A DNA stretch of 64,000 nucleotides from Cellulosilyticum lentocellum DSM 5427 (lineage in GTDB: Bacteria; Bacillota; Clostridia; Lachnospirales; Cellulosilyticaceae), in NCBI RefSeq assembly GCF_000178835.2, contig NC_015275.1, positions 3,059,001-3,123,000 on the forward strand. Direction: 5' to 3'. Positions within the stretch are counted from its first letter, which is position 1, and every line of letters begins with the position of its first letter. The notes beneath the pieces are model-generated. The model was not told the origin of the DNA and searched no databases. It was given only the letters and a program-made list of their open reading frames with translations. The position numbers and the translations under genes are program-made. Of this stretch, positions 1 through 64,000 are shown in pieces.

Positions 1-437
1 TTACATCTGTCCTTTGCTATTACTTTTAATATTTGAAGCACAATAGTTTGTACGAAAGCTATTGCAAACAAAGCAACAAATGAGCTAATGGCTCCAATAA
101 TTAGGGTTACTATGTACTGCTGACCAATCATATCTTCAGCCACATCTTTGTTTCGTAAAGCATCATAAACCATTTGCCTTATTTCTGGATTAATATGCTG
201 CATGAAGGTGATTAAAATAATAAATAAGATAAACCCTACAACTGCAATACTATTACCTTTAGGTGGTTCATGCAATAAATTTTCTTGCATCATTTTGCTA
301 GGTGCAATAATACTATTAATAAAATGCTTATACCAAGGGGTAACCACCCTTGTTTCTTCTTCAATTAAGCGTTCACGGTCTACAACGGCAAAACCACCAT
401 CAAAGGTGTCTCTTTCTTCTTTTTTTAATTCGCTCAT
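1..437 (-). CDS. YIP1-like integral membrane protein (3' end outside window)
   Basis: The reading frame opens with ATG at 437 behind a clear GGGAGGAAGAAA ribosome binding site and stays open to the window edge, giving the first 145 residues. The first 55 residues are charged and cytoplasmic-looking, with a PWYKHFINSIIAPSKMM stretch. Two hydrophobic segments follow, around residues 65-80 (VVGFILFIILITF) and 110-140 (YIVTLIIGAISSFVALFAIAFVQTI). This layout resembles YIP1-family membrane proteins of Firmicutes, but the call is tentative because the rest of the protein is missing. A role in membrane organisation cannot be inferred from sequence alone. It lies downstream of eno in the same orientation but is separated from it by two hairpin-rich regions and two terminators, so it probably has its own promoter. 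Confidence 0.6.
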   Translation of the reverse strand, partial: MSELKKEERDTFDGGFAVVDRERLIEEETRVVTPWYKHFINSIIAPSKMMQENLLHEPPKGNSIAVVGFILFIILITFMQHINPEIRQMVYDALRNKDVAEDMIGQQYIVTLIIGAISSFVALFAIAFVQTIVLQILKVIAKDRC

Positions 438-450
438 TTTCTTCCTCCCT

Positions 451-635
451 ACTTGATATGAGTTTGGTTATTGTCATGCTTTTTATTTTTAATTAAATTA
501 ATATCCACTTGTTTATTATACCTATTGTTTTCAGTTAATCAATAATCTTTACATTATTTTTATAAAATATTTTAAGACTCACTACGTTAATGCTCAAATA
601 CCAAATTGGTTTTCGAGAACTAACTAGCCACACAC
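451..635. other. AT-rich intergenic stretch, possible promoter only
   Basis: No open frame of note. The stretch 475-595 is very AT-rich and is the likely promoter and leader area for the membrane protein at the window edge, but no convincing -35/-10 pair was found. Confidence 0.3.
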
Positions 636-764
636 AAATTGAAATTTGTCGGGGAGTGAACTTAGTGCTTCAAAAAAATGTGAACCGGAACAACGGAAGG
701 CACCCATACCCTATCATTTTCTCTCAGACGTACTTCTCATAAACTACAAGACAAATTTCAATTT
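636..764. ncRNA. candidate small structured RNA closed by a 15-bp stem
   Basis: A perfect 15-bp inverted repeat (636-650 AAATTGAAATTTGTC against 750-764) encloses about 100 bases. Inside it GTGC at 665-668 can pair with GCAC at 700-703, extended by CTTC/GAAG, and CCG/CGG closes a smaller loop near 685-696. The size and long closing stem are like small regulatory RNAs such as 6S RNA, but I could not match conserved 6S positions and there is no T-run on either side. The strand is unknown. It does not encode a protein of reasonable length. Confidence 0.35.
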
Positions 765-785
765 ATAGGAGTTATGAATAGCAAA

Positions 786-830
786 AAAAATAGCTTACCA
801 AGTGCTATTTGTACTTGGTAAGCTATTTGG
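786..830 (-). terminator. strong Rho-independent terminator (minus strand)
   Basis: A perfect 16-bp stem (788-803 with 813-828) and a 9-base loop are followed on the minus strand by a run of eight T. It ends the hairpin-rich transcript that comes from 1215 and indicates that this transcript runs on the minus strand. Confidence 0.85.
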
Positions 831-1220
831 GGTTCCAGACTCTTGAAATTTACTTTCATCACTAGCTAAATAGACCTTAAGCAAAGCGCAAAATGGCTCC
901 TCAGCACGTATGCGTTATAGCGTAGTGCCTACTAAAACTAGCTATGAAAGTTCAACCAATGAGTGAGGAGCTCTTAAAAGTCTTGGCCGGTGCACCCTAG
1001 GCTAGGAAGCTAAGACCTTAAGACTCTGGTTTAAAACTTTATTGGGTAATACTAGGTATAAAAACATTGAAAACAACTTATAAGTGGCGCCTTCCTTGCA
1101 GCGCACAAGTGAACATTTTCCTTAAGTCCAGAGGTACCTATAACAATAGATTGAGACTTGGCTGACCCGGTCAGTTCCTCAGGTTGAAGCTGTGGTAATT
1201 ATGCCGTGGGAAGTTATTTA
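829..1220 (-). ncRNA. candidate large structured RNA (about 390 nt) with a pseudoknot
   Basis: Non-coding in all frames, but with dense pairing. One helix pairs 852-859 plus 864-867 with 940-951. A hairpin 905-927 (CAC-TATGC with GCGTA-GTG, one bulge) sits inside it. GCTCCTCA at 896-903 pairs with TGAGGAGC at 964-971 and crosses the first helix, which makes a pseudoknot. A further helix 980-987/1009-1016 encloses the small hairpin 996-1006, and GGTCAG/CTGACC forms a tight hairpin near 1163-1175. The element ends at the strong minus-strand terminator 786-830. Size and pseudoknot recall tmRNA, RNase P or the large ornate bacterial RNAs. The tmRNA tag frame and tRNA-like ends, the RNase P core and the SRP tetraloop domain were not found, so the family is unassigned. 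Confidence 0.5.
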
Positions 1221-1302
1221 TTTTGTTTTTACACTTATATATATGTGGTCAAGTAGTCGAATCCCTAATAAAAATTAATAAAAATAATAGCTACATTTTA
1301 CA

Positions 1303-1340
1303 ACAGAAAAGAGAGGGTATTCATGTCCTCTCTTTTCTAT
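1303..1340 (-). terminator. terminator downstream of eno
   Basis: A 12-bp stem, AGAAAAGAGAGG (1305-1316) with CCTCTCTTTTCT (1327-1338), starts 15 bases past the eno stop codon. Its 3' arm is T-rich on the minus strand. Confidence 0.75.
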
Positions 1341-1353
1341 ATAGCTTATTGAG

Positions 1354-2670
<1,317 letters not shown>

Positions 2671-2811
2671 TTAACAAACCTCCTTTTAATTAACTATTCT
2701 CTCGTATTTTTACCAACGCTTATTTAATTTATGCACTAGCACTTATGATGTCTCAATACAAGTTTTTATATTAAATATTATTTAATCTTTTCATTTATTT
2801 TTTACTACTAT

Positions 2812-3207
2812 TTATACTTTAATATTATTACTAAAATTAACTTTTGTCAAATAATAATTATTATCCATTAGAAAATAATATGTCTTCATTCCTTGCTCAC
2901 TGAAATATTGCCTGATACCTTTCTGGTAGACATAGCCAGATTTCATTTTACCTGGCATCTTGTTATAGATATCATTACCTACAGCTTCAATCCCAAAGTG
3001 CCTTAATAAAAATGCGGTCGAAAATGCTGAACAGTTATAACCCTTCTGTATATCCATTCGGTTTTCCTTCTCTATCAAAAAGGCTTCAAGATAATTTCCT
3101 TTTTTAAAATGCGGTATAGGAAGTGTCATCAATCTCCAATCTATAACCATAGTGATGATAAACCAATTTAAAAGCGTTAAAATAATTCCCCCAACTATAT
3201 ATTTCAT
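2812..3207 (-). pseudogene. C39-like papain-fold protein, truncated before the catalytic His
   Basis: The product has 131 residues. An N-terminal membrane segment (about residues 4-22) is followed by a soluble part with NCSAFSTAFLLRHFG around residue 58. That motif matches the cysteine region of bacteriocin-processing-like C39 domains (NC..a...ll..fG). The family normally continues another 60-80 residues to a catalytic His and Asp. Here the frame stops shortly after KTYYF and ends in a low-complexity tail (NNYYLTKVNFSNNIKV), and no continuation was seen in other frames down to 2700. I read it as a 3'-truncated gene, although a short active variant cannot be excluded. The ribosome binding site is weak (GGGCGAAATATAAGT). 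The gene sits alone between eno and the stalk-domain protein. Confidence 0.5.
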
Positions 3208-3461
3208 ACTTATATTTCGCCCTATTTCCCACCATAAAATTTATATCTATTTAAAAATTCCACAATATTATTTACTATTATTATAACATTTTGGCATTTT
3301 AAAGAGTAGCTTCTTCTTTAAACTTTTTAATTTCAATTTTTGATTTTTACTTACTCTTTATACATACTTTACCTATATCATCATACAAAAATAGAACTAG
3401 ATTTTACTTAGTCCTATCTAAAATTATTCTTTTTATTAATTTCCTCTATAGCTAAAAAAGA

Positions 3462-4235
3462 CTACTTCTTTGTAAAACTTACTGTACTATTAGTTACTTC
3501 ACTATCAGCAAACATAGAAAAATAATCTACTGGGACATATAGAGTGCCTTCAATAAGGCGTGGTGCTGCTCCTGCACTAAAAGGTGCTGACATACCAATA
3601 GCTTTTACACTTGAATAGTGATATGAATCAAAGCCTACTTGTACTGTTGATGTAATACTGCCATTGTTAAGTGTACAAGTATAGCTATCAGCATCCCATG
3701 TTATTTTAAACCCCATGGCTTCTGCAACAGCCCTTATGGGTAGCATCACTTTCCCTTGATTATGACTTATCTTTAATCCTTTTAAATCTATAAGTCTACC
3801 GTCAACCTCTACATGCTCTACAAGTATTTGACTTAAAGCCGTGTATACCTTTCCTATATCAATATGACTATTTTGCATTGCCTTTGACAGTACTTCTACT
3901 TTTTCTTCATTAGGCATTATTTCTGACCAGGTATCTATTGGATAAGCTTTTAAATCTATAAGTCCTAGCTGCTCTGCTTTTTTCATTGCTGGCATTGCAT
4001 AATGTGTATCCATAATAGGTATTAACTCTGTATCTGTTGTATTAATGATTGCTATAATAAACTCTGCTCTTGTAATTGCTACATCCATATTGATTTGGTG
4101 AATAGATACGAGATCCTCACTCTTTTCTACAGGTGCTACAGTAGGTACTAATTGAATCTCTTGGGCAAAAACACATGTATTTGCTAGCCCTATACATAAA
4201 GATAAACCTAATACTTTAAAATATCTTTTCATCAT
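3462..4235 (-). CDS. secreted copper-amine-oxidase-like (stalk) domain protein
   Basis: A 257-residue product with a signal peptide (residues 1-24, KRYFKVLGLSLCIGLANTCVFA). The middle part (about 50-100) resembles S-layer homology repeats (ITRAEFIIAI, MKKAEQLGLI). The C-terminal part (about 160-255) is a copper amine oxidase N-terminal-type domain: VMLPIRAVAEAMGFKITWD, then GTLYVPVDYFSMFA. In clostridia these domains are non-catalytic and occur in extracellular, cell-wall-associated proteins, so an extracellular scaffold role is likely. No enzyme domain is present. Start: two ATGs in a row after AAAGGAGTAGATA; either may be used. It is preceded by a bidirectional terminator at 4334-4380, so it is not part of the gpmI transcript. 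Confidence 0.8.
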   Translation of the reverse strand: MMKRYFKVLGLSLCIGLANTCVFAQEIQLVPTVAPVEKSEDLVSIHQINMDVAITRAEFIIAIINTTDTELIPIMDTHYAMPAMKKAEQLGLIDLKAYPIDTWSEIMPNEEKVEVLSKAMQNSHIDIGKVYTALSQILVEHVEVDGRLIDLKGLKISHNQGKVMLPIRAVAEAMGFKITWDADSYTCTLNNGSITSTVQVGFDSYHYSSVKAIGMSAPFSAGAAPRLIEGTLYVPVDYFSMFADSEVTNSTVSFTKK

Positions 4236-4333
4236 TATCTACTCCTTTACATGCTTATATACTATATAGGACGTCACATCATGCAGCAATGTTCCAAAAA
4301 TAAAGTAAATAATACTAAAAGTTTAAATTAAAC

Positions 4334-4380
4334 AAAAAATAGCCTATACTCCAACAATGAAGTATAGGCTTCTTTTTTAT
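4334..4380. terminator. bidirectional terminator
   Basis: A perfect 10-bp stem AGCCTATACT/AGTATAGGCT (4341-4350 with 4361-4370) has T-rich tracts on both exits. On the minus strand it ends transcription coming from gpmI through the structured region 4385-4690. Confidence 0.8.
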
Positions 4381-4384
4381 AAAA

Positions 4385-4690
4385 AAGTTGCGTCAAATAA
4401 GTGTCAAACGTCTTCGCCACTACTTGACAAGTATGAATCTATCAAGAGTTCAGCGCTGATAAGGTAGTGGTAGCTAATCCACTACCTTTTACCTCTTTGA
4501 TGAATCATTTTTGGATGGTTGATTGGAAACTTTGTTGTCTTAAGTTTCCTTGGTACAAAAGATTGCTAGGTTATATAAGTTGTGTGTGTAATCGTATGCC
4601 TATGCTGCTTTTTGTACTAAAGTTCACCAAACCTTGTCTTCAAAGCCAATTGATTAGTTGTGTGTGTAATAGCATGGCTTTGCTGACGCT
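4385..4690 (-). ncRNA. candidate structured RNA with duplicated hairpin module, downstream of gpmI
   Basis: About 300 non-coding bases lie between the gpmI stop codon and a terminator. Stems seen: 4463-4470/4479-4486 (GGTAGTGG/CCACTACC), 4525-4532/4542-4549 (GGAAACTT/AAGTTTCC), 4553-4561/4608-4617 and 4641-4647/4675-4681 (AAAGCCA/TGGCTTT). A 30-base unit is present twice (4578-4607 and 4656-4685). Its first half, AGTTGTGTGTGTAAT, is identical in both copies and lies in the loop of a stem each time; on the minus strand the loop reads ATTACACACACAACT. The repeated loop suggests a presented single-stranded motif. It is either a structured 3' UTR of the glycolytic mRNA or a separate small RNA. 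No known family was recognised. Confidence 0.45.
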
Positions 4691-4701
4691 AAGTTAACAC
4701 T

Positions 4702-6237
4702 TTATTTTACTAATAAAGATTCACCAGTCATTTCTGCTGGTTTTTCCATTCCCATCATTTCAATTAAAGTTGGAGCGATATCTGCAAGTTTACCGCCTTC
4801 TTTAAGTGTTACGCCTTCTTTATAATTAACAAGGACGAATGGTACTGGGTTAGTGGTGTGTGCAGTAAATGCACCACCTGTTTCTGGATCAATCATTTGT
4901 TCTGCATTCCCATGGTCTGCACAAATGAAAGCATATCCATTTGTTTCTTCAATGGCAGTAATCACTTTACCTACTGCTGTATCCACAGCTTCAATTGCTT
5001 TTTTAGCTGCTTCAAGGTTACCTGTATGACCAACCATATCTGGGTTAGCAAAGTTACAGATAATCACATCATATTTACCACTGCGGATAGCAGCTTCAAG
5101 TTTCTCTGTTACTTCTGGTACACTCATTTCTGGTTGTAAGTCATAAGTTGCAACTTTTGGAGATGGTACAAGAATTCTATCTTCTCCTTCGTTAGGATCT
5201 TCTTCACCGCCATTGAAGAAGAAAGTAACGTGTGCATATTTTTCTGTTTCTGCAATACGAAGTTGTGTTTTACCATTTTTAGCAAGGAACTCACCAAAAG
5301 TATTAGTAAGTTCTTCTGGAACGAAACAAACTTCTGTATTTGGCATTGTAATATCGTATTGTGTGAAAGTCGTAAAGCTATTACCAATACGTTCTCTCTC
5401 AAAACCGTTGAATGCTGGGTCACAGAATACACGAGTCATTTCACGTGCACGGTCTGGTCTAAAGTTAAAGAATACTACTGCATCTTCTGCTTTAATAGCA
5501 CCAATAGCTTTGCCATCTTTTGTAATGACTGTGGGAATAACGAATTCGTCATTGACTTCTTTTGCATAAGAATCAGCCATTACTTGTACAGGATCAGTTC
5601 CTTCTTCACCTTTTCCTAAAGCAATTGCATTGTATGCCTTTTCTACACGGTCCCATCTATTATCACGGTCCATTGCATAGTAACGACCTGATAAAGATGC
5701 GATTTGTCCTACACCAATTTCTTTCATTTTAGCTACTAATGCTTCAACGAAGCTTTTACCTGATGCAGGTGGTGTATCTCTTCCGTCTAAGAAAGCGTGT
5801 ACATATACTTTTTCTAAACCTTCTTTTTTAGCCATTTCAAGAAGACCATAAAGGTGCTCGATATGGCTGTGTACACCACCATCTGATAATAAACCAAATA
5901 AGTGAAGTGCACTACCGTTTGTTTTACAAACGTTCATTGCTTTTAATAAAGCTTCATTTTTAAAGAATTCCCCATCTTGGATGGCTTTTGTAATACTTGT
6001 AAGTTGTTGGTAGACAATACGTCCAGCACCCATATTTAGGTGACCAACTTCTGAATTACCCATTTGTCCATCTGGAAGACCTACAGCCATACCACTAGCA
6101 TAGCCTTTTACAGTAGGATATTTCTTCATAATGGCATCAATATTTGGTTTGTTAGCTTCGGCAATTGCATTAGCTTCCATGTTTTCATTGATACCGAATC
6201 CATCCAGAATGAGTAATAAGGTTGTTTGTTTACTCAT
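4702..6237 (-). CDS. gpmI: 2,3-bisphosphoglycerate-independent phosphoglycerate mutase
   Basis: Interconverts 3- and 2-phosphoglycerate using two Mn ions; cytoplasmic glycolytic enzyme of the alkaline phosphatase superfamily. The 511 residues match the usual length. Asp12 (LDGFG) and the phosphorylated Ser62 in GQMGNSEVGHLNMGAG are visible. Other family motifs are HSHIEHLYGLLEMAKK, DGRDTPP, SGRYYAMDRDNRW and, near the C-terminus, ADHGNAEQM and AHTTNPVPF (metal ligands). Start ATG at 6237 follows AAGGAGGACAAAAAA. It begins 26 bp after tpiA and is the last gene of the cggR-gap-pgk-tpiA-gpmI series. Its stop is followed by the structured segment 4385-4690. Confidence 0.98.
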   Translation of the reverse strand: MSKQTTLLLILDGFGINENMEANAIAEANKPNIDAIMKKYPTVKGYASGMAVGLPDGQMGNSEVGHLNMGAGRIVYQQLTSITKAIQDGEFFKNEALLKAMNVCKTNGSALHLFGLLSDGGVHSHIEHLYGLLEMAKKEGLEKVYVHAFLDGRDTPPASGKSFVEALVAKMKEIGVGQIASLSGRYYAMDRDNRWDRVEKAYNAIALGKGEEGTDPVQVMADSYAKEVNDEFVIPTVITKDGKAIGAIKAEDAVVFFNFRPDRAREMTRVFCDPAFNGFERERIGNSFTTFTQYDITMPNTEVCFVPEELTNTFGEFLAKNGKTQLRIAETEKYAHVTFFFNGGEEDPNEGEDRILVPSPKVATYDLQPEMSVPEVTEKLEAAIRSGKYDVIICNFANPDMVGHTGNLEAAKKAIEAVDTAVGKVITAIEETNGYAFICADHGNAEQMIDPETGGAFTAHTTNPVPFVLVNYKEGVTLKEGGKLADIAPTLIEMMGMEKPAEMTGESLLVK

Positions 6238-6263
6238 TTTTTTGTCCTCCTTCTTATTACTTT

Positions 6264-7007
6264 TTAGTAGTTAACGATTGAAGTAAATTCAGCTTTAAGA
6301 GAAGCACCACCAACAAGGCCACCATCAATGTTACCCATGTTGAATAATTCATTTGCATTACCAGCATTTACGCTACCGCCGTATTGAACACGTACTTCAT
6401 CAGCAACTTCTTGTCCATAAACTTCAGCAACTACTTCTCTAATGGCTTTACATACCTCTTCAGCTTGAGCTGAAGTAGCTGTTTTACCTGTTCCGATTGC
6501 CCAGATTGGTTCATAAGCAATTACTACTTTTTTAGCATCTTCTGCTTTTACATCTTTAAGAGCAACTTTTGTTTGAAGACGTACAAGGTCGATTGTAATG
6601 CCTTGTTCTCTTTCTTCTAAACTTTCACCAACACAAAGGATTGGTACTAAGTTATGCTCAATAGCTTTTAATACTTTTTTATTAACTGTTACATCTGTTT
6701 CAGCGAAATATTGTCTTCTTTCTGAGTGACCAATAATCACATATTTAACACCAAGCTCTACAAGCATGCTTGGAGCGATTTCACCTGTATAAGCACCATT
6801 TTCTTCAAAGTGCATGTTTTGTGCACCTACAGCAATGTTTGTTCCTTTAACTGCATCAAGTACAGCTGGAAGGCATACAAATGGTGGACATACTACTACG
6901 TCAACATCAGTTGTATTGATTTCATTTTTTAAAGAATTGATAAGTTCTACAGCTTTAGCTGGAGTCATGTTCATTTTCCAGTTACCAGCAACGATTTTTT
7001 TACGCAT
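6264..7007 (-). CDS. tpiA: triosephosphate isomerase
   Basis: Interconverts dihydroxyacetone phosphate and glyceraldehyde 3-phosphate. The 247-residue protein has Asn9 and Lys11 (AGNWKMN), the electrophile His94 in IIGHSERR and the catalytic base Glu166 in [11 protein letters not shown], which also forms loop 6. The phosphate-binding [12 protein letters not shown] and GGLVGGASL motifs close the barrel. The ATG at 7007 follows an AAAGGAGTGTTTTTAT ribosome binding site. It lies between pgk (158 bp upstream, with a 13-bp inverted repeat in the gap) and gpmI (26 bp downstream), consistent with one glycolytic transcript. Confidence 0.98.
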
Positions 7008-7094
7008 ATAAAAACACTCCTTTAGTTTTTATGGTCTACGTTTTTAGGAATTGGCGTTCACTAAAACGTTTTATGTTTAGCTTTTGTAAGAGAT

Positions 7095-7139
7095 GGCTAT
7101 ACTTTAACAAATAGCCTTAGCTTTTCTTAAAGTATAGCC
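7095..7139. repeat. 13-bp inverted repeat between pgk and tpiA
   Basis: GGCTATACTTTAA (7095-7107) pairs perfectly with TTAAAGTATAGCC (7127-7139) around a 19-base loop. On the minus (coding) strand no T-run follows, so it is more likely an mRNA-stabilising or processing hairpin than a terminator. A T-rich tract follows on the plus strand only. Confidence 0.6.
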
Positions 7140-7165
7140 TTTATTGATTAGCCTAAGGCCAAGTC

Positions 7166-8380
7166 TTATTTGTTATCAGCTGCTGCTACACCTGGAAGTT
7201 CTTTACCTTCTAAGAATTCAAGTGATGCACCACCACCTGTAGAGATGTGGCTCATTTTATCAGCAAAACCAAGACGTTTAACAGCATTTACAGAGTCTCC
7301 TCCACCAACTACTGTTGTAGCATCTGCAAGATCAGCTACTGCACCACATACTGCAAGCGTACCAGCTGCAAAGTTTTCAAATTCGAATACACCCATAGGT
7401 CCATTCCATACAACTGTTTTAGCTCCAGCTAAAGCATCTTTGTATAACTCGATTGTTTTTGGTCCGATATCGAATCCTGACCAACCAGCTTCGATTGTGT
7501 CAACTGTAGCTCTTTCTGTATCGTTAGCAAATGTTTTACCAACTACGTGGTCAACTGGAAGTAAAAGTTTAACACCTTTAGCTTCAGCTTTTTTAACCAT
7601 TTCTAAAGCATAATCCATTTTGTCTTCTTCAAGAAGAGAGTTACCAACTTCTTGACCTTGAGCTTTAAGGAATGTATAAGCCATACCACCACCGATGATA
7701 AGTGTATCTACTTTATCAAGAAGGTTGTTGATTACAGCGATTTTATCAGATACTTTAGCACCACCAAGGATAGCTACGAATGGACGAACTGGATTTTCTA
7801 CAGCTTCGCCTAAGAATTTAATTTCTTTTTGCATTAAGTAGCCTACTACGTTTTCTTTAGTGAATTTAGTTACACCAACGTTTGAGCAGTGTGCACGGTG
7901 AGCTGTACCAAATGCATCATTTACGAATACTTCATTATCGCAAAGAGCTGCGAGTTCTTTAGCATACTCTGCTGCATTTTCATCTTTACCGTATTTTGTT
8001 TCTTCTACTCTGTAACGAGTGTTTTGAAGTAATAATACTTCACCCTCTTTAAGGTCAGCAGCTACTTTTTGTGTTTCTGGACCTGTTACTTTAGCATCAT
8101 CTACGAATTTAACTTCTACGCCAAGTCTTTCTGAAAGAGCAACTGCAACTGGAGCTAAAGATAACTCTGGAACAGCTTCTCCTTTTGGTTTACCAAGGTG
8201 TGAGCAAAGGATAACTTTTGCACCTTGATCTAATAATTTTTTAATTGTTGGGATAGCACCATCAATACGGTTGTAGTTTTGGATAACGCCTTCTTTTAAA
8301 GGTACGTTGAAATCACAACGAACAAGGACTTTTTTGCCTTGAAGATTTGTTAAATCATCTACTGTTTTTTTGTTTAACAT
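7166..8380 (-). CDS. pgk: phosphoglycerate kinase
   Basis: Transfers phosphate from 1,3-bisphosphoglycerate to ADP, the first ATP-forming step of glycolysis. I place the start at ATG 8380 ([10 protein letters not shown]), which follows GAAAGGAGATATTCTC; a longer frame to 8407 lacks a ribosome binding site. The product of about 404 residues has the substrate-binding [11 protein letters not shown] near the N-terminus, [20 protein letters not shown], the hinge region around [22 protein letters not shown], and the nucleotide-binding [21 protein letters not shown] and GGGDSVNAV. It is monofunctional, not fused to tpi. A terminator-like hairpin separates it from gap. Confidence 0.97.
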
Positions 8381-8429
8381 GAGAATATCTCCTTTCGAAT
8401 TTTCCATTATTTAGTATTTAAAGATAGCT

Positions 8430-8472
8430 AAAAAGGCCCGGTCCTATAAGTCTAACCTACAAGACCGGACCC
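8430..8472 (-). terminator. terminator-like hairpin between gap and pgk
   Basis: CCGGTC (8438-8443) pairs with GACCGG (8463-8468) and the stem extends through wobble pairs. On the minus strand the 3' arm is followed by GCCTTTTTAG. It probably causes partial termination, giving more gap than pgk mRNA; an RNA-processing role is an alternative. Confidence 0.6.
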
Positions 8473-8514
8473 TGTTAGGATCTTATAATAACTTCATGAT
8501 TAATTTATTAAAAA

Positions 8515-9522
8515 TTAAGCAAGTTCAGCGAAGTATTTGATTGTTCTAACCATTTGGCTTGTGTATGAATTTTCATTGTCATACCAAGAAACAACTTGTA
8601 CTTGAGAAGTACCATTGTCAAGGTTAATTACCATTGTTTGTGTAGCATCGAATAATGATCCGAAGTTGATACCAACGATATCAGATGATACTAATTCTTC
8701 TTCAGTGTAACCGAAAGATGCATCAGAAGCTGCTTTCATAGCTGCATTGATTTCTTCTTTAGTTACTTTACCTTCAACGATTGCTGTAAGGATAGTTGTT
8801 GAACCTGTTGGAACTGGTACACGTTGAGCAGAACCGATTAATTTTCCGTTTAATGATGGAATAACTAAACCGATAGCTTTAGCAGCACCTGTTGAGTTTG
8901 GAACGATGTTTACAGCAGCTGCACGAGCTCTTCTGAAATCACCTTTTCTATGTGGACCGTCAAGAACCATTTGGTCACCTGTGTAAGCGTGGATTGTTGA
9001 CATAATACCAGATTTAATTGGTGCTAAGTTATTAAGTGCATTAGCCATTGGAGCTAAACAGTTAGTTGTACAAGAAGCTGCAGAAATGATTGTATCTTCT
9101 TTTGTTAAGATATTTTCGTTAACACCGAATACAACTGTTGGAAGGTCATTACCAGCTGGAGCTGAGATAACAACTTTTTTAGCACCTGCATCAATGTGAG
9201 CTTGTGATTTAGCTTTTGTTACATAGAAACCTGTACATTCAAGTACTACGTCTACGTCTAATTCTCCCCATGGAAGTTCTTTAGCATCAGCTTTAGCGTA
9301 GATTTTGATTTCTTTACCATTAACAATGATTGAATCTTCTGTAGCTTCAACTGTTCCGTTGTATCTACCTTGAGAAGAATCATATTTTAATAAGTGTGCT
9401 AACATTGCTGGGTTAGTTAAATCGTTGATTGCTACGATTTCATAACCTTCTGCTCCGAACATTTGTCTGAAAGCAAGACGTCCAATACGTCCAAATCCAT
9501 TAATCGCTACTTTTACTGCCAT
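8515..9522 (-). CDS. gap: glyceraldehyde-3-phosphate dehydrogenase, NAD type
   Basis: Oxidises and phosphorylates glyceraldehyde 3-phosphate to 1,3-bisphosphoglycerate in the cytoplasm. The 335-residue protein has the Rossmann motif INGFGRIGR (residues 7-15), the catalytic Cys151 in [23 protein letters not shown] and [20 protein letters not shown]. The AIND segment at 31-34 fits NAD rather than NADP use. The ATG at 9522 follows CAAGGAGGAACCAATA. It comes 140 bp after cggR, the usual regulator-gap arrangement of Firmicutes, so its expression should be controlled by CggR and fructose-1,6-bisphosphate. Confidence 0.98.
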
Positions 9523-9662
9523 TATTGGTTCCTCCTTGAAATAATCATTTTTTTAATTTTATATTCAAATCGCCGATAATAGTATGTACTAGACCTGACG
9601 ATATGATACCTGTTTCATTTTACCATCTATTCCTTGGGAATGCTATGGTAAATGTTAATTAT

Positions 9663-10700
9663 TTAACCTTTAACGGCTAAGTGATTTAAAATCGCTGTAG
9701 CTGCATCCTCATCTACAATAAGATAACCTTCTTGAAGAAGTGACCTTGTGGCTAAAATGGCTTCTGCTTTACTCTTGCCACCAGCTACTGCAATACGAAT
9801 AGGAATTTTCTTTGCCATATCTGGCGCCACACCTATCACCTCTGAAGCATAAACAACTTGTCCTTCTGCATTAAAATAATGTCTAAATGCCTCAGCTACT
9901 GCCGTCTTTTGCTCTAATAGATTAAGTACCTCTTGTGGTTCTTTACGATGTTTTGCCATTTTTAGGGCATTACCTATTCCAAATATAATCATATCTGTTT
10001 TCCCTAGTTTTTGCAATAATTTTTCTATTTGTGGTTCGTTTTTTATTAGGCTAATCGATTGATGACTAAGGTTGTCAGGGATTGTTAAAATCTCATACAT
10101 ACCACCTAATTTATTGGCTAATTCTACTGCAATGGTGTTAGCATGAAGCTCTACTCTTTGACCCACACTTCCTCTAGCAGGCAAGACATGTAAATTCTCA
10201 TAATGCTGCTGACTCTTAGGCATATAATGTACCATGTTAGCCATGGTGGTTCCACCAGTAATGGCTATGGTCGTATGTGCAGTTAACATTTCTTCTAATA
10301 AACTGCTAACAGCAAAGCCAAGACTTGTTTTCGTTTCTTCATCTTGCTCTAGGTTACCTTTTAAAATAATGGCACGTTTTAAACCAAGCTTTTCTTTAAG
10401 TTCTTCTTCCTGCCTTGTAAGTGCTTCTAAATAGTGGAGTGGAAGATATAAAGTATTTAAAACCTCTTCTCCAGGCTTCGTAATAATAATGCCTTGCACT
10501 GTAACAGCTACTAGTCCGTTTTGTGCTAATTTATCTACTTCTCCTCTAATCGTGCGTTCTGAAAGTGCTAGATGAGTCGTTAAGCTTCTTCTACCAATAG
10601 GCCCTTTTTGCATAATGGTTTGCAGTAAAGCATAACGTACTTTAAATAACTCTATGGCTTCTGGAAGTAGTTTTTCTACTGCTACAATCTTATTTTGCAT
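9663..10700 (-). CDS. cggR: central glycolytic genes repressor CggR (SorC/DeoR-type sugar-binding regulator)
   Basis: Represses its own operon and is released by fructose-1,6-bisphosphate in characterised relatives. Start chosen at ATG 10700 (MQNKIVAVEK) because CGAGGAGCATCGAC precedes it; upstream in-frame ATGs lie inside the operator. The product of 345 residues has an N-terminal winged helix-turn-helix (about 20-75: GRRSLTTHLALSERTIRGEVDKL) and a C-terminal effector domain with TIAITGGTTMANMVHYM, HVLPARGSVGQ, IIFGIGNA and IRIAVAGGKSKAEAI, typical of the sugar-binding SorC family. It is followed by gap. A promoter and paired TGGGACA sites lie just upstream. Confidence 0.93.
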   Translation of the reverse strand: MQNKIVAVEKLLPEAIELFKVRYALLQTIMQKGPIGRRSLTTHLALSERTIRGEVDKLAQNGLVAVTVQGIIITKPGEEVLNTLYLPLHYLEALTRQEEELKEKLGLKRAIILKGNLEQDEETKTSLGFAVSSLLEEMLTAHTTIAITGGTTMANMVHYMPKSQQHYENLHVLPARGSVGQRVELHANTIAVELANKLGGMYEILTIPDNLSHQSISLIKNEPQIEKLLQKLGKTDMIIFGIGNALKMAKHRKEPQEVLNLLEQKTAVAEAFRHYFNAEGQVVYASEVIGVAPDMAKKIPIRIAVAGGKSKAEAILATRSLLQEGYLIVDEDAATAILNHLAVKG

Positions 10701-10710
10701 GTCGATGCTC

Positions 10711-10751
10711 CTCGGGAACATTTTTGTCCCATATTTTAGCTTTCTGTCCCA
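10711..10751 (-). promoter_or_regulatory. CggR-type operator
   Basis: On the minus strand TGGGACA occurs twice with a 20-base period (complements at 10725-10731 and 10745-10751), and a third TTCCC half-site lies at about 10714-10718. CggR operators characterised in Bacillus are direct repeats of CGGGAC-type boxes at nearly the same spacing. The sites sit between the -10 box and the cggR start, so bound repressor would block transcription. Autoregulation is inferred. Confidence 0.7.
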
Positions 10752-10758
10752 CATCTTT

Positions 10759-10787
10759 ATTGTATATAACTTCCTACAATTAATCAA
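10759..10787 (-). promoter_or_regulatory. sigma-A-type promoter of the cggR-gap operon
   Basis: On the minus strand TTGATT (10782-10787), 17 bases, TACAAT (10759-10764). It is immediately upstream of the CggR operator. Confidence 0.7.
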
Positions 10788-10934
10788 TCTTTTTATGCCA
10801 TATTTTTATTTTTTTATGATAGATTTTAGTTTTTAACATTACTTACCATTTCTAGTTGTTTCAAGGTTTTGCTTTATGTCGACCTCTCAGGTATAGTTTG
10901 AAATAGCTTAATTAAAAATGATATTAAGACAAAT

Positions 10935-10969
10935 AAAAAAAGATGTCTCATTTTGTAGACATCTTTTTT
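10935..10969. terminator. bidirectional terminator after the first Na/Pi symporter
   Basis: AAAAAAGATGTCT (10935-10947) pairs with AGACATCTTTTTT (10957-10969), with T-rich exits on both strands. It lies 22 bp past the stop codon of the minus-strand symporter gene. Confidence 0.85.
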
Positions 10970-10990
10970 ATCAAGAAGTTTATTCTTTAT

Positions 10991-12682
10991 TTATGCAATA
11001 GGATGAAGATTCAATTCTTCTGTTGTTAATGACCTATTTTCATCTAAAATGGTTTGTGCAATATTAGAGGCATGGTCTGAAATACGTTCCACATTACTAA
11101 CTGTATCTAAGAACACAATACCGGCCAAAGAGTCACAAGTATTAGAAGCAAGACGTTTCATATGACGAGAACGTAATTTTGCTTCCATGGCATCTACACT
11201 CTCTTCTAATGGTAATGCATTTTTTGCAATGGTCTTATCTCCAAACTCGTAGGCTTGAAGTGATAATTCAAAGCATTTAATAGCTGTATCTGTAATCTCT
11301 TTAAGCTCATCTATAGCTGTTTTAGAAAAATTCAAGTCTTTTTCAATTAAGCTTTGCGCCAATTCTGCGATGTTTTCTGCATGGTCACCAACACGTTCAA
11401 TGTCACTTACAGTATGGAATAATCCTGTAATAACTGTATGTTCATGTTCCGAAAGAGAAACATTACTTAATTTAACGAGGTAATGATTAATGCCGTGTTG
11501 CAATTGGTTGATAATTTTTTCGCGGTCGAAAACTTCTTGTATTTTCTTTTCATCCTTATCAAATAATGCTTGTACTGCTACTTTTGCATTTTGTTCTGCA
11601 ATATTACCCATACGTACGACTTCTTTAACTGCATTTTCTACAGCAAAGGTTGGTGTTTCGAGGATACGCTCATCCAGATGCTGAAGTTCTCCTTCTTCAG
11701 CCGTATCATTCCCTGGAATAATATGTTCAGCCAGATAAACAAGTACACTTGCAAATGGGAATAATAAAAAGGTATTAAGCACATTAAATATAGTGTGAAC
11801 CATACTAATATGTGTCACTTCAATACTCACAGAACCTAATTCTGGTGCTACAAACTTGAAACCAATGAGTGCTAGAATTGCAAACAGAATTGAGCCCAAT
11901 AAGTTAAATAAGAAGTGAACTGTAGCTGCTCTTTTAGCATTTTTACTAGCACCTATACTAGAAAGGATGGCAGTAATACAAGTTCCTATGTTTTGTCCTA
12001 AAATAATGTAAATCGCTGAATCCCAAGGTACAAGGGCAGCTGTCGCTAACGCCTGCAGAATACCAACAGAAGCTGAAGAGCTTTGGATAACCGCTGTTAC
12101 AAGAGCACCTGTCAAAATACCTAATAGTGGATTTTTACCTAATATGATAAAGGCATTTTTAATTTCTTCTAATCCACTTAGTGGTTTAGCTGCATTACTC
12201 ATCATATCAAGTCCTAAAAATAAAGCACCAAAGCCAAAAATAATTTGACCAATATGTTTTGCACTTTGTTTCTTAGCAAACATTGTCATAACGACACCAA
12301 TAATAATACAAATTGGGGCTAGAACAGATGGTTTTAAGAAACTTGTCCATTCTCCTAAAGAAACAATCCATGCCGTAACAGTTGTTCCTATATTCGCTCC
12401 CATAATAACACCTACAGCTTGTTTAAGGGACATTAAACCTGCGTTAACAAATCCAACGACCATAACCGTAGTAGCTGACGAACTTTGTATCAGAGCTGTA
12501 ACACCTGCACCTACTAATACACCTAAAAAGCGATTATTAGTAAGAACTCCTAACAAATTCTTCATTCTGCTACCAGCTGCTTTTTGTAGACCTTCTCCCA
12601 TATACTCCATACCGAAGAGAAATAATCCAAAGCCTCCTAAGAAGCCTAGGGCCACATTAAGCCAGTTTATATCATTCATCAT
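10991..12682 (-). CDS. Na/phosphate symporter with PhoU-like C-terminal domain (paralogue 1)
   Basis: The 563-residue product has the two inverted Na/Pi-cotransporter repeats, each with the QSSSA motif: VTALIQSSSATTVM (about residue 65) and VTAVIQSSSASVGI (about 195). About eight to nine membrane segments span residues 8-330. The last 220 residues are helical and PhoU-like (VGDHAENIAELA, ISDHASNIAQTIL). The family imports phosphate using the sodium gradient; the PhoU part is thought to regulate the channel. Start: ATG ATG after GGGAGGATA. It is closely similar throughout to the next gene upstream, with which it forms a tandem duplicate. There is a bidirectional terminator downstream. Confidence 0.92.
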   Translation of the reverse strand: MMNDINWLNVALGFLGGFGLFLFGMEYMGEGLQKAAGSRMKNLLGVLTNNRFLGVLVGAGVTALIQSSSATTVMVVGFVNAGLMSLKQAVGVIMGANIGTTVTAWIVSLGEWTSFLKPSVLAPICIIIGVVMTMFAKKQSAKHIGQIIFGFGALFLGLDMMSNAAKPLSGLEEIKNAFIILGKNPLLGILTGALVTAVIQSSSASVGILQALATAALVPWDSAIYIILGQNIGTCITAILSSIGASKNAKRAATVHFLFNLLGSILFAILALIGFKFVAPELGSVSIEVTHISMVHTIFNVLNTFLLFPFASVLVYLAEHIIPGNDTAEEGELQHLDERILETPTFAVENAVKEVVRMGNIAEQNAKVAVQALFDKDEKKIQEVFDREKIINQLQHGINHYLVKLSNVSLSEHEHTVITGLFHTVSDIERVGDHAENIAELAQSLIEKDLNFSKTAIDELKEITDTAIKCFELSLQAYEFGDKTIAKNALPLEESVDAMEAKLRSRHMKRLASNTCDSLAGIVFLDTVSNVERISDHASNIAQTILDENRSLTTEELNLHPIA

Positions 12683-12878
12683 TATCCTCCCAAGGTTGTT
12701 TTACATTCAGACTCATTTTATCATCATCTTTTTTGATAAACAAGTTCTATTTTTAATTTCATAAAAAAATTTTTTTCTAGCTATTTTGACTTTTTTCATG
12801 TTTCCTTGTAATATCTAAGGTTAGCCATTTTAAAAGAGGCATTCTTTTTTTGTCTAAGGTAGGATTATTGATATGATT

Positions 12879-14543
12879 TTATTCTTCACTGGCTAAAATT
12901 CTATTTTCATCTAAAATAAGCATGGCGATATTGGAAGCATGATCTGAAATACGCTCTACATTACTAATCATGTCCAAAAAGAGAATACCTGCTAAAGGAT
13001 CGCAGCGCTCTTCTACTAAACGCTTCATATGTCTAGAACGTAATTTTTCTTCTAACTTATCTACTTGCATTTCTAATGGTAAGACTTGTTGCGCTATACT
13101 TCTATCACTAAATTCATAAGCTTTAAGCGCTGTTTCAAAACAATTCAGTGCTATGCTAGAAATATCTTTTAATTCTTTTTGTGCCTGCTCTGAAAATTTC
13201 AAGTCTTGTTCTTTTAAACTAACTGCTAACTCTGCAATATTATCCGCATGATCACCTACACGTTCAATATCACTTACCATATGAAAGAGTCCTGTTACTG
13301 TTAAATGTTCTTTCTCAGAAAGTGAGGCATTACTTAATTTAACAAGATACATGTTAATACTTTGTTGCATAGCATTAATGCTTCTTTCTCTATCAAATAC
13401 TTGCTGTATTTTCTTTTCATCTCTTTCAAAAAGAGCATTAATAGCTGTATCTACATTTTGAGATGCAATACGTCCCATACGAATAACTTCTTTAATAGCA
13501 TTTTCAATAGCAAAGGATGGTGTTTCTATAATTCTTTCATCTAAATGTTGTAAACCTTCTTCAGACTGTTCCTTTCCTTTAATAATGTGTTCAGCCAGAT
13601 ATACCAGCGTACCTGCGAAAGGAAAAAGTATTAATGTATTAAGTAAATTAAAGGTCGTATGAACAATACTAATATCTGTAACATTAATTAATATATTTTG
13701 GTATTGTGGTACAAGAAATTGAAAAGCTATAATTGCCAAAATCATAAATATAACAGAGCCAATCAAATTAAATAAAAAGTGGATAAAAGCAGCTCTTTTT
13801 GCATTTACACCTGCACCTATGCTTGATAAAAGAGCAGTCACACAGGTACCAATATTTTGTCCTAAAATAATATAAATAGCCGAACTCCAAGGCACAAGCC
13901 CCGCCAGTGCTAATGCTTGAAGAATGCCTACTGAAGCCGAAGAACTTTGTATAATAGCCGTTACCACAGCTCCGGTTAGAATACCCAAGAAAGGATTACT
14001 ACCAAGCACCACAAACAGATTGCGTACACCTTCTAGTCCACTTAGGGGTTTAGCTGCACCACTCATCATATCAAGTCCTAAAAATAAACCACCAAAACCA
14101 AATAAGATTTGTCCTATAGACCTTGCTTGTGACTTCTTAGCAAACATCATTAAACCAACACCTGCGACAATAAAAATCGGTGCTAATACAGAAGGCTTTA
14201 AAAACTGGGTCCACTCACCTAAGGAGACAATCCACGCTGTTACCGTAGTTCCTATATTAGCTCCCATAATCACACCTACAGCTTGGGTTAAAGACATAAG
14301 CCCTGCATTTACAAAACCTACTATCATAACTGTAGTTGCCGATGAACTTTGTATCAAAGCTGTTACACCCGCTCCTACAAGCACACCTAAGAAACGGTTA
14401 CTAGTAAGGATACCTAGTAAGTTTTTCATCTTGCTACCGGCCGCTTTTTGAAGACCTTTCCCCATAAATTCCATGCCAAATAAGAAGAGGCCAAAGCCTC
14501 CTAAAAAATTTAAACCCAATTCAAGCCAATTTATTTCTGCCAT
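12879..14543 (-). CDS. Na/phosphate symporter with PhoU-like C-terminal domain (paralogue 2)
   Basis: The 554-residue product has the same architecture as its neighbour at 10991-12682: QSSSATTVM and QSSSASVGI motifs, a block of membrane helices to about residue 330, and a PhoU-like helical tail with VGDHADNIAELA and ISDHASNIAMLIL. Most of the sequence aligns without gaps to paralogue 1, so the pair arose by tandem duplication. The gap between the genes (197 bp) has no obvious terminator, so read-through from this gene into paralogue 1 is possible. Start ATG at 14543 follows CCGGAGGATTGT. No Pho box was recognised upstream. Confidence 0.92.
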   Translation of the reverse strand: MAEINWLELGLNFLGGFGLFLFGMEFMGKGLQKAAGSKMKNLLGILTSNRFLGVLVGAGVTALIQSSSATTVMIVGFVNAGLMSLTQAVGVIMGANIGTTVTAWIVSLGEWTQFLKPSVLAPIFIVAGVGLMMFAKKSQARSIGQILFGFGGLFLGLDMMSGAAKPLSGLEGVRNLFVVLGSNPFLGILTGAVVTAIIQSSSASVGILQALALAGLVPWSSAIYIILGQNIGTCVTALLSSIGAGVNAKRAAFIHFLFNLIGSVIFMILAIIAFQFLVPQYQNILINVTDISIVHTTFNLLNTLILFPFAGTLVYLAEHIIKGKEQSEEGLQHLDERIIETPSFAIENAIKEVIRMGRIASQNVDTAINALFERDEKKIQQVFDRERSINAMQQSINMYLVKLSNASLSEKEHLTVTGLFHMVSDIERVGDHADNIAELAVSLKEQDLKFSEQAQKELKDISSIALNCFETALKAYEFSDRSIAQQVLPLEMQVDKLEEKLRSRHMKRLVEERCDPLAGILFLDMISNVERISDHASNIAMLILDENRILASEE

Positions 14544-14630
14544 ACAATCCTCCGGTTAAATACGATTTATAGTTAATATTTCACATCCGGCAATTTTTAT
14601 AACTTTTTTTGAAATAAATATGAAAATAAA

Positions 14631-14677
14631 AAACAAGTAATGAACAGGATTAATCTTTTTCCTGCTATTACTTGTTT
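14631..14677. terminator. terminator of the isc-mnmA operon
   Basis: AAACAAGTAAT-x-ACAGGA pairs with TCCTGCT-ATTACTTGTTT. On the minus strand it is followed by TTTTTT. It lies 41 bp past the mnmA stop. Confidence 0.8.
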
Positions 14678-14717
14678 TAATATCTAAGCTTTTATTTTAT
14701 TATTTAAACCTTTTTTC

Positions 14718-15800
14718 TTATAAAATCGTTCCGCCACCAATAAGCTTGTCCCCATCATAAAGTACAAGCGCTTGTCCAGGCGTAATGGCACGTTGCTTCT
14801 CATCAAAGATACACTGAATTGTATCTTCATCTATCATTTTTATCGTACAAGGTTGTGGTGCTTGATTGTATCTGATCTTACCTAAACAGTGCATTTCACC
14901 CTCTAAGTGTTCAAAAGGCATGAAATTAACTTGATTAGCCGTTACCGTTGTATCAAATAAATCCTCATTATCTCCAATAACCACTTCATTGGTTTTTTGA
15001 TTAATACGTTGTACAAAGCCTGGTTTGCCTAAAGATAAACCTAAGCCTTTTCTTTGGCCAATGGTATAATGAATAATCCCTTTATGTTTACCTAATACTT
15101 TGCCGTCTTTATTAACAAAATTACCTACTACTGGTTTTTTGCCGGTCTCTTCTTCAATATATTTTGCATAGTTATTGTCTGGTACAAAACAAATTTCTTG
15201 ACTATCTGGTTTAGTAGCCACAGCAAGTCCTATTTCTTTTGCAATAGCTCTTACCTCATCCTTTGTATAGTCTCCTAAAGGCATTAAAGTATGAGCTAAT
15301 TGATGCTGTGTTAAATTATAAAGGGCATAAGTTTGGTCCTTTGCTAAAGTTTTTGACTGTTTAAGACTATAACGTCCTGTTACTTCATCTCTGATGACTC
15401 TAGCGTAGTGACCTGTTGCAATATAATCTGCTCCTATTTGCAATGCTTTTTGTAGCATAGATTCCCACTTCACATAGCGATTACATGCAATACAAGGATT
15501 AGGTGTTCGTGCATTTTGGTATTCATCTAAAAAGTAATCTATGACATGCTTTTTAAAATCACTTCTAAAGTTAACTACATAGTGAGGTATATCAAGCTTT
15601 TGGCAAACTCTTCTTGCATCATCTACAGCGGAGAGGCCACAGCAACCACCATCACTGTCTTCAGGCGCTCCTTCTTGCCAGATTTGCATAGTCATCCCAA
15701 TGACTTCATAGCCTTGCTCTTTTAAAAGATACGCCGTAACCGAGCTATCTACGCCCCCTGACATACCTACTACTACTTTCTTCTTAGTCGTTTCACTCAT
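14718..15800 (-). CDS. mnmA: tRNA-specific 2-thiouridylase
   Basis: Adds sulfur to uridine 34 of Lys, Glu and Gln tRNAs, using persulfide from a cysteine desulfurase and ATP. The start ATG at 15800 overlaps the iscU stop codon (TAATG), indicating translational coupling; a longer frame begins at TTG codons inside iscU. The 360-residue protein has the PP-loop [11 protein letters not shown] (residues 10-20), the catalytic cysteine in PNPCIACN (near 103) and the second one in SQEICFVPD (near 200), and [12 protein letters not shown] in the central domain. Its position behind iscS and iscU fits the sulfur supply it needs. Confidence 0.96.
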
Positions 15801-16258
15801 TAGCAACAACCAGAACCTTCTTCATGATCGTGGTCGTGATGATCATGGTCATGTACGTCTGCTACTGGTTCTTTTAATCCTTCAATAGTAATATTGTTCT
15901 TTTTCGCATAATCCCAAAGTGCTGCGTGAAGTGATTCTTCTGCAAGTAGTGAACAGTGCATTTTTACTGGTGGAAGGCCATCTAGAGCTTCTGCTACTGA
16001 TTTATTTGTAATCTTTAAAGCTTCTTCAATGGTTTTGCCAATAACAAGTTCTGTTGCCATTGAACTTGTTGCTACAGCTGCACCACAACCAAATGTCTTA
16101 AATTTAGCATCTTTAATAATACCATCTTCTATTTGAAGATATACTTTCATAATATCTCCGCATTTTGCATTTCCTACTGTACCAACACCACTAGCATTTT
16201 CAATTTCACCAACATTTCTTGGATTCATAAAATGATCCATAACTTTTTCACTATACAT
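15800..16258 (-). CDS. iscU: Fe-S cluster assembly scaffold IscU/NifU with His-rich tail
   Basis: Scaffold on which [2Fe-2S]/[4Fe-4S] clusters are built from sulfur delivered by IscS. Start at ATG 16258 ([10 protein letters not shown]) after AAGAGGTGAAAAAT. The 152-residue product has the three cluster cysteines Cys33 (NAKCGD), Cys58 (FGCGAA) and Cys102 ([10 protein letters not shown]), with Asp35 after the first. Odd feature: residues 134-152 form an added tail, [21 protein letters not shown], with six His, several acidic residues and two terminal Cys. The tail suggests metal binding, which I infer only from composition. The gene overlaps mnmA by one base and follows iscS. Confidence 0.95.
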
Positions 16259-16267
16259 ATTTTTCAC

Positions 16268-16416
16268 CTCTTATGATTAATAAGTTTTATGAGCCTTTGT
16301 ATCTCTCGTTTCTAAATACTCATTCTGTACTTTTACTATTTATTCTTCATTGTATTTCTTAATTTTTTATTCTTACTTCTTTCAACTATATCTTTTTAAC
16401 TCTTCATTCTTATTTA
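16268..16416. repeat. T-rich repetitive spacer between iscS and iscU
   Basis: The spacer carries imperfect repeats of ATTCTTCATT, TTCTTAATT and CTTATTCTT. It resembles one arm of the palindromic element at 27190-27365. This may be a degenerate copy of a small repeat family, but I could not test for other copies. Confidence 0.35.
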
Positions 16417-17598
16417 TTAATTCTTCATTGCATTCTTAACTTCTTCCCAAAGTGGAGACATATCTCTCATTCTTTGAACAATAGCTGGCATTTTTTCAAG
16501 TACTACATCGATTTCTTCTTCTGTGTTTTGTACACCTAAAGTAAATCTAATAGAACCATGTGCTTTTTCGTGTGGAATACCTAAAGCTAAAAGTACATGG
16601 GAAGGATCAAGAGAGCCTGATGTACAAGCTGATCCACTAGATGCTGCAATACCATTCATATCAAGTAGAAGCAAAAGTGACTCACCTTCTACATATTCTA
16701 CACCAATATTAGCATTATTAGCCAAACGCTTTGTTGGATGTCCATTTAATTTACAATAAGGTATAGATTCTAGTAAACCTTTAATAAGTTTGTCACGAAG
16801 TTTTGTCATTTTTTCAATCTTCGCGTCAAAGTCTGTATAAGTTAACTCCATTGCTTTAGCAAGACCTACGATACCCGGTACATTTTCTGTACCTGCGCGG
16901 CGTCCTCTTTCTTGCCCACCACCATGGATTAAGTTTTCAAGTTTTAGGCCTCTTTTAATGAATAAGACACCCATTCCTTTTGGGCCATTGATTTTGTGAC
17001 CTGATAAAGAAAGTAAATCAATGTTTTGGTCTTTCACATCAATTCTCACTTGACCTACAGCTTGCACAGCATCTGTATGGAAAGGGATTTTGTGTGCTTT
17101 AGCAACAGCACCAATTTCTTTAATTGGCATAATGGTACCAATTTCATTATTAGCGTACATGATGCTAATTAAAATAGTTGTATCTTTGATAGCTGCTTCT
17201 ACCGCTTCTGGGCTTACTAAACCATTATCATCTACATCTAGATAAGTCACCTCGTAGCCGTGCTTTTCTAGATATTCACAAGTATGAAGGACTGCATGAT
17301 GTTCGATTTTAGTAGTAATAATATGATTACCTTTATTTTTATGAGCTTCTGCAATTCCTTTAATTGCCCAGTTATCTGCTTCTGAACCACCACTAGTAAA
17401 GAATATCTCATTTGTTTGTGACCCAATATATTTAGCAATTGTTTCTCTTGATTCATCAAGAGCTTTTTTATTCATTTGAGCAATTTGATAAACGCTAGAT
17501 GGGTTACCAAAGCTTTCTGTAAAATAAGGAAGCATTGCTTCAACGACTTCTTTACGTACAGGGGTTGTTGCTGCATTATCAAGATATATTTTATTCAT
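16417..17598 (-). CDS. iscS: cysteine desulfurase, NifS/IscS type
   Basis: Takes sulfur from L-cysteine as an enzyme persulfide for Fe-S clusters and tRNA thiolation; pyridoxal-phosphate enzyme. The 393-residue product has His101 (IEHHAV), PLP-binding Lys202 in SLSGHKINGPKG and the persulfide Cys325 in ASSGSACTSG. It starts with the typical YLDNAATTPV and SFGNPSS motifs. The compact active-site loop with SSGSACTSG marks the NifS/IscS class rather than SufS. Start ATG at 17598 after AAGGGAGGTCATAAA. It is 23 bp downstream of iscR and upstream of iscU and mnmA. Confidence 0.96.
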   Translation of the reverse strand: MNKIYLDNAATTPVRKEVVEAMLPYFTESFGNPSSVYQIAQMNKKALDESRETIAKYIGSQTNEIFFTSGGSEADNWAIKGIAEAHKNKGNHIITTKIEHHAVLHTCEYLEKHGYEVTYLDVDDNGLVSPEAVEAAIKDTTILISIMYANNEIGTIMPIKEIGAVAKAHKIPFHTDAVQAVGQVRIDVKDQNIDLLSLSGHKINGPKGMGVLFIKRGLKLENLIHGGGQERGRRAGTENVPGIVGLAKAMELTYTDFDAKIEKMTKLRDKLIKGLLESIPYCKLNGHPTKRLANNANIGVEYVEGESLLLLLDMNGIAASSGSACTSGSLDPSHVLLALGIPHEKAHGSIRFTLGVQNTEEEIDVVLEKMPAIVQRMRDMSPLWEEVKNAMKN

Positions 17599-17621
17599 TT
17601 TATGACCTCCCTTAAATCTTC

Positions 17622-18071
17622 TTAAATGTAGTAACTTTGCGCTGCATTTTCATTGATTTTTTCATAATCAGCCATAAGCTGATCTAAGGTAATATTATCG
17701 ACTACTCGGTCAATACTATCCCTTATTTTTTCCCAAACTGATTTAGTTACACATTTACCATCTAAAAAGCAATGTGTATCACCATCTTTACAAGTACAAT
17801 CTGTAGGAGCTAAAGACCCTTCTAGAGCTCTTAAAACCTCGCCGATTGTAATCTCTTCTGGTGGCTTTGCTAAAGCATAACCACCTTGGGCGCCTCTTTG
17901 GCTTATCACCAATTTATTTTTCTTAAGGAGTGCCATAAGCTGCTCCAAATAATTTTCTGACATTGAAAGCCTCTCTGCTATGCTTTTAAGAGATATGTGT
18001 TTTTCCTTTGAATAAACACCTAAATCCACCATAGCTTGAAGACCATATCTCCCTTTTGTGGATAATTTCAT
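17622..18071 (-). CDS. iscR: Rrf2-family regulator, IscR-like
   Basis: Likely Fe-S-sensing repressor of the isc operon. Start at ATG 18071 (MKLSTKGRYG), preceded by ATGGAGGTGGGGAA; the longer frame to 18146 reads through the operator repeats. The 149-residue product has the winged helix of the family (residues 1-65: GLQAMVDLGVY, SIAERLSMSENYLEQLM, LVISQRGAQGGYAL) and Cys92, Cys94, Cys101 and Cys107 in a DCTCKDGDTHCFLDGKC segment. Three of these fit the cluster ligands of IscR. It is first in the operon and has two palindromes in its leader, as expected for autoregulation. Confidence 0.9.
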   Translation of the reverse strand: MKLSTKGRYGLQAMVDLGVYSKEKHISLKSIAERLSMSENYLEQLMALLKKNKLVISQRGAQGGYALAKPPEEITIGEVLRALEGSLAPTDCTCKDGDTHCFLDGKCVTKSVWEKIRDSIDRVVDNITLDQLMADYEKINENAAQSYYI

Positions 18072-18083
18072 TTCCCCACCTCC

Positions 18084-18134
18084 ATTCCCTACTTTACTAC
18101 TAGGAATTATATTCCCTAGCTTATCACTAGGAAT
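18084..18134 (-). promoter_or_regulatory. two tandem Rrf2/IscR-type palindromes
   Basis: Two 24-bp near-palindromes with ATTCC...GGAAT ends (18084-18107 and 18111-18134) are repeated at a 27-base interval, between a TTGACA box and the iscR ribosome binding site. Both arms are almost identical. The likely ligand is the IscR-like product of the adjacent gene. Confidence 0.65.
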
Positions 18135-18140
18135 TATATT

Positions 18141-18146
18141 TGTCAA
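18141..18146 (-). promoter_or_regulatory. -35 box of the iscR operon promoter
   Basis: A consensus TTGACA on the minus strand. At 17 bases only a weak -10 (TAAGCT) is found. Good TATAAT boxes exist but at unsuitable spacing, inside the palindromes. Confidence 0.4.
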
Positions 18147-18218
18147 TACTTTATAGCGCTCGATAAATTGCTTTTAAATTTTAACTTTTTGTTACTTTTT
18201 GTGTGTTAAGAACACATC

Positions 18219-18260
18219 AAAAAAGCACATTCCTTGTAAGCAATAAGGAACGTGCTTTTT
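18219..18260. terminator. bidirectional terminator
   Basis: AAAAGCAC-A-TTCCTT pairs with AAGGAA-C-GTGCTTTT (one internal mismatch), T-rich on both sides. On the minus strand it ends the structured transcript from 18265-18560. Confidence 0.8.
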
Positions 18261-18264
18261 ACTT

Positions 18265-18560
18265 ATTTATAGTCATAATAACAAGTCAGTCAGCATATAT
18301 TTTAGAATAGTTAAATAGATTAGATATTTATATCTTTAAATGAGCTTAGAGCTTAATAATAATATATTCGGAAATATACTACCACTAAGTGACTTCTACA
18401 CACTTTACCGGTTATAAGTGTGTTAGGGCTATCTTTGGCATACTGCAAGAGGGTAAGTCCTAAGCTCACTATTTTAAATAAATTGAGGTTTACTTCTTAT
18501 TTCCCTTCCAAAAGGGGATACTATACCATTTTAACATCTATGGTATATACTATTCTCTTC
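18265..18560 (-). ncRNA. candidate structured RNA downstream of the GH3 gene
   Basis: Non-coding. A 9-bp helix TGAGCTTAG/CTAAGCTCA (18341-18349 with 18470-18478) encloses about 120 bases with an 8-bp hairpin ACACACTT/AAGTGTGT (18398-18405 with 18416-18423). A second 8-bp hairpin TATACCAT/ATGGTATA (18522-18529 with 18540-18547) lies upstream on the minus strand, and a terminator follows at 18219-18260. The layout fits a multibranch RNA of 200-330 nt on the minus strand. It might be a small RNA such as 6S, or a 3' UTR. No conserved riboswitch core was recognised. Confidence 0.4.
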
Positions 18561-18624
18561 TCTACTCATGTGTGATACTTTTTTAAAAATATTTTTTAAT
18601 ATTTTATTCCTTACTTACCTTATT

Positions 18625-19902
18625 TTATTCAAGTACAAGACTATTTTGTGCCACTTTTTTTGACAAAATTTTTCTAACTGAACGATTAATTCTTTCTTCC
18701 GTCAATCTTCCTTCTTTATAGCCTTCCACAAGAGCAGTATAAGCTTTTCCTATGTCAGCCGGCATTAAACAAATGTCATTTTCCGCCTCTATACAAAGCA
18801 GCGCTGCTTCTTCTACTGAATATTGATTTTGAATAGCTCCCATATCCATAGCATCTGTCATTAATAAAATGTTATCACAATCATAATGCGCTAAGATATA
18901 ATTTCCCCATATAGGTGACAAAGAAGCAGGTAGACTATCATCTACTGTTTTCACCATTAGGTGTCCTCTCATTAAAGCTCCTACTCCTGATTCAAGTGCT
19001 TTTGTAAAGGGAATGAGCTCCTCTAACTCTAGCTCTTCTAGACTCTTGTTAATATAAGCTAATCCTTCATGAGAATCCTCAAGGGTATTACCATGTCCCG
19101 GGAAATGCTTCAGTACAGGTTGAATCCCTTCCTGAATTAAACCTTCTGCGAAACGAATCACCATAGGTGTGACAGTCTCCGCTGTTTCTCCAAAGCTTCT
19201 TTTTCCAATCACTGTATTACCAGGTTCATTATAAATATCTGCTACAGGTGCAAAATTCATATTAAATCCTAGGCTTTTTAAGAGTTTCCCCATCCTTGTA
19301 GCTTCTTTATAAGCTAACTCAGGATCTCCTGTTTCTCCTATACTAAAAGCTATTTTAAAAGGAACTTCATTTATTTGACTATTACTTCCTACCCTGCTCA
19401 CGCTCCCTCCTTCTTCATCTACACCTATAAATAGAGGAATGGTGCTCATTGCTTGTAGATCACTAATAAGTTCTTGTGTCTGTTTTGCCGTTACTATGTT
19501 TTCTTTAAAAAGAATAATGCCGCCTACCGGATAAGTAGTAAGAAGCTTTTTTACTTCTTCATTCATTTGAGTGATTGGCTCTCCTTGCTGATCTTTACGA
19601 ATGGCAATCATAAAAAGTTGTCCTATTTTTTCTTCTATAGTCATTTGCTGCATATAAGCTTCTATTTTTTCTTCTAGCGTTATTGTTTCTTTCACTTCTT
19701 GTTCTTCTTCCCTTATACTTGCTTTTGGTGTATCTTCTTTTTGCTCCTCATTAAGCTTTTGATTAGATTGCTTTTCTACCTCATCTGTCTTCTCCTTTAT
19801 TTCATCTGATGCTACGCTTTCCTTTAAGCTACTATCACTATTTGTACAGCCTACTACTAGCAATACCATGATTAACAAAAATATCCGAATATATCTTTTC
19901 AT
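18625..19902 (-). CDS. nagZ: GH3 beta-N-acetylhexosaminidase-like lipoprotein
   Basis: Probably removes N-acetylglucosamine from cell-wall muropeptides outside the membrane. The 425-residue product has a lipoprotein signal (residues 1-19, LLIMVLLVVGCTNS), a charged linker rich in E, K and Q to about residue 75, and a GH3 N-terminal barrel. Barrel motifs are GQLFMIAIR, PLFIGVDEEGGSVSR, GFNMNFAPVADIYN, GKRSFGE, the substrate loop VLKHFPGHGNTLEDSH (NagZ-type KH(F)PGHG with the catalytic His) and LLMTDAMDMGAI with the nucleophile Asp. There is no GH3 C-terminal domain, as in single-domain NagZ. Start follows ACAGGAGGTTAT. Confidence 0.88.
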   Translation of the reverse strand: MKRYIRIFLLIMVLLVVGCTNSDSSLKESVASDEIKEKTDEVEKQSNQKLNEEQKEDTPKASIREEEQEVKETITLEEKIEAYMQQMTIEEKIGQLFMIAIRKDQQGEPITQMNEEVKKLLTTYPVGGIILFKENIVTAKQTQELISDLQAMSTIPLFIGVDEEGGSVSRVGSNSQINEVPFKIAFSIGETGDPELAYKEATRMGKLLKSLGFNMNFAPVADIYNEPGNTVIGKRSFGETAETVTPMVIRFAEGLIQEGIQPVLKHFPGHGNTLEDSHEGLAYINKSLEELELEELIPFTKALESGVGALMRGHLMVKTVDDSLPASLSPIWGNYILAHYDCDNILLMTDAMDMGAIQNQYSVEEAALLCIEAENDICLMPADIGKAYTALVEGYKEGRLTEERINRSVRKILSKKVAQNSLVLE

Positions 19903-19953
19903 ATAACCTCCTGTATAGAATCCGTATAGAAACGGACAAACCTGTTTCTTTTA

Positions 19954-19982
19954 TTGAATTTTTAAGCTATACTGTATATAAT
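19954..19982 (+). promoter_or_regulatory. sigma-A-type promoter of the DUF2225 gene
   Basis: TTGAAT (19954-19959), 17 bases, TATAAT (19977-19982). The start codon is 24 bp downstream. Confidence 0.75.
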
Positions 19983-20006
19983 AAATTATTTAAGGAAGTG
20001 AAATCT

Positions 20007-20696
20007 ATGCATCCAAGTGAGGATCCAGAAATACTTAAAAGTGTTCTATATGATAAATCTTGTACCTGCCCCCTTTGTGGCAAAGCTTTTACTACTAAAA
20101 CCATTAAATTAGGTAAAAACCAAGTAACTTCTATTGATGAGGATCTCTATGCTCATTATTCTACGGTTAATCCCTTACTTTATGATATCATTGTTTGTCC
20201 TGAATGTGGTTATAGTGCTGTAACAAAAAACTTTTCTTCTTTGCTATCTAAACAAAAAGAATGGTTAAGTGCTCATTTTTATAGAGGAAGTCAAATTCCG
20301 GCCTATGGTGAATATACCACTATTGATGAGGCTATTCATAAACATAAAATTGCTCTTTTAGCATGTATAACACGCAAAAGCAAATTAGGTGAACAAGCTT
20401 ATCTTGCTCTACATATTGCCTGGCTTTATCGTGACAAAGGAGATGATGCAGAGTCCAAGGACTTCTTAAAGCGAGCTTACGATGGCTTTGCTGAAGCATT
20501 GACTAAAGAAAATTTTCCTATTCTAGGTTTAGACGAAGCAACCCTACTTTATATGTTGGCAGCCATGGCTCATGAACTTAGTAAACCAGAAGAAAGTAAA
20601 CAATATCTCTCTTCTGTTATTACTATGCCAGGCTTATCTCCTCGTTTAAAAGACCATGCTTTAAATCTAAAAGAAAAGTTATATGAGAAAAGGTAA
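20007..20696 (+). CDS. DUF2225 family protein (zinc-ribbon and TPR-like)
   Basis: The 229-residue product starts at ATG 20007 after AAGGAAGTGAAATCT. The first 75 residues hold two CxxC pairs, CTCPLCGKAF and IVCPECGYSA, typical of the zinc-binding N-terminus of DUF2225. The rest is helical with TPR-like spacing (AYLALHIAWLYRDKGDDAESKDFLKRAYDGF, ATLLYMLAAMAHELSKPEESKQYL). The biochemical function of the family is not established. It is one of the few plus-strand genes here, has its own promoter and shares a bidirectional terminator with the ADP-ribosylglycohydrolase gene that faces it. Confidence 0.85.
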   Translation: MHPSEDPEILKSVLYDKSCTCPLCGKAFTTKTIKLGKNQVTSIDEDLYAHYSTVNPLLYDIIVCPECGYSAVTKNFSSLLSKQKEWLSAHFYRGSQIPAYGEYTTIDEAIHKHKIALLACITRKSKLGEQAYLALHIAWLYRDKGDDAESKDFLKRAYDGFAEALTKENFPILGLDEATLLYMLAAMAHELSKPEESKQYLSSVITMPGLSPRLKDHALNLKEKLYEKR

Positions 20697-20716
20697 CTAT
20701 CGATCTAGTTAACTAC

Positions 20717-20766
20717 AAAAAATGGGAGGACTACACCAATTAGGATTGTAGCACTCCCATTTTTAT
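20717..20766. terminator. bidirectional terminator between convergent genes
   Basis: AAAAAATGGGAG pairs with CTCCCATTTTT, with an additional CTACA/TGTAG pairing inside. T-rich exits on both strands. Confidence 0.85.
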
Positions 20767-20779
20767 CTTTTTATGCTAT

Positions 20780-21841
20780 TTACCAAGCCGGATATTTCTT
20801 AAGCCATTCGTCACTTTCTTCATAAAAGGTAACTAAATCCTCTGCTAAGTGTTCAATCTCTCTACTTAATTCTACGCCTTCTATCCATCTAGTAGGAATA
20901 GCTTCAATTCCCAAATAAGTGCCTAATAAACTACCCACAATAGCTCCCACACTATCACTATCACCACTATGGTTAACAGCTAATCTTAAAGCTGCTTCAA
21001 AATCTTTAGGATGAGCAAGTGCTGCATAAACAGACATGGCTAAGGCTTCATGTGCCATAAAGCCCTTTCCTAAACGTTCCATTTGTTCATGGTTTGGTTC
21101 TCCTTCTTTGACTAAAGCAATAGCCATTTCTAGAGCTGCTACCACTTCTTCGCTTCCTGGTTTTTCCTTAATATAGGTTAGTGCCTTTTGAATGGCTACT
21201 TCTAACTCATCGTCCCCCACTAAATAATGAATCATAAGTGCTAGTGCACCTGCTGATAAATAAACACTTGGTGAACCATGAGTAATCGCTGCTGAACGTA
21301 CTCCCAGTAAGAAAGCTCTTTCTTCATCTTCAACAAGACCAATCGGTGCTACTCTTACCATTCCACCACAGCCTTTACTATCATTAAGCGGCTTTTCTAG
21401 TGTCCCCATGATCCCTTTTCCTAAAGCAGTTAAACAAGTGACCCCTGGCTCGCGGTAAGCATGCAACCTTCCTACCTTAATAAGCCATCCATCATAGTCC
21501 TTCTTATTCCAATGAGGTGTATTTAACCCTTGTGTATGAAGCCACCTTAAATAAGCTCTAAACAAAGTAATGGTTGTACCTTCTAAAGTTCTTTCATGAT
21601 CTTTTCTCTTAGCTCTTGTCACACTACGTAGTAATCCTTCTGCTGTAAATAATGTTAGCTGTGTATCATCAGTAATTAATGCATAACGTTGCCCGCAAGG
21701 AATATCTAATTCTTTTACGCCACTTGCTCCATAAACTTTTACAATATCACTATACTGCATAAACTCTATTGGTGCTCCTAACGCATCACCAATAGCGCTG
21801 CCCATTAAACAACCATAAAAATTAGCTATACTACGTTTCAT
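20780..21841 (-). CDS. ADP-ribosylglycohydrolase family protein
   Basis: The 353-residue product belongs to the DraG/ARH fold, which hydrolyses ADP-ribose from proteins or small molecules using two Mg ions. It begins with GCLMGSAIGDALGAPIEFM (metal-site region), followed by ALITDDTQLTLFTAEGLL (the TDDT metal-ligand motif near residue 60) and, near the C-terminus, AVNHSGDSDSVGAIVGSLLG (the second HxGDSDS metal motif). All expected acidic ligands appear present. The substrate is unknown; no ADP-ribosyltransferase or dinitrogenase reductase gene lies nearby. The ATG at 21841 follows GGAGGGGCTCAT. It is transcribed alone, convergent to the DUF2225 gene. Confidence 0.88.
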   Translation of the reverse strand: MKRSIANFYGCLMGSAIGDALGAPIEFMQYSDIVKVYGASGVKELDIPCGQRYALITDDTQLTLFTAEGLLRSVTRAKRKDHERTLEGTTITLFRAYLRWLHTQGLNTPHWNKKDYDGWLIKVGRLHAYREPGVTCLTALGKGIMGTLEKPLNDSKGCGGMVRVAPIGLVEDEERAFLLGVRSAAITHGSPSVYLSAGALALMIHYLVGDDELEVAIQKALTYIKEKPGSEEVVAALEMAIALVKEGEPNHEQMERLGKGFMAHEALAMSVYAALAHPKDFEAALRLAVNHSGDSDSVGAIVGSLLGTYLGIEAIPTRWIEGVELSREIEHLAEDLVTFYEESDEWLKKYPAW

Positions 21842-22071
21842 ATGAGCCCCTCCAGTTTTATACTTTGGAATTATAATTAAATTTTAACAATCTTTAGAGC
21901 ATTTTTCAATGTTTTTTATAAATTTTGTCAAAATTAATAGAGGTATTTTTTAGAATCTTCTTTTTTATAATCCATTATTTATAGTCTTTTGTTTATATAG
22001 TAATACCCTTTTACCGCTATGGGCACTTGTATTTGAACTAATCGATTTGATATTTTGTAAACAAATAAGAG

Positions 22072-23553
22072 TTACTGAATGCTTTCCTTTAGATTATCTC
22101 CCAGCCTTTTTATGGTAATTAAATTTTCTCTCATTTCGTTAAAATGTTTGTTTTGTATACGTGTCGCATTATTCACTTCTTCTGCCATAGCAGTATGTTC
22201 TTCGGAAATACTAGCTAAAACATTAGTTTCATCATTCATCTTTATAAAGACTTCTAAAATAGTATGGATACTATCTACTTCTATGGCAATCTGTCCATTA
22301 AGCGTTTCTACTGCTTCTACTAAATGATTAAATACACCCTTAACACTTTTTACTGCCTCTACCCCTGTTGCTGTAGCTTTACTTCCCTTTATAACTTGTT
22401 CTTTAGTAACAACTGATTTTTCTTGTAAAGAAAGAATGATTTCTCTAATCGCATCTACTACTTGGCTACATTCTTCAGCCAAATTTTTAATTTCATCTGC
22501 AACTACGGCAAATCCTTTTCCAGCTTCTCCTGCCCTAGCTGCTTCAATTGAAGCATTAAGCGCTAATAGATTGGTTTGTCTAGCAATCCCTGTTATGGCA
22601 TTTAAAAATTCACCAATATGTTCAATCTTATTTTCTAGCTCTAATACATTATTTAAACTTGCTTCAACTGCTTCAGTTATTTCTTGCATTTGTTGATTCA
22701 TATCTTCAATTGTGATATGACTATTAGCTACCTCTGCATCAATAGTCGTGCTTACTTTGCTCATCTCATCTGTTGTTTCTTTTGCAAAGCTCATTTTATC
22801 TTCTGCATCTTTCATCCACTCCGTTAGCTTAACAATTCCTTTAGCTTGTTCCTCTGTTCCTTGAGCCGTCTGTTCTATAGAAATTGTAATTTGATGATTT
22901 ACTTCATTTAAGCTTTGTATAGCTTCATTAACTTGATAGATATTTTGATTGAGTACTTCTGTATTCGTACTAATGGTCTTCACAGCTTCTTGAAGCTTAT
23001 CTACCATTTCTTGGCTTTTCTTAGCATTCTCTATACTATAGTCCATGTACTCTCCCCCCCATTTAGCAATAATATAAAGAATAACTAGACCAAGTTCAAA
23101 AAAAAGCATCCCCTTAACACGATAAACTAAACTAATATCCTTGCCTAAAAGTGGTAAGCCTAAAATAAAGCTTCCTACTATAAGAAGTACATTAATAACA
23201 GCAGCATAAACTACAAGTATCTTTGTACTAAAATATAAAATAGCGATACTTGAAGTTGCTAGTAAAACAAGTAAACTTGTATTCGTTCCATTTTCTGCTA
23301 TAGCTACTATTAGTCCCACAAGAGCTGGTAATAAAATAAGTATCACTCCCTTGAAAGTCGTTCCAAGAATCTTATTTTTTATAACAATAGTTGCTATAAT
23401 AGGTGTTGCTAATATGACCCAATCCTCTATATTAATCTCTTTACTTCCTATAAACTGTTCTGCAAAAAGTACTACAGCCATAATCCATATAAGTCTTACT
23501 ATAAAAATGTGTACCCTATTTACATCGTATTGCTTCATTTCACTTCTCATCAT
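22072..23553 (-). CDS. methyl-accepting chemotaxis protein with polytopic N-terminus
   Basis: The 493-residue product has five or six closely packed membrane helices in residues 20-165 and no sizeable extracellular loop, followed by a short linker and a long cytoplasmic coiled-coil signalling domain. The hairpin tip reads [40 protein letters not shown], the CheA/CheW-binding core of chemoreceptors. No HAMP domain is obvious after the last helix, and there is no C-terminal CheR-tethering pentapeptide. The receptor therefore probably senses a membrane or intracellular signal. Start ATG at 23553 follows AGAAGGAGGACTC. No chemotaxis partners are in the window. Confidence 0.9.
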
Positions 23554-23701
23554 GAGTCCTCCTTCTAAATCCCCTAATAATTCACACCTATTATAATGGA
23601 TTTTCTTTACATCTTCTACACTCTAGATAAATTTTTGACAATAATATAGTTTTTTTTAATGTTATGTGCAAGAATTTTAAAATTAATACCTTTTATTCAA
23701 T

Positions 23702-23727
23702 AAAAAAAGGCCATAGGCCTTTTTTAT
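23702..23727. terminator. terminator of the branched-chain amino acid operon
   Basis: AAAAAAGGCC-ATA-GGCCTTTTTT, T-rich on both exits, 9 bp after the last gene (ilvB2). Confidence 0.8.
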
Positions 23728-23735
23728 TTTTCTTA

Positions 23736-25400
23736 TTAATCTAAAATAATGTTGTCAATAGCAGCTCCTGGAGCTACCATTGGTAATACTTTTTCATCTT
23801 TATCAATATGGCAGTTAATAACAACTGGCTCCCTATTTGTCCATGCTTCTTCAAATGCATTTACAAATTCATCTTGAGTCGTTACGTCATAAGCTTTTAC
23901 GCCATAAGCCTTTGCTAATAAAATAAAATCCGGCCCGCGATCTAAGTCTGTTTGAGAATAACGTTTATCATAGAAAGAAGTTTGCCACTGTCTTACCATA
24001 CCTAAGGTTGTATTATTCATAATAACAATAATAACTGGCACATTATAATGAGCAATGGTACAAAGCTCATTACAGTTCATTCGGAAAGAACCGTCTCCTG
24101 CAATATGCACCACACGTTCATCCGGTCTAGCAATTTGGGCACCTATACTTGCACCTGTACCATATCCCATAGTTCCCAAACCACCTGAGCTAATAAAGGT
24201 TCTAGGCTTTGTATATTTATAGAACTGAGCCGCCCACATTTGATGCTGACCTACCTCTGTAGTAATAATGGCTTCACCCTGAGTTTGATCATAAATATTA
24301 TTCATAATAAATTGTGGTCTAAGCGTATCACCACTTTGATACGTATATTTAAACTTATCCCTCCAACTCTGGATCTTTTCTAACCACTCTTTATTTTCTT
24401 GTTTTGGAACAAGTGGTATCAGTTTATTTAAAATTTCCCTTGCATCACCAATAATAGATGCCAAAGCAGGGACATTCTTACCCACCTCTGCTGGGTCTAC
24501 ATCAATCTGCAAAATCGTTGCATGAGGCGCGAACTTATTGACATCACTTACAACGCGGTCACTAAACCTTGCACCAATAGCAATAAGTAAGTCACATTCT
24601 GTAACACCTTTATTAGATGCAACACTACCATGCATTCCTATCATTCCAGTTGAAAGTGGATGTGTTTCAGGAAAGCCACCTAGACCCATTAAAGCCGTCG
24701 CTACTGGAGCTGAAATCTTCTCAGCAAACTGTAATAATTCCTTTTGTGCACCACTAGCAATAATGCCTCCTCCACTATAAATGAAAGGTCTTTCTGCATT
24801 TTTAATTAAGTCCACAGCTATTTGAAGATTTTTCTCATGTATCGTTTCAGTAACTGGTAAAATGCTTTTTGGCACTTCATATTGATAGTCATATAAAGCA
24901 GCTGTCACATCTTTTGGAATGTCTACAAGGACAGGGCCTGGTCTACCTGACTGAGCAATATAAAAAGCCTCTCTAAGGGTTTTAGCTAAGTCCTTTATTT
25001 CTTTAACGATATAATTATGTTTGGTGATGCACATTGTAATGCCTGCAATGTCTACTTCTTGGAAACTGTCTTTTCCAATGAGTGAATTAGGTACTTGCCC
25101 TGTAATGGCCACCATTGGTATAGAATCCATATACGCTGTAGCTATGCCTGTTACTAAGTTTGTAGCTCCTGGTCCTGAGGTGGCAATACATACACCTACT
25201 TTACCTGTTGCTCTTGCATATCCATCAGCTGCATGTGAAGCGCCTTGTTCATGAGCTGTTAGTATATGATTAATGCGGTCACTGTTTTTATATAAGGCAT
25301 CATAAATATTAAGTGCCTGCCCTCCTGGATATCCAAAAACAGTATCTACTCCCTGTTCTACCAAGCATTCTATAATAATTTGTGCTCCATTGATTTTCAT
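23736..25400 (-). CDS. ilvB: acetolactate synthase large subunit (second copy)
   Basis: Thiamine-diphosphate enzyme that condenses two pyruvates to acetolactate, or pyruvate with 2-oxobutyrate. The 554-residue product has all family motifs: VDTVFGYPGGQALNIYDAL, LTAHEQGASHAADGYARATGK with the catalytic Glu (near residue 50), GPGATNLVTGIATAYMDSIP, GKDSFQEVDI and the ThDP/Mg motif GDGSFRMNCNELCT...NNTTLGM near residue 440. It is the last gene of the operon, 20 bp after ilvD. A second large subunit sits at the operon's head with the regulatory subunit ilvN; only one ilvN is present. This copy may use the same IlvN or act unregulated. Confidence 0.95.
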   Translation of the reverse strand: MKINGAQIIIECLVEQGVDTVFGYPGGQALNIYDALYKNSDRINHILTAHEQGASHAADGYARATGKVGVCIATSGPGATNLVTGIATAYMDSIPMVAITGQVPNSLIGKDSFQEVDIAGITMCITKHNYIVKEIKDLAKTLREAFYIAQSGRPGPVLVDIPKDVTAALYDYQYEVPKSILPVTETIHEKNLQIAVDLIKNAERPFIYSGGGIIASGAQKELLQFAEKISAPVATALMGLGGFPETHPLSTGMIGMHGSVASNKGVTECDLLIAIGARFSDRVVSDVNKFAPHATILQIDVDPAEVGKNVPALASIIGDAREILNKLIPLVPKQENKEWLEKIQSWRDKFKYTYQSGDTLRPQFIMNNIYDQTQGEAIITTEVGQHQMWAAQFYKYTKPRTFISSGGLGTMGYGTGASIGAQIARPDERVVHIAGDGSFRMNCNELCTIAHYNVPVIIVIMNNTTLGMVRQWQTSFYDKRYSQTDLDRGPDFILLAKAYGVKAYDVTTQDEFVNAFEEAWTNREPVVINCHIDKDEKVLPMVAPGAAIDNIILD

Positions 25401-25419
25401 GATACTCCCCCTTTGCCAA

Positions 25420-27081
25420 CTATAGTTTGAATATCGCTCCTGTATTCGCAGATGTTACTAAAGAAGCATAACGTGCTAAGTAGCCTGTTTTAACTTTTGG
25501 TTCTGGTTTTACCCATGCTTCTTTTCTCTTAGCAAGTTCTTCTTCGTCTACTTCTAAGTTAATAGTACATGCGTTCATATCAATGCTAATAAGATCCCCA
25601 TCTTCTACTAAAGCAATGACTCCACCTTCAGCAGCTTCTGGTGAAACGTGACCAATACTAGCTCCTCTTGTTGCTCCTGAGAAACGTCCATCTGTAATAA
25701 GCGCTACATCTTTATCAAGTCCCATACCTGCAAGACAAGCAGTAGGCTCTAACATTTCTCTCATACCTGGGCCGCCTTTTGGTCCCTCATAGCGGATAAC
25801 AACAACATCCCCTTTTTCAATTTTGCCACCTAAAATCGCTGCTGTTGCTTCTTCTTCACCATTAAATACTTTAGCTTTCCCTGTGTGCACTAGCATTTCT
25901 GGAGCTACTGCCGAACGCTTAACAACACAAGCATCTTTTGCTAGGTTTCCTTTAAGTACAGCAATACCGCCTGTTGCTGAATAAGGATTTTCAATTGGAC
26001 GAATAACCTCTGGATTTTTATTCGTTACTTTTTCAAGATTTTCTGCAATCGTTTTTCCAGTTACAGTCATAAGAGAAGTATCTAAAAGATCTTTTTTAGT
26101 AAGCTCTTTCATAACAGCTGCAACTCCCCCTGCAAAGTGGAGATCTTCCATATGATCGCTACCTGCTGGTGCTAAGTGACAAAGGTTAGGTGTTTTAGCA
26201 GAAATTTCATTAGCCATATCTAAGTTAATATGTACACCTGCTTCATGTGCTACAGCTGGTAAGTGAAGCATAGTATTTGTACTACAGCCAAGCGCCATAT
26301 CTACAGTTAATGAATTGCGGAAAGCTTTTTCATTTAAAATATCACGCATTTTAATATCTTTCTCAAGCATTTCCATAACGGCAATACCTGTATATTTAGC
26401 TAAACGGATACGCTCTGCAAATACAGCTGGTGTAGCGCCGTTTCCTGGAAGTGCAATGCCTAATACTTCACACATACAGTTCATACTATTAGCTGTATAC
26501 ATTCCTGAGCAAGAACCACAGCCTGGACAAGCATGATTTTCATATTCTTTTAACTCATCTTCTGTTATCTTACCAGCATTAAAAGCACCAACAGCTTCAA
26601 AAGTAACAGAAAGATTTGACTTCTTACCATTAACCATACCAGAAAGCATTGGCCCTCCACTTACAACTGCTGTAGGAAGATTCATCCTAGCTGCTCCCAT
26701 AAGCATTCCTGGTACAATTTTATCGCAGTTTGGTACGAGTACCATAGCATCAAAAGCATGTGCTGTTGCCATACATTCAATGGAATCAGCAATAAGTTCT
26801 CTTGTGACAAGAGAATATCTCATTCCTTCATGTCCCATAGCAATACCATCACATACACCAATTGCAGGAATTTCAATAGGTGTTCCTCCCGCTATACGAA
26901 CGCCTGTTTTAACAGCTTCTGTAATTTTATCGAGATGTGAATGTCCTGGTACGATTTCACTCTTAGCTGTTACTACAGCTACTAATGGTTTTTGAATTTC
27001 TTCATCTATATAACCCATTGCTTTAAATAAAGAGCGATGAGGTGTTCTTGCAGCTCCTACTTTTACACGATCACTTTTCAT
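25420..27081 (-). CDS. ilvD: dihydroxyacid dehydratase
   Basis: Fe-S dehydratase that makes the 2-oxoacid precursors of valine and isoleucine. Start placed at ATG 27081 ([18 protein letters not shown]), preceded by a weak AGAGGCGTATAAAT; upstream codons have no ribosome binding site. The 553-residue product has the cluster cysteines in [30 protein letters not shown] and [12 protein letters not shown], and the active-site [15 protein letters not shown] near residue 465. It lies between ilvE and the second ilvB. The upstream gap (27082-27373) contains a long imperfect palindrome. Confidence 0.96.
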
Positions 27082-27189
27082 ATTTATACGCCTCTTTTCT
27101 TTTATTATTTCCTTTATAGTAACGACAACTAACTCTTCTAGTAAGAATCTTTCTATAAGCAATTCCTCTTAGAAGTTCTAGAAGTTGTC

Positions 27190-27365
27190 TTTTATATTTG
27201 CCATGTAGAAAGAATAATGAAGAGTGAAAAATAATTAGCTAAGAATAAAGAATGAAGAAGAGAAGTGAAAATTACATTACTTCTTAATTCCTCATTCCTA
27301 AGTTCATCATTTTCTACTCTTAATTTTTTCACTTATATTTCTTAATTTCTATTTAATATTCATGC
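27190..27365. repeat. long imperfect palindrome (MITE-like) between ilvE and ilvD
   Basis: The left half is purine-rich (AGAATAATGAAGAGTGAAAA, then AAGAATAAAGAATGAAGAAG). The right half is its approximate reverse complement (TTCTTAATTCCTCATTCC, TACTCTTAATTTTTTCACTT). The turn is near 27270. It could fold into a hairpin of more than 60 bp with mismatches. This fits a small non-autonomous repeat element found in intergenic regions of clostridia, although target duplications were not identified. It is transcribed inside the operon and may affect mRNA stability. Confidence 0.5.
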
Positions 27366-27373
27366 TTAATCAC

Positions 27374-28252
27374 TTAAAAAATATCTGTTCCTTGTTCATT
27401 AGCATAAGCTTTAAATGCTGCTAATAAGGTTTTCGTTACTTCTCCTGCATTACCGGTTCCAATAACTCTGCCATCCACCATACTTACAGGAATAGCTTCT
27501 GCTGCTGTACCTGTTAAGAAGCATTCATCAGCATTATATACATTAAATAATGTAAATTCTTTTTCAACTAAGGCGAAACCAAGCTTTGCAGCAAGTTCTA
27601 TAACCGTTCTTCTTGTAATCCCATCTAAGATACCAATATGGATAGGTGGTGTATAAATCACGCCATCTTTTACAATAAAGATATTATCACCTGTACACTC
27701 TGCTACAATCCCATCATGGTTAAGCATTAAAGCTTCTGGAACACCTGCACGGTTAGCTTCCATTTTAGCTAAAATATTATTTAAGTAGTTAAGTGATTTA
27801 ATCTGCGGATCAACAATCGTTGCTTTATTACGCCTTTGAACAGAAGTAATAATAGGCATACCTTTTGTATACATTTCTTCTGGATACATGGTAATATTGC
27901 CTGCGATACAAAATACAGTTGCTTTTGGACATGTCTTAGGACTTAAACCTAAATCCCCTTTTCCTCTTGTTACAACTAAGCGAATATAGCCATCTCTTAA
28001 GTCATTTCTTCTGCAAGTTTCTAAAAGCACTTCTGTCATCTCTTCTTTTGTAAGAGGAATCTCTAACATAATAGCTTTAGCTGCTGCATAAAGTCTATCT
28101 ATATGATCTTCACATCTAAAAATACGACCATTATAGGCTCTGATACCTTCAAAAACACCATCTCCATATAATACACCATGATCGAAAACGGAAATCTTTG
28201 CTTCTCCTTCTTCGACATATTGCCCATCTAAATAGATGATTTGACTACTCAT
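27374..28252 (-). CDS. ilvE: branched-chain amino acid aminotransferase
   Basis: Last step of valine, leucine and isoleucine synthesis; fold-type IV pyridoxal-phosphate enzyme. The 292-residue product has YLDGQYVEEGEAKISVFDHGVLYGDGVFEGIRAYNG at the start, IKSLNYLNNILAKMEANRAG with the PLP lysine (near residue 155), EALMLNHDGIVAECTGDNIF and the GITRRTVIELA phosphate-binding turn. The presence of KSLNYLNN rather than a D-amino-acid transaminase pattern favours IlvE. The ATG at 28252 follows GTGAGGGC. It is 54 bp after leuB in the 15-kb operon. Confidence 0.95.
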   Translation of the reverse strand: MSSQIIYLDGQYVEEGEAKISVFDHGVLYGDGVFEGIRAYNGRIFRCEDHIDRLYAAAKAIMLEIPLTKEEMTEVLLETCRRNDLRDGYIRLVVTRGKGDLGLSPKTCPKATVFCIAGNITMYPEEMYTKGMPIITSVQRRNKATIVDPQIKSLNYLNNILAKMEANRAGVPEALMLNHDGIVAECTGDNIFIVKDGVIYTPPIHIGILDGITRRTVIELAAKLGFALVEKEFTLFNVYNADECFLTGTAAEAIPVSMVDGRVIGTGNAGEVTKTLLAAFKAYANEQGTDIF

Positions 28253-28306
28253 GCCCTCACTACCTTTTCTTTTTTATTTTACTTAACTTTATTTATCCTA
28301 TTATGC

Positions 28307-29389
28307 TTATTTGATAGCGGCTGTAATAAGGTCGCCCATTTCAACTGTTCCAATTTGCTTCATGTCTGTGCTCATGATATCACCTGTGCGGTAACCTGCA
28401 TCAAGGACATTCATAACAGCTGCTTCAATTGCATTTGCTTCTTTATCTAAGTTAAGTGAATAACGAAGCATCATAGCTGCTGAAAGGATGGTTGCAATTG
28501 GATTCGCTTTGTTTTGGCCTGCAATATCTGGTGCACTACCATGACTTGGCTCATATAAACCAAGAGAACCTTCTCCAAGTGAAGCTGATGCAAGCATACC
28601 GATTGATCCTGTAATAATACTTGCTTCATCTGATAAAATATCGCCAAAGATATTAGAGGTTACAATAACATCAAATTGTTTTGGATTAACGACTAATTGC
28701 ATCGCTGCATTATCTACATACATAAATGAATACTCTACTTCTGGATAATCTTTAGCTACACGATTAACAACGACTCTCCAAAGTCTAGAAGATTCAAGTA
28801 CATTGGCTTTATCTACAACACATACTTTTTTGTTACGTTTCATAGCTGCATCAAAGCCTACCCTTGTGATACGTTCGATTTCAGCTACTGTATATTTTTC
28901 AAGGTCAGATGCAAAAGTTTTGCTATCGTCTTCTTCACATACAACCTTATTTTTTTCTCCAAAATAAATACCACTTGTAAGTTCTCTTACAATAAGAATA
29001 TCTAAACTATCCCCAATGATTTCTTCTTTTAATGGACTAGCATGTTTAAGTTGTGGATAAAGCACAGCTGGACGAAGATTTGCAAATAATTTAAGTGCAC
29101 CACGAATACCTAAAAGACCTTTTTCTGGTCGGTCTCCATTAGGAAGATTATCCCATTTAGGGCCACCCACAGCGCCAAGAAGTACAGCGTCTGCTGCTAA
29201 ACATGCATCGATTGTTTCTTTTGGAAGAGATGAGCCTTTATGATCAATGGCCACTCCTCCCATCATTTGTTCATCATATGTAAATTGATGTCCGTAGACT
29301 TCACCAACTTTATTTAATACTTTAACGGCCTCTGTAACAATGTCAGGACCTATTCCATCTCCTGGAAGTGTGACTATTTTAAAATCCAT
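28307..29389 (-). CDS. leuB: 3-isopropylmalate dehydrogenase
   Basis: Oxidises and decarboxylates 3-isopropylmalate to 2-ketoisocaproate with NAD. The 360-residue product has [13 protein letters not shown], the [14 protein letters not shown] loop, [12 protein letters not shown] (family-typical RELTGG(I/T)YFG region), [13 protein letters not shown] with the catalytic Lys and Glu-Ser signature, and [29 protein letters not shown] for NAD binding. Start ATG at 29389 lies behind a modest AGGTAAGGAAAA. It follows the membrane-protein gene by 25 bp. Confidence 0.96.
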
Positions 29390-29414
29390 TTTTCCTTACC
29401 TCCTATTTTGCTTT

Positions 29415-30218
29415 TTATATCCATATGTTCGGACCCATTATACAGGCTGCAATTAGTGAAAATATAACCACACATACTATCAATAAACCTATGCATACTA
29501 ATCCTATTAGTATTATTTTACCTACACTTGATTTACCGGATAAATTGTAACGGTACTTCATTAGTAAGTAGTATATAATCAAAGTCCATATGAAAATCAC
29601 TATGTCTTTAAAATTATCTATTTTGCTATAGCTACCAAGATAAAATAATGTGCGATCCACTCCTGAAATAAAGCATAAAACGGCTCCTATAATACCAAAA
29701 AGTAGATTAATGGCATAATGAAATAAAAATACGGTACTAAATACCTCTTTACCTTCTTCATAGGATAATCTTATTCCTCCTACATAACGAAACATAATAG
29801 TCGCTCCTCCAATGTAGAGCCACTTACCGAGAGCTATGAATATAGGTGTAAAAATTAATGCTATGCCAAAATCTAATACAGAACTATACGCTTTATTAAA
29901 AAGTGCTATCACTATCGTTACAAGCGTTCCCCCTACATATAAAAATAATTGATAGCTTTCTTGGCTATAAGAAGTTATTTTTCCTTCTTTAATAGTACTT
30001 CTTGGCCAAATACCTAGTTTAATCACTAGCTGCGGTATAGATAAATACTGTTTAAACGAATCAACTGGAGGTATTTCATATTCCTCATAAGACTCATTAC
30101 ACTTGTTCAAGAGGTATTTCATTAATAAGATAACAAGAACTAAAAAAACAATACTTATCAATAAAATTGGCCAAAATAAACGAAACACACTTAACCCTAT
30201 TGCATCAGTTGCCAACAT
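29415..30218 (-). CDS. uncharacterised polytopic membrane protein inside the leu operon
   Basis: The 267-residue product has six predicted membrane segments: about 14-35, 95-110, 115-135, 165-190, 205-225 and 238-262. A 55-residue cytoplasmic stretch follows helix 1 (CNESYEEYEIPPVDSFKQYL). The central helix pattern with YVGGIRLSYEE resembles YIP1-type proteins, but no family is assigned with confidence. It sits between leuD (132 bp upstream) and leuB (25 bp downstream) on the same strand, so it is co-transcribed with leucine biosynthesis. Start follows AGGTGGGGTAAT. A transport or regulatory role is possible but unsupported. The interruption of leuCD-leuB by a membrane gene is unusual. Confidence 0.75.
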   Translation of the reverse strand: MLATDAIGLSVFRLFWPILLISIVFLVLVILLMKYLLNKCNESYEEYEIPPVDSFKQYLSIPQLVIKLGIWPRSTIKEGKITSYSQESYQLFLYVGGTLVTIVIALFNKAYSSVLDFGIALIFTPIFIALGKWLYIGGATIMFRYVGGIRLSYEEGKEVFSTVFLFHYAINLLFGIIGAVLCFISGVDRTLFYLGSYSKIDNFKDIVIFIWTLIIYYLLMKYRYNLSGKSSVGKIILIGLVCIGLLIVCVVIFSLIAACIMGPNIWI

Positions 30219-30350
30219 ATTACCCCACCTTTATTTTTATTTGTTTTCAGCTGATTAGATACTGTACCTTATTGGCTCTATTTTATAGTTATTTCTATTA
30301 ATTATTTATGTGTCTTTCTGTTTATCTGAAATAAAATTTATAGCTTTCAA

Positions 30351-30839
30351 TTACATACCAGCTTTAATTTTATTAACAAGTCCACCCTTTTGAATAATCT
30401 CTTGCATGAAAGCTGGGAATGGTTGCCCCTGATAACTCTCCCCTTTTGTTACATTAGTAATGACTCCTGTATCAAAGTTAACTTCTACTACATCCCCTTT
30501 ACTAATGCCATCTGCTGCTGCTTCACATTCTAAAATAGGAAGCCCAATATTAATAGCATTGCGGTAGAAAATACGAGCAAAGGTTCTTGCAATAACACAA
30601 GATACACCTGCTTCTTTAATAGCCAGTGGTGCATGTTCACGAGAAGACCCACAGCCAAAGTTTTTATCAGCTACGATAATATCTCCTTCTTTAACTTCTT
30701 TCACAAAATTAACATCAATATCTTCCATACAATGAGCTGCTAACTCTTTTCCGTTAGAAGTATTTAAATAACGTGCCGGAATAATAACATCTGTATCTAC
30801 ATTGTCGCCATAACGAAATACGGTTCCTTTTGCATTCAT
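30351..30839 (-). CDS. leuD: 3-isopropylmalate dehydratase small subunit
   Basis: Swivel-domain subunit that pairs with LeuC to isomerise 2- to 3-isopropylmalate. The 162-residue product has [18 protein letters not shown] at the N-terminus, the [19 protein letters not shown] substrate loop (near residue 60) and [22 protein letters not shown]. Length and motifs match the short, archaeal/clostridial LeuD class. Start ATG at 30839 follows AAAGGAGGACTAAAA. It lies 121 bp after leuC. Confidence 0.95.
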
Positions 30840-30960
30840 TTTTAGTCCTCCTTTTATACTTGACCGATTATTTTAATTGCTTACATTTCCCATATCTATT
30901 TTTCTATTGTTTCCTATTCTCATCAGCTGAATAATCCCCATTATTCAACTTCTATTTTCT

Positions 30961-32225
30961 TTATAATGTTTCTGGATTTGTAATATAACCTGTAAGTGCT
31001 GATGCAGCTGCTACAGCTGGGCTTGCAAGATAAACTTCTGAGTCTACATGTCCCATACGACCTACAAAGTTACGATTAGTGGTAGAAACAGCTCTTTCAC
31101 CTGCTGCAAGGATTCCCATATGGCCACCTAAACATGGACCACAAGTAGGTGTACTAAATACAGCACCTGCTTCTACGATATCTTTAATAATGCCTTCTTC
31201 TAATGCTTGTAAGTAGATTTTTTGAGTACCTGGGAATACAATCACACGTATACTAGGATCTACTTTTTTACCTTTTAAGATATCTCTTGCAATGCGAAGG
31301 TCTTCCATACGTCCATTAGTACAAGAACCAATAACAACTTGATCGATTTTAATATCTTTAGGACCGATTTCATCTACTGTTTTTGTATTCTCTGGAAGAT
31401 GTGGAAAAGCAACTGTTGGACGAATCTTTGCTAAATCAATTTCGTATACAGCATCATATTCAGCATCTGCATCTGCTTCATAAATAGTATAAGGTTTTGT
31501 ACTGTGTTCTTTAACAAAAGCTAAAGTTTGGTCATCTACAGGGAATATGCCGTTTTTAGCACCTGCTTCAATAGCCATATTTGCCATGCAAAGACGAGAA
31601 TCCATAGAAAGATTAGAAATACCATCACCTGCAAATTCCATTGATTTATAAAGAGCACCATCTACACCAATCATACCGATAATATGAAGGATGACATCTT
31701 TGCCACTTACATGCTTACTTGGTTTACCTGTTAAAACAAATTTAAGAGCAGAAGGTACTTTAAACCACGCTTTACCTGTAGCCATACAGCTGCCATATCT
31801 GTACTACCAATACCTGTAGAAAATGCACCTAGTGCACCATAAGTACAAGTATGTGAGTCAGCCCCAATGACTACATCTCCTGGTACTACTAAACCTTTTT
31901 CAGGAATAAGGGCATGCTCAATACCCATTTGGCCTACTTCAAAGTAGTTTTTGATTTCCTTGTCTTTGGCAAATTCTCTAATAAATTTACACTGCTCAGC
32001 TGCTTTAATATCTTTATTAGGTGTAAAATGGTCTGGTACAATTGCCACCTTGTTTTTATCAAACACACAGTCACAACCAATTTTATTAAATTCATTAACG
32101 GCAACTGGTGAAGTAATATCATTACCTAATACTAAATCTAAGTTAGCTTCGATTAATTGCCCTGCTACAACTTCTTTAAGTCCTGCATGATGGGCTAATA
32201 TTTTTTGTGTCATTGTCATTCCCAT
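30961..32225 (-). pseudogene. leuC: 3-isopropylmalate dehydratase large subunit, split by a one-base frameshift
   Basis: Two overlapping frames together make a full LeuC of about 420 residues. The 5' part (from ATG 32225, after AAAGGAGATGATATTTC) encodes [15 protein letters not shown] through [28 protein letters not shown]. The 3' part, in another frame from about 31785, resumes with [20 protein letters not shown] and continues with [15 protein letters not shown] and [20 protein letters not shown] (the three cluster cysteines). The junction reads GCTGTATGGCTACAGG where GTA ATG would restore the frame, so a single A is missing near 31785-31788. Both halves are otherwise well conserved, so the change is recent or is a sequencing error. 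If real, leucine synthesis would need frameshifting or another LeuC. Confidence 0.85.
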
Positions 32226-32302
32226 GAAATATCATCTCCTTTTAGCTTTTATGAACTGTACTGCTTTAAATCGTTAAAGTCCCTAGATAAAACAATATGC
32301 GA

Positions 32303-32494
32303 TTAATTACTAGCATCTGTCTCTTTACCGCGATTACCATTATTATTATTGCCACTACCATTACCACACATGACAATCACATAAGGCCTAGTTATGCAAA
32401 ATACGATGACCGTCATACAGATCCAAAACCAAGGTTTTTTATAAAGCTTTTCTTGTTTGACTACCTCTGCTTTCTTATCCTTACAACACATCAT
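32303..32494 (-). CDS. small single-span membrane protein between cimA and leuC
   Basis: The 63-residue product begins MMCCKDKKAEVVKQEKLYKK, followed by one membrane helix (about 22-42, PWFWICMTVIVFCITRPYVI) and a low-complexity Asn/Gly tail (GSGNNNNGNRGK). A very good ribosome binding site (AGGGGGGCGATA) precedes ATG ATG at 32494. The start overlaps nothing essential, and the cimA stop is 11 bp upstream. The Cys pair near the start and the short cytoplasmic basic segment are the only notable features. Function unknown. Because it has its own ribosome binding site and sits tightly between biosynthetic genes, I think it is translated. Confidence 0.6.
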   Translation of the reverse strand: MMCCKDKKAEVVKQEKLYKKPWFWICMTVIVFCITRPYVIVMCGNGSGNNNNGNRGKETDASN

Positions 32495-32504
32495 TATCGC
32501 CCCC

Positions 32505-34094
32505 CTATAAATAAGCTTTAAATTTCTTTTCAATATCTTTAATCAGCTTATATTCAATGGAATCTACTAAGGCAATCCAACTGGCTTCAATAATGTCAGT
32601 TGATACACCTACCGTACTCCAGTAATCTTCTCCATCAGTGGATTCAAGTAAAACACGTACCTTAGCTGCAGTTGCTAATTTGGTGTCTAATACTCTCACC
32701 TTATAGTCTGTTAAGTGAACACTTTTTAGCTCTGGATAAAAAACTTCTAAAGCTTTTCTAAGGGCACTATCAAGGGCATTAACTGGACCTTCACCTTCTG
32801 CTGCTGTCATTTCCACCTTATCCTCTACTCTTACTTTAATAATAGCAGATGAGCTAATACCTTGTGTTTTTGAAGGTTCCTCTCCTATAATTTTAAATTC
32901 CTCTAAGTCAAAGAAAGGTTTATACTTGCCAAGCGCCTTTCTGACAAGGAGTTCAAAGGTACCATCGGCTCCCTCAAACTGATATCCCTTATGTTCTAAT
33001 TCTTTAATACGATTGATAATCACACTTGTTACAGGATCATCTTTACTGGTATCAGGTGCTATACGTCTAATTTTCTCTAGTATGGTACTTCTTCCTGCTA
33101 CCTCTGACATTAAAAATCGTCTTTCATTACCTACACTTGCTGGTGAAACATGTTCAAAAGAATGAGAAGCTTTGGTAACACCATCAATATGCATGCCTGC
33201 TTTATGAGCAAAAGCACTTTTACCCACATAAGGCATTTGCTCTTTTAAGGTCACATTAGCAATTTCTGATACGCGAATCGCTAATGAGGTAAGCTTCTTA
33301 ATATTTTTATTGGGGATACATACATAATCTCTCTTTAACTGTAAGTTAGGAATGACGGTGGATAAGTTAGCATTTCCGCAACGTTCTCCAAAGCCAACTA
33401 AGGTTCCTTGGACATGAGTGGCTCCTGCAAAAACGGCCATCATACTATTGGCTACACCTAACCCAGTATCATCATGAGTATGAATACCTATTGGTATATT
33501 GACCTTTGAAACCACATCTTTCACGATTTCATATACTTCATCAGGGAAAGCGCCTCCATTAGTTTCACACAAAGCCAAACAATCTGCCCCTGCGGCTTCA
33601 GCTTTTAATAAAGCTTCTATGGCATACGCCTTATTATGTTTATAACCATCAAAGAAATGTTCTGCATCGAAAATAACTTCTTTTCCTTGTTTTTTTAAGT
33701 AACTAATCGTATCATAAATCATTTGCAAATTTTCTTCTAAAGTTGTTTTAATAATTTCGGTCACATGAAAGTCCCAAGTCTTTCCGAAAATTGCTACTAC
33801 AGGGGTATCTGCTTCAAGAAGCGATTTAATATTCGCGTCCTCTTCTACTTTTATATCCCTTCTTCTGGTACTGCCAAAAGCTGTAAGCTTTGAATTTTTC
33901 AAAGTAAGCTTTTTAACTTCTCTAAAAAACTCTAGATCTTTGGGATTGGAGCCAGGGTTGCCGGCTTCAATATAGCCGACCCCTAGTTCATCCAATGTAC
34001 TTACTATTTTAAGTTTATCTGATACGGAAAAGGAGATACCTTCTGCTTGCCCACCATCTCTTAGGGTTGAATCAAGAACAGCAATTGTCTTCAC
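32505..34094 (-). CDS. cimA: citramalate synthase
   Basis: Condenses pyruvate and acetyl-CoA to (R)-citramalate, the entry to 2-oxobutyrate and isoleucine without threonine. The 529-residue product has the DRE-TIM barrel start AVLDSTLRDGGQAEGISFS, GYIEAGNPGSNPKDLEFF, ALCETNGGAFP, HTHDDTGLGVANSMMAV (metal ligands) and QGTLVGFGERCGNANL, then an allosteric LeuA-dimer domain (about 390-525). GNPGSNPKD and the overall length separate it from LeuA. It starts with GTG at 34094, two bases after the leuA stop, and the GGAGGTATAAA ribosome binding site lies within the leuA end. LeuB and LeuCD process its product. Confidence 0.93.
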   Translation of the reverse strand: MKTIAVLDSTLRDGGQAEGISFSVSDKLKIVSTLDELGVGYIEAGNPGSNPKDLEFFREVKKLTLKNSKLTAFGSTRRRDIKVEEDANIKSLLEADTPVVAIFGKTWDFHVTEIIKTTLEENLQMIYDTISYLKKQGKEVIFDAEHFFDGYKHNKAYAIEALLKAEAAGADCLALCETNGGAFPDEVYEIVKDVVSKVNIPIGIHTHDDTGLGVANSMMAVFAGATHVQGTLVGFGERCGNANLSTVIPNLQLKRDYVCIPNKNIKKLTSLAIRVSEIANVTLKEQMPYVGKSAFAHKAGMHIDGVTKASHSFEHVSPASVGNERRFLMSEVAGRSTILEKIRRIAPDTSKDDPVTSVIINRIKELEHKGYQFEGADGTFELLVRKALGKYKPFFDLEEFKIIGEEPSKTQGISSSAIIKVRVEDKVEMTAAEGEGPVNALDSALRKALEVFYPELKSVHLTDYKVRVLDTKLATAAKVRVLLESTDGEDYWSTVGVSTDIIEASWIALVDSIEYKLIKDIEKKFKAYL

Positions 34095-34096
34095 CT

Positions 34097-35629
34097 TTAT
34101 ACCTCCCGTTTCTCCTCTTGATCATAGAGCATGTTATTAATCGCAGAAATATAAGCTAAAATACTAGCTTCTACAATGTCCATACTTACGCCATGACCAT
34201 TATAAACTCTATCATTATTTCTAATTTTAACGTTTACTTCACCTTGTGCATCTGTACCACCTGTTACAGAATTAATCACAAAGTCTTCTAAAATAAACTT
34301 CCTACCTACTAATTTATCAATAGCTTTGTAAGAAGCATCAATTGGTCCATCATACGAAGATACAACCTCTTCAAGCACATGGCCTGTTTTGGTTAAAAGA
34401 CGCATAGACGAAGTAGTGGTAATGGTATTACCTGCATTAATAACAAAGCGTTCAAGCTTATAAGCTTCTGGAATTTGTACAACTTTACGGCAAATAAGTG
34501 CTTCAATATCACGATCTGTGACATCTTTCTTCTTATCTGCTAATACTTTAAAGTCTTCAAATGCTGTTATAAGCGCTGCTTCATCTAAATCGTAGCCCAT
34601 TGACTTAAGCTTATCTTCAAAAGCATGACGGCCAGAATGTTTCCCTAATACTAATTTATTTTCAGTTAGACCAATAGACTCTGGTGTCATAATCTCATAG
34701 GTTTCTTTATTAGCCAACATACCATGTTGGTGGATACCTGACTCATGAGCAAAGGCATTTTCACCTACAATAGCTTTATTAGGCTGCACACGTACACCTG
34801 TGATACTACTTAAGAGTTTACTGCTTTTATAGATTTCTTTCGTTTGAATACCACAATCGATACCATAGAGGTCACGACGGGTATTTAAATTCATAACAAC
34901 TTCTTCTAATGCTGCATTTCCTGCTCTTTCTCCTATACCATTAATGGTACATTCCACTTGACGTGCACCTGCTTTGATAGCAGCCAAAGAATTAGCTACT
35001 GCAAGGCCAAGGTCATTATGGCAGTGTACTGAAATAATAGCTTTATCAATAGAAGGTACATTTTCTTTAATACCTTTAATAAGCGCTGCAAACTCTTCTG
35101 GTGAGGTATAACCTACTGTATCAGGTACATTAATGGTTGTTGCACCAGCCTTAATAACAGCTTCAAATACTTGATAAAGGAAGGCAGGATTACTTCTAGA
35201 GGCATCCTCTGCTGAAAACTCAATGTCAGAGCAAAAACGCTTTGCATATTTCACCATTTCACACGCTGTTTCTAAAACTTCTTCTGGTGTTTTCTTTAGC
35301 TTATATTGCATATGAATGTCAGAAGTCGCTAAGAAAGTATGTATTCTAGGATATTTAGCATTTTTAAGTGCCTCTGCTGCCGCATCTATATCTTTAGGTA
35401 GTGCACGAGCAAGACTTGCTACTGTACTATTTTTAATCGTATTAGCAATAGCTTTAACAGAAGCAAAGTCACCTGGAGAAGCAATGGCAAACCCAGCTTC
35501 CATAATATCCACACCGAGTCTTTCTAGCTGCCTTGCAACCTCTATTTTTTCAGCTAGGTTCATGCTACAGCCTGGTGATTGTTCTCCATCACGAAGTGTG
35601 GTATCAAAAATTCTAACAACGTTTGTCAT
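34097..35629 (-). CDS. leuA: 2-isopropylmalate synthase
   Basis: First committed step of leucine synthesis: 2-ketoisovalerate plus acetyl-CoA. The 510-residue product has RIFDTTLRDGEQSPGCSMN, the GVDIMEAGFAIASPGDF loop, INVPDTVGYTSPEEFAAL, HCHNDLGLAVANSLAAIKAGARQVECTINGIGERAGNAALEE and HESGIHQHGML, then the C-terminal LeuA regulatory domain (about 390-505) that binds leucine in homologues. Start ATG at 35629 after AAGAGGAGGATTAGC. It lies between ilvC and cimA. Confidence 0.96.
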   Translation of the reverse strand: MTNVVRIFDTTLRDGEQSPGCSMNLAEKIEVARQLERLGVDIMEAGFAIASPGDFASVKAIANTIKNSTVASLARALPKDIDAAAEALKNAKYPRIHTFLATSDIHMQYKLKKTPEEVLETACEMVKYAKRFCSDIEFSAEDASRSNPAFLYQVFEAVIKAGATTINVPDTVGYTSPEEFAALIKGIKENVPSIDKAIISVHCHNDLGLAVANSLAAIKAGARQVECTINGIGERAGNAALEEVVMNLNTRRDLYGIDCGIQTKEIYKSSKLLSSITGVRVQPNKAIVGENAFAHESGIHQHGMLANKETYEIMTPESIGLTENKLVLGKHSGRHAFEDKLKSMGYDLDEAALITAFEDFKVLADKKKDVTDRDIEALICRKVVQIPEAYKLERFVINAGNTITTTSSMRLLTKTGHVLEEVVSSYDGPIDASYKAIDKLVGRKFILEDFVINSVTGGTDAQGEVNVKIRNNDRVYNGHGVSMDIVEASILAYISAINNMLYDQEEKREV

Positions 35630-35649
35630 GCTAATCCTCCTCTTTTTTA

Positions 35650-36690
<1,041 letters not shown>

Positions 36691-36711
36691 TCAGTCACCC
36701 AAGTGACTAGT

Positions 36712-37206
36712 TTAATTCTTTAGTTCTTTTTCTCCTCTTTGGAGTGCTGTAAGCCCTGTTCTAATCACTTCTTTAATACCATAAGGTTCTAGCATATTAC
36801 TAAGGGCACTAATTTTGCCTTGGTCTCCTGTTGCTTCAATAATCAGTGCATCATTGGAAACATCAACAATATGTGCTCTAAAAATATTAGCTATTTCTAT
36901 AATTTCAGCACGGTTAGCTTTGCTAGCTTTGATTTTAATCATGGCTAGTTCTCTATAGATAGAGTTTTCTTCTTTAAGCTCAATGATCTTAATAACATCT
37001 ACTAACTTATTAAGTTGCTTTTTAATTTGCTCTAAGGTGTATTCATCAGCATCAGCCACAATAGTCATACGAGATACTTTAGGGTCTTCAGTTTCCCCCA
37101 CTGATAAACTATCAATATTATAGCCTCGTCTACTAAAAAGTCCTGAAATTCTACTTAAAACACCGGAGTGGTTTTCAACCAGTACAGATAATACATGTCT
37201 TTTCAT
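36712..37206 (-). CDS. ilvN: acetolactate synthase small (regulatory) subunit
   Basis: Activates the catalytic subunit and gives valine feedback inhibition. The 164-residue product has an N-terminal ACT domain (residues 3-75: HVLSVLVENHSGVLSRISGLFSRRGYNIDSLSVG) and the C-terminal ALS-associated domain (IVDVSNDALIIEATGDQGKISALSNMLEPYGIKEVIRTG). It starts 17 bp after ilvB with a GGGAGAAACT ribosome binding site. It is the only small subunit in the window although two large subunits exist. Confidence 0.95.
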   Translation of the reverse strand: MKRHVLSVLVENHSGVLSRISGLFSRRGYNIDSLSVGETEDPKVSRMTIVADADEYTLEQIKKQLNKLVDVIKIIELKEENSIYRELAMIKIKASKANRAEIIEIANIFRAHIVDVSNDALIIEATGDQGKISALSNMLEPYGIKEVIRTGLTALQRGEKELKN

Positions 37207-37223
37207 AGTTTCTCCCCTTTTCT

Positions 37224-38831
37224 TTATAATGTAGATTCTTTATCACTTACTGTAAACTCTATGAAATAAGGCTTATCACTAGCTAGCGCTTCTTTTAAAG
37301 CCGCTTCTACTTCACTTGCCTCACTCACACGCTTCGTCATAATACCATAAGCGCTTACTAAGGTAGTAAAGTCAGGATTCATATTCAGGCATACACCATG
37401 CTCTTTTAAATCCACACGCCATTGAAGTTCTCTTACCATACCCAAACCACTATTATTAAATAAAATAATGAGTGGATTCACCTGTTCTTGTACAAGGGTA
37501 CCTAATTCAAATAAACTCATTTGAAAACTACCGTCCCCTAAAACACTTACAACTTTCTTGTCTTTATTACCAATGGCGGCACCAATAGCAGCTGGTAATG
37601 AATAGCCCATGGTTCCAAATCCACCTGAACAAATCAGCTTACGTTCATTACGAAGTTCCATATTTCTAATCGTCCAAAATTGATTTTGCCCTACATCAGC
37701 AGTAATAATCGCATCTTCATCTAGAAGGTCGGATAAAGTTCTAACAACTAACTTTGGATTGACACATCCTTCTGGATGTACTTCTTCTTTAATAAGCCTA
37801 TGAGCCTCTATTGCTTGACACCAATCTTTCGTATCTGCCGGTTTAATAAGCTCTGTCATATGTTTTAAAATATGCCTTGCATCTCCTACAATAGGAATAT
37901 TAGCCGAAGTAATCTTTCCTATCTCTGCAGGATCTACATCAATATGAATAATATTAGCATTTTCATCTAGTATACCAACATTAGCTACTGCCCTATCTGC
38001 TATACGTGCGCCTATAAAAAGAATGGTATCAGCACTCTTTAAAGCCCAATTAGCTTGTTTGAAACCATGGCTTCCTACCATGCCATAGTTTTGAGGATTT
38101 TTAGTAGGTAATGCTCCAACTCCCATTAATGTATGTACCAATGGTAACTGAGAAGCTTCAATAAATTCCTTAAGTTCTGCTTTAGCTTCACCTAAGATAA
38201 CGCCCCCTCCTGCACATATTAATGGACGTTTACTGCTTTGTAATAACTTAATAGCTTTTTTAATTTGACCAATATGTCCTTCTACTGTAGGCTTATACCC
38301 TCTAATATCGATTTCTTTAGGATAGGTATAATCTATTTGCATCGCTTGATAGTCCATAGGAATATCAATGAGAACTGGTCCTGGTCTACCTGTTTTAGCT
38401 ATATAAAAAGCTTCTTTTATAATACGTGGAAATTCTTTCGGGTTTTTGATTAAATAACTATGTTTAATAAAAGGTTCAGTCGCCCCCGTGATGTCAACTT
38501 CCTGAAAAACATCTCTTCCTATAAGATTGGATTTTACTTGACCTGTAATAATAACAATAGGTATAGAATCCATATAAGCTGTTGCAATACCAGTGATAAG
38601 GTTAGTAGCCCCTGGTCCAGAGGTTGCTATACACACCCCTACTTTGCCTGTTGTTCTGGCATAACCATTGGCACTATGTACTGCCGCTTGTTCTTGACGA
38701 ACCAGCACGTGGTGAATAGAAGATGCTCTTAAAGATTCATATATGTCAATGACGGCTGCGCCTGGATACCCAAATACAACTTCAACATTTTCTTCCATCA
38801 AGGATCTGATTAACGCATCAGATAATTTCAT
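37224..38831 (-). CDS. ilvB: acetolactate synthase large subunit (first copy)
   Basis: First structural gene of the operon, directly behind the T-box. The 535-residue product has VEVVFGYPGAAVIDIYESL, LVRQEQAAVHSANGYARTTGKVGV with the catalytic Glu, GPGATNLITGIATAYMDSIP, GRDVFQEVDI and the ThDP/Mg-binding GDGSFQMSLFELGTL...NNSGLGM. It is clearly homologous to the copy at 23736-25400 but has diverged. The immediate ilvN neighbour suggests that this is the feedback-regulated biosynthetic isozyme. Start ATG at 38831 follows AAGGAGGAGTCGGC. Confidence 0.96.
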   Translation of the reverse strand: MKLSDALIRSLMEENVEVVFGYPGAAVIDIYESLRASSIHHVLVRQEQAAVHSANGYARTTGKVGVCIATSGPGATNLITGIATAYMDSIPIVIITGQVKSNLIGRDVFQEVDITGATEPFIKHSYLIKNPKEFPRIIKEAFYIAKTGRPGPVLIDIPMDYQAMQIDYTYPKEIDIRGYKPTVEGHIGQIKKAIKLLQSSKRPLICAGGGVILGEAKAELKEFIEASQLPLVHTLMGVGALPTKNPQNYGMVGSHGFKQANWALKSADTILFIGARIADRAVANVGILDENANIIHIDVDPAEIGKITSANIPIVGDARHILKHMTELIKPADTKDWCQAIEAHRLIKEEVHPEGCVNPKLVVRTLSDLLDEDAIITADVGQNQFWTIRNMELRNERKLICSGGFGTMGYSLPAAIGAAIGNKDKKVVSVLGDGSFQMSLFELGTLVQEQVNPLIILFNNSGLGMVRELQWRVDLKEHGVCLNMNPDFTTLVSAYGIMTKRVSEASEVEAALKEALASDKPYFIEFTVSDKESTL

Positions 38832-38888
38832 GCCGACTCCTCCTTCAAATTACACTTTATTATTTAATATTTAGAATTTTGTTATTAT

Positions 38889-39181
38889 ACAAAAAATCCC
38901 CATCCTGCAATAGGACGAGGTATATGCCACGTGTTACCACCCATCTTGACTCTTTAAATTAAAAAACAAATACAAAAAGTCCACTCACTAGGTTCTATCA
39001 AACCCTTGCCTATAACGGGGCTTCCGGTCGTTTCTTACTCAAAGTAAAACTCTTTAGGAAACACTGCTCTGGAGTGATTTACTATTTGCTAGCTTATTAG
39101 CTCTCACCATCCGCTAATTCTCTGAAAAAGCTTTTCTGCAAAAGTCGTTCTCCTTCATTGCATTTATTAAACTATTAAGTT
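38889..39181 (-). promoter_or_regulatory. isoleucine T-box leader of the ilv-leu operon
   Basis: Minus-strand leader of about 290 nt. Stem I begins with GGAG (paired with CTCC) and CTTTTGC (paired with GCAAATAG). The 3' side of the internal specifier loop is TAAATCA, with ATC at 39076-39078 followed by A, which fits an AUC (Ile) specifier. The distal hairpin ATTAGC/GCTAAT carries GGATGGTGAGA. The T-box sequence GGGTGGTAACACG is at 38930-38942, and the terminator (CCTCGTCCT with AGGATGGGG, then TTTTTT) is at 38889-38920. Uncharged tRNA-Ile should stabilise the antiterminator. The family is well established; the specifier reading is my inference. Confidence 0.92.
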
Positions 39182-39187
39182 ATTAGT

Positions 39188-39216
39188 ATTTTAACAACAT
39201 TGATTAATAGTGTCAA
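39188..39216 (-). promoter_or_regulatory. sigma-A promoter of the ilv-leu operon
   Basis: Minus strand TTGACA (39211-39216), exactly 17 bases, TAAAAT (39188-39193). Near-consensus, with transcription expected to start near 39181. Confidence 0.85.
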
Positions 39217-39725
39217 TAATTATATTCAATTTTATGTCTCTTTTAATTTTCAAAAAAGCTCTTATTTTTTTATATAAAAGCATAATGATTCACATTATGT
39301 AAAGTTAATCTAGAGCACCTTAAGGTGGCAATAGTCATCTCATGTCTTGACATCATTTTATTTAGAATTAATATAATTTACATAATTCCGTAAATTTCAT
39401 AGTATGTTTACTTGTTTTTTTGCTAATTGAATATTTATTCATCAACTTAATTTTTATTCGTTTTACATTTCCTACTACCATTATAAGGCACATCTTTTAT
39501 TATTTGAAATACATATTCTTCATAGGATGTATAACCTATGGTTATACCAACACCTTTTATCTAGATTCGTTCTCAAAACTTAAGATTCATTTAAGAATAA
39601 ACATTTATATGAAATAGCAAAAAGAGAAAATAATAAAATTGCTGAACAAAATGATTTAATTGCTTCTTCTTATTCTGCCACCCACATTGATGCGCTAGTC
39701 TAATAGAATCAATCAAAATAAGACG
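39217..39725. other. intergenic stretch with a possible gene remnant
   Basis: Mostly AT-rich without genes. On the plus strand a short frame just before 39702 reads YEIAKRENNKIAEQNDLIASS and then YSATHIDALV before a stop. It has protein-like composition but is closed upstream by a stop within 15 codons and has no start signal. It may be the decayed end of a gene. The rest shows nothing I can support. Confidence 0.25.
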
Positions 39726-39730
39726 TCACA

Positions 39731-39770
39731 AAAGCCGTTTAGTATATTTAAAATATATACCAAACGGCTT
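39731..39770. terminator. terminator of typA
   Basis: AAAGCCGTTT-x-GTATAT pairs with ATATAC-x-AAACGGCTT. It lies 9 bp past the typA stop and can function in both directions. Confidence 0.8.
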
Positions 39771-39778
39771 TCTCATTA

Positions 39779-41602
39779 CTATTTTTTGCTTCTTGCTGCT
39801 CTTGTTCTTTCACCTTCATCAAGAATCTTCTTACGAAGTCTGATTGCATCTGGTGTTACTTCTACTAATTCATCATCTTCAATAAATTCTAGCGCTTCTT
39901 CAAGTGTGAAGAGTCTTGGTGGTGATAAACGAATGGCATCATCTGCACCTGATGAACGTGTATTAGTCATTTTTTTGTTTTTACATGGGTTAACTGTCAT
40001 GTCTTCACGACGGTTATTTTGTCCGATAATCATACCAGAGTAAACATCTACACCTGGTTTTACGAAAAGTGTTCCTCGATCTTCTAATGAGTTAAGCGCA
40101 TATCCCATAGTTGTCCCTTGTTCTTGTGCAATAAGAGCCCCATTTGCTCTTCTTGGTAATTCTCCTACGTATTCTGTATAGCCTTCAATACGTCTTACCA
40201 TGGTTGCTTCACCTCTTGAATCAGTGATAAGCTCACTTCTAAATCCAAGAAGGGCACGAGTTGTACAAAGGTACTCAATACGAATATGGCCATTTTCTGG
40301 CTCCATACTTTGCATCATACCTTTACGAAGGTTCAGTTTACTAATAACTGTACCTGAATACTCATCTGGTACTGAAATCACAACACGTTCTACTGGCTCT
40401 ACTAAGGTACCATTTTCGTCTTTGTGCATAATAACCTCTGGCTTAGATACGCCAAGTTCGTAGCCTTCACGTCTCATGTTTTCAATAAGAACAGATAAGT
40501 GAAGTTCTCCACGTCCTGATACACGGTAGCCATCTGTTGTATCCATAGGTTCAACTTTAAGACCTACATTAATTTCTGTTTCTTTTTCAAGACGATCTTT
40601 GATATGTCTAGTTGTAACAAATTTACCACTTTGACCAGCAAAAGGAGAATTGTTTACAAGGAAGTTCATAGAAAGTGTAGGTTCTTCTATATGAATTGGT
40701 GTCATAGGATCTACTTTACCAATTTCACCAATAGTCTCACCAATTGAAATATCTGTGATACCAGCAATAACAACGATATCTCCACTAGTTGCTTCTGGCA
40801 CTGCCACTTGTTTAAGACCTTGGTATACCATCACTTTTGATACTTTAGCTGTTCTGATTTTACCATCGTTATCAGCAATCTCCACTGTTTGGCCTTCTTT
40901 TACTTTACCTTTATAAATACGTCCAATACCAAGACGTCCTACGAAGTTGTCATAAGAAAGGGCACTGATTTGTAATTGAAGTGGTGCTTCATCATCTTTT
41001 GGATATTCTCCAACACGTTCAACGATTGTTTCAAGAAGAGGTTTAATATCTTGTCCTTCTTCTTCAAGTTCATATTGCATAATACCTTGTTTACCAATTC
41101 CATAAAGAATAGGGAAATCAAGTTGTTCATCATTAGCTTGAAGATCTACGAACAAGTCAAAAGTCATATCCACAACTTCTTCCGCTCTATGATTTGGTTT
41201 ATCTATTTTATTAATAACAAGAATAGGTTTAAGTCCTAATTCTAATGATTTTTGAAGAACGAAACGTGTTTGTGGCATTGGCCCTTCAATAGAATCTACT
41301 AAAAGAATAACCGTATCTACTGTACGAATAACACGTTCTACCTCTGAAGAGAAGTCACTATGTCCTGGTGTATCTACGATATTAATTTTATAATCTCCGT
41401 ACATAATGGAACAGTTTTTAGAATAAATAGTAATACCTCTTTCTCTCTCAAGGTCATTACTATCCATAATACAATCTACATGTTCCTCATTGGCTCTAAA
41501 AACACCACTTTGATTTAAAAAGGCATCTACTAAGGTAGATTTACCTGCATCAACGTGGGCAATAACTGCTATATTGATAATCTTCATATCACTCATCGTC
41601 AT
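39779..41602 (-). CDS. typA: ribosome-associated translational GTPase TypA/BipA
   Basis: Elongation-factor-like GTPase involved in ribosome assembly and stress growth. I set the start at ATG 41602 ([18 protein letters not shown]), behind GGAAAGCGAGAA. A longer frame to 41686 overlaps a promoter at 41635-41663 and is not used. The product of about 607 residues has the G1 motif [10 protein letters not shown], switch region ERERGITI, G3 DTPGHSDF, G4 NKIDKP, EF-G-like domains III and V, and the TypA-specific C-terminus ([65 protein letters not shown]). Confidence 0.97.
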
Positions 41603-41634
41603 TTCTCGCTTTCCGTAATTTCTCACAATGATAT

Positions 41635-41663
41635 ATTGTAGCACAGCTTTCGGCATGATACAA
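41635..41663 (-). promoter_or_regulatory. promoter of typA
   Basis: Minus strand TTGTAT (41658-41663), 17 bases, TACAAT (41635-41640), 33 bp before the chosen start. Confidence 0.65.
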
Positions 41664-41907
41664 CATTTAATATTAGTAAGCCACATCTAAAGCTTATTTA
41701 TACTGTCGAAACTCGCTAAAATTTAGCATAGCACACTTCTCTTTGAAAACCTATTCTCACATTTCACCATATCTACCTAAATTCTCTCTTACAATTAGTA
41801 ATTTTAAACAAAATCCTCTTTATTATTATTATTGTTTCGTTAAAAAATATTTCTATTTTATCTAAACTATTATATAATATATAGAATGAATAAGAAGGAG
41901 GTCTATT

Positions 41908-42732
41908 ATGACTCAAGAAATTCTCTATGTCTGTGAAGAAATTCACCCTACTATTACAAAAAAATTTTTGCAGTCTCCTGTTCATGTTCATGATCATCCA
42001 GAACTTTCTATTATCTTAAGTGGTGAAGCTGTTTATTCCATTAAAGATAAAACATATATTATACGTAAAGGTGAACTAGTACTTTTTAATCCTAATGTTT
42101 CCCATAGTGTTTATTTATCACCTCAAACGCAATATAAGGATTTACATATTGGCTATAGCAAGCTCACAGAAAGTGTTATGGACTATTTTGAAAAAACAGG
42201 AAATGATTTCATTATTTTAAAGCTCAGTAGCGAGAAAAAATATTTTTATTCTCTTTGCGAAGAACTTTTACAAGAATATCGCCTAAGAAAAAAAGACTGT
42301 CGTACTATGATTCACGCCTTAGCAACCCAGCTTCTCGTACTTATTTATCGTGAACTTGTAAAAGAAGGCGTGGCCCCTTCTGAGCATTTATGCAATATGG
42401 GATATCCTGACAAACGTAAGGTAGTCGAATTCATTACTCATTATATTAATGAAAACTATATGAATGAAATTTCCTTAGACATGTTTGCTAAAGATATGTA
42501 TTTAAGCCAAGTTTATATTTCTAAAATCTTTAAAGAAGAAACTGGTAGTTCTCCTATTAACTATCTGATTAAAACAAGACTCTCTAAGGCCAAAGAATTA
42601 TTAGAAGAGCAAGACCTTCCTATTAAAGTAGTATCGGGTCAGGTGGGTTATGAAGATGCTTATCACTTTAGTAAGCTCTTTAAAAAATATTATGGGTATG
42701 CCCCATCTGCATTAAAGCGTCATAAAAATTAG
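41908..42732 (+). CDS. AraC-family transcriptional regulator with cupin sensor domain
   Basis: The 274-residue product has an N-terminal cupin-type domain (about 10-110: HVHDHPELSIILSGEAVYSIKDKTYIIRKGELVLFNPNVSH), which usually binds a sugar or other small ligand. A C-terminal pair of helix-turn-helix motifs follows (about 170-270: ISLDMFAKDMYLSQVYISKIFKEETGSSPINYLIKTRLSKAKELL and IKVVSGQVGYEDAYHFSKLFKKYYGYAPSALK). Start ATG at 41908 follows AAGAAGGAGGTCTATT. It is a plus-strand gene next to the plant-polysaccharide cluster, which it may regulate, although no operator evidence was found. It shares a bidirectional terminator with the ferredoxin gene. Confidence 0.9.
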   Translation: MTQEILYVCEEIHPTITKKFLQSPVHVHDHPELSIILSGEAVYSIKDKTYIIRKGELVLFNPNVSHSVYLSPQTQYKDLHIGYSKLTESVMDYFEKTGNDFIILKLSSEKKYFYSLCEELLQEYRLRKKDCRTMIHALATQLLVLIYRELVKEGVAPSEHLCNMGYPDKRKVVEFITHYINENYMNEISLDMFAKDMYLSQVYISKIFKEETGSSPINYLIKTRLSKAKELLEEQDLPIKVVSGQVGYEDAYHFSKLFKKYYGYAPSALKRHKN

Positions 42733-42743
42733 CATGAATATAA

Positions 42744-42787
42744 ATAAAAAGCGACTCTTATCATTAACTGATAAGAGTCGCTTTTTA
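42744..42787. terminator. bidirectional terminator between the AraC regulator and ferredoxin genes
   Basis: AAAAAGCGACTCTTATCA pairs perfectly with TGATAAGAGTCGCTTTTT around a 5-base loop. Confidence 0.9.
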
Positions 42788-42822
42788 TTTATATTCATTT
42801 CACTTATTGATGCTCGTTTAGA

Positions 42823-42996
42823 TTATGCTTCTGGATTTGGAGCTCCTACTGGACAAACACCTGCACATGCACCACATTCAATACATTCATCAGCATTGAT
42901 TACGTAAATGCTATCTCCTTCAGAAATACAGCTTACTGGACATTCAGCAGCACATGCACCACAACTAATACAATCTTCATTAATAATATATGCCAT
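42823..42996 (-). CDS. 2[4Fe-4S] clostridial-type ferredoxin
   Basis: A 57-residue electron carrier of low potential; in clostridia it links pyruvate:ferredoxin oxidoreductase to hydrogenase and other enzymes. The two cluster motifs are CISCGACAAECP (Cys9, 12, 15 and 19) and CIECGACAGVCP (Cys38, 41, 44 and 48), with the pseudo-twofold repeat typical of the family. An extra Cys at position 23 (PVSCIS) replaces the usual Ala of PVNAIS. Start ATG at 42996 after TTGGGAGGTAAAAGTT; stop at 42823. It has its own promoter at 43037-43065 and is monocistronic. Confidence 0.95.
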   Translation of the reverse strand: MAYIINEDCISCGACAAECPVSCISEGDSIYVINADECIECGACAGVCPVGAPNPEA

Positions 42997-43036
42997 AACT
43001 TTTACCTCCCAATATGTTTAAAGTTACTTCAAATTT

Positions 43037-43065
43037 ATGATACTATTATTGTGATAGCCTGTCAA
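43037..43065 (-). promoter_or_regulatory. promoter of the ferredoxin gene
   Basis: Minus strand TTGACA (43060-43065), 17 bases, TATCAT (43037-43042). Confidence 0.85.
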
Positions 43066-43101
43066 GATTTTACCTGTGATTAAATATACCCTTTATGCAA
43101 T

Positions 43102-43119
43102 TTTAACAATATTGTTAAA
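43102..43119. promoter_or_regulatory. perfect 18-bp palindrome, possible operator
   Basis: TTTAACAATATTGTTAAA lies between the GH5 terminator and the ferredoxin promoter, about 37 bp upstream of its -35 box. It could bind a dimeric regulator. It is not the Rex order (TTGTTAA...TTAACAA) but its reverse arrangement. Confidence 0.35.
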
Positions 43120-43120
43120 T

Positions 43121-43152
43121 AAACTCCATTTTCCAGTTAAAGCATGGAGTTT
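43121..43152 (-). terminator. terminator of the GH5 gene
   Basis: AAACTCCAT (43121-43129) pairs with ATGGAGTTT (43144-43152). It is followed on the minus strand by ATTTAAC, a modest T-tract. Confidence 0.65.
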
Positions 43153-43224
43153 CTTCATTTTTAATACCTCTTCTTACCTATTTAATTAATTTCATATGTT
43201 CCTAAAATCACCATTTATTATCAG

Positions 43225-44694
43225 CTACTTAAGTGTTTGCCCTGTAACAGTTACTTGAGCTGGGCCACTTCCAAGGTTACAACCAAAAGTATAGCTTTCT
43301 CCTGCTGCTAAATGAGGCTGCCAATCTGGATTAGCAATGGTGTACGTATTCCCTACTTGGCTTACAAGTGTTGCACTCCAAAGTGATGTAATAGGACGAT
43401 CTAAGGTAAAGGTACAAGTCCATCCATTTAATGCTTTTCCTGTTAAATTCGTCACTGTAATATTAGCTGTTGCTCCTGAAGTCCAATCTGATACGATTTG
43501 CACTTTAATCATATCACCTGCTTGTGGTGTCTCAGGAGTTGTAGGTGTTTCTGTTCCACCTCCAGGTACTGCTGAACCTGCATATTTAATAACAGCGTCT
43601 GCCACACTCTTTCTCGTCCAGCTACATGAATTACGATCTAATAAGCCAAAAGATTCTCCATCATTTTTATGATAGTTATTATCCCACCATACACATTTGA
43701 TACCATATTGAGTTGCAAGACTTACATAGTCTTTTACCCATTTTACTACTTCACTTTCATTATTCTTATGTACTGCACCAAATTCTGTGATGATAACTGT
43801 TACCCCTTTACTTATAAGTGAGGTATTTAGATTATTCATGAGATATTCTATATCAGATTTTCCTGAGCCGTCCCAAGTCGTACGGGCCCAACTTGGGTTA
43901 CCTTCTGGCCTAAATGTAAAGCCATATGGCGTATAAGCATGAATGGCAACCATAATGTTTTTATCACTAGGAATTTTAAAACCAGAAAGACCATTTGGAT
44001 CTCCATTATTGCCATAAGGACAGATAATAAGACATCTTTTTGCATTATTGCCCCCCGTTTTTCGTACTGCATCAATAAATGCTTGATTTAAAACATTAAC
44101 GGCAGCTCTACCATCTGCATCCCCACCACTCCATTCATTACTACTTCCAACAATCCTTGGTTCATTCATGCCTTCAAAAAGTAAGTGATCTCCATAGGCT
44201 TTGAATCTTTCTGCAATTTGAGTCCAAATAGCTACCAGTTGTTTCTGAGAAGCATCAAGCGTTGCTGATTGAGGTTTTAACCAAGATGTTTCATGATGTG
44301 TATCAAGTAGCACATACATGCCATCTGCCATAGCATAGTCCACCACTTCTTGTACACGATTCATCCAAGCTGTATCTATCGTGTAGTTAGGTGCACTTCC
44401 TACATGTTCTCCCCATGAAACAGGAATTCTAATCGTATTAAATCCTTCATTTTTTACAGCATCAATCATGGCTTTGGTTGTTTTAGGATTTCCCCAATAA
44501 GTTTCATTATTTAATGAATAAGTACCATATGCATCTAATGAGTTTCCTAAGTTCCATCCTGCTGTCATTTCTTTTGCAATTGCAGCAGGCGTAATGTCCC
44601 TCATTGTTCCACGTACATCAGCTGCAGAAACAGCCGTTCCTCCACCTACCAGCAAACATAGGCCCATAAATATACTTAACAACTTCTTTTTCAT
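43225..44694 (-). CDS. secreted GH5 endoglucanase with C-terminal CBM2
   Basis: Hydrolyses beta-1,4-glucan outside the cell. Start at ATG 44694 (MKKKLLSIFM), after GAAGGAGGCAAAAAA. The 489-residue protein has a signal peptide (1-25), a GH5 barrel (about 30-365) with MTAGWNLGNSLDAYG, TIRIPVSWGEHVG, YVLLDTHHETSW, the acid/base Glu in LLFEGMNEPRIV and the nucleophile Glu in VIITEFGAVH. A PGGGTETPTTPETPQ linker and a family-2-type cellulose-binding module (about 395-489: TVTNLTGKALNGWTCTFTLD, IANPDWQPHLAAGESYTFG) follow. No dockerin, so it acts as a free enzyme. The module is nearly identical to that of the next gene, including at DNA level. Confidence 0.94.
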   Translation of the reverse strand: MKKKLLSIFMGLCLLVGGGTAVSAADVRGTMRDITPAAIAKEMTAGWNLGNSLDAYGTYSLNNETYWGNPKTTKAMIDAVKNEGFNTIRIPVSWGEHVGSAPNYTIDTAWMNRVQEVVDYAMADGMYVLLDTHHETSWLKPQSATLDASQKQLVAIWTQIAERFKAYGDHLLFEGMNEPRIVGSSNEWSGGDADGRAAVNVLNQAFIDAVRKTGGNNAKRCLIICPYGNNGDPNGLSGFKIPSDKNIMVAIHAYTPYGFTFRPEGNPSWARTTWDGSGKSDIEYLMNNLNTSLISKGVTVIITEFGAVHKNNESEVVKWVKDYVSLATQYGIKCVWWDNNYHKNDGESFGLLDRNSCSWTRKSVADAVIKYAGSAVPGGGTETPTTPETPQAGDMIKVQIVSDWTSGATANITVTNLTGKALNGWTCTFTLDRPITSLWSATLVSQVGNTYTIANPDWQPHLAAGESYTFGCNLGSGPAQVTVTGQTLK

Positions 44695-44772
44695 TTTTTT
44701 GCCTCCTTCTGCCATTTCATTTTACTTGTAATCTTCTTTATTGCTTCGTCATTCCTTTGTTTCTTATCCTGC

Positions 44773-46782
44773 TTATTTTAAAGAAGCATTGGTAGCTGTT
44801 ACAGTTGCTGGACCACTGCCAAGGTTACAGCCAAAAGTATAGCTTTCTCCTGCTGCTAAATTAGGCTGCCAATCTGGATTAGCAATCGTATAGGTATTAC
44901 CTACTTGGTTTACAAGTGTTGCACTCCAAAGTGATGCAATAGGACGATCTAAGGTAAAGGTACATGTCCATCCATTTAATGCTTTTCCTGTTAAATTCGT
45001 CACTGTAATATTAGCTGTTGCTCCTGAAGTCCAATCTGATACAATTTGTACTTTAATCATATCACCTGTTTGTGGCACTTCTGGTTCAGTTGGTGTTTCT
45101 GGCGTACTTCCACCCGGGGCTGAGCAAGATTCAAATAGCCATGTTTGATTGGTAGCACCATAGTAAGCATAAGCCTGAACATTAGCACCATCTGTTGTAG
45201 CTTTATTAGATACATCTAATCCTCTAATATCAGTTGTACATTTTAAAACAATACCGTAAACGCCACTTTGTGATGTAGGCAATACTTTAAATAATTGCGC
45301 ACTTGTATTATTGGCTTCATAGGTTTGGATGTTAGTACCATTTTCATCTTTGCCATAGGCAACATCTAACATATAGCCATTACCATTTTTAAGTGTCACA
45401 TAACCCTCACCCTTGTTGACAAGTTGCCATTTTTGTCCTGCAACGCCTGAGCCTGTACCAATTTCTACGTTTTGGCCATTTGCACCTACATTATCTTTTA
45501 CCTGAAGGTATTTTTGTGCATTCACATTTTTAATGTAATACCAGCCATCCTTTAATGTGGCATAATTTGAATTTGGAGTTGGTGTTGGAGTTGGTGTTGG
45601 TGTTGGGTTAACTTGGCTTCCTGAATCTGTATAAGCTTTAAGCACAGAATAGTAAGATGCTTTTGGTGTTCCACCAACAGTCTTATATAGTAATGGATTG
45701 TCTTTTGAAATCCATGAATTACTATCTGCAAGTCCCCAGAAGGTAATACCTGTAATATTAGAACCAGATTTTTTAGCTTTGATTAATTCTGAAAAGAGAT
45801 TATAGCAATAATCTGCTTGAACCTGATCAGAAGTATTAGCAATATCTAGCTCTGTAATTTGAATTTCAAATCCTGCATTTGTAAACTTCTTTACAGCATC
45901 CATGTAATAAGATACACTTGGAAAATTCGTTCCAACATGTGACTGCATACCTACACCATTGCAAATTTTCTTATCACTATTGATGAACTTAACTAATTCA
46001 ACAATTTTATCAGACACCATATATGTATTGTAATCATTATAGAATAGACTTACAGAATTTGTGAGTCCACGTTCAACAAGTACCTGATTGGCAAATTGAA
46101 ATGCTTTTTTAACAAAACTTGCTTTTGTATTTACCGGACCATAAATTTGTATCCAACCTGATTTAGAATCTGCATGTAAGTACTCATTAACAACATCCCA
46201 TGCATAAACAACACTTCCATATTTGCTTGAATAGACATGATTCATATAAGACTTAACATAAAATTCTAAACGTGCATCCATGACTGCTTGACTGACATAG
46301 CTACCATTTTTGCTATAACCACTTCTGAAATACCAATCTGGTGTTTGTGCATGCCATACTAAAGTATGTGCACGTAATGCTATACCATTTTCATAACAGG
46401 TTTTTAAAACATTATCTACTTGATTAAAATTAAGTTTTGGCACTGTACTTTCTGTATAATTACTTGGGATATAGTATCCTAAGGCCTTAGCTTGTGCTAC
46501 AGAAATCAAAGTAGGTGACCAATTACTTAAAATATAATCTGGCTTCATTTCATTTCCTATAGTTGTACTATTGTACTCTTTCTTTAAAGCATTAAATGCA
46601 TTAGCATTATATAACTCATCATAAACAACTGAAGCCCCTATTTTACCAAATAATTGTCCATATGTATTTAAGAGTGTCGTATCAGTTGCTGCTGCATTTA
46701 CTGCATTACTAGTTCCCATCGTCAATATCATCATCAAGGCTAAAAACAAGGATACTACTTTACTGTGCTTTTTAATAAACAT
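44773..46782 (-). CDS. secreted GH10 xylanase with CBM13 and CBM2 modules
   Basis: Endo-beta-1,4-xylanase. Start at ATG 46782 (MFIKKHSKVV), nine bases after AGGAG. The 669-residue protein has a signal peptide (1-30) and a GH10 barrel (about 35-385) with IGNEMKPDYI, LRAHTLVWHAQTPDWYF, the acid/base Glu in YAWDVVNEYL and the nucleophile Glu in IQITELDI. After a PTPTPTPTPTP linker come a ricin-type CBM13 (about 395-540: YLQVKDNVGANGQNVEI, QKWQLVNKG), a second linker and a CBM2 (about 570-669). Its gap to the GH5 gene has no terminator, so the two are probably co-transcribed. Confidence 0.95.
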   Translation of the reverse strand: MFIKKHSKVVSLFLALMMILTMGTSNAVNAAATDTTLLNTYGQLFGKIGASVVYDELYNANAFNALKKEYNSTTIGNEMKPDYILSNWSPTLISVAQAKALGYYIPSNYTESTVPKLNFNQVDNVLKTCYENGIALRAHTLVWHAQTPDWYFRSGYSKNGSYVSQAVMDARLEFYVKSYMNHVYSSKYGSVVYAWDVVNEYLHADSKSGWIQIYGPVNTKASFVKKAFQFANQVLVERGLTNSVSLFYNDYNTYMVSDKIVELVKFINSDKKICNGVGMQSHVGTNFPSVSYYMDAVKKFTNAGFEIQITELDIANTSDQVQADYCYNLFSELIKAKKSGSNITGITFWGLADSNSWISKDNPLLYKTVGGTPKASYYSVLKAYTDSGSQVNPTPTPTPTPTPNSNYATLKDGWYYIKNVNAQKYLQVKDNVGANGQNVEIGTGSGVAGQKWQLVNKGEGYVTLKNGNGYMLDVAYGKDENGTNIQTYEANNTSAQLFKVLPTSQSGVYGIVLKCTTDIRGLDVSNKATTDGANVQAYAYYGATNQTWLFESCSAPGGSTPETPTEPEVPQTGDMIKVQIVSDWTSGATANITVTNLTGKALNGWTCTFTLDRPIASLWSATLVNQVGNTYTIANPDWQPNLAAGESYTFGCNLGSGPATVTATNASLK

Positions 46783-46822
46783 AAAATCCATCTCCTATCG
46801 TTTTCATAATATAAATCATCCA

Positions 46823-48745
<1,923 letters not shown>

Positions 48746-48807
48746 ATCATTGTACCGACCCCCAAAAGTTAGACCAAAAATCTAACGATTGGGAGGTCGG
48801 TATTTTT

Positions 48808-49386
48808 ATGACAAAACATAGTTTTGAGTTTAAAAAGAAAGTGGTTTTAGAATACCTAAACGGTGAAGGTGGAACACCTTATCTTTCAACAAAGTATGGA
48901 TTAGGCTCTAATTCACAATTACGCAAATGGATTAATGCATACAAGGAATTCGGAGATGCAGGATTAATGCGTTCAAGAAAAAAAGAATATTACTCTTTTG
49001 ATTATAAACTTCATGTTGTAGAATTATATTTAACAAGTGAGGTTTCGTATCAAGAATTAGCTATTCAAGAAGGAATTAATAACCCAGCATTGATTTGTAA
49101 CTGGGTAAATAGATTCCAAGTGGCAGGTCTTGATGCTCTAAGACCTCATAAGAAAGGTCGGAGAAAAACATTGGAAAAGACTAACTCAAAAGATGTCACG
49201 CAACTTACAAAAGATTTTACAGTAGATACGAGCATGGAACATGTACGAGAATTAGAAGATGAATTACTTAAACTTCGAATAGAGAATGCCTTTTTAAAAG
49301 AACTGAGGAGACTGCGTTTAGAGGACGAAGCAAAAACGAGAGACTTGCTAGGGTCATCAACAGTCTCCGAAGACAATTCAAACTAA
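48808..49386 (+). CDS. IS3-family transposase OrfA
   Basis: The 192-residue product carries two helix-turn-helix domains (about 1-60 and 60-115; KKVVLEYLNGEGG, LSTKYGLGSNSQLRKWINAYK, VSYQELAIQEGINNPALICNWVNRF) that bind the terminal repeats. A leucine-zipper region follows (about 145-175, VRELEDELLKLRIENAFLKEL). This double-HTH OrfA is typical of the IS150 group. The frame overlaps an upstream extension of OrfB. A GCAAAAACG stretch at about 49330 could allow -1 slippage to make the OrfAB fusion, as known for IS3 elements. Start ATG follows TGGGAGGTCGGTATTTTT. Confidence 0.92.
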   Translation: MTKHSFEFKKKVVLEYLNGEGGTPYLSTKYGLGSNSQLRKWINAYKEFGDAGLMRSRKKEYYSFDYKLHVVELYLTSEVSYQELAIQEGINNPALICNWVNRFQVAGLDALRPHKKGRRKTLEKTNSKDVTQLTKDFTVDTSMEHVRELEDELLKLRIENAFLKELRRLRLEDEAKTRDLLGSSTVSEDNSN

Positions 49387-49409
49387 AAGACCTTCTCTCG
49401 TACAGTCAA

Positions 49410-50228
49410 ATGCCTAAGGCTACATATATGTATTGGCAAAAGCGTTTTAATAAAGAAAATCCAAACAAAGAAATTGAGGATAAGATTTTAGAAATACATA
49501 AAAATAATAAGAACTATGGATATAGAAGAATGTGTGGAGAACTTCGGAATCAAGGATATATAGTAAACAAGAAGAAGGTTCAAAGAATTATGCAGAAGTT
49601 CAACCTTCAGGTTACATCATTTACTAGAAAAAGTCGAAAATACAGTTCCTACAAAGGCAAAGTTGGAACTGTCGCACCAAATAGAATTAGAAGACGTTTT
49701 AACACGAATATACCTCATCAGAAGATAACAACTGACACAACAGAATTTAAATATTATGAGATTGATAATAAGGGTCATATGACTACGCATAAGCTTTATT
49801 TAGATCCCTTTATGGATATGTGTAGTGGTGAAATAATGAGCTTTGAAATGGGTAGACAACCATCGGCTCAGAATGTTATGAAGGCTTTAGAAAAAGCAAT
49901 AGAGATTACTTCTGATTGTCCATATCGTAGAACTTTTCATTCAGATCAAGGGTGGGCTTATCAAATGAAAGCCTATTCAAACAGACTGAAAGAAGAAAAA
50001 ATATTTCAAAGCATGTCAAGAAAAGGAAACTGTCATGATAATTCAGTAATGGAGAATTTTTTTGGTTTGCTGAAACAAGAAATCTATTATGGTGTTGTGT
50101 ATTATAGTTATGAGGAATTAAAATCAGCAATAGAACGATATATAAAGTATTACAATGAAAAAAGAATAAAGCAAAAACTAGACTGGCTCAGTCCTGTGCA
50201 ATACAGAATTAGCCTCTTAGCAGCATAA
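49410..50228 (+). CDS. IS3-family transposase OrfB (DDE integrase)
   Basis: The 272 residues counted from ATG 49410 probably form the C-terminal part of an OrfAB fusion, because the open frame extends upstream to the OrfA overlap (NERLARVINSLRRQFKLKDL). It has the HTH_21-type region (KNNKNYGYRRMCGELRNQGYIVNKKKVQRIM) and an rve catalytic core: first Asp in ITTDTTEF, second Asp in FHSDQGWAYQ and Glu in NSVMENFFGLLKQE. A C-terminal YNEKRIKQKLDWLSPVQYR motif is typical of the family. All catalytic residues are present. A 10-bp hairpin (50233-50262) follows the stop. Confidence 0.93.
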   Translation: MPKATYMYWQKRFNKENPNKEIEDKILEIHKNNKNYGYRRMCGELRNQGYIVNKKKVQRIMQKFNLQVTSFTRKSRKYSSYKGKVGTVAPNRIRRRFNTNIPHQKITTDTTEFKYYEIDNKGHMTTHKLYLDPFMDMCSGEIMSFEMGRQPSAQNVMKALEKAIEITSDCPYRRTFHSDQGWAYQMKAYSNRLKEEKIFQSMSRKGNCHDNSVMENFFGLLKQEIYYGVVYYSYEELKSAIERYIKYYNEKRIKQKLDWLSPVQYRISLLAA

Positions 50229-50298
50229 AAATGCGTAACAGACTTATCAAAAATCTGTTACGCAATAAAAGTCTAACTTTTTGGGGTCACATCACATT

Positions 50299-50317
50299 TC
50301 ATTAGTAGCTTTTTTAT
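50299..50317. terminator. right arm of the topB terminator, split from its left arm by the IS
   Basis: TTCATTAGTAGCTTTTTT here is the complement of AAAAAAGCTACTAATGAA at about 48724-48741. Before the insertion these formed an 18-bp stem with a loop of about 12 bases directly behind the topB stop codon. With 1.5 kb now in the loop, termination of topB is probably lost or weakened. Confidence 0.75.
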
Positions 50318-50319
50318 CA

Positions 50320-52557
50320 TTATATAAATTCTTGTTCCCAGTTAAAGTATCCTGTTTGATCATTTTTAACATATTTAAGATACGCTGCATACGTATTACC
50401 ATTACGCCCCTTGAGATTACGAAAGCCTACCTTTCCATTTTTAAGTAATAGTTCTACCATTTGACGTGTGACATTCTTCCCTAACATTGTAATATACTTA
50501 TCATTTTTCCAAATGGTGTACTTACAACCGCTCTTCCAGTTCACGCAACCAAATGCTTTTTCATTTTCTACTACAGCATTCCCACACACAGGACAAACCC
50601 CTACTGGCTCCATATTTTTAGGCACTTCAACTTTTGTACCGCTTAATACCCTTGTATCATTTTTAATAGCCTCAACAGCTTCTTCTGTAAAGGCTTTAAT
50701 CATACTTAAGAATTCATCCTTTTGGAATTTACCCTTTTCAATATCAGATAAGGTTTTCTCCAATCGCCCTGTATATTCAAGGTCAAGTAACTGCTTTGCT
50801 GGAAATGTTTCTACAAGAGCTTTTCCTAGGTCTGTACATACTAGACTTTTTCCTTTTGCCCTAATATATTCCGCATCTTTTAGTTTCTTAATGGTTTCTG
50901 CACGCGTAGCAGGTGTTCCAATACTAAAACCACTTAGGATACTTGCCATCATCTTGAGGGTATCTTCTTCACTTTCTTCTTTTCCCTCTTCTTTTTCATC
51001 TCCCTTAAAGCTTTTTCCACATGTCTCCATCACGCGAAGTAGTGTTTTTTCTGTATGCGCTTTAGGTGGTTTTCTAGTTACTTCAGCCACATTAGCATTT
51101 TTCATTTCTACCAGTTCATCCTGTGTCACTTGCGGTAATAAAGTATCCTTGTTTTCCTTGCCTTCTTTGGTGCCTTTAGCTTCAAATTTTTCTACAATAC
51201 GCCAGCCTTCTACTAGTTGTACTTTTCCTTTTGAAATAAATACACCTTTTAAGCTTTCTTCTGGCACATCAATGATCTTAGTAATCAACTTCGTTTCTTC
51301 AAATTCTGCTATAGGCAAGAATTGCATAAGGAAACGATTTTTAACAGCATTATAAACCACCTGTTCATCTGGTGTTAAACTTTTAGGTATGATATAAGTT
51401 GGAACAATAGCACTATGGCTTTCTACCTTACTATTATCAAATATACGTTTATGATCTGCAAAACAAATTTGACCTTCATAAGGAAGACCTATTTTAAGTG
51501 TATCTAACACCTTTTTGGTTCTTCCCTTTAAACTTTCCTCTAAAGCTAAACTCCCCGTTCTAGGATAAGTAATATATTTCTTTTCATAAAGAGATTGTGC
51601 CACCTTTAGCACCTTATCAGAAGTCCAACCTTTATATTTACTTGTAATATACCCTTGCAAATTAGACAAATTAAATAAAAATGGTGCATATTCCTTCTTT
51701 TTCTCTACTTGCTTTTCTACAATTTGCGCTGGCTTATTTTTGATAAGTTCTACCATGCTCTCTAAAGTAGCTTTATTGTCGAACTTCTCATTATCTTTGC
51801 CTTCCTCATCCTTTTCATAATAAGTTCCTTCAAATACTTCATCTTGGCTCGTTTTAAAATTTGCCAGAAGCTTATAATAAGTAGATGCTTCAAACTGCTC
51901 AATTTCTTTATCTCGGTCATAAATAATTTTTAAAGTTGGCAATAATACCCTACCAATATTTAAGATTTTTTTACTGCCCGAGTTATATTTCACTGTTGCA
52001 ACCGATGTTAGATTAATCCCAATCATCCAGTCTGCCCATTGTCTTCCAATCCCTGCATCTTGAAGTGATTTCATTTCTTCATTAGGCCTTAATTGACTAA
52101 TGCCCTTTTTCACTTCTTCTGGTGTCCACTCATTTAAAAGTATACGATATATAGGTTTCTTTTCATTAAAATATAAAAATATCTCATCCCCAATAACTTG
52201 CCCTTCCCGGTCAAAGTCAGTTGCTGAAATAACACTTTCCACATCTTCTCTATCTATCAGGTCCTTTATAATATTGAGCTGTTTTCTAGCGCCTACATCT
52301 TCTATCGCTTTATTCTTGCCATCACTTTTTACTTTATATTTAAATTCCTCAGGAATAAAAGGAAATTTTTCAAGACGCCAGCTTTTCATACTTTCGTCAT
52401 AGTCTTTTGCGTCATAAAGTTGCAATAAGTGTCCAAAGGCCCATGTAATCAGATAGTCTTCTCCTTCATAATAGCCATCTCTTTTCGTTTTAATATCAAA
52501 TGCATCTGCTATATTTTTAGCTACTGAAGGTTTTTCTGCAATGATTACCTTTTTCAT
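50320..52557 (-). CDS. topB: DNA topoisomerase III (type IA)
   Basis: Type IA topoisomerase that decatenates DNA. The 745-residue product has the TOPRIM domain (KKVIIAEKPSVAKNIADAF at the start, SATDFDREGQVIGDEI at 111-126) and the catalytic Tyr331 in YITYPRTGS. A further helical domain follows, with GFSIGTPATRAETIKKL and LEYTGRLEKTLSDIEKG. The C-terminus has a four-cysteine zinc-type segment (VCPVCGNAVVENEKAFGCVNWKSGC, about 660-685) and a topo-III-type tail with KNGKVGFRNLKGRNGNTY. The start ATG at 52557 follows AATAGGAGGAGCGTTAATA. Chromosomal TopB and plasmid/ICE-borne TopB are hard to tell apart; no conjugation genes are nearby. Confidence 0.95.
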   Translation of the reverse strand: MKKVIIAEKPSVAKNIADAFDIKTKRDGYYEGEDYLITWAFGHLLQLYDAKDYDESMKSWRLEKFPFIPEEFKYKVKSDGKNKAIEDVGARKQLNIIKDLIDREDVESVISATDFDREGQVIGDEIFLYFNEKKPIYRILLNEWTPEEVKKGISQLRPNEEMKSLQDAGIGRQWADWMIGINLTSVATVKYNSGSKKILNIGRVLLPTLKIIYDRDKEIEQFEASTYYKLLANFKTSQDEVFEGTYYEKDEEGKDNEKFDNKATLESMVELIKNKPAQIVEKQVEKKKEYAPFLFNLSNLQGYITSKYKGWTSDKVLKVAQSLYEKKYITYPRTGSLALEESLKGRTKKVLDTLKIGLPYEGQICFADHKRIFDNSKVESHSAIVPTYIIPKSLTPDEQVVYNAVKNRFLMQFLPIAEFEETKLITKIIDVPEESLKGVFISKGKVQLVEGWRIVEKFEAKGTKEGKENKDTLLPQVTQDELVEMKNANVAEVTRKPPKAHTEKTLLRVMETCGKSFKGDEKEEGKEESEEDTLKMMASILSGFSIGTPATRAETIKKLKDAEYIRAKGKSLVCTDLGKALVETFPAKQLLDLEYTGRLEKTLSDIEKGKFQKDEFLSMIKAFTEEAVEAIKNDTRVLSGTKVEVPKNMEPVGVCPVCGNAVVENEKAFGCVNWKSGCKYTIWKNDKYITMLGKNVTRQMVELLLKNGKVGFRNLKGRNGNTYAAYLKYVKNDQTGYFNWEQEFI

Positions 52558-52720
52558 TATTAACGCTCCTCCTATTAATCTTATGCAACATGTCTACCTA
52601 ACCTTTCCTATTCGATAAAATAGACACAAGAAGATTCGTTGTGTCTAGGGATAAGTTCATGTAATTGTATTTATTGTAACATATTTCTGTTAAAAATGCA
52701 TCCCCTGTGAATGAAGGCCT

Positions 52721-52753
52721 AAAAAGGAGCCATTGCTCACTTGCAACAGCTCC
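52721..52753 (-). terminator. terminator of the acidic membrane protein gene
   Basis: On the minus strand GGAGC-x-GTTGC pairs with GCAAT-x-GCTCC and is followed by TTTTTAGG. It lies just past the stop at 52760. Confidence 0.7.
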
Positions 52754-52759
52754 CCCGCC

Positions 52760-53116
52760 TTACTCTTCTTCTTTTGCTTCTGAAGTTTTTTCTACTGAAT
52801 CTGTTTTCTCATCCTCAGCATAATTCATAAAATCTTTAATCTTAACATATTCTATGTCATCGTCATCATCTTCATAGATGCTTTCATCAAACTCTTCATA
52901 GTTTTCATCTAACTCATCAAAGTCGTCATCAAAGTATTCGTAATGCTCTTCTAAGTCTTTTTCTCTTTTCTTTGCGATCCAAATGACAATAGCTACTAAT
53001 ACAGCGACAACACCAATGGCTACAGCAATCCATGCGCCTTTTTTACGATCGTCTTTTCTCATTAGTTCTCTAACCTCCTCAACTGTTAGTGGGAACTCTT
53101 TCCATCTTGTTTTCAT
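52760..53116 (-). CDS. single-span membrane protein with acidic cytoplasmic tail
   Basis: The 118-residue product starts at ATG 53116 (MKTRWKEFPLTVEEVREL) after AAAAGGAGCTGAGACT. The 30-residue N-terminal part is followed by one membrane helix (about 28-48, GAWIAVAIGVVAVLVAIVIWIA). The tail is strongly acidic with Asp/Glu and Tyr clusters (FDDDFDELDENYEEFDE, EDDDDDIEY). No domain family is recognised with confidence, although such proteins are common next to housekeeping genes in clostridia. It is monocistronic with a terminator downstream. Confidence 0.65.
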   Translation of the reverse strand: MKTRWKEFPLTVEEVRELMRKDDRKKGAWIAVAIGVVAVLVAIVIWIAKKREKDLEEHYEYFDDDFDELDENYEEFDESIYEDDDDDIEYVKIKDFMNYAEDEKTDSVEKTSEAKEEE

Positions 53117-53474
53117 AGTCTCAGCTCCTTTTCGTTCCGTATAGAACATTATACCAATTTCTAAGTTTTATAACAATATCAATATCATTTTTCCTATCTC
53201 ATTATTTTATCTGATTTTATTTAAATTATACAGAATAACTAAGAGATAGCAAGATTTGAATGATATATTAATTCCTACGTTTTTTTATTATATCATAGTT
53301 ATATAAATTTTTTTAAATTTTTGTTAGGGAATCTCCTCTATACTTACGACGCAACACAAGTAAAATTTACACTGAAATCTCAAGCATAACGAAGCCGCTT
53401 TAGATATCCATCTCTTAAAGCGGCTTTTATTATACTCTTTTATATATGCTTTTTCTCTATCTTACATCAATCAT
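53117..53474. other. intergenic stretch with one hairpin
   Basis: AT-rich, no coding frame. AGCCGCTTTA pairs with TAAAGCGGCT near 53390-53428, with a T-rich tract on the plus side only. On the minus side it lies just past the CAT gene and may end its transcript weakly. Confidence 0.5.
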
Positions 53475-54101
53475 TTACATTTCGTTTAAATAGGCTTGTA
53501 ATTTCTCTGCTAATTTTCCCATATGTACACCGTCAACGAAGGAATGGTGGGCTTGAACAGAGAAAGGTAATCTGTATCTTCCATCTTTTTCATACATCTT
53601 CCCCCAATCAAACATAGGTACGGCATTGTATTTTTTTCCAGAATCCGTATGTGAAATATGAGTGAAAGAAATCCAAGGGATTGAAGAAAATTGATAGATA
53701 TCATTTCCCATAGGACCAGTAAAATATTCTTTTTGATTGTCATTTACCTTTTTTGCTGCTACTTGAAAAGCTTCCATAGAATCTGTCATTTCAACAACTA
53801 TATTTTTCATTAATTCTGTCTCTTGATTTAAGTAGGTAAAGGAGGTCTTAATATCTTTATATAACACAACATTGCCATCTTCAAACCGGTATCTGAATTC
53901 TTCGATCTCATTTGCTGCTTTGGAAATCATATAAACCATAGCAAAGGTAAAAGACCATTTGTTCGCTTTGATTACTTGGTAAAAATGTGTCACATCCAAT
54001 TCAAAACTAATATCATATTGGGGATTTGCATATTCTTTAAAAATCTGACAGTGCATAGCCCTTTTCCAATTGCTTAAATCAACTATCTCATAACTACTCA
54101 T
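53475..54101 (-). CDS. type A chloramphenicol acetyltransferase-like protein
   Basis: The 208-residue product has the CAT fold and the HHSFVDGVH signature (His185, His186, Asp190), where the second His is the catalytic base that transfers acetyl from CoA. DISFELDVTHFY, FTFAMVYMISKAANEIEEFRYR and VPMFDWGKM match conserved regions of classical CAT. It lies at the end of the low-density accessory region, followed by a weak hairpin. Whether it confers chloramphenicol resistance is not provable here, because chromosomal CAT-like proteins may act on other acceptors. The start follows ATAGGAGAAAATGAT. GC content does not stand out from its neighbours. Confidence 0.88.
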   Translation of the reverse strand: MSSYEIVDLSNWKRAMHCQIFKEYANPQYDISFELDVTHFYQVIKANKWSFTFAMVYMISKAANEIEEFRYRFEDGNVVLYKDIKTSFTYLNQETELMKNIVVEMTDSMEAFQVAAKKVNDNQKEYFTGPMGNDIYQFSSIPWISFTHISHTDSGKKYNAVPMFDWGKMYEKDGRYRLPFSVQAHHSFVDGVHMGKLAEKLQAYLNEM

Positions 54102-54233
54102 ATCATTTTCTCCTATCAGTCACTTTACTTCCTATTATCTCCTGTTTTACCCTCAGGCATATTATAAATATATAAATATTTAACTTGATTAATCAGCTCG
54201 AGAAATCATTTCAATATATTCTTTCCTAAGAAC

Positions 54234-54653
54234 TTAAACATTAAAATCCTCAGATTTAAATTGACTATAAAACCTACCACTATGTATAGTTATACGGAGC
54301 ACACAATAATCTGGGTCTGCCACTCCCTTGGAATAGTACATCGTATCTCCTTCTTGCCATATCATTTCTTTACTTTCTTTATCTTCTAGCACCTCCACTG
54401 TCCCTTTTAACATCACCCCTCTAAAGAAACGCTTATCACAGAAATAAAGACAGGCTTTAGGATTACTTTTATATTGTTGAACACGCATAGATGAGGTATT
54501 GGTAGAAAAGTAAAACACCTTAATACCTTCTCTTTTCCGAGGTGGTAACATAGCTTTTGTATTTGGAAAGCCTTCCTCATCTACTGAACTAATAAAAGCC
54601 ACTCCTTGCTTATCAATTAAATTACCTATTGTTTGTTCTGGGTTTCTCATCAT
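54234..54653 (-). CDS. pyridoxamine 5'-phosphate oxidase family (flavin-binding) protein
   Basis: The 139-residue product has the split-barrel FMN-binding fold: GNLIDKQGVAFISSVDEEGFPNTKAMLPP, VFYFSTNTSSMRVQQYKSNPKACLYFCD and RFFRGVMLKGTVEVLEDKESKEMIW. Similar small proteins are general-stress or nitroreductase-like flavoproteins rather than true PdxH, so the substrate is unknown. Start: two ATGs after GAGGAGGAAAATACG. It stands alone, 132 bp before the CAT gene. Confidence 0.82.
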   Translation of the reverse strand: MMRNPEQTIGNLIDKQGVAFISSVDEEGFPNTKAMLPPRKREGIKVFYFSTNTSSMRVQQYKSNPKACLYFCDKRFFRGVMLKGTVEVLEDKESKEMIWQEGDTMYYSKGVADPDYCVLRITIHSGRFYSQFKSEDFNV

Positions 54654-54794
54654 CGTATTTTCCTCCTCATTACCTTTTAACTCATTTACTCATATTTCGC
54701 TCTCATTTAACAAACATTTTTTAATTATAGCTCTATTATGTTGTGTATATATTCTGAATACCTAGAATGACCTAATCACTAATCTTAGCACAGG

Positions 54795-54986
54795 CTAGTT
54801 TCCTTGAATTAATTTATAAGCATGCTCATAATCATTCCTATGGACATAAATATAGTACATATAGCTAAATTCGCTTCTTTCACCGAAACTACCTTTAACT
54901 CCTCTTCCCACGCCTGTAAATTCTGAATTATCATAATTAATAGTTTTATATGTATATCTAATATTATTAGCTACAAATATTATCAT
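54795..54986 (-). pseudogene. DUF2007-like small protein, apparently missing its N-terminus
   Basis: The 63 residues contain NNIRYTYKTINYDNSEFTG, GVKGSFGERSEFSYMYYIYV and HRNDYEHAYKLI. The last part matches the C-terminal half of DUF2007-type putative signal-transducing proteins, where the IYVHKKDYE..LI pattern ends the domain. A complete copy would have about 20-25 more residues at the N-terminus. The frame is closed by TAA directly upstream of the ATG and no ribosome binding site is seen. I read it as 5'-truncated. Confidence 0.4.
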
Positions 54987-55047
54987 TTATATAATTCTAT
55001 AGCTCTAATAATCATTTTCTCTAATTCTAATATAGTAAGCATTTGTT

Positions 55048-55638
55048 CTATATTTCTTTAAATGTTAATTTAATAAAAACATTATTATCATTTGCATTTA
55101 AAGTCCGTTTTAATTCATCCATATTAATAGGAATACCTAAAGTAACATTATCCCGAGTAGAATCAGCTGAATTAGCTTGATAAATATATATTTCTGTTCC
55201 TATTTCTAAATTGATATTACTAGAAAAAAATGATTGTGAGTATTGATCAAGTGTTTCTTCTAACTCATAACTTCCACTAGCGTATGCGCCTTCTTCCCCT
55301 ATAAGAAATCTTATTTTATCTTCTTGGATGTTTATAGCCAATGTTTTAGTTTCTTCTTTTTTACTAGCATGATCATTCATAAGACTAGTAATAATTTCTT
55401 TCTTTATTTCTTCTCCATTCCTGTAAAATTCATAGGTTAATAGAATTTCATAGTCCTTATCTATAGGAAGATTATTTATATGGTAGAATGATGCTTTATT
55501 ACCAGTAAGATTGAGTAAATACTCCTCTTTCTCTGATAGCTTTTCGTATACCAGTTCTGTATGAGGTGAATTAAGTGATTGACAGCCTCCCAAAAGTACT
55601 AAAGTCATCATAATTACTGTAATCTTTATTTTTTGCAT
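55048..55638 (-). CDS. small lipoprotein of unknown function
   Basis: The 196-residue product starts at ATG 55638 (MQKIKITVIMMTLVLLGGCQS) after GGAAGGTAGATTAATA. The lipobox LLGGC shows lipid anchoring, with mature Cys near residue 19. The remainder (about 20-196) is beta-rich and polar with no recognised domain. It contains EEYLLNLTGNKASFYHI and a Gly-Glu-Glu-Gly segment. Start and stop are clean and the codon use resembles its neighbours. Probably extracytoplasmic; function unknown. Confidence 0.7.
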   Translation of the reverse strand: MQKIKITVIMMTLVLLGGCQSLNSPHTELVYEKLSEKEEYLLNLTGNKASFYHINNLPIDKDYEILLTYEFYRNGEEIKKEIITSLMNDHASKKEETKTLAINIQEDKIRFLIGEEGAYASGSYELEETLDQYSQSFFSSNINLEIGTEIYIYQANSADSTRDNVTLGIPINMDELKRTLNANDNNVFIKLTFKEI

Positions 55639-55745
55639 TATTAATCTACCTTCCATCAAATTATTTGTTAGTAATCATGCTTAATATACTGACAATTTCA
55701 ATATCACTCAATGTATTTCCTGAACATTCATTAATATTTAAACAC

Positions 55746-55868
55746 TTATAGTACCAAACCATATTCTTTGTGTAGTATAAATTTAGATGCACTCCTGCTC
55801 AGTCTATAATTATCATTAGTAATATAAAATGCGCCACTACAATAAGCTAGTGAATTATTATCTCTCAT
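55746..55868 (-). pseudogene. short coding-like fragment
   Basis: A 40-residue frame, MRDNNSLAYCSGAFYITNDN through SKFILHKEYGLVL. It has protein-like composition but no ribosome binding site and an upstream stop. It may be the end of a decayed gene. Confidence 0.2.
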
Positions 55869-55925
55869 CCGTCAAAAGGTTTCTTGGTTCCTTAATCTCC
55901 TTTTCATATGCTAATTACTTTATCA

Positions 55926-56525
55926 TTATCTTGAAATCTCAAAACGTACCTTAAGAGATTCTAAACCCAGCTCATCTTCTTTTGCTAATCGTATCGTTTC
56001 AATGGGCACACCATACTGCTCTATAACTTTTTTCGGGTCTGCCCAACCATTATTAAATTCCTTTTCCGTTAGTCGCCCTATTTCTGTTTCTTTAAATTCA
56101 AAATAATAAGTTTCTCCAATAGTCAAGCCTTTAGCACGTTCTTCCCCTATAAAAATAGTAAATGGACCATCTTGAAAACAAGTTACAATGGCCACCTGAG
56201 GAGTAGTAAAATCAAGACAATAATCAGGCATAACATCACGTACCGTAGCACTAAATCCTCCCACAACTTTAGTTGGAATGGTTGCTTCTTGATACTCATC
56301 AAGAGCTTCTTTTAATGTTGCATTCTCAACTAATAACTGATTATACTGCTCTAAAGTAGTATTATACTTATCTAGATACTTATCAAGTTGAGCTTTCAAT
56401 TCCTCATTCTGCTCTAATAAATTGTTCTGTTCGCTCTGTGAAATTTCTGCACCAGAGCATCCCACACATCCAAATGCTATCAAACAGGATAACATTATAT
56501 TTGGTATATATTTTATGTGCCTCAT
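55926..56525 (-). CDS. lipoprotein with coiled-coil segment
   Basis: The 199-residue product starts at ATG 56525 (MRHIKYIPNIML) after AAAGGAGGAAGTTA. A lipobox (LIAFGCVGC) is followed by a coiled coil (about 35-80: LLEQNEELKAQLDKYLDKYNTTLEQYNQLLVENATLKEAL). A C-terminal domain with GGFSATVRDVMPDYCLDFTTPQ and FTIFIGEERAKGLTIGETYYFEF is not recognised. Likely a membrane-anchored extracytoplasmic protein. It lies between the other lipoprotein gene and the acyltransferase gene, all on one strand but with gaps of more than 100 bp. Confidence 0.7.
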   Translation of the reverse strand: MRHIKYIPNIMLSCLIAFGCVGCSGAEISQSEQNNLLEQNEELKAQLDKYLDKYNTTLEQYNQLLVENATLKEALDEYQEATIPTKVVGGFSATVRDVMPDYCLDFTTPQVAIVTCFQDGPFTIFIGEERAKGLTIGETYYFEFKETEIGRLTEKEFNNGWADPKKVIEQYGVPIETIRLAKEDELGLESLKVRFEISR

Positions 56526-56634
56526 TAACTTCCTCCTTTGTACCTCCATCCATTAATGTATTATCGCAATTATTAGCCCTGTTAATAAACATGGCCTACC
56601 CTAGCATATATTAATAAAGTTATCTAAATACCTT

Positions 56635-57717
56635 TTATACATGAAACATTTTTTCTTTTTCACCAAAAAGAATTCTTATTCCTGGTATTCTTTTAATAAC
56701 CTCACAGGTAAGTAGAGTCATCACTAATGTTCCTACTACCGATACGAAATATAGAATCATAACAGATTTAGTAACCTTACATAAATAATATTGAAATACT
56801 ACTAACCACCCAAAGTGAAATATATAAATCATAAAAGATCTAGATGTCATATACCTTGTAATTACATTATTCTGATTAAAACTGCACCTAGCAAGTCCTA
56901 AAAACCCCAAAATGCCAAACCATGTAGCACACGCATTACAGATTGTATCTACAATCCCTATTTGATTTCCTTTCCATACAAATGTATAAGTCAAAATCAC
57001 ATCAAACACAAGCATAATAGCCAAATACAAATATCTATATTTAGTCATTCTCTCTAGAACATCTTCCTCTGACAGAACATAATAGCCTATTAAAAACAGA
57101 GCTAAATTTCCTCCAATGCTTTTACCTCCAAAATCTAAAATTGGTGTCATGATCAACGGAAAAAACATTAAGATTGGTAAATAAGCCGTCTTAATTTTAG
57201 CAAAAGAAAGCTTAGGTAATATCTTTCTCTGCACTGCAATCAGTAATAACGAAATCATTGAAATAATAAATAGAAAAAGCAAAAACCACAAATGTCCAGG
57301 GGTTAAACTTCCGTCATATCCGGTTAAATCTGTAACATTTGTTAAAAAAACTTGATAATGCGCAAAAAAACTCCCCGAATAATTATTGTGATACTTGTCT
57401 GACATATATGTCATTAGCGCCACCACTGTAAATCCACCTGTAATTAATGGAATTAATAGTTTTTTAACTCTTTCTATCGCGAATTGTCCATAGCTTCTAT
57501 TTTTCATAGCATATCTCGTACTCATTCCAGCTAGTACAAACAATAGCGGCATATACCATGGGGCTATAAAAATAACAAGTGATGATAATACCTTATTCTC
57601 ATATAGCCAGATATAATTTCCTTCCCAACCATTCCATGCCATCGCTGCATGAAATGGAATCAAAAAAACAATCCATAACCAACGCAAATTATCAATATAG
57701 TACTTTCTATCACTCAT
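56635..57717 (-). CDS. acyltransferase family 3 membrane protein
   Basis: The 360-residue product has about ten membrane helices and the N-terminal signature YYIDNLRWLWIVFLIPFHAAMAWNG, in which FHAAM carries the conserved catalytic-type His of the family. A GSLTPGHLWFLLFLFIISMI region follows. Members O-acylate cell-wall or exopolysaccharide sugars; the acceptor here is unknown. The start ATG at 57717 follows AAGGAGGGTAATTAGAA. It may be co-transcribed with the lipoprotein gene downstream. Confidence 0.85.
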   Translation of the reverse strand: MSDRKYYIDNLRWLWIVFLIPFHAAMAWNGWEGNYIWLYENKVLSSLVIFIAPWYMPLLFVLAGMSTRYAMKNRSYGQFAIERVKKLLIPLITGGFTVVALMTYMSDKYHNNYSGSFFAHYQVFLTNVTDLTGYDGSLTPGHLWFLLFLFIISMISLLLIAVQRKILPKLSFAKIKTAYLPILMFFPLIMTPILDFGGKSIGGNLALFLIGYYVLSEEDVLERMTKYRYLYLAIMLVFDVILTYTFVWKGNQIGIVDTICNACATWFGILGFLGLARCSFNQNNVITRYMTSRSFMIYIFHFGWLVVFQYYLCKVTKSVMILYFVSVVGTLVMTLLTCEVIKRIPGIRILFGEKEKMFHV

Positions 57718-57803
57718 TTCTAATTACCCTCCTTAACAGCTATTCTAATTCTTAATGTATCTAATAGTTTCTTAATGTAAAAGAATCCTTTTTATTTTTT
57801 CTC

Positions 57804-57943
57804 TTAAATTCCCTCTAAAACCACTTTATATCCAACAGGCTTTCTAACTACTTCCTCTTTTTTCATAGGTTCACCACACGAGGACATGCTACTGCATTAG
57901 GTGAAATATCTCTGTCGCACATGGGACATTTAATTAATGGCAT
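57804..57943 (-). pseudogene. small zinc-ribbon protein with a one-base frameshift
   Basis: The frame from ATG 57943 (after AAAGGGAGATAT) reads MPLIKCPMCDRDISPNAVAC and P, then loses register and stops. In the next frame the product continues SCGEPMKKEEVVRKPVGYKV and VLEGI to a stop at 57804. Joining the two gives two CxxC pairs (CPMC, CPxC) and a total of 46 residues, a typical small zinc-ribbon protein. One base is missing near 57887-57892. The total length of 140 bases is not a multiple of three, in agreement. Confidence 0.7.
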
Positions 57944-58020
57944 ATATCTCCCTTTTATTTTTTATATATTCAGAATTAATTATACTATAATTAGAAAATC
58001 GGGTCTACCTTCAAGCAAAT

Positions 58021-58051
58021 AAAAAAGCCTAGAACTATTTAGTCCTAGACT
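58021..58051 (-). terminator. terminator of the YciI gene
   Basis: On the minus strand CTAGGACT pairs with AGTTCTAG around AAAT and GCTTTTTT follows. It lies 50 bp past the stop. Confidence 0.75.
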
Positions 58052-58100
58052 TTAACATTTCTCGTATTACTAAAAGGATTCACTTTTGCTATTTAGCAAA

Positions 58101-58397
58101 TTAACTATTAAACCATTCACTAGGTGATTGATTAAAGTAATGTGGCGCAAACTCTATAACACGGTAATCTTGTATATTAGCAAGCTTAAGTGGCTCAGAT
58201 GTTAGATAAGCTTCTACCTTTTCAAGAGATTCTGATTTCATAATAAATAGTCCACCACTCATATCATCTTTAAGCCCAGACATTAATATGAGGCCTTCAT
58301 CCATTGCTTTTTTAGAATATGCCATGTGTTCTTTCATGATATTGTCATTCATTAGTTCTGCATTCTTTATTATACCTTCAACAATAAAGTACTTCAT
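58101..58397 (-). CDS. YciI family protein
   Basis: The 98-residue product starts at ATG 58397 (MKYFIVEGIIKN); AAAGGAGGATGATAAAA fits this start better than the ATG nine bases upstream. The ferredoxin-like YciI fold is suggested by HMAYSKKAMDEGLILMSGLKDD, GGLFIMKSESLEKVEAYLTSEPLKLANI and the C-terminal VIEFAPHYF. The conserved active-site-like His-Asp pair of YciI is partly present (EHMAYSKK). The biochemical role of this family is mostly unknown. Monocistronic. Confidence 0.8.
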   Translation of the reverse strand: MKYFIVEGIIKNAELMNDNIMKEHMAYSKKAMDEGLILMSGLKDDMSGGLFIMKSESLEKVEAYLTSEPLKLANIQDYRVIEFAPHYFNQSPSEWFNS

Positions 58398-58640
58398 TTT
58401 TATCATCCTCCTTTAATCGTATTAGCCTATTTTTCGTAAATAATTAATCTTCTTTATTTTAATCCTCCTTGACTAATATAAACAAGTCATCTTTACATAT
58501 AAACTAACTTACTCTGTATTTTTACAATTCACTCTTCATAGCTTCTTTCCTACTAACAACTATCTCTAATAATACTAATTATAATCTTACATAAAAATAA
58601 GACCAATTCTAAGGTTGCTCAATCTTATGATTCCATATCA

Positions 58641-59015
58641 TTATTGAATTCGTTTAAATCCTAGATAACGTGTTCCTTGAAAAGTAAGTTTTCCTTTGTC
58701 TTGTTCAATAAGCATACCATATTCTGTTCCCTGTACCTTTAATTCCATACGGTCACCACTATCAACCTCAAAAGTAATATAATATGTGGTCGACGATGAA
58801 TTATGCATATTGTCATGATGATGATGGCTAAGATTAGTACGCTTTGCTACAACCACTGCATCCACAGAAAGCACGGGGGAATCGTTATTCTTTTTCCATT
58901 GTTTAGCGGAACTTATTAAAGCAAAGATAATAGTTCCAAATACTAATACGAAGACTAAAAATATAAATATAGGAACAATAGTAAACATTGCATTATCAAA
59001 TGGCGAAAACATCAT
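58641..59015 (-). CDS. DUF2500 domain-containing membrane protein
   Basis: The 124-residue product has an N-terminal membrane helix (about 10-35, FTIVPIFIFLVFVLVFGTIIFAL) and a soluble domain with VLSVDAVVVAKRTNLS, a HHHHDNMHNSSSTTYYITFEVDSGDRMELKV segment and QGTEYGMLIEQDKGKLTFQGTRYLGFKR, typical of DUF2500. The domain is probably exposed outside and has no known activity. The His run at residues 64-67 lies in a variable loop. Start: ATG ATG after CGGAGGTAAGTTA. Confidence 0.82.
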   Translation of the reverse strand: MMFSPFDNAMFTIVPIFIFLVFVLVFGTIIFALISSAKQWKKNNDSPVLSVDAVVVAKRTNLSHHHHDNMHNSSSTTYYITFEVDSGDRMELKVQGTEYGMLIEQDKGKLTFQGTRYLGFKRIQ

Positions 59016-59178
59016 TAACTTACCTCCGAAACATAGCTCTTTTTATTTAAGTATACACTTTTTTCAATATAAAATCTTTATTTAGTACAATAATTATCTC
59101 ATGAATAGAATTTTAAACAAAGAACAAGACTACTCCGAAAGTTATCCGTAAAGATATTATCACTCTAATCCTCTCACA

Positions 59179-59340
59179 TTAAATAACCTCTAAATATCCT
59201 TTTAGAAAAATGATTCTAAAATTTCTTGTAGTATTATTTTCAGGTAATTCTTCCATTAATAGTAATCGAGCACTATCCATGCTGTTTCTATCACATGCAC
59301 CAAATATTTTATAATTACATTGTCTTTCTCTAAGCGTCAT
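59179..59340 (-). pseudogene. 5'-truncated gene fragment
   Basis: A frame ending at 59179 encodes MTLRERQCNYKIFGACDRNS followed by MDSARLLLMEELPENNTTRN and a short hydrophobic end. It can be read six codons further upstream (YSGANH) before a stop. There is no ribosome binding site. Codon use looks coding, so I take it as the 3' remnant of a gene of unknown family. Confidence 0.3.
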
Positions 59341-59502
59341 ATGATTTGCACCACTATATTAATATATTATTTATAAACAAAATAACTTTATATTTTTTAT
59401 TCATAGCATTTCTCCTTTAAACTACCTGACGGTATAAAATAGTATACCATTCCTTTAAATAACCTCTTTGCCTCTTTAGATAAAAAAGAAGGAGGCCTGA
59501 TT

Positions 59503-59673
59503 CTATCCAGCCTTACCCCTTAGTTTTGCTTCATATTCAATTCTTGTATCTATTTCATTTTTACTCATATATCCTGTTCTTGTTGGTATGCTCTTTGGTG
59601 GACAAGCTATGATATCATCTTCTTTCCATTCTTTTCTGTACTCATTAATAGTATAATAAACTGGAATTTGCAT
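59503..59673 (-). CDS. hypothetical 56-residue protein behind the GNAT gene
   Basis: ATG 59673 lies four bases behind the GNAT stop codon, so coupled translation is likely although the ribosome binding site is poor (GTGAG). The product reads MQIPVYYTINEYRKEWKEDD, then IIACPPKSIPTRTGYMSKNE and IDTRIEYEAKLRGKAG. It has no membrane segment, is rich in charged residues and looks coding. It ends in front of a weak AAGG...CCTT hairpin with a TTTTTT tract. Function and family unknown. Confidence 0.5.
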   Translation of the reverse strand: MQIPVYYTINEYRKEWKEDDIIACPPKSIPTRTGYMSKNEIDTRIEYEAKLRGKAG

Positions 59674-59677
59674 CTCA

Positions 59678-60163
59678 CTACAAAGTTATTTCATATTCAA
59701 GATAATCTCCTGAAAATGAAGAATCACCATTATTATCTCTTCTTTGAACGAGCTGAAATCCTACACTTTCATAATTGTGAGGTGCGATTAAATTACTATT
59801 TGTTCCCACAATTATTTTTTGGAGATTTTCATATTTCATAATTCTATCAATAGCCTCACTAAGTTGTCTCTTCCCATATCCTCTACCTTTATATTTAGAT
59901 GCAATGCAGTTATGACCAATTTCCACATACTCTGGCATGTTCCTTGGGTCCCATGAAATATGTCCAATTGGTGTATCCTCTAATACCGTTATAAAACCGT
60001 ATTTATCAGCAATATTTAAATTATCGAAGAAAAAATTATCAAATTCTATCCAATCTTGTTCAAAGCATTTTCTATACCTATCATCAAATGAATAGCCGTC
60101 TAATAACAATTTGTACAGTATTCCTCTATCAAATTCACTTATTTTTTTAAATGCCAGGTTCAT
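59678..60163 (-). CDS. GNAT-family N-acetyltransferase
   Basis: The 161-residue product starts at ATG 60163 (MNLAFKKISEFDRG), after TTGGAGGTCTTAGAT; a TTG five codons upstream is part of the ribosome binding site. The acetyl-CoA-binding region is HNCIASKYKGRGYGKRQLSEAIDRI (Q/RxxGxG/A variant KGRGYG, about residues 93-117), followed by KIIVGTNSNLIAPHNYESVGFQLVQRR, typical of the GNAT fold. The substrate is not predictable. It is followed after four bases by the small hypothetical gene. Confidence 0.88.
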   Translation of the reverse strand: MNLAFKKISEFDRGILYKLLLDGYSFDDRYRKCFEQDWIEFDNFFFDNLNIADKYGFITVLEDTPIGHISWDPRNMPEYVEIGHNCIASKYKGRGYGKRQLSEAIDRIMKYENLQKIIVGTNSNLIAPHNYESVGFQLVQRRDNNGDSSFSGDYLEYEITL

Positions 60164-60555
60164 ATCTAAGACCTCCAAAATTCTAATTTAACTAATTCTA
60201 TTACATATAAAAATTTTCATTTTAGGCATTTTATGTCTCTTGTTGAGGGCTCGCGGTCTTTAGCATAAGTTTTTATTTTAGTCTAATTAATAAGGGTATT
60301 ATATTCTCTTGTTTCATTTGCATTAATATCACCGTAGTAAGCATCATCGATAAATATTTTTTATTTTCTTAGGCTATCAGAATATGTATTCTTTCTTGAA
60401 ATTTTAATCATGCAAATTCACCCATTATATAAATAATCTTTATCAAATAAATTATCTAGTTATTCTACCAAGTGCTATCTTAACAATTAAGTTAAACGCC
60501 TATATTACCAATCCATCCTGATACTATCTCTCACCTGCAAGTAATAAATGATGTA
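60164..60555. other. intergenic stretch with decayed coding-like fragments
   Basis: No complete gene. On the minus strand near 60270-60350 a short frame reads FIDDAYYGDINANETREYNT before a stop, with ISRKNTYSDSLRK upstream in the same frame before another stop. These look like remains of a lost gene. Confidence 0.25.
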
Positions 60556-60720
60556 CTAGCTATTCTTTTTAATATATATCTTCAAGGCCTTAATTCCTAA
60601 TAGGCACAACCTAATAATAAAAACAACTAACACTAATAGAATAACTGTACTAATTCCTTGTAATAACAAATCCCAAACAAGTGAGTTGTCATACCCTATT
60701 ACACGCCCTACTTCATCCAT
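60556..60720 (-). CDS. small single-span membrane protein
   Basis: The 54-residue product starts at ATG 60720 (MDEVGRVIGYDN) after AAAGAGGAATATAT. One membrane helix (about 22-42, VILLVLVVFIIRLCLLGI) is followed by a short basic tail (KALKIYIKKNS). Such proteins with a short acidic start and a Lys-rich end are frequent in clostridia without an assigned function. Its own ribosome binding site supports translation. Confidence 0.5.
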   Translation of the reverse strand: MDEVGRVIGYDNSLVWDLLLQGISTVILLVLVVFIIRLCLLGIKALKIYIKKNS

Positions 60721-60899
60721 ATATATTCCTCTTTTCTTTAAGAAACCATTACCCATCTTTTTAGCTCTTATCTCCCTCCTGCAAATTATAAGAGGTTTAA
60801 AAGTTATTATTCATTGTTATTAATTATATTAACCTTAAGATTAGGCCTACTACAATTAGTCCGTTCGCAATAAACCACTACCACTCCTTTACACTACTA

Positions 60900-61170
60900 T
60901 CTTCAACCTGCAAGTTGCACCCCTGAAAAACACGGGCACATTATCTTCATCAAGCCTCAGCTCTGGATAATCCTTAAACGACTTAAAATGATGTCCTTGA
61001 AGGTGTTCAATCGTAAGTATCTTTCACTTGCTCCAACACTTCTCACAATAAGATTGTTCTTTTACTTTTCTATTCCATAGTTTCTGCCAAGCATATGATA
61101 AGTAAAATTTGCGTTTCTCAAGTGAAATATTTCTGTTATATAAAGTTTTAGCTGTACAAGTATAGGTTGT
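60900..61170 (-). pseudogene. HNH endonuclease remnant
   Basis: Minus-strand translation gives SLEKRKFYLSYAWQKLWNRK, VKEQSYCEKCWSK, an in-frame TGA, then KILTIEHLQGHHFKSFKDYP and ELRLDEDNVPVFFRGATC. The order FYxSxAWQKL, CEKC, the His pair and PELRLDxDN is that of small phage/plasmid HNH endonucleases. The frame is broken by the stop and lacks a start and the last zinc cysteines, so it is a decayed copy. Confidence 0.55.
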
Positions 61171-61339
61171 GTAATATTATATTACTCTTGTTTCTATATT
61201 CTTTGCTTTTAATGCACTAATGCTTTTATACATATAACCGCTTTTTAACTTTATTATATTCTGATTATTTTATATGTTCAACAAAAGCTATTTCCCTTCT
61301 TAGTTAAGAAGCTCTAATTGGAAGTGTTAATGACTTAAA

Positions 61340-61545
61340 TTTACCTCGTATTAGCTTTTACTACCTCATTTAACAACTTTACTTTCCTTTGTGTCTTAGT
61401 TTCACTTTGTGATACCTACTCATTTCTGCTTTTAAATTAGTAAATTTGGTACGTGGAATGAGGTCTTTTTAAGGCCTTTATGCGGCAAATCTGAAGTTAT
61501 GAGGCCTTTATAACAAATTGGTGAATAGGGTATTAAGGAAGAAAA
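61340..61545 (-). pseudogene. decayed coding segment, possibly phage-derived
   Basis: Two minus-strand frames look coding over short stretches. One reads GLITSDLPHKGLKKTSFHVP. The other takes over near AAAAAGACC and reads DLIPRTKFTNLKAEMSRYHK and VKLRHKGK before a stop. The jump suggests a frameshift in a lost gene. ATAAAGGCC occurs twice. The family is not identified. Confidence 0.3.
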
Positions 61546-61550
61546 ATGGC

Positions 61551-61590
61551 AAAAAAAATAGACCTAAGACATTTCATCTTAGATCTTAAT
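61551..61590 (-). terminator. terminator of the alarmone synthetase-metA operon
   Basis: AGACCTAAGA (61560-61569) pairs with TCTTAGATCT (61577-61586, one G-T pair). On the minus strand eight T follow. It lies 106 bp past the metA stop. Confidence 0.85.
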
Positions 61591-61695
61591 TTACTGAGGT
61601 AAATAGCTTCTGTTTATACACCATTTTTTCTTTATTTTAAATGCATTTTTCATAACATCTTAATTGGCTTAATGCCTTGAGCTTCAACCATTCAA

Positions 61696-62607
61696 TTACA
61701 TTTCATCCAAATTAAATGGTGTTACTTGATATACATAGTAATTTAGCCAATTAGAGAATAAGGTATAAGCATGTGAGCGCCAACGCACCACTACACCTTT
61801 TTCCATTTGATCTTCCTTATAATAATGTTTTGGCATTTCAATAGGGAGATTTTTACTTAAATCTCTCTTATATTCCTGTTCTAAAGTAAGTGGGTCATAC
61901 TCTGCATGACCAGTAATAAAAATATGTTTACCATCTTTAGAAGTAACAACGCCTACCCCTGCTTCTTCGGAATAAAGTAATAACTTAAGTTCCTCGCATT
62001 TAGTAATGTCCTCTAGCTTTACTTCACTATGTCTTGAATGGGGAATATATACGTAATCATCTAACCCCTGGAGTAATTTTTCATCCTCTACTTGAGTATG
62101 TTCAAATATACCAAATAGCTTTTCATCTAGGGCATATTTAGGAATGCCATAATGATAATACAGGCCTGCTTGAGCTCCCCAACAAATATGGAAAGTAGAT
62201 GTGACATGCTTTTTACTCCATTCCATCATCTCTGAAAGTTCGCTCCAATAATTGACTTCTTCAAAATCCATCTGTTCTACTGGTGCACCTGTTATAATCA
62301 TACCATCATAATTAGAGTTTTTAATTTCATCAAAGGTTTTATAAAAGGTCTCTAAATACTCACTAGGTGTATTCTTACTTTCGTGAGAAATTGGCCTTAC
62401 CAAAGTAATATCTATTTGTAAGGGTGAATTACTTAGTAATCTTAAAAGCTGTACCTCTGTCTCTTGCTTAGTGGGCATAAGATTTAAAATAGCAATTTTA
62501 AGCTCCCTAATATCTTGAGAGATTGCTCTTGTTTCATCCATCACAAATATGTCTTCTTTTTGTAGTATTTCTATTGCAGGTAATGTGTTCGGTACCTTAA
62601 TTGGCAA
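61696..62607 (-). CDS. metA: homoserine O-acyltransferase MetA, predicted acetyl-CoA type
   Basis: Activates homoserine for methionine synthesis. The 303-residue product has [33 protein letters not shown], the nucleophile Cys142 in [18 protein letters not shown] and the catalytic His-Glu region [11 protein letters not shown]. Residue 111 is Glu (GAPVEQMDF). In characterised MetA proteins Glu at this place selects acetyl-CoA and Gly selects succinyl-CoA, so it probably makes O-acetylhomoserine despite the usual succinyltransferase name. It starts with TTG at 62607 behind GGGGAGGAGTAGTTAAA. It begins 27 bp after the alarmone synthetase gene. Confidence 0.94.
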
Positions 62608-62634
62608 TTTAACTACTCCTCCCCATTTGGCCTT

Positions 62635-63417
62635 TTAGTTAGTATGAGCTAGACTTTCATTAAACTCCTTGAGTTTACACATATCTCCCTCTTCCCATAA
62701 GGTCCAAAATATCTCATAAATTTCATTCATATCTTTTTTATTTTTCTTGGCACCCATTGCCTGAATGGTACTAAAAATATCTCCAATCAAGTTAGATTCT
62801 TCTTGGAAGGATTCTTGACATTTAAGTACCTCTTCACGTATCTCTGCCATTTCTTGATCTAGTAAAAAAGCGGCTTCTGCTGCTTTATTAAGTCTTTCTT
62901 GAATATTCTTTGGCATATTTTGTTTATATTTATAACGTAAGGAATGTTCAATAGTTGCCCAGAAATTCATAGCTAAAGTACGAATTTGGATTTCTGCAAA
63001 AATCCATTTTTCTCCATGCCCCGTCTGGACAGGGTATTTAATAATCATATGATAACTTCTATACCCACTGGATTTAGTATTGGTAATATAATCTCTTTCT
63101 TCTACTACCACTAAATCCTTACGATCTCTTGCTTTGATAATATCAATAACCTTATAAATATCCTCTACGAACTGACACATAATACGAATGCCCGCAATAT
63201 CTTCTATCTTTTCTTCTATTTCCTCAAGAGGAATATTTTTCTTTTGTGCCTTCTCTAATATACTTGAAATCTTTTTAACACGACCTGTTACAAACTCTAT
63301 AGGAGAGTATTCATCTAGTGCTATAAACTCTTTACGAATACTTTTAAATTTTACTTTTAATTCATCTACAGCTTGATTGTAAGGTAGTAGGACGCGCTTC
63401 CAATTCTGCATTTCCAT
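62635..63417 (-). CDS. small alarmone synthetase (RelQ/YjbM-type GTP pyrophosphokinase)
   Basis: Makes (p)ppGpp from ATP and GDP/GTP without a hydrolase domain. The 260-residue product has the synthetase core only: EYSPIEFVTGRVKKISSILEKA, IEDIAGIRIMCQFVEDIYKVIDII, TKSSGYRSYHMIIKYPV and IFAEIQIRTLAMNFWATIEHSLRYK. There are no HD, TGS or ACT domains, which fits the RelQ group. Start ATG at 63417 lies 12 bases behind GGAGGTGAGTG; a second ATG two codons on is possible. Pairing with metA in one operon is notable because methionine and alarmone levels respond to starvation. Confidence 0.92.
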   Translation of the reverse strand: MEMQNWKRVLLPYNQAVDELKVKFKSIRKEFIALDEYSPIEFVTGRVKKISSILEKAQKKNIPLEEIEEKIEDIAGIRIMCQFVEDIYKVIDIIKARDRKDLVVVEERDYITNTKSSGYRSYHMIIKYPVQTGHGEKWIFAEIQIRTLAMNFWATIEHSLRYKYKQNMPKNIQERLNKAAEAAFLLDQEMAEIREEVLKCQESFQEESNLIGDIFSTIQAMGAKKNKKDMNEIYEIFWTLWEEGDMCKLKEFNESLAHTN

Positions 63418-63620
63418 AAGTAATCACTCACCTCCACGTTAAGTCCCCTAATCATCTTATTATATCTAATTCTGCCTACTTCCTCAACTTAAATTGTTCG
63501 CCTGTTTTTTCAGATTCTCTACATATTTTAGGGTCTTGTCTCATAAATTGTACTAGTTATCATTTTACTGCCACTCTCCTTAAGTACACACACTGAGGGA
63601 GAACTTAGAAAGGAGAGCTT

Positions 63621-64000
63621 ATGAGCAAAAAATCTTTAGTTACTGGTACTTTAATTTTAACCCTAGCTAGTTTAATCACCCGTTTACTTGGCTTCGGCTT
63701 TCGTATTTATCAATCTCAAGTTATGGGAGCCGAAGGGATGGGGCTTTATCAACTTTTATTTCCTATTTACATGCTTTTATGGGCAGCTTCTTCTGCTGGT
63801 ATTGCCATGGCTATTGCCAAAATGGTAGCTGCCGAAGTTTCTAAAGGCGCTGAAGGTAATGCTATTCGCGTTTTAAAGATCTCACTGGTTATTTCATTAC
63901 CTCTAAGCTTCGTTTTATCTACCTCACTCTTTTGCTTTGCGCCTTTTATCGCACGCTATTATATTCAAGAGCCAGTTACAGAGCTTTCTCTTCGTATATT
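63621..64000 (+). CDS. spoVB: SpoVB/MATE-like polysaccharide flippase family protein (3' end outside window)
   Basis: The first 126 residues are present, starting at ATG 63621 after AGAAAGGAGAGCTT. They read SLVTGTLILTLASLITRLLG, FRIYQSQVMGAEGMGLYQLL and MAIAKMVAAEVSKGAEGNAI. These match the N-terminus of stage V sporulation protein B and related lipid-linked oligosaccharide flippases, with three membrane helices visible (about 5-25, 40-65 and 85-110). In sporulating firmicutes the protein is needed for spore cortex formation, but the family also includes vegetative wall-precursor flippases. It is divergent from the alarmone synthetase gene. Confidence 0.85.
   Translation, partial: MSKKSLVTGTLILTLASLITRLLGFGFRIYQSQVMGAEGMGLYQLLFPIYMLLWAASSAGIAMAIAKMVAAEVSKGAEGNAIRVLKISLVISLPLSFVLSTSLFCFAPFIARYYIQEPVTELSLRI

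Follow-up and report, generated by a model that had tools for sequence, protein, structure and literature searches.

The segment downstream of eno in Cellulosilyticum lentocellum appears to belong to an undescribed structured RNA gene family of about forty members

A segment downstream of eno in Cellulosilyticum lentocellum DSM 5427 looks like a single copy of a structured RNA gene, so far undescribed, that this bacterium carries about forty times. It lies in the window, the whole 64,000-nucleotide stretch analyzed (G000:C1:3059001-3123000, within a single 4,714,237-base contig). Comparison of the copies gives good support to its identity as a member of a family of structured RNA genes. For a fuller reading, we set the probability at about one half: the copies would be a noncoding RNA gene family that belongs to a sigma regulon, makes a trans-acting RNP scaffold or protein-sequestering RNA, and was amplified in this lineage.

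The locus and its copies

The predicted noncoding RNA runs on the minus strand from about 1235 to 783 (window coordinates) and is roughly 450 nt long. From promoter to terminator, the gene extends from 1267 to 783. The upstream neighbor (1354–2670, minus strand) is presumably eno; the name is the label of the preliminary description and agrees with the protein by eye. The RNA segment contained short ORFs only. The predicted features of the locus are the following.

1240–1267, minus strand: promoter; TAGGGA at 1267–1262, 15-nt spacer, ACATATA at 1246–1240
1074–1215, minus strand: 5' domain, strongly conserved among copies; helix 1160–1163/1125–1129 and hairpin 1146–1151/1136–1141
1030–1073, minus strand: variable A/U-rich linker joining the 5' and 3' domains
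835–1029, minus strand: 3' domain; P1 1025–1029/835–839, P2 1009–1016/980–987, and a pseudoknotted stem-loop domain
965–971, minus strand: pseudoknot strand 1, RNA GCUCCUC
929–951, minus strand: P3, the outer stem of the pseudoknot domain, 5' strand
896–902, minus strand: pseudoknot strand 2, RNA GAGGAGC
852–873, minus strand: P3, 3' strand
783–828, minus strand: intrinsic terminator; 16-bp stem 788–803/813–828, U-run 783–790
655–767, plus strand: remnant of an arm of R2, a second dispersed repeat that forms a long-inverted-repeat element carrying or flanking other copies

Transcription would be expected to start near 1236–1232. The terminator may act in both directions, given a short T-run (826–828) on its other side.

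The preliminary description had proposed a pseudoknot, a perfect 16-bp terminator on the minus strand, and a structure too rich for a normal spacer. The pseudoknot was found again, with GCTCCTC (896–902) pairing with GAGGAGC (965–971), 903–964 as an eighth pair, and the helix crossing the stem 852–873/929–951. The terminator stem is indeed perfect and is followed by its U-run, just outside the interval 829–1220 to which the RNA had been assigned. Folding of 784–1236 on the minus strand gave −128.2 kcal/mol (z = −3.47), a value equaled by none of 100 shuffles. Compensatory changes, which had been suggested as a check, were present among aligned copies, and with the fold they bear out the view that the segment is no normal spacer. 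Beyond that description, the window segment is a dispersed multicopy gene.

A search of the genome with window positions 780–1260 returned 44 match rows, some of them pieces of one locus, and 40 loci were retrieved with about 2 kb on either side. When 16 long copies were aligned, the common homology ran from about TTATTAGGGA to the terminator, and some subsets shared further flank. A covariance model of the 3' domain (R1, 195 positions) was run over 49 sources, 44 of which were distinct loci of this genome. It matched 38 of the 44 over all 195 positions; 33 of these 38 had been in its training set, and L043, L044, L049, L058, and L078 were outside it. L056 and L059 gave partial matches. L060, L061, L063, and L194 gave no match to R1. 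Judged by its promoter and pseudoknot, L063 is a diverged family member despite this result, and L060 and L194 look like remnants. Deletion variants or remnants of the gene were seen at L052, L053, L055, L060, and L194; some copies are decaying. In 8 of the 38 loci, R1 gave an additional weak match, either to the opposite strand or elsewhere in the locus, so the strand assignment rests on the promoter and terminator, two sequence signals that point in one direction at the RNA gene. L063 (G000:C1:48229) is convergent to the 3' end of a 16S rRNA gene, and the family member L079 (G000:C1:1284401) faces a tRNA cluster.

These counts bear on what kind of RNA this is. A single-copy, divergent housekeeping RNA (tmRNA, RNase P, SRP RNA, or a riboswitch) would have a rich fold, as this one has, and the preliminary description had considered a housekeeping RNA. 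The 38 full 3' domains in one genome and their unusual common promoter speak against it. An Rfam search, also suggested there, matched no known family: neither in the window nor in 11 further loci did any of 4227 Rfam 15 families reach its gathering score within the element. Matches in or touching the element stayed far below gathering (e.g., 24.4 of 54.3 and 28.4 of 55.8 bits), and the Rfam matches in the searched loci were neighbors (rRNA, tRNA, and glmS). A housekeeping RNA thus has almost no probability left, and the part of the earlier reading that stands is a minus-strand RNA that is structured and pseudoknotted and ends in a terminator. The adjacency to eno is incidental, because at most a few copies have the same gene as a neighbor. 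Among the papers listed in searches of the open literature, we found nothing on this RNA family and no transcript evidence for it. To our knowledge, large pseudoknotted bacterial RNAs are few, and we know of no other that occurs at 38 loci under one alternative-sigma-type promoter.

Covariation in the two domains

Comparative support for the structure was stronger than folding support. Alignment A1 comprised 33 three-prime domains; it left out the loci of this genome without an exact promoter (L043, L044, L049, L056, and L058–L061) and the deep members L063, L078, L094, and L095. In A1, 86.1% of cells paired, compared with 80.3 ± 0.5% in shuffles, and none of 500 shuffles reached the observed value. 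Slid controls paired in 30–50% of cells. Both sides had changed in 24 of 47 pairs. These double changes were concentrated in P2 (7/8 pairs) and in the main part of the outer stem 929–951/852–873 (14/17 pairs). Helix 7 was paired in only 72% of cells. By the generic measure for structured RNA, covariation exceeded both the shuffled and the slid controls.

A duplex test, which requires only rough strand limits, was applied to the same stems. Cognate P3 duplexes averaged −20.35 kcal/mol, whereas non-cognate ones averaged −13.67 kcal/mol, a difference reached in 0 of 5000 permutations. For P2, the test was weaker (−11.36 for cognate and −10.64 for non-cognate duplexes; 12/5000 permutations).

The seven pseudoknot pairs were nearly invariant in A1: four never varied and none had changed on both sides. 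Because they hardly vary there, pseudoknot covariation rests on a few deep members. The window strands are GCUCCUC/GAGGAGC. The strands of L063 (GUUCCCUA/UAGGGAAC) and of L094 from the same-genus genome G005 (GCCCCUC/GAGGGGC) had changed on both sides with pairing kept, and those of L078 (ACUCCUC/GAGGAGU) had likewise changed on both sides with pairing kept. With its own partner, the L063 strand scored −13.0 vs −7.4 with the window's partner, and the L094 strand −17.2 vs −8.6. L078 added weak support (−13.2 vs −11.6). The strands of the window and of L079 formed more stable pairs with the partner from L094 than with their respective cognates. Pairing was weak in L057.

The 5' domain (1074–1215) had a mean column identity of 90% over 27 copies (24 distinct rows). 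This alignment left out members in which the domain is absent or too diverged (L052, L053, L055, L057, L079, L086, L063, L078, L094, and L095), as well as copies without an exact promoter. Its helices were paired in 97.9% of cells, compared with 90.4% after shuffling, and two of them had double changes in 6 of 10 pairs. One of five measures, the number of further pair types, was not above shuffles (453/500). The first helix (1160–1163/1125–1129) was broken in L050 and L051.

The loop of P2 was GGUGCACC in 28 of 38 copies and GGUGCGCC in 3; three had other self-complementary strings, and four had none of those sought. We would guess that the RNA might form a dimer through this palindromic loop.

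Promoter, neighbors, and a candidate sigma factor

The pattern TAGGGA-N14-16-ACATATA had 39 exact sites in the genome, and its backwards control had 1. For a longer form with up to 3 mismatches, there were 44 sites vs 5 for the control. By position, 37 of the 44 are at RNA genes or remnants. The other seven are at a DUF1659-DUF2922 operon, a degenerate relic of the operon, a RepA_N-like gene, a position before a tRNA-like sequence, and three further places. Among 43 loci of this genome examined, 35 had the exact promoter TAGGGA-N15-[AG]CATAT. Its spacer was 15 nt in all 35, with 13–17 nt allowed by the search; the search pattern fixes the boxes, which leaves the spacing and the variable spacer as the informative parts. 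Of the eight loci lacking the exact promoter, three had a site within 3 mismatches. At L064 (G000:C1:102096), a tRNA-like sequence is immediately preceded by a promoter-like site, which lies some 220 bp upstream of an RNA copy's own promoter. At L113 (G000:C1:304278-319583), a RepA_N/DnaB_2-like gene and a DUF1659-DUF2922 operon both have the promoter; upstream of them is a defence-like island whose ORFs include, by eye, DNA methyltransferase-like and McrBC-like ones.

At the other end, a terminator was predicted within 130 nt in 34 of 38 copies, with many different stems, and none was detected within that distance in 4. The stems differed among copies outside a young group. The gene on the terminator side was convergent in 26 of 36 loci (two-sided binomial 0.011), a count that left out the four remnants L056 and L059–L061. 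With this arrangement, the RNA runs toward the 3' end of the neighboring gene, as it would if the copies were cis-acting antisense or attenuation elements. However, the neighbors differ between copies, the RNA is predicted to end at its terminator before the gene, and a shared bidirectional terminator explains the bias equally well. Regulation of neighbors in cis is not favored, and we regard it as improbable; the copies probably share, or took over, bidirectional terminators of their neighbors.

Bidirectional-looking terminators and frequent palindromes would also suit an intergenic repeat working as DNA, either as a bidirectional terminator or as a protein-binding palindrome, with no functional RNA. 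Such a repeat appears very improbable, since the promoter is directional and strictly spaced, the pseudoknot strands keep their pairing across about 65 nt, and the two folded domains have a length of about 400 nt.

In relatives, 20 promoter matches were read. Seven precede DUF1659-DUF2922 operons, six precede a conserved protein of about 230–430 aa, and two precede ORF-less genes (L094 and L095). The rest comprised one before an amidase-like ORF (by eye), three inside coding frames, and one without a clear gene. The backwards control also scores in several genomes, and weak matches in those genomes were not used. No promoter match was found in viral contigs.

The ORF-less genes L095 (G001) and L094 (G005), both in same-genus genomes, are terminator-ended and have exact boxes. 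L234 (G006) and L238 (G005) are likewise ORF-less with predicted terminators, and their promoter site has 2 mismatches. Only L094 of these four is known to match R1; L095 gave no match in the R1 scan, and G001 and G006 gave none in a survey of the order. By eye, L095, L234, and L238 appear homologous to the RNA family. L095 and L234 look alike by eye. The genes of G001 and G006 were found by the promoter alone. The G005 gene L094, which the promoter search had already indicated, was matched by R1 without promoter information.

In the survey, R1 matched 4 of 196 genomes of the order, including this one; absence is weak evidence, because up to 13 candidates were scored per genome. Outside this genome, the matches were in G005 (E 8e-7), in G007, Sporanaerobium hydrogeniformans (4e-5 and 0.006), and in G055 (0.006). 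The G055 match sits in apparent coding DNA and was treated as chance. A pattern scan of a genome collection, in which our genome was possibly not included, matched only Sporanaerobium hydrogeniformans. No RNA match was found in plasmids, phages, or E. coli.

A small sigma-70 protein adjoins the DUF1659-DUF2922 operon in G002, G004, and G019 and lies no more than 6 kb from it in G014. Sigma regions 2 and 4 are on one protein of 169–173 aa (tested in two relatives). The sigma factor had matches in 17 of 24 family genomes, many of which are weak and perhaps other sigma factors. DUF1659 and DUF2922 accompany YvrJ elsewhere. From this genomic association, the small sigma factor is a plausible candidate reader of TAGGGA-N15-ACATATA.

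The ortholog in our genome (L155, L208; G000:C1:4133181-4133681) is far from the operon and 54% identical to that of G004. It has one in-frame TAG with the rest of the frame intact, and this strain may accordingly have a silent regulon. The ortholog in G005 is in two pieces, and uninterrupted copies are present in other relatives. A partial site, TAGGGA-N15-ACATA, precedes the sigma gene of our genome and was absent from the pattern-search results. A search with a loose pattern gave no site before the orthologs in six relatives whose upstream sequence was long enough; as the partial site has no counterpart there, we do not claim sigma autoregulation. A gene divergent from the sigma gene seemed ComK-like by eye; Pfam gave no family for it, PF06338 had only sub-threshold matches elsewhere, and the assignment was dropped.

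Amplification and possible function

Across the genome, R2 gave 61 match rows, and inverted pairs were frequent (window 655–767; L025:1660-1975; L260–L270). Its arms are about 270 bp and partly palindromic. Inverted pairs occur also without the RNA; some carry the RNA gene, and others have a short or different spacer, which may itself be structured. The RNA can thus occupy the central spacer of a mobile-like element. Nothing came near the gathering score when R2 was searched against Rfam. Most loci other than those at R2 have little repeat beyond the RNA element. Within about 2 kb of the copies, no transposase-like or other protein recurred beyond a few copies; short ORFs inside repeats and unrelated paralogs did recur.

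The strongest rival to a regulon RNA is built on these repeats. The RNA gene would be the cargo or parasite of a selfish, non-autonomous repeat that acquired a sigma promoter and spreads between genes near terminators with no host benefit, and the structure would benefit the mobility or stability of the repeat itself. R2 arms contain or adjoin at least 11 of 40 loci, this genome has 38 full 3' domains while two relatives have one or two R1 matches apiece, and the deletion variants and remnants are consistent with such spread. Multiple copies and inconsistent gene context are, in the excerpted text of PMC11109978, the criterion for "mobile/repeat sequence candidates." The lack of a recurrent transposase-like protein within about 2 kb of the copies counts against a selfish repeat. 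Diverged copies have compensatory changes and differing terminators, which suggests that the RNA is under selection, and the diverged L094 and RNA-like genes behind the same promoter occur in same-genus genomes. We therefore rate purely selfish amplification as a real but rather unlikely account. It is compatible with a regulon RNA, since an old regulon RNA may have been multiplied by a mobile element.

MITEs can be likened to the RNA family by their dispersal and inconsistent context, and some copies of the family lie inside long inverted repeats. The family shares with the candidates of PMC11109978, as excerpted, its dispersal and its inconsistent gene context. Unlike both, it has its own promoter and terminator, a structure kept by compensatory change, and no recurrent transposase. 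HEARO/omega RNA, group I and II introns, IStrons, ROOL, and GOLLD are large structured RNAs of mobile or multicopy elements. Unlike them, the present family lacks an Rfam match within the element and an ORF that regularly accompanies its copies.

Under the preferred reading, a noncoding RNA family within a sigma regulon, the promoter would be recognized by the small sigma-70 factor whose gene adjoins the DUF1659-DUF2922 operon in relatives. The operon bears the same promoter as the RNA genes. When the sigma factor is active, dozens of RNA genes would fire together, and the cell would be flooded with one structured RNA. Among candidate functions, we infer a role in trans, as an RNP scaffold or a protein-sequestering RNA, with output set by gene number as in sibling sRNAs. 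Multiplication would be lineage-specific, at least partly as cargo of the long-inverted-repeat element. The family appears older than its amplification, because diverged members exist in relatives.

Two known systems invite comparison. Sibling sRNAs are multicopy regulatory RNAs such as CsrB, and like them the family has several homologous genes in one genome and, as proposed here, would act in trans (PMC6262261, in the part available). It differs in its 38 loci, its length of about 450 nt, its conserved pseudoknot, and its single promoter type; sequence relation was checked through Rfam only. The SigO-RsoA regulon of Bacillus subtilis also has a small divergent sigma factor and a very small regulon, according to the available part of PMC8103513. 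Here, one polypeptide has both region 2 and region 4 in the two relatives tested, rather than separate proteins, and most promoter sites in this genome are at a noncoding RNA. A bolder version, in which a sigma factor has one noncoding RNA as its main output by promoter count, the RNA possibly self-assembles through the P2 loop GGUGCACC, and DUF1659/DUF2922 proteins are possible partners, is speculative, and we hold it to be doubtful.

The copies are a natural mutational scan, in which compensatory differences among the paralogs of a single genome already lend support to helices. Relatives that have just one or two members, the species of G005 being an example, lend themselves to a clean genetic test. 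If the reading as a sigma regulon is true, DUF1659 and DUF2922, Pfam families of unknown function, would gain a regulon and a possible RNA partner.
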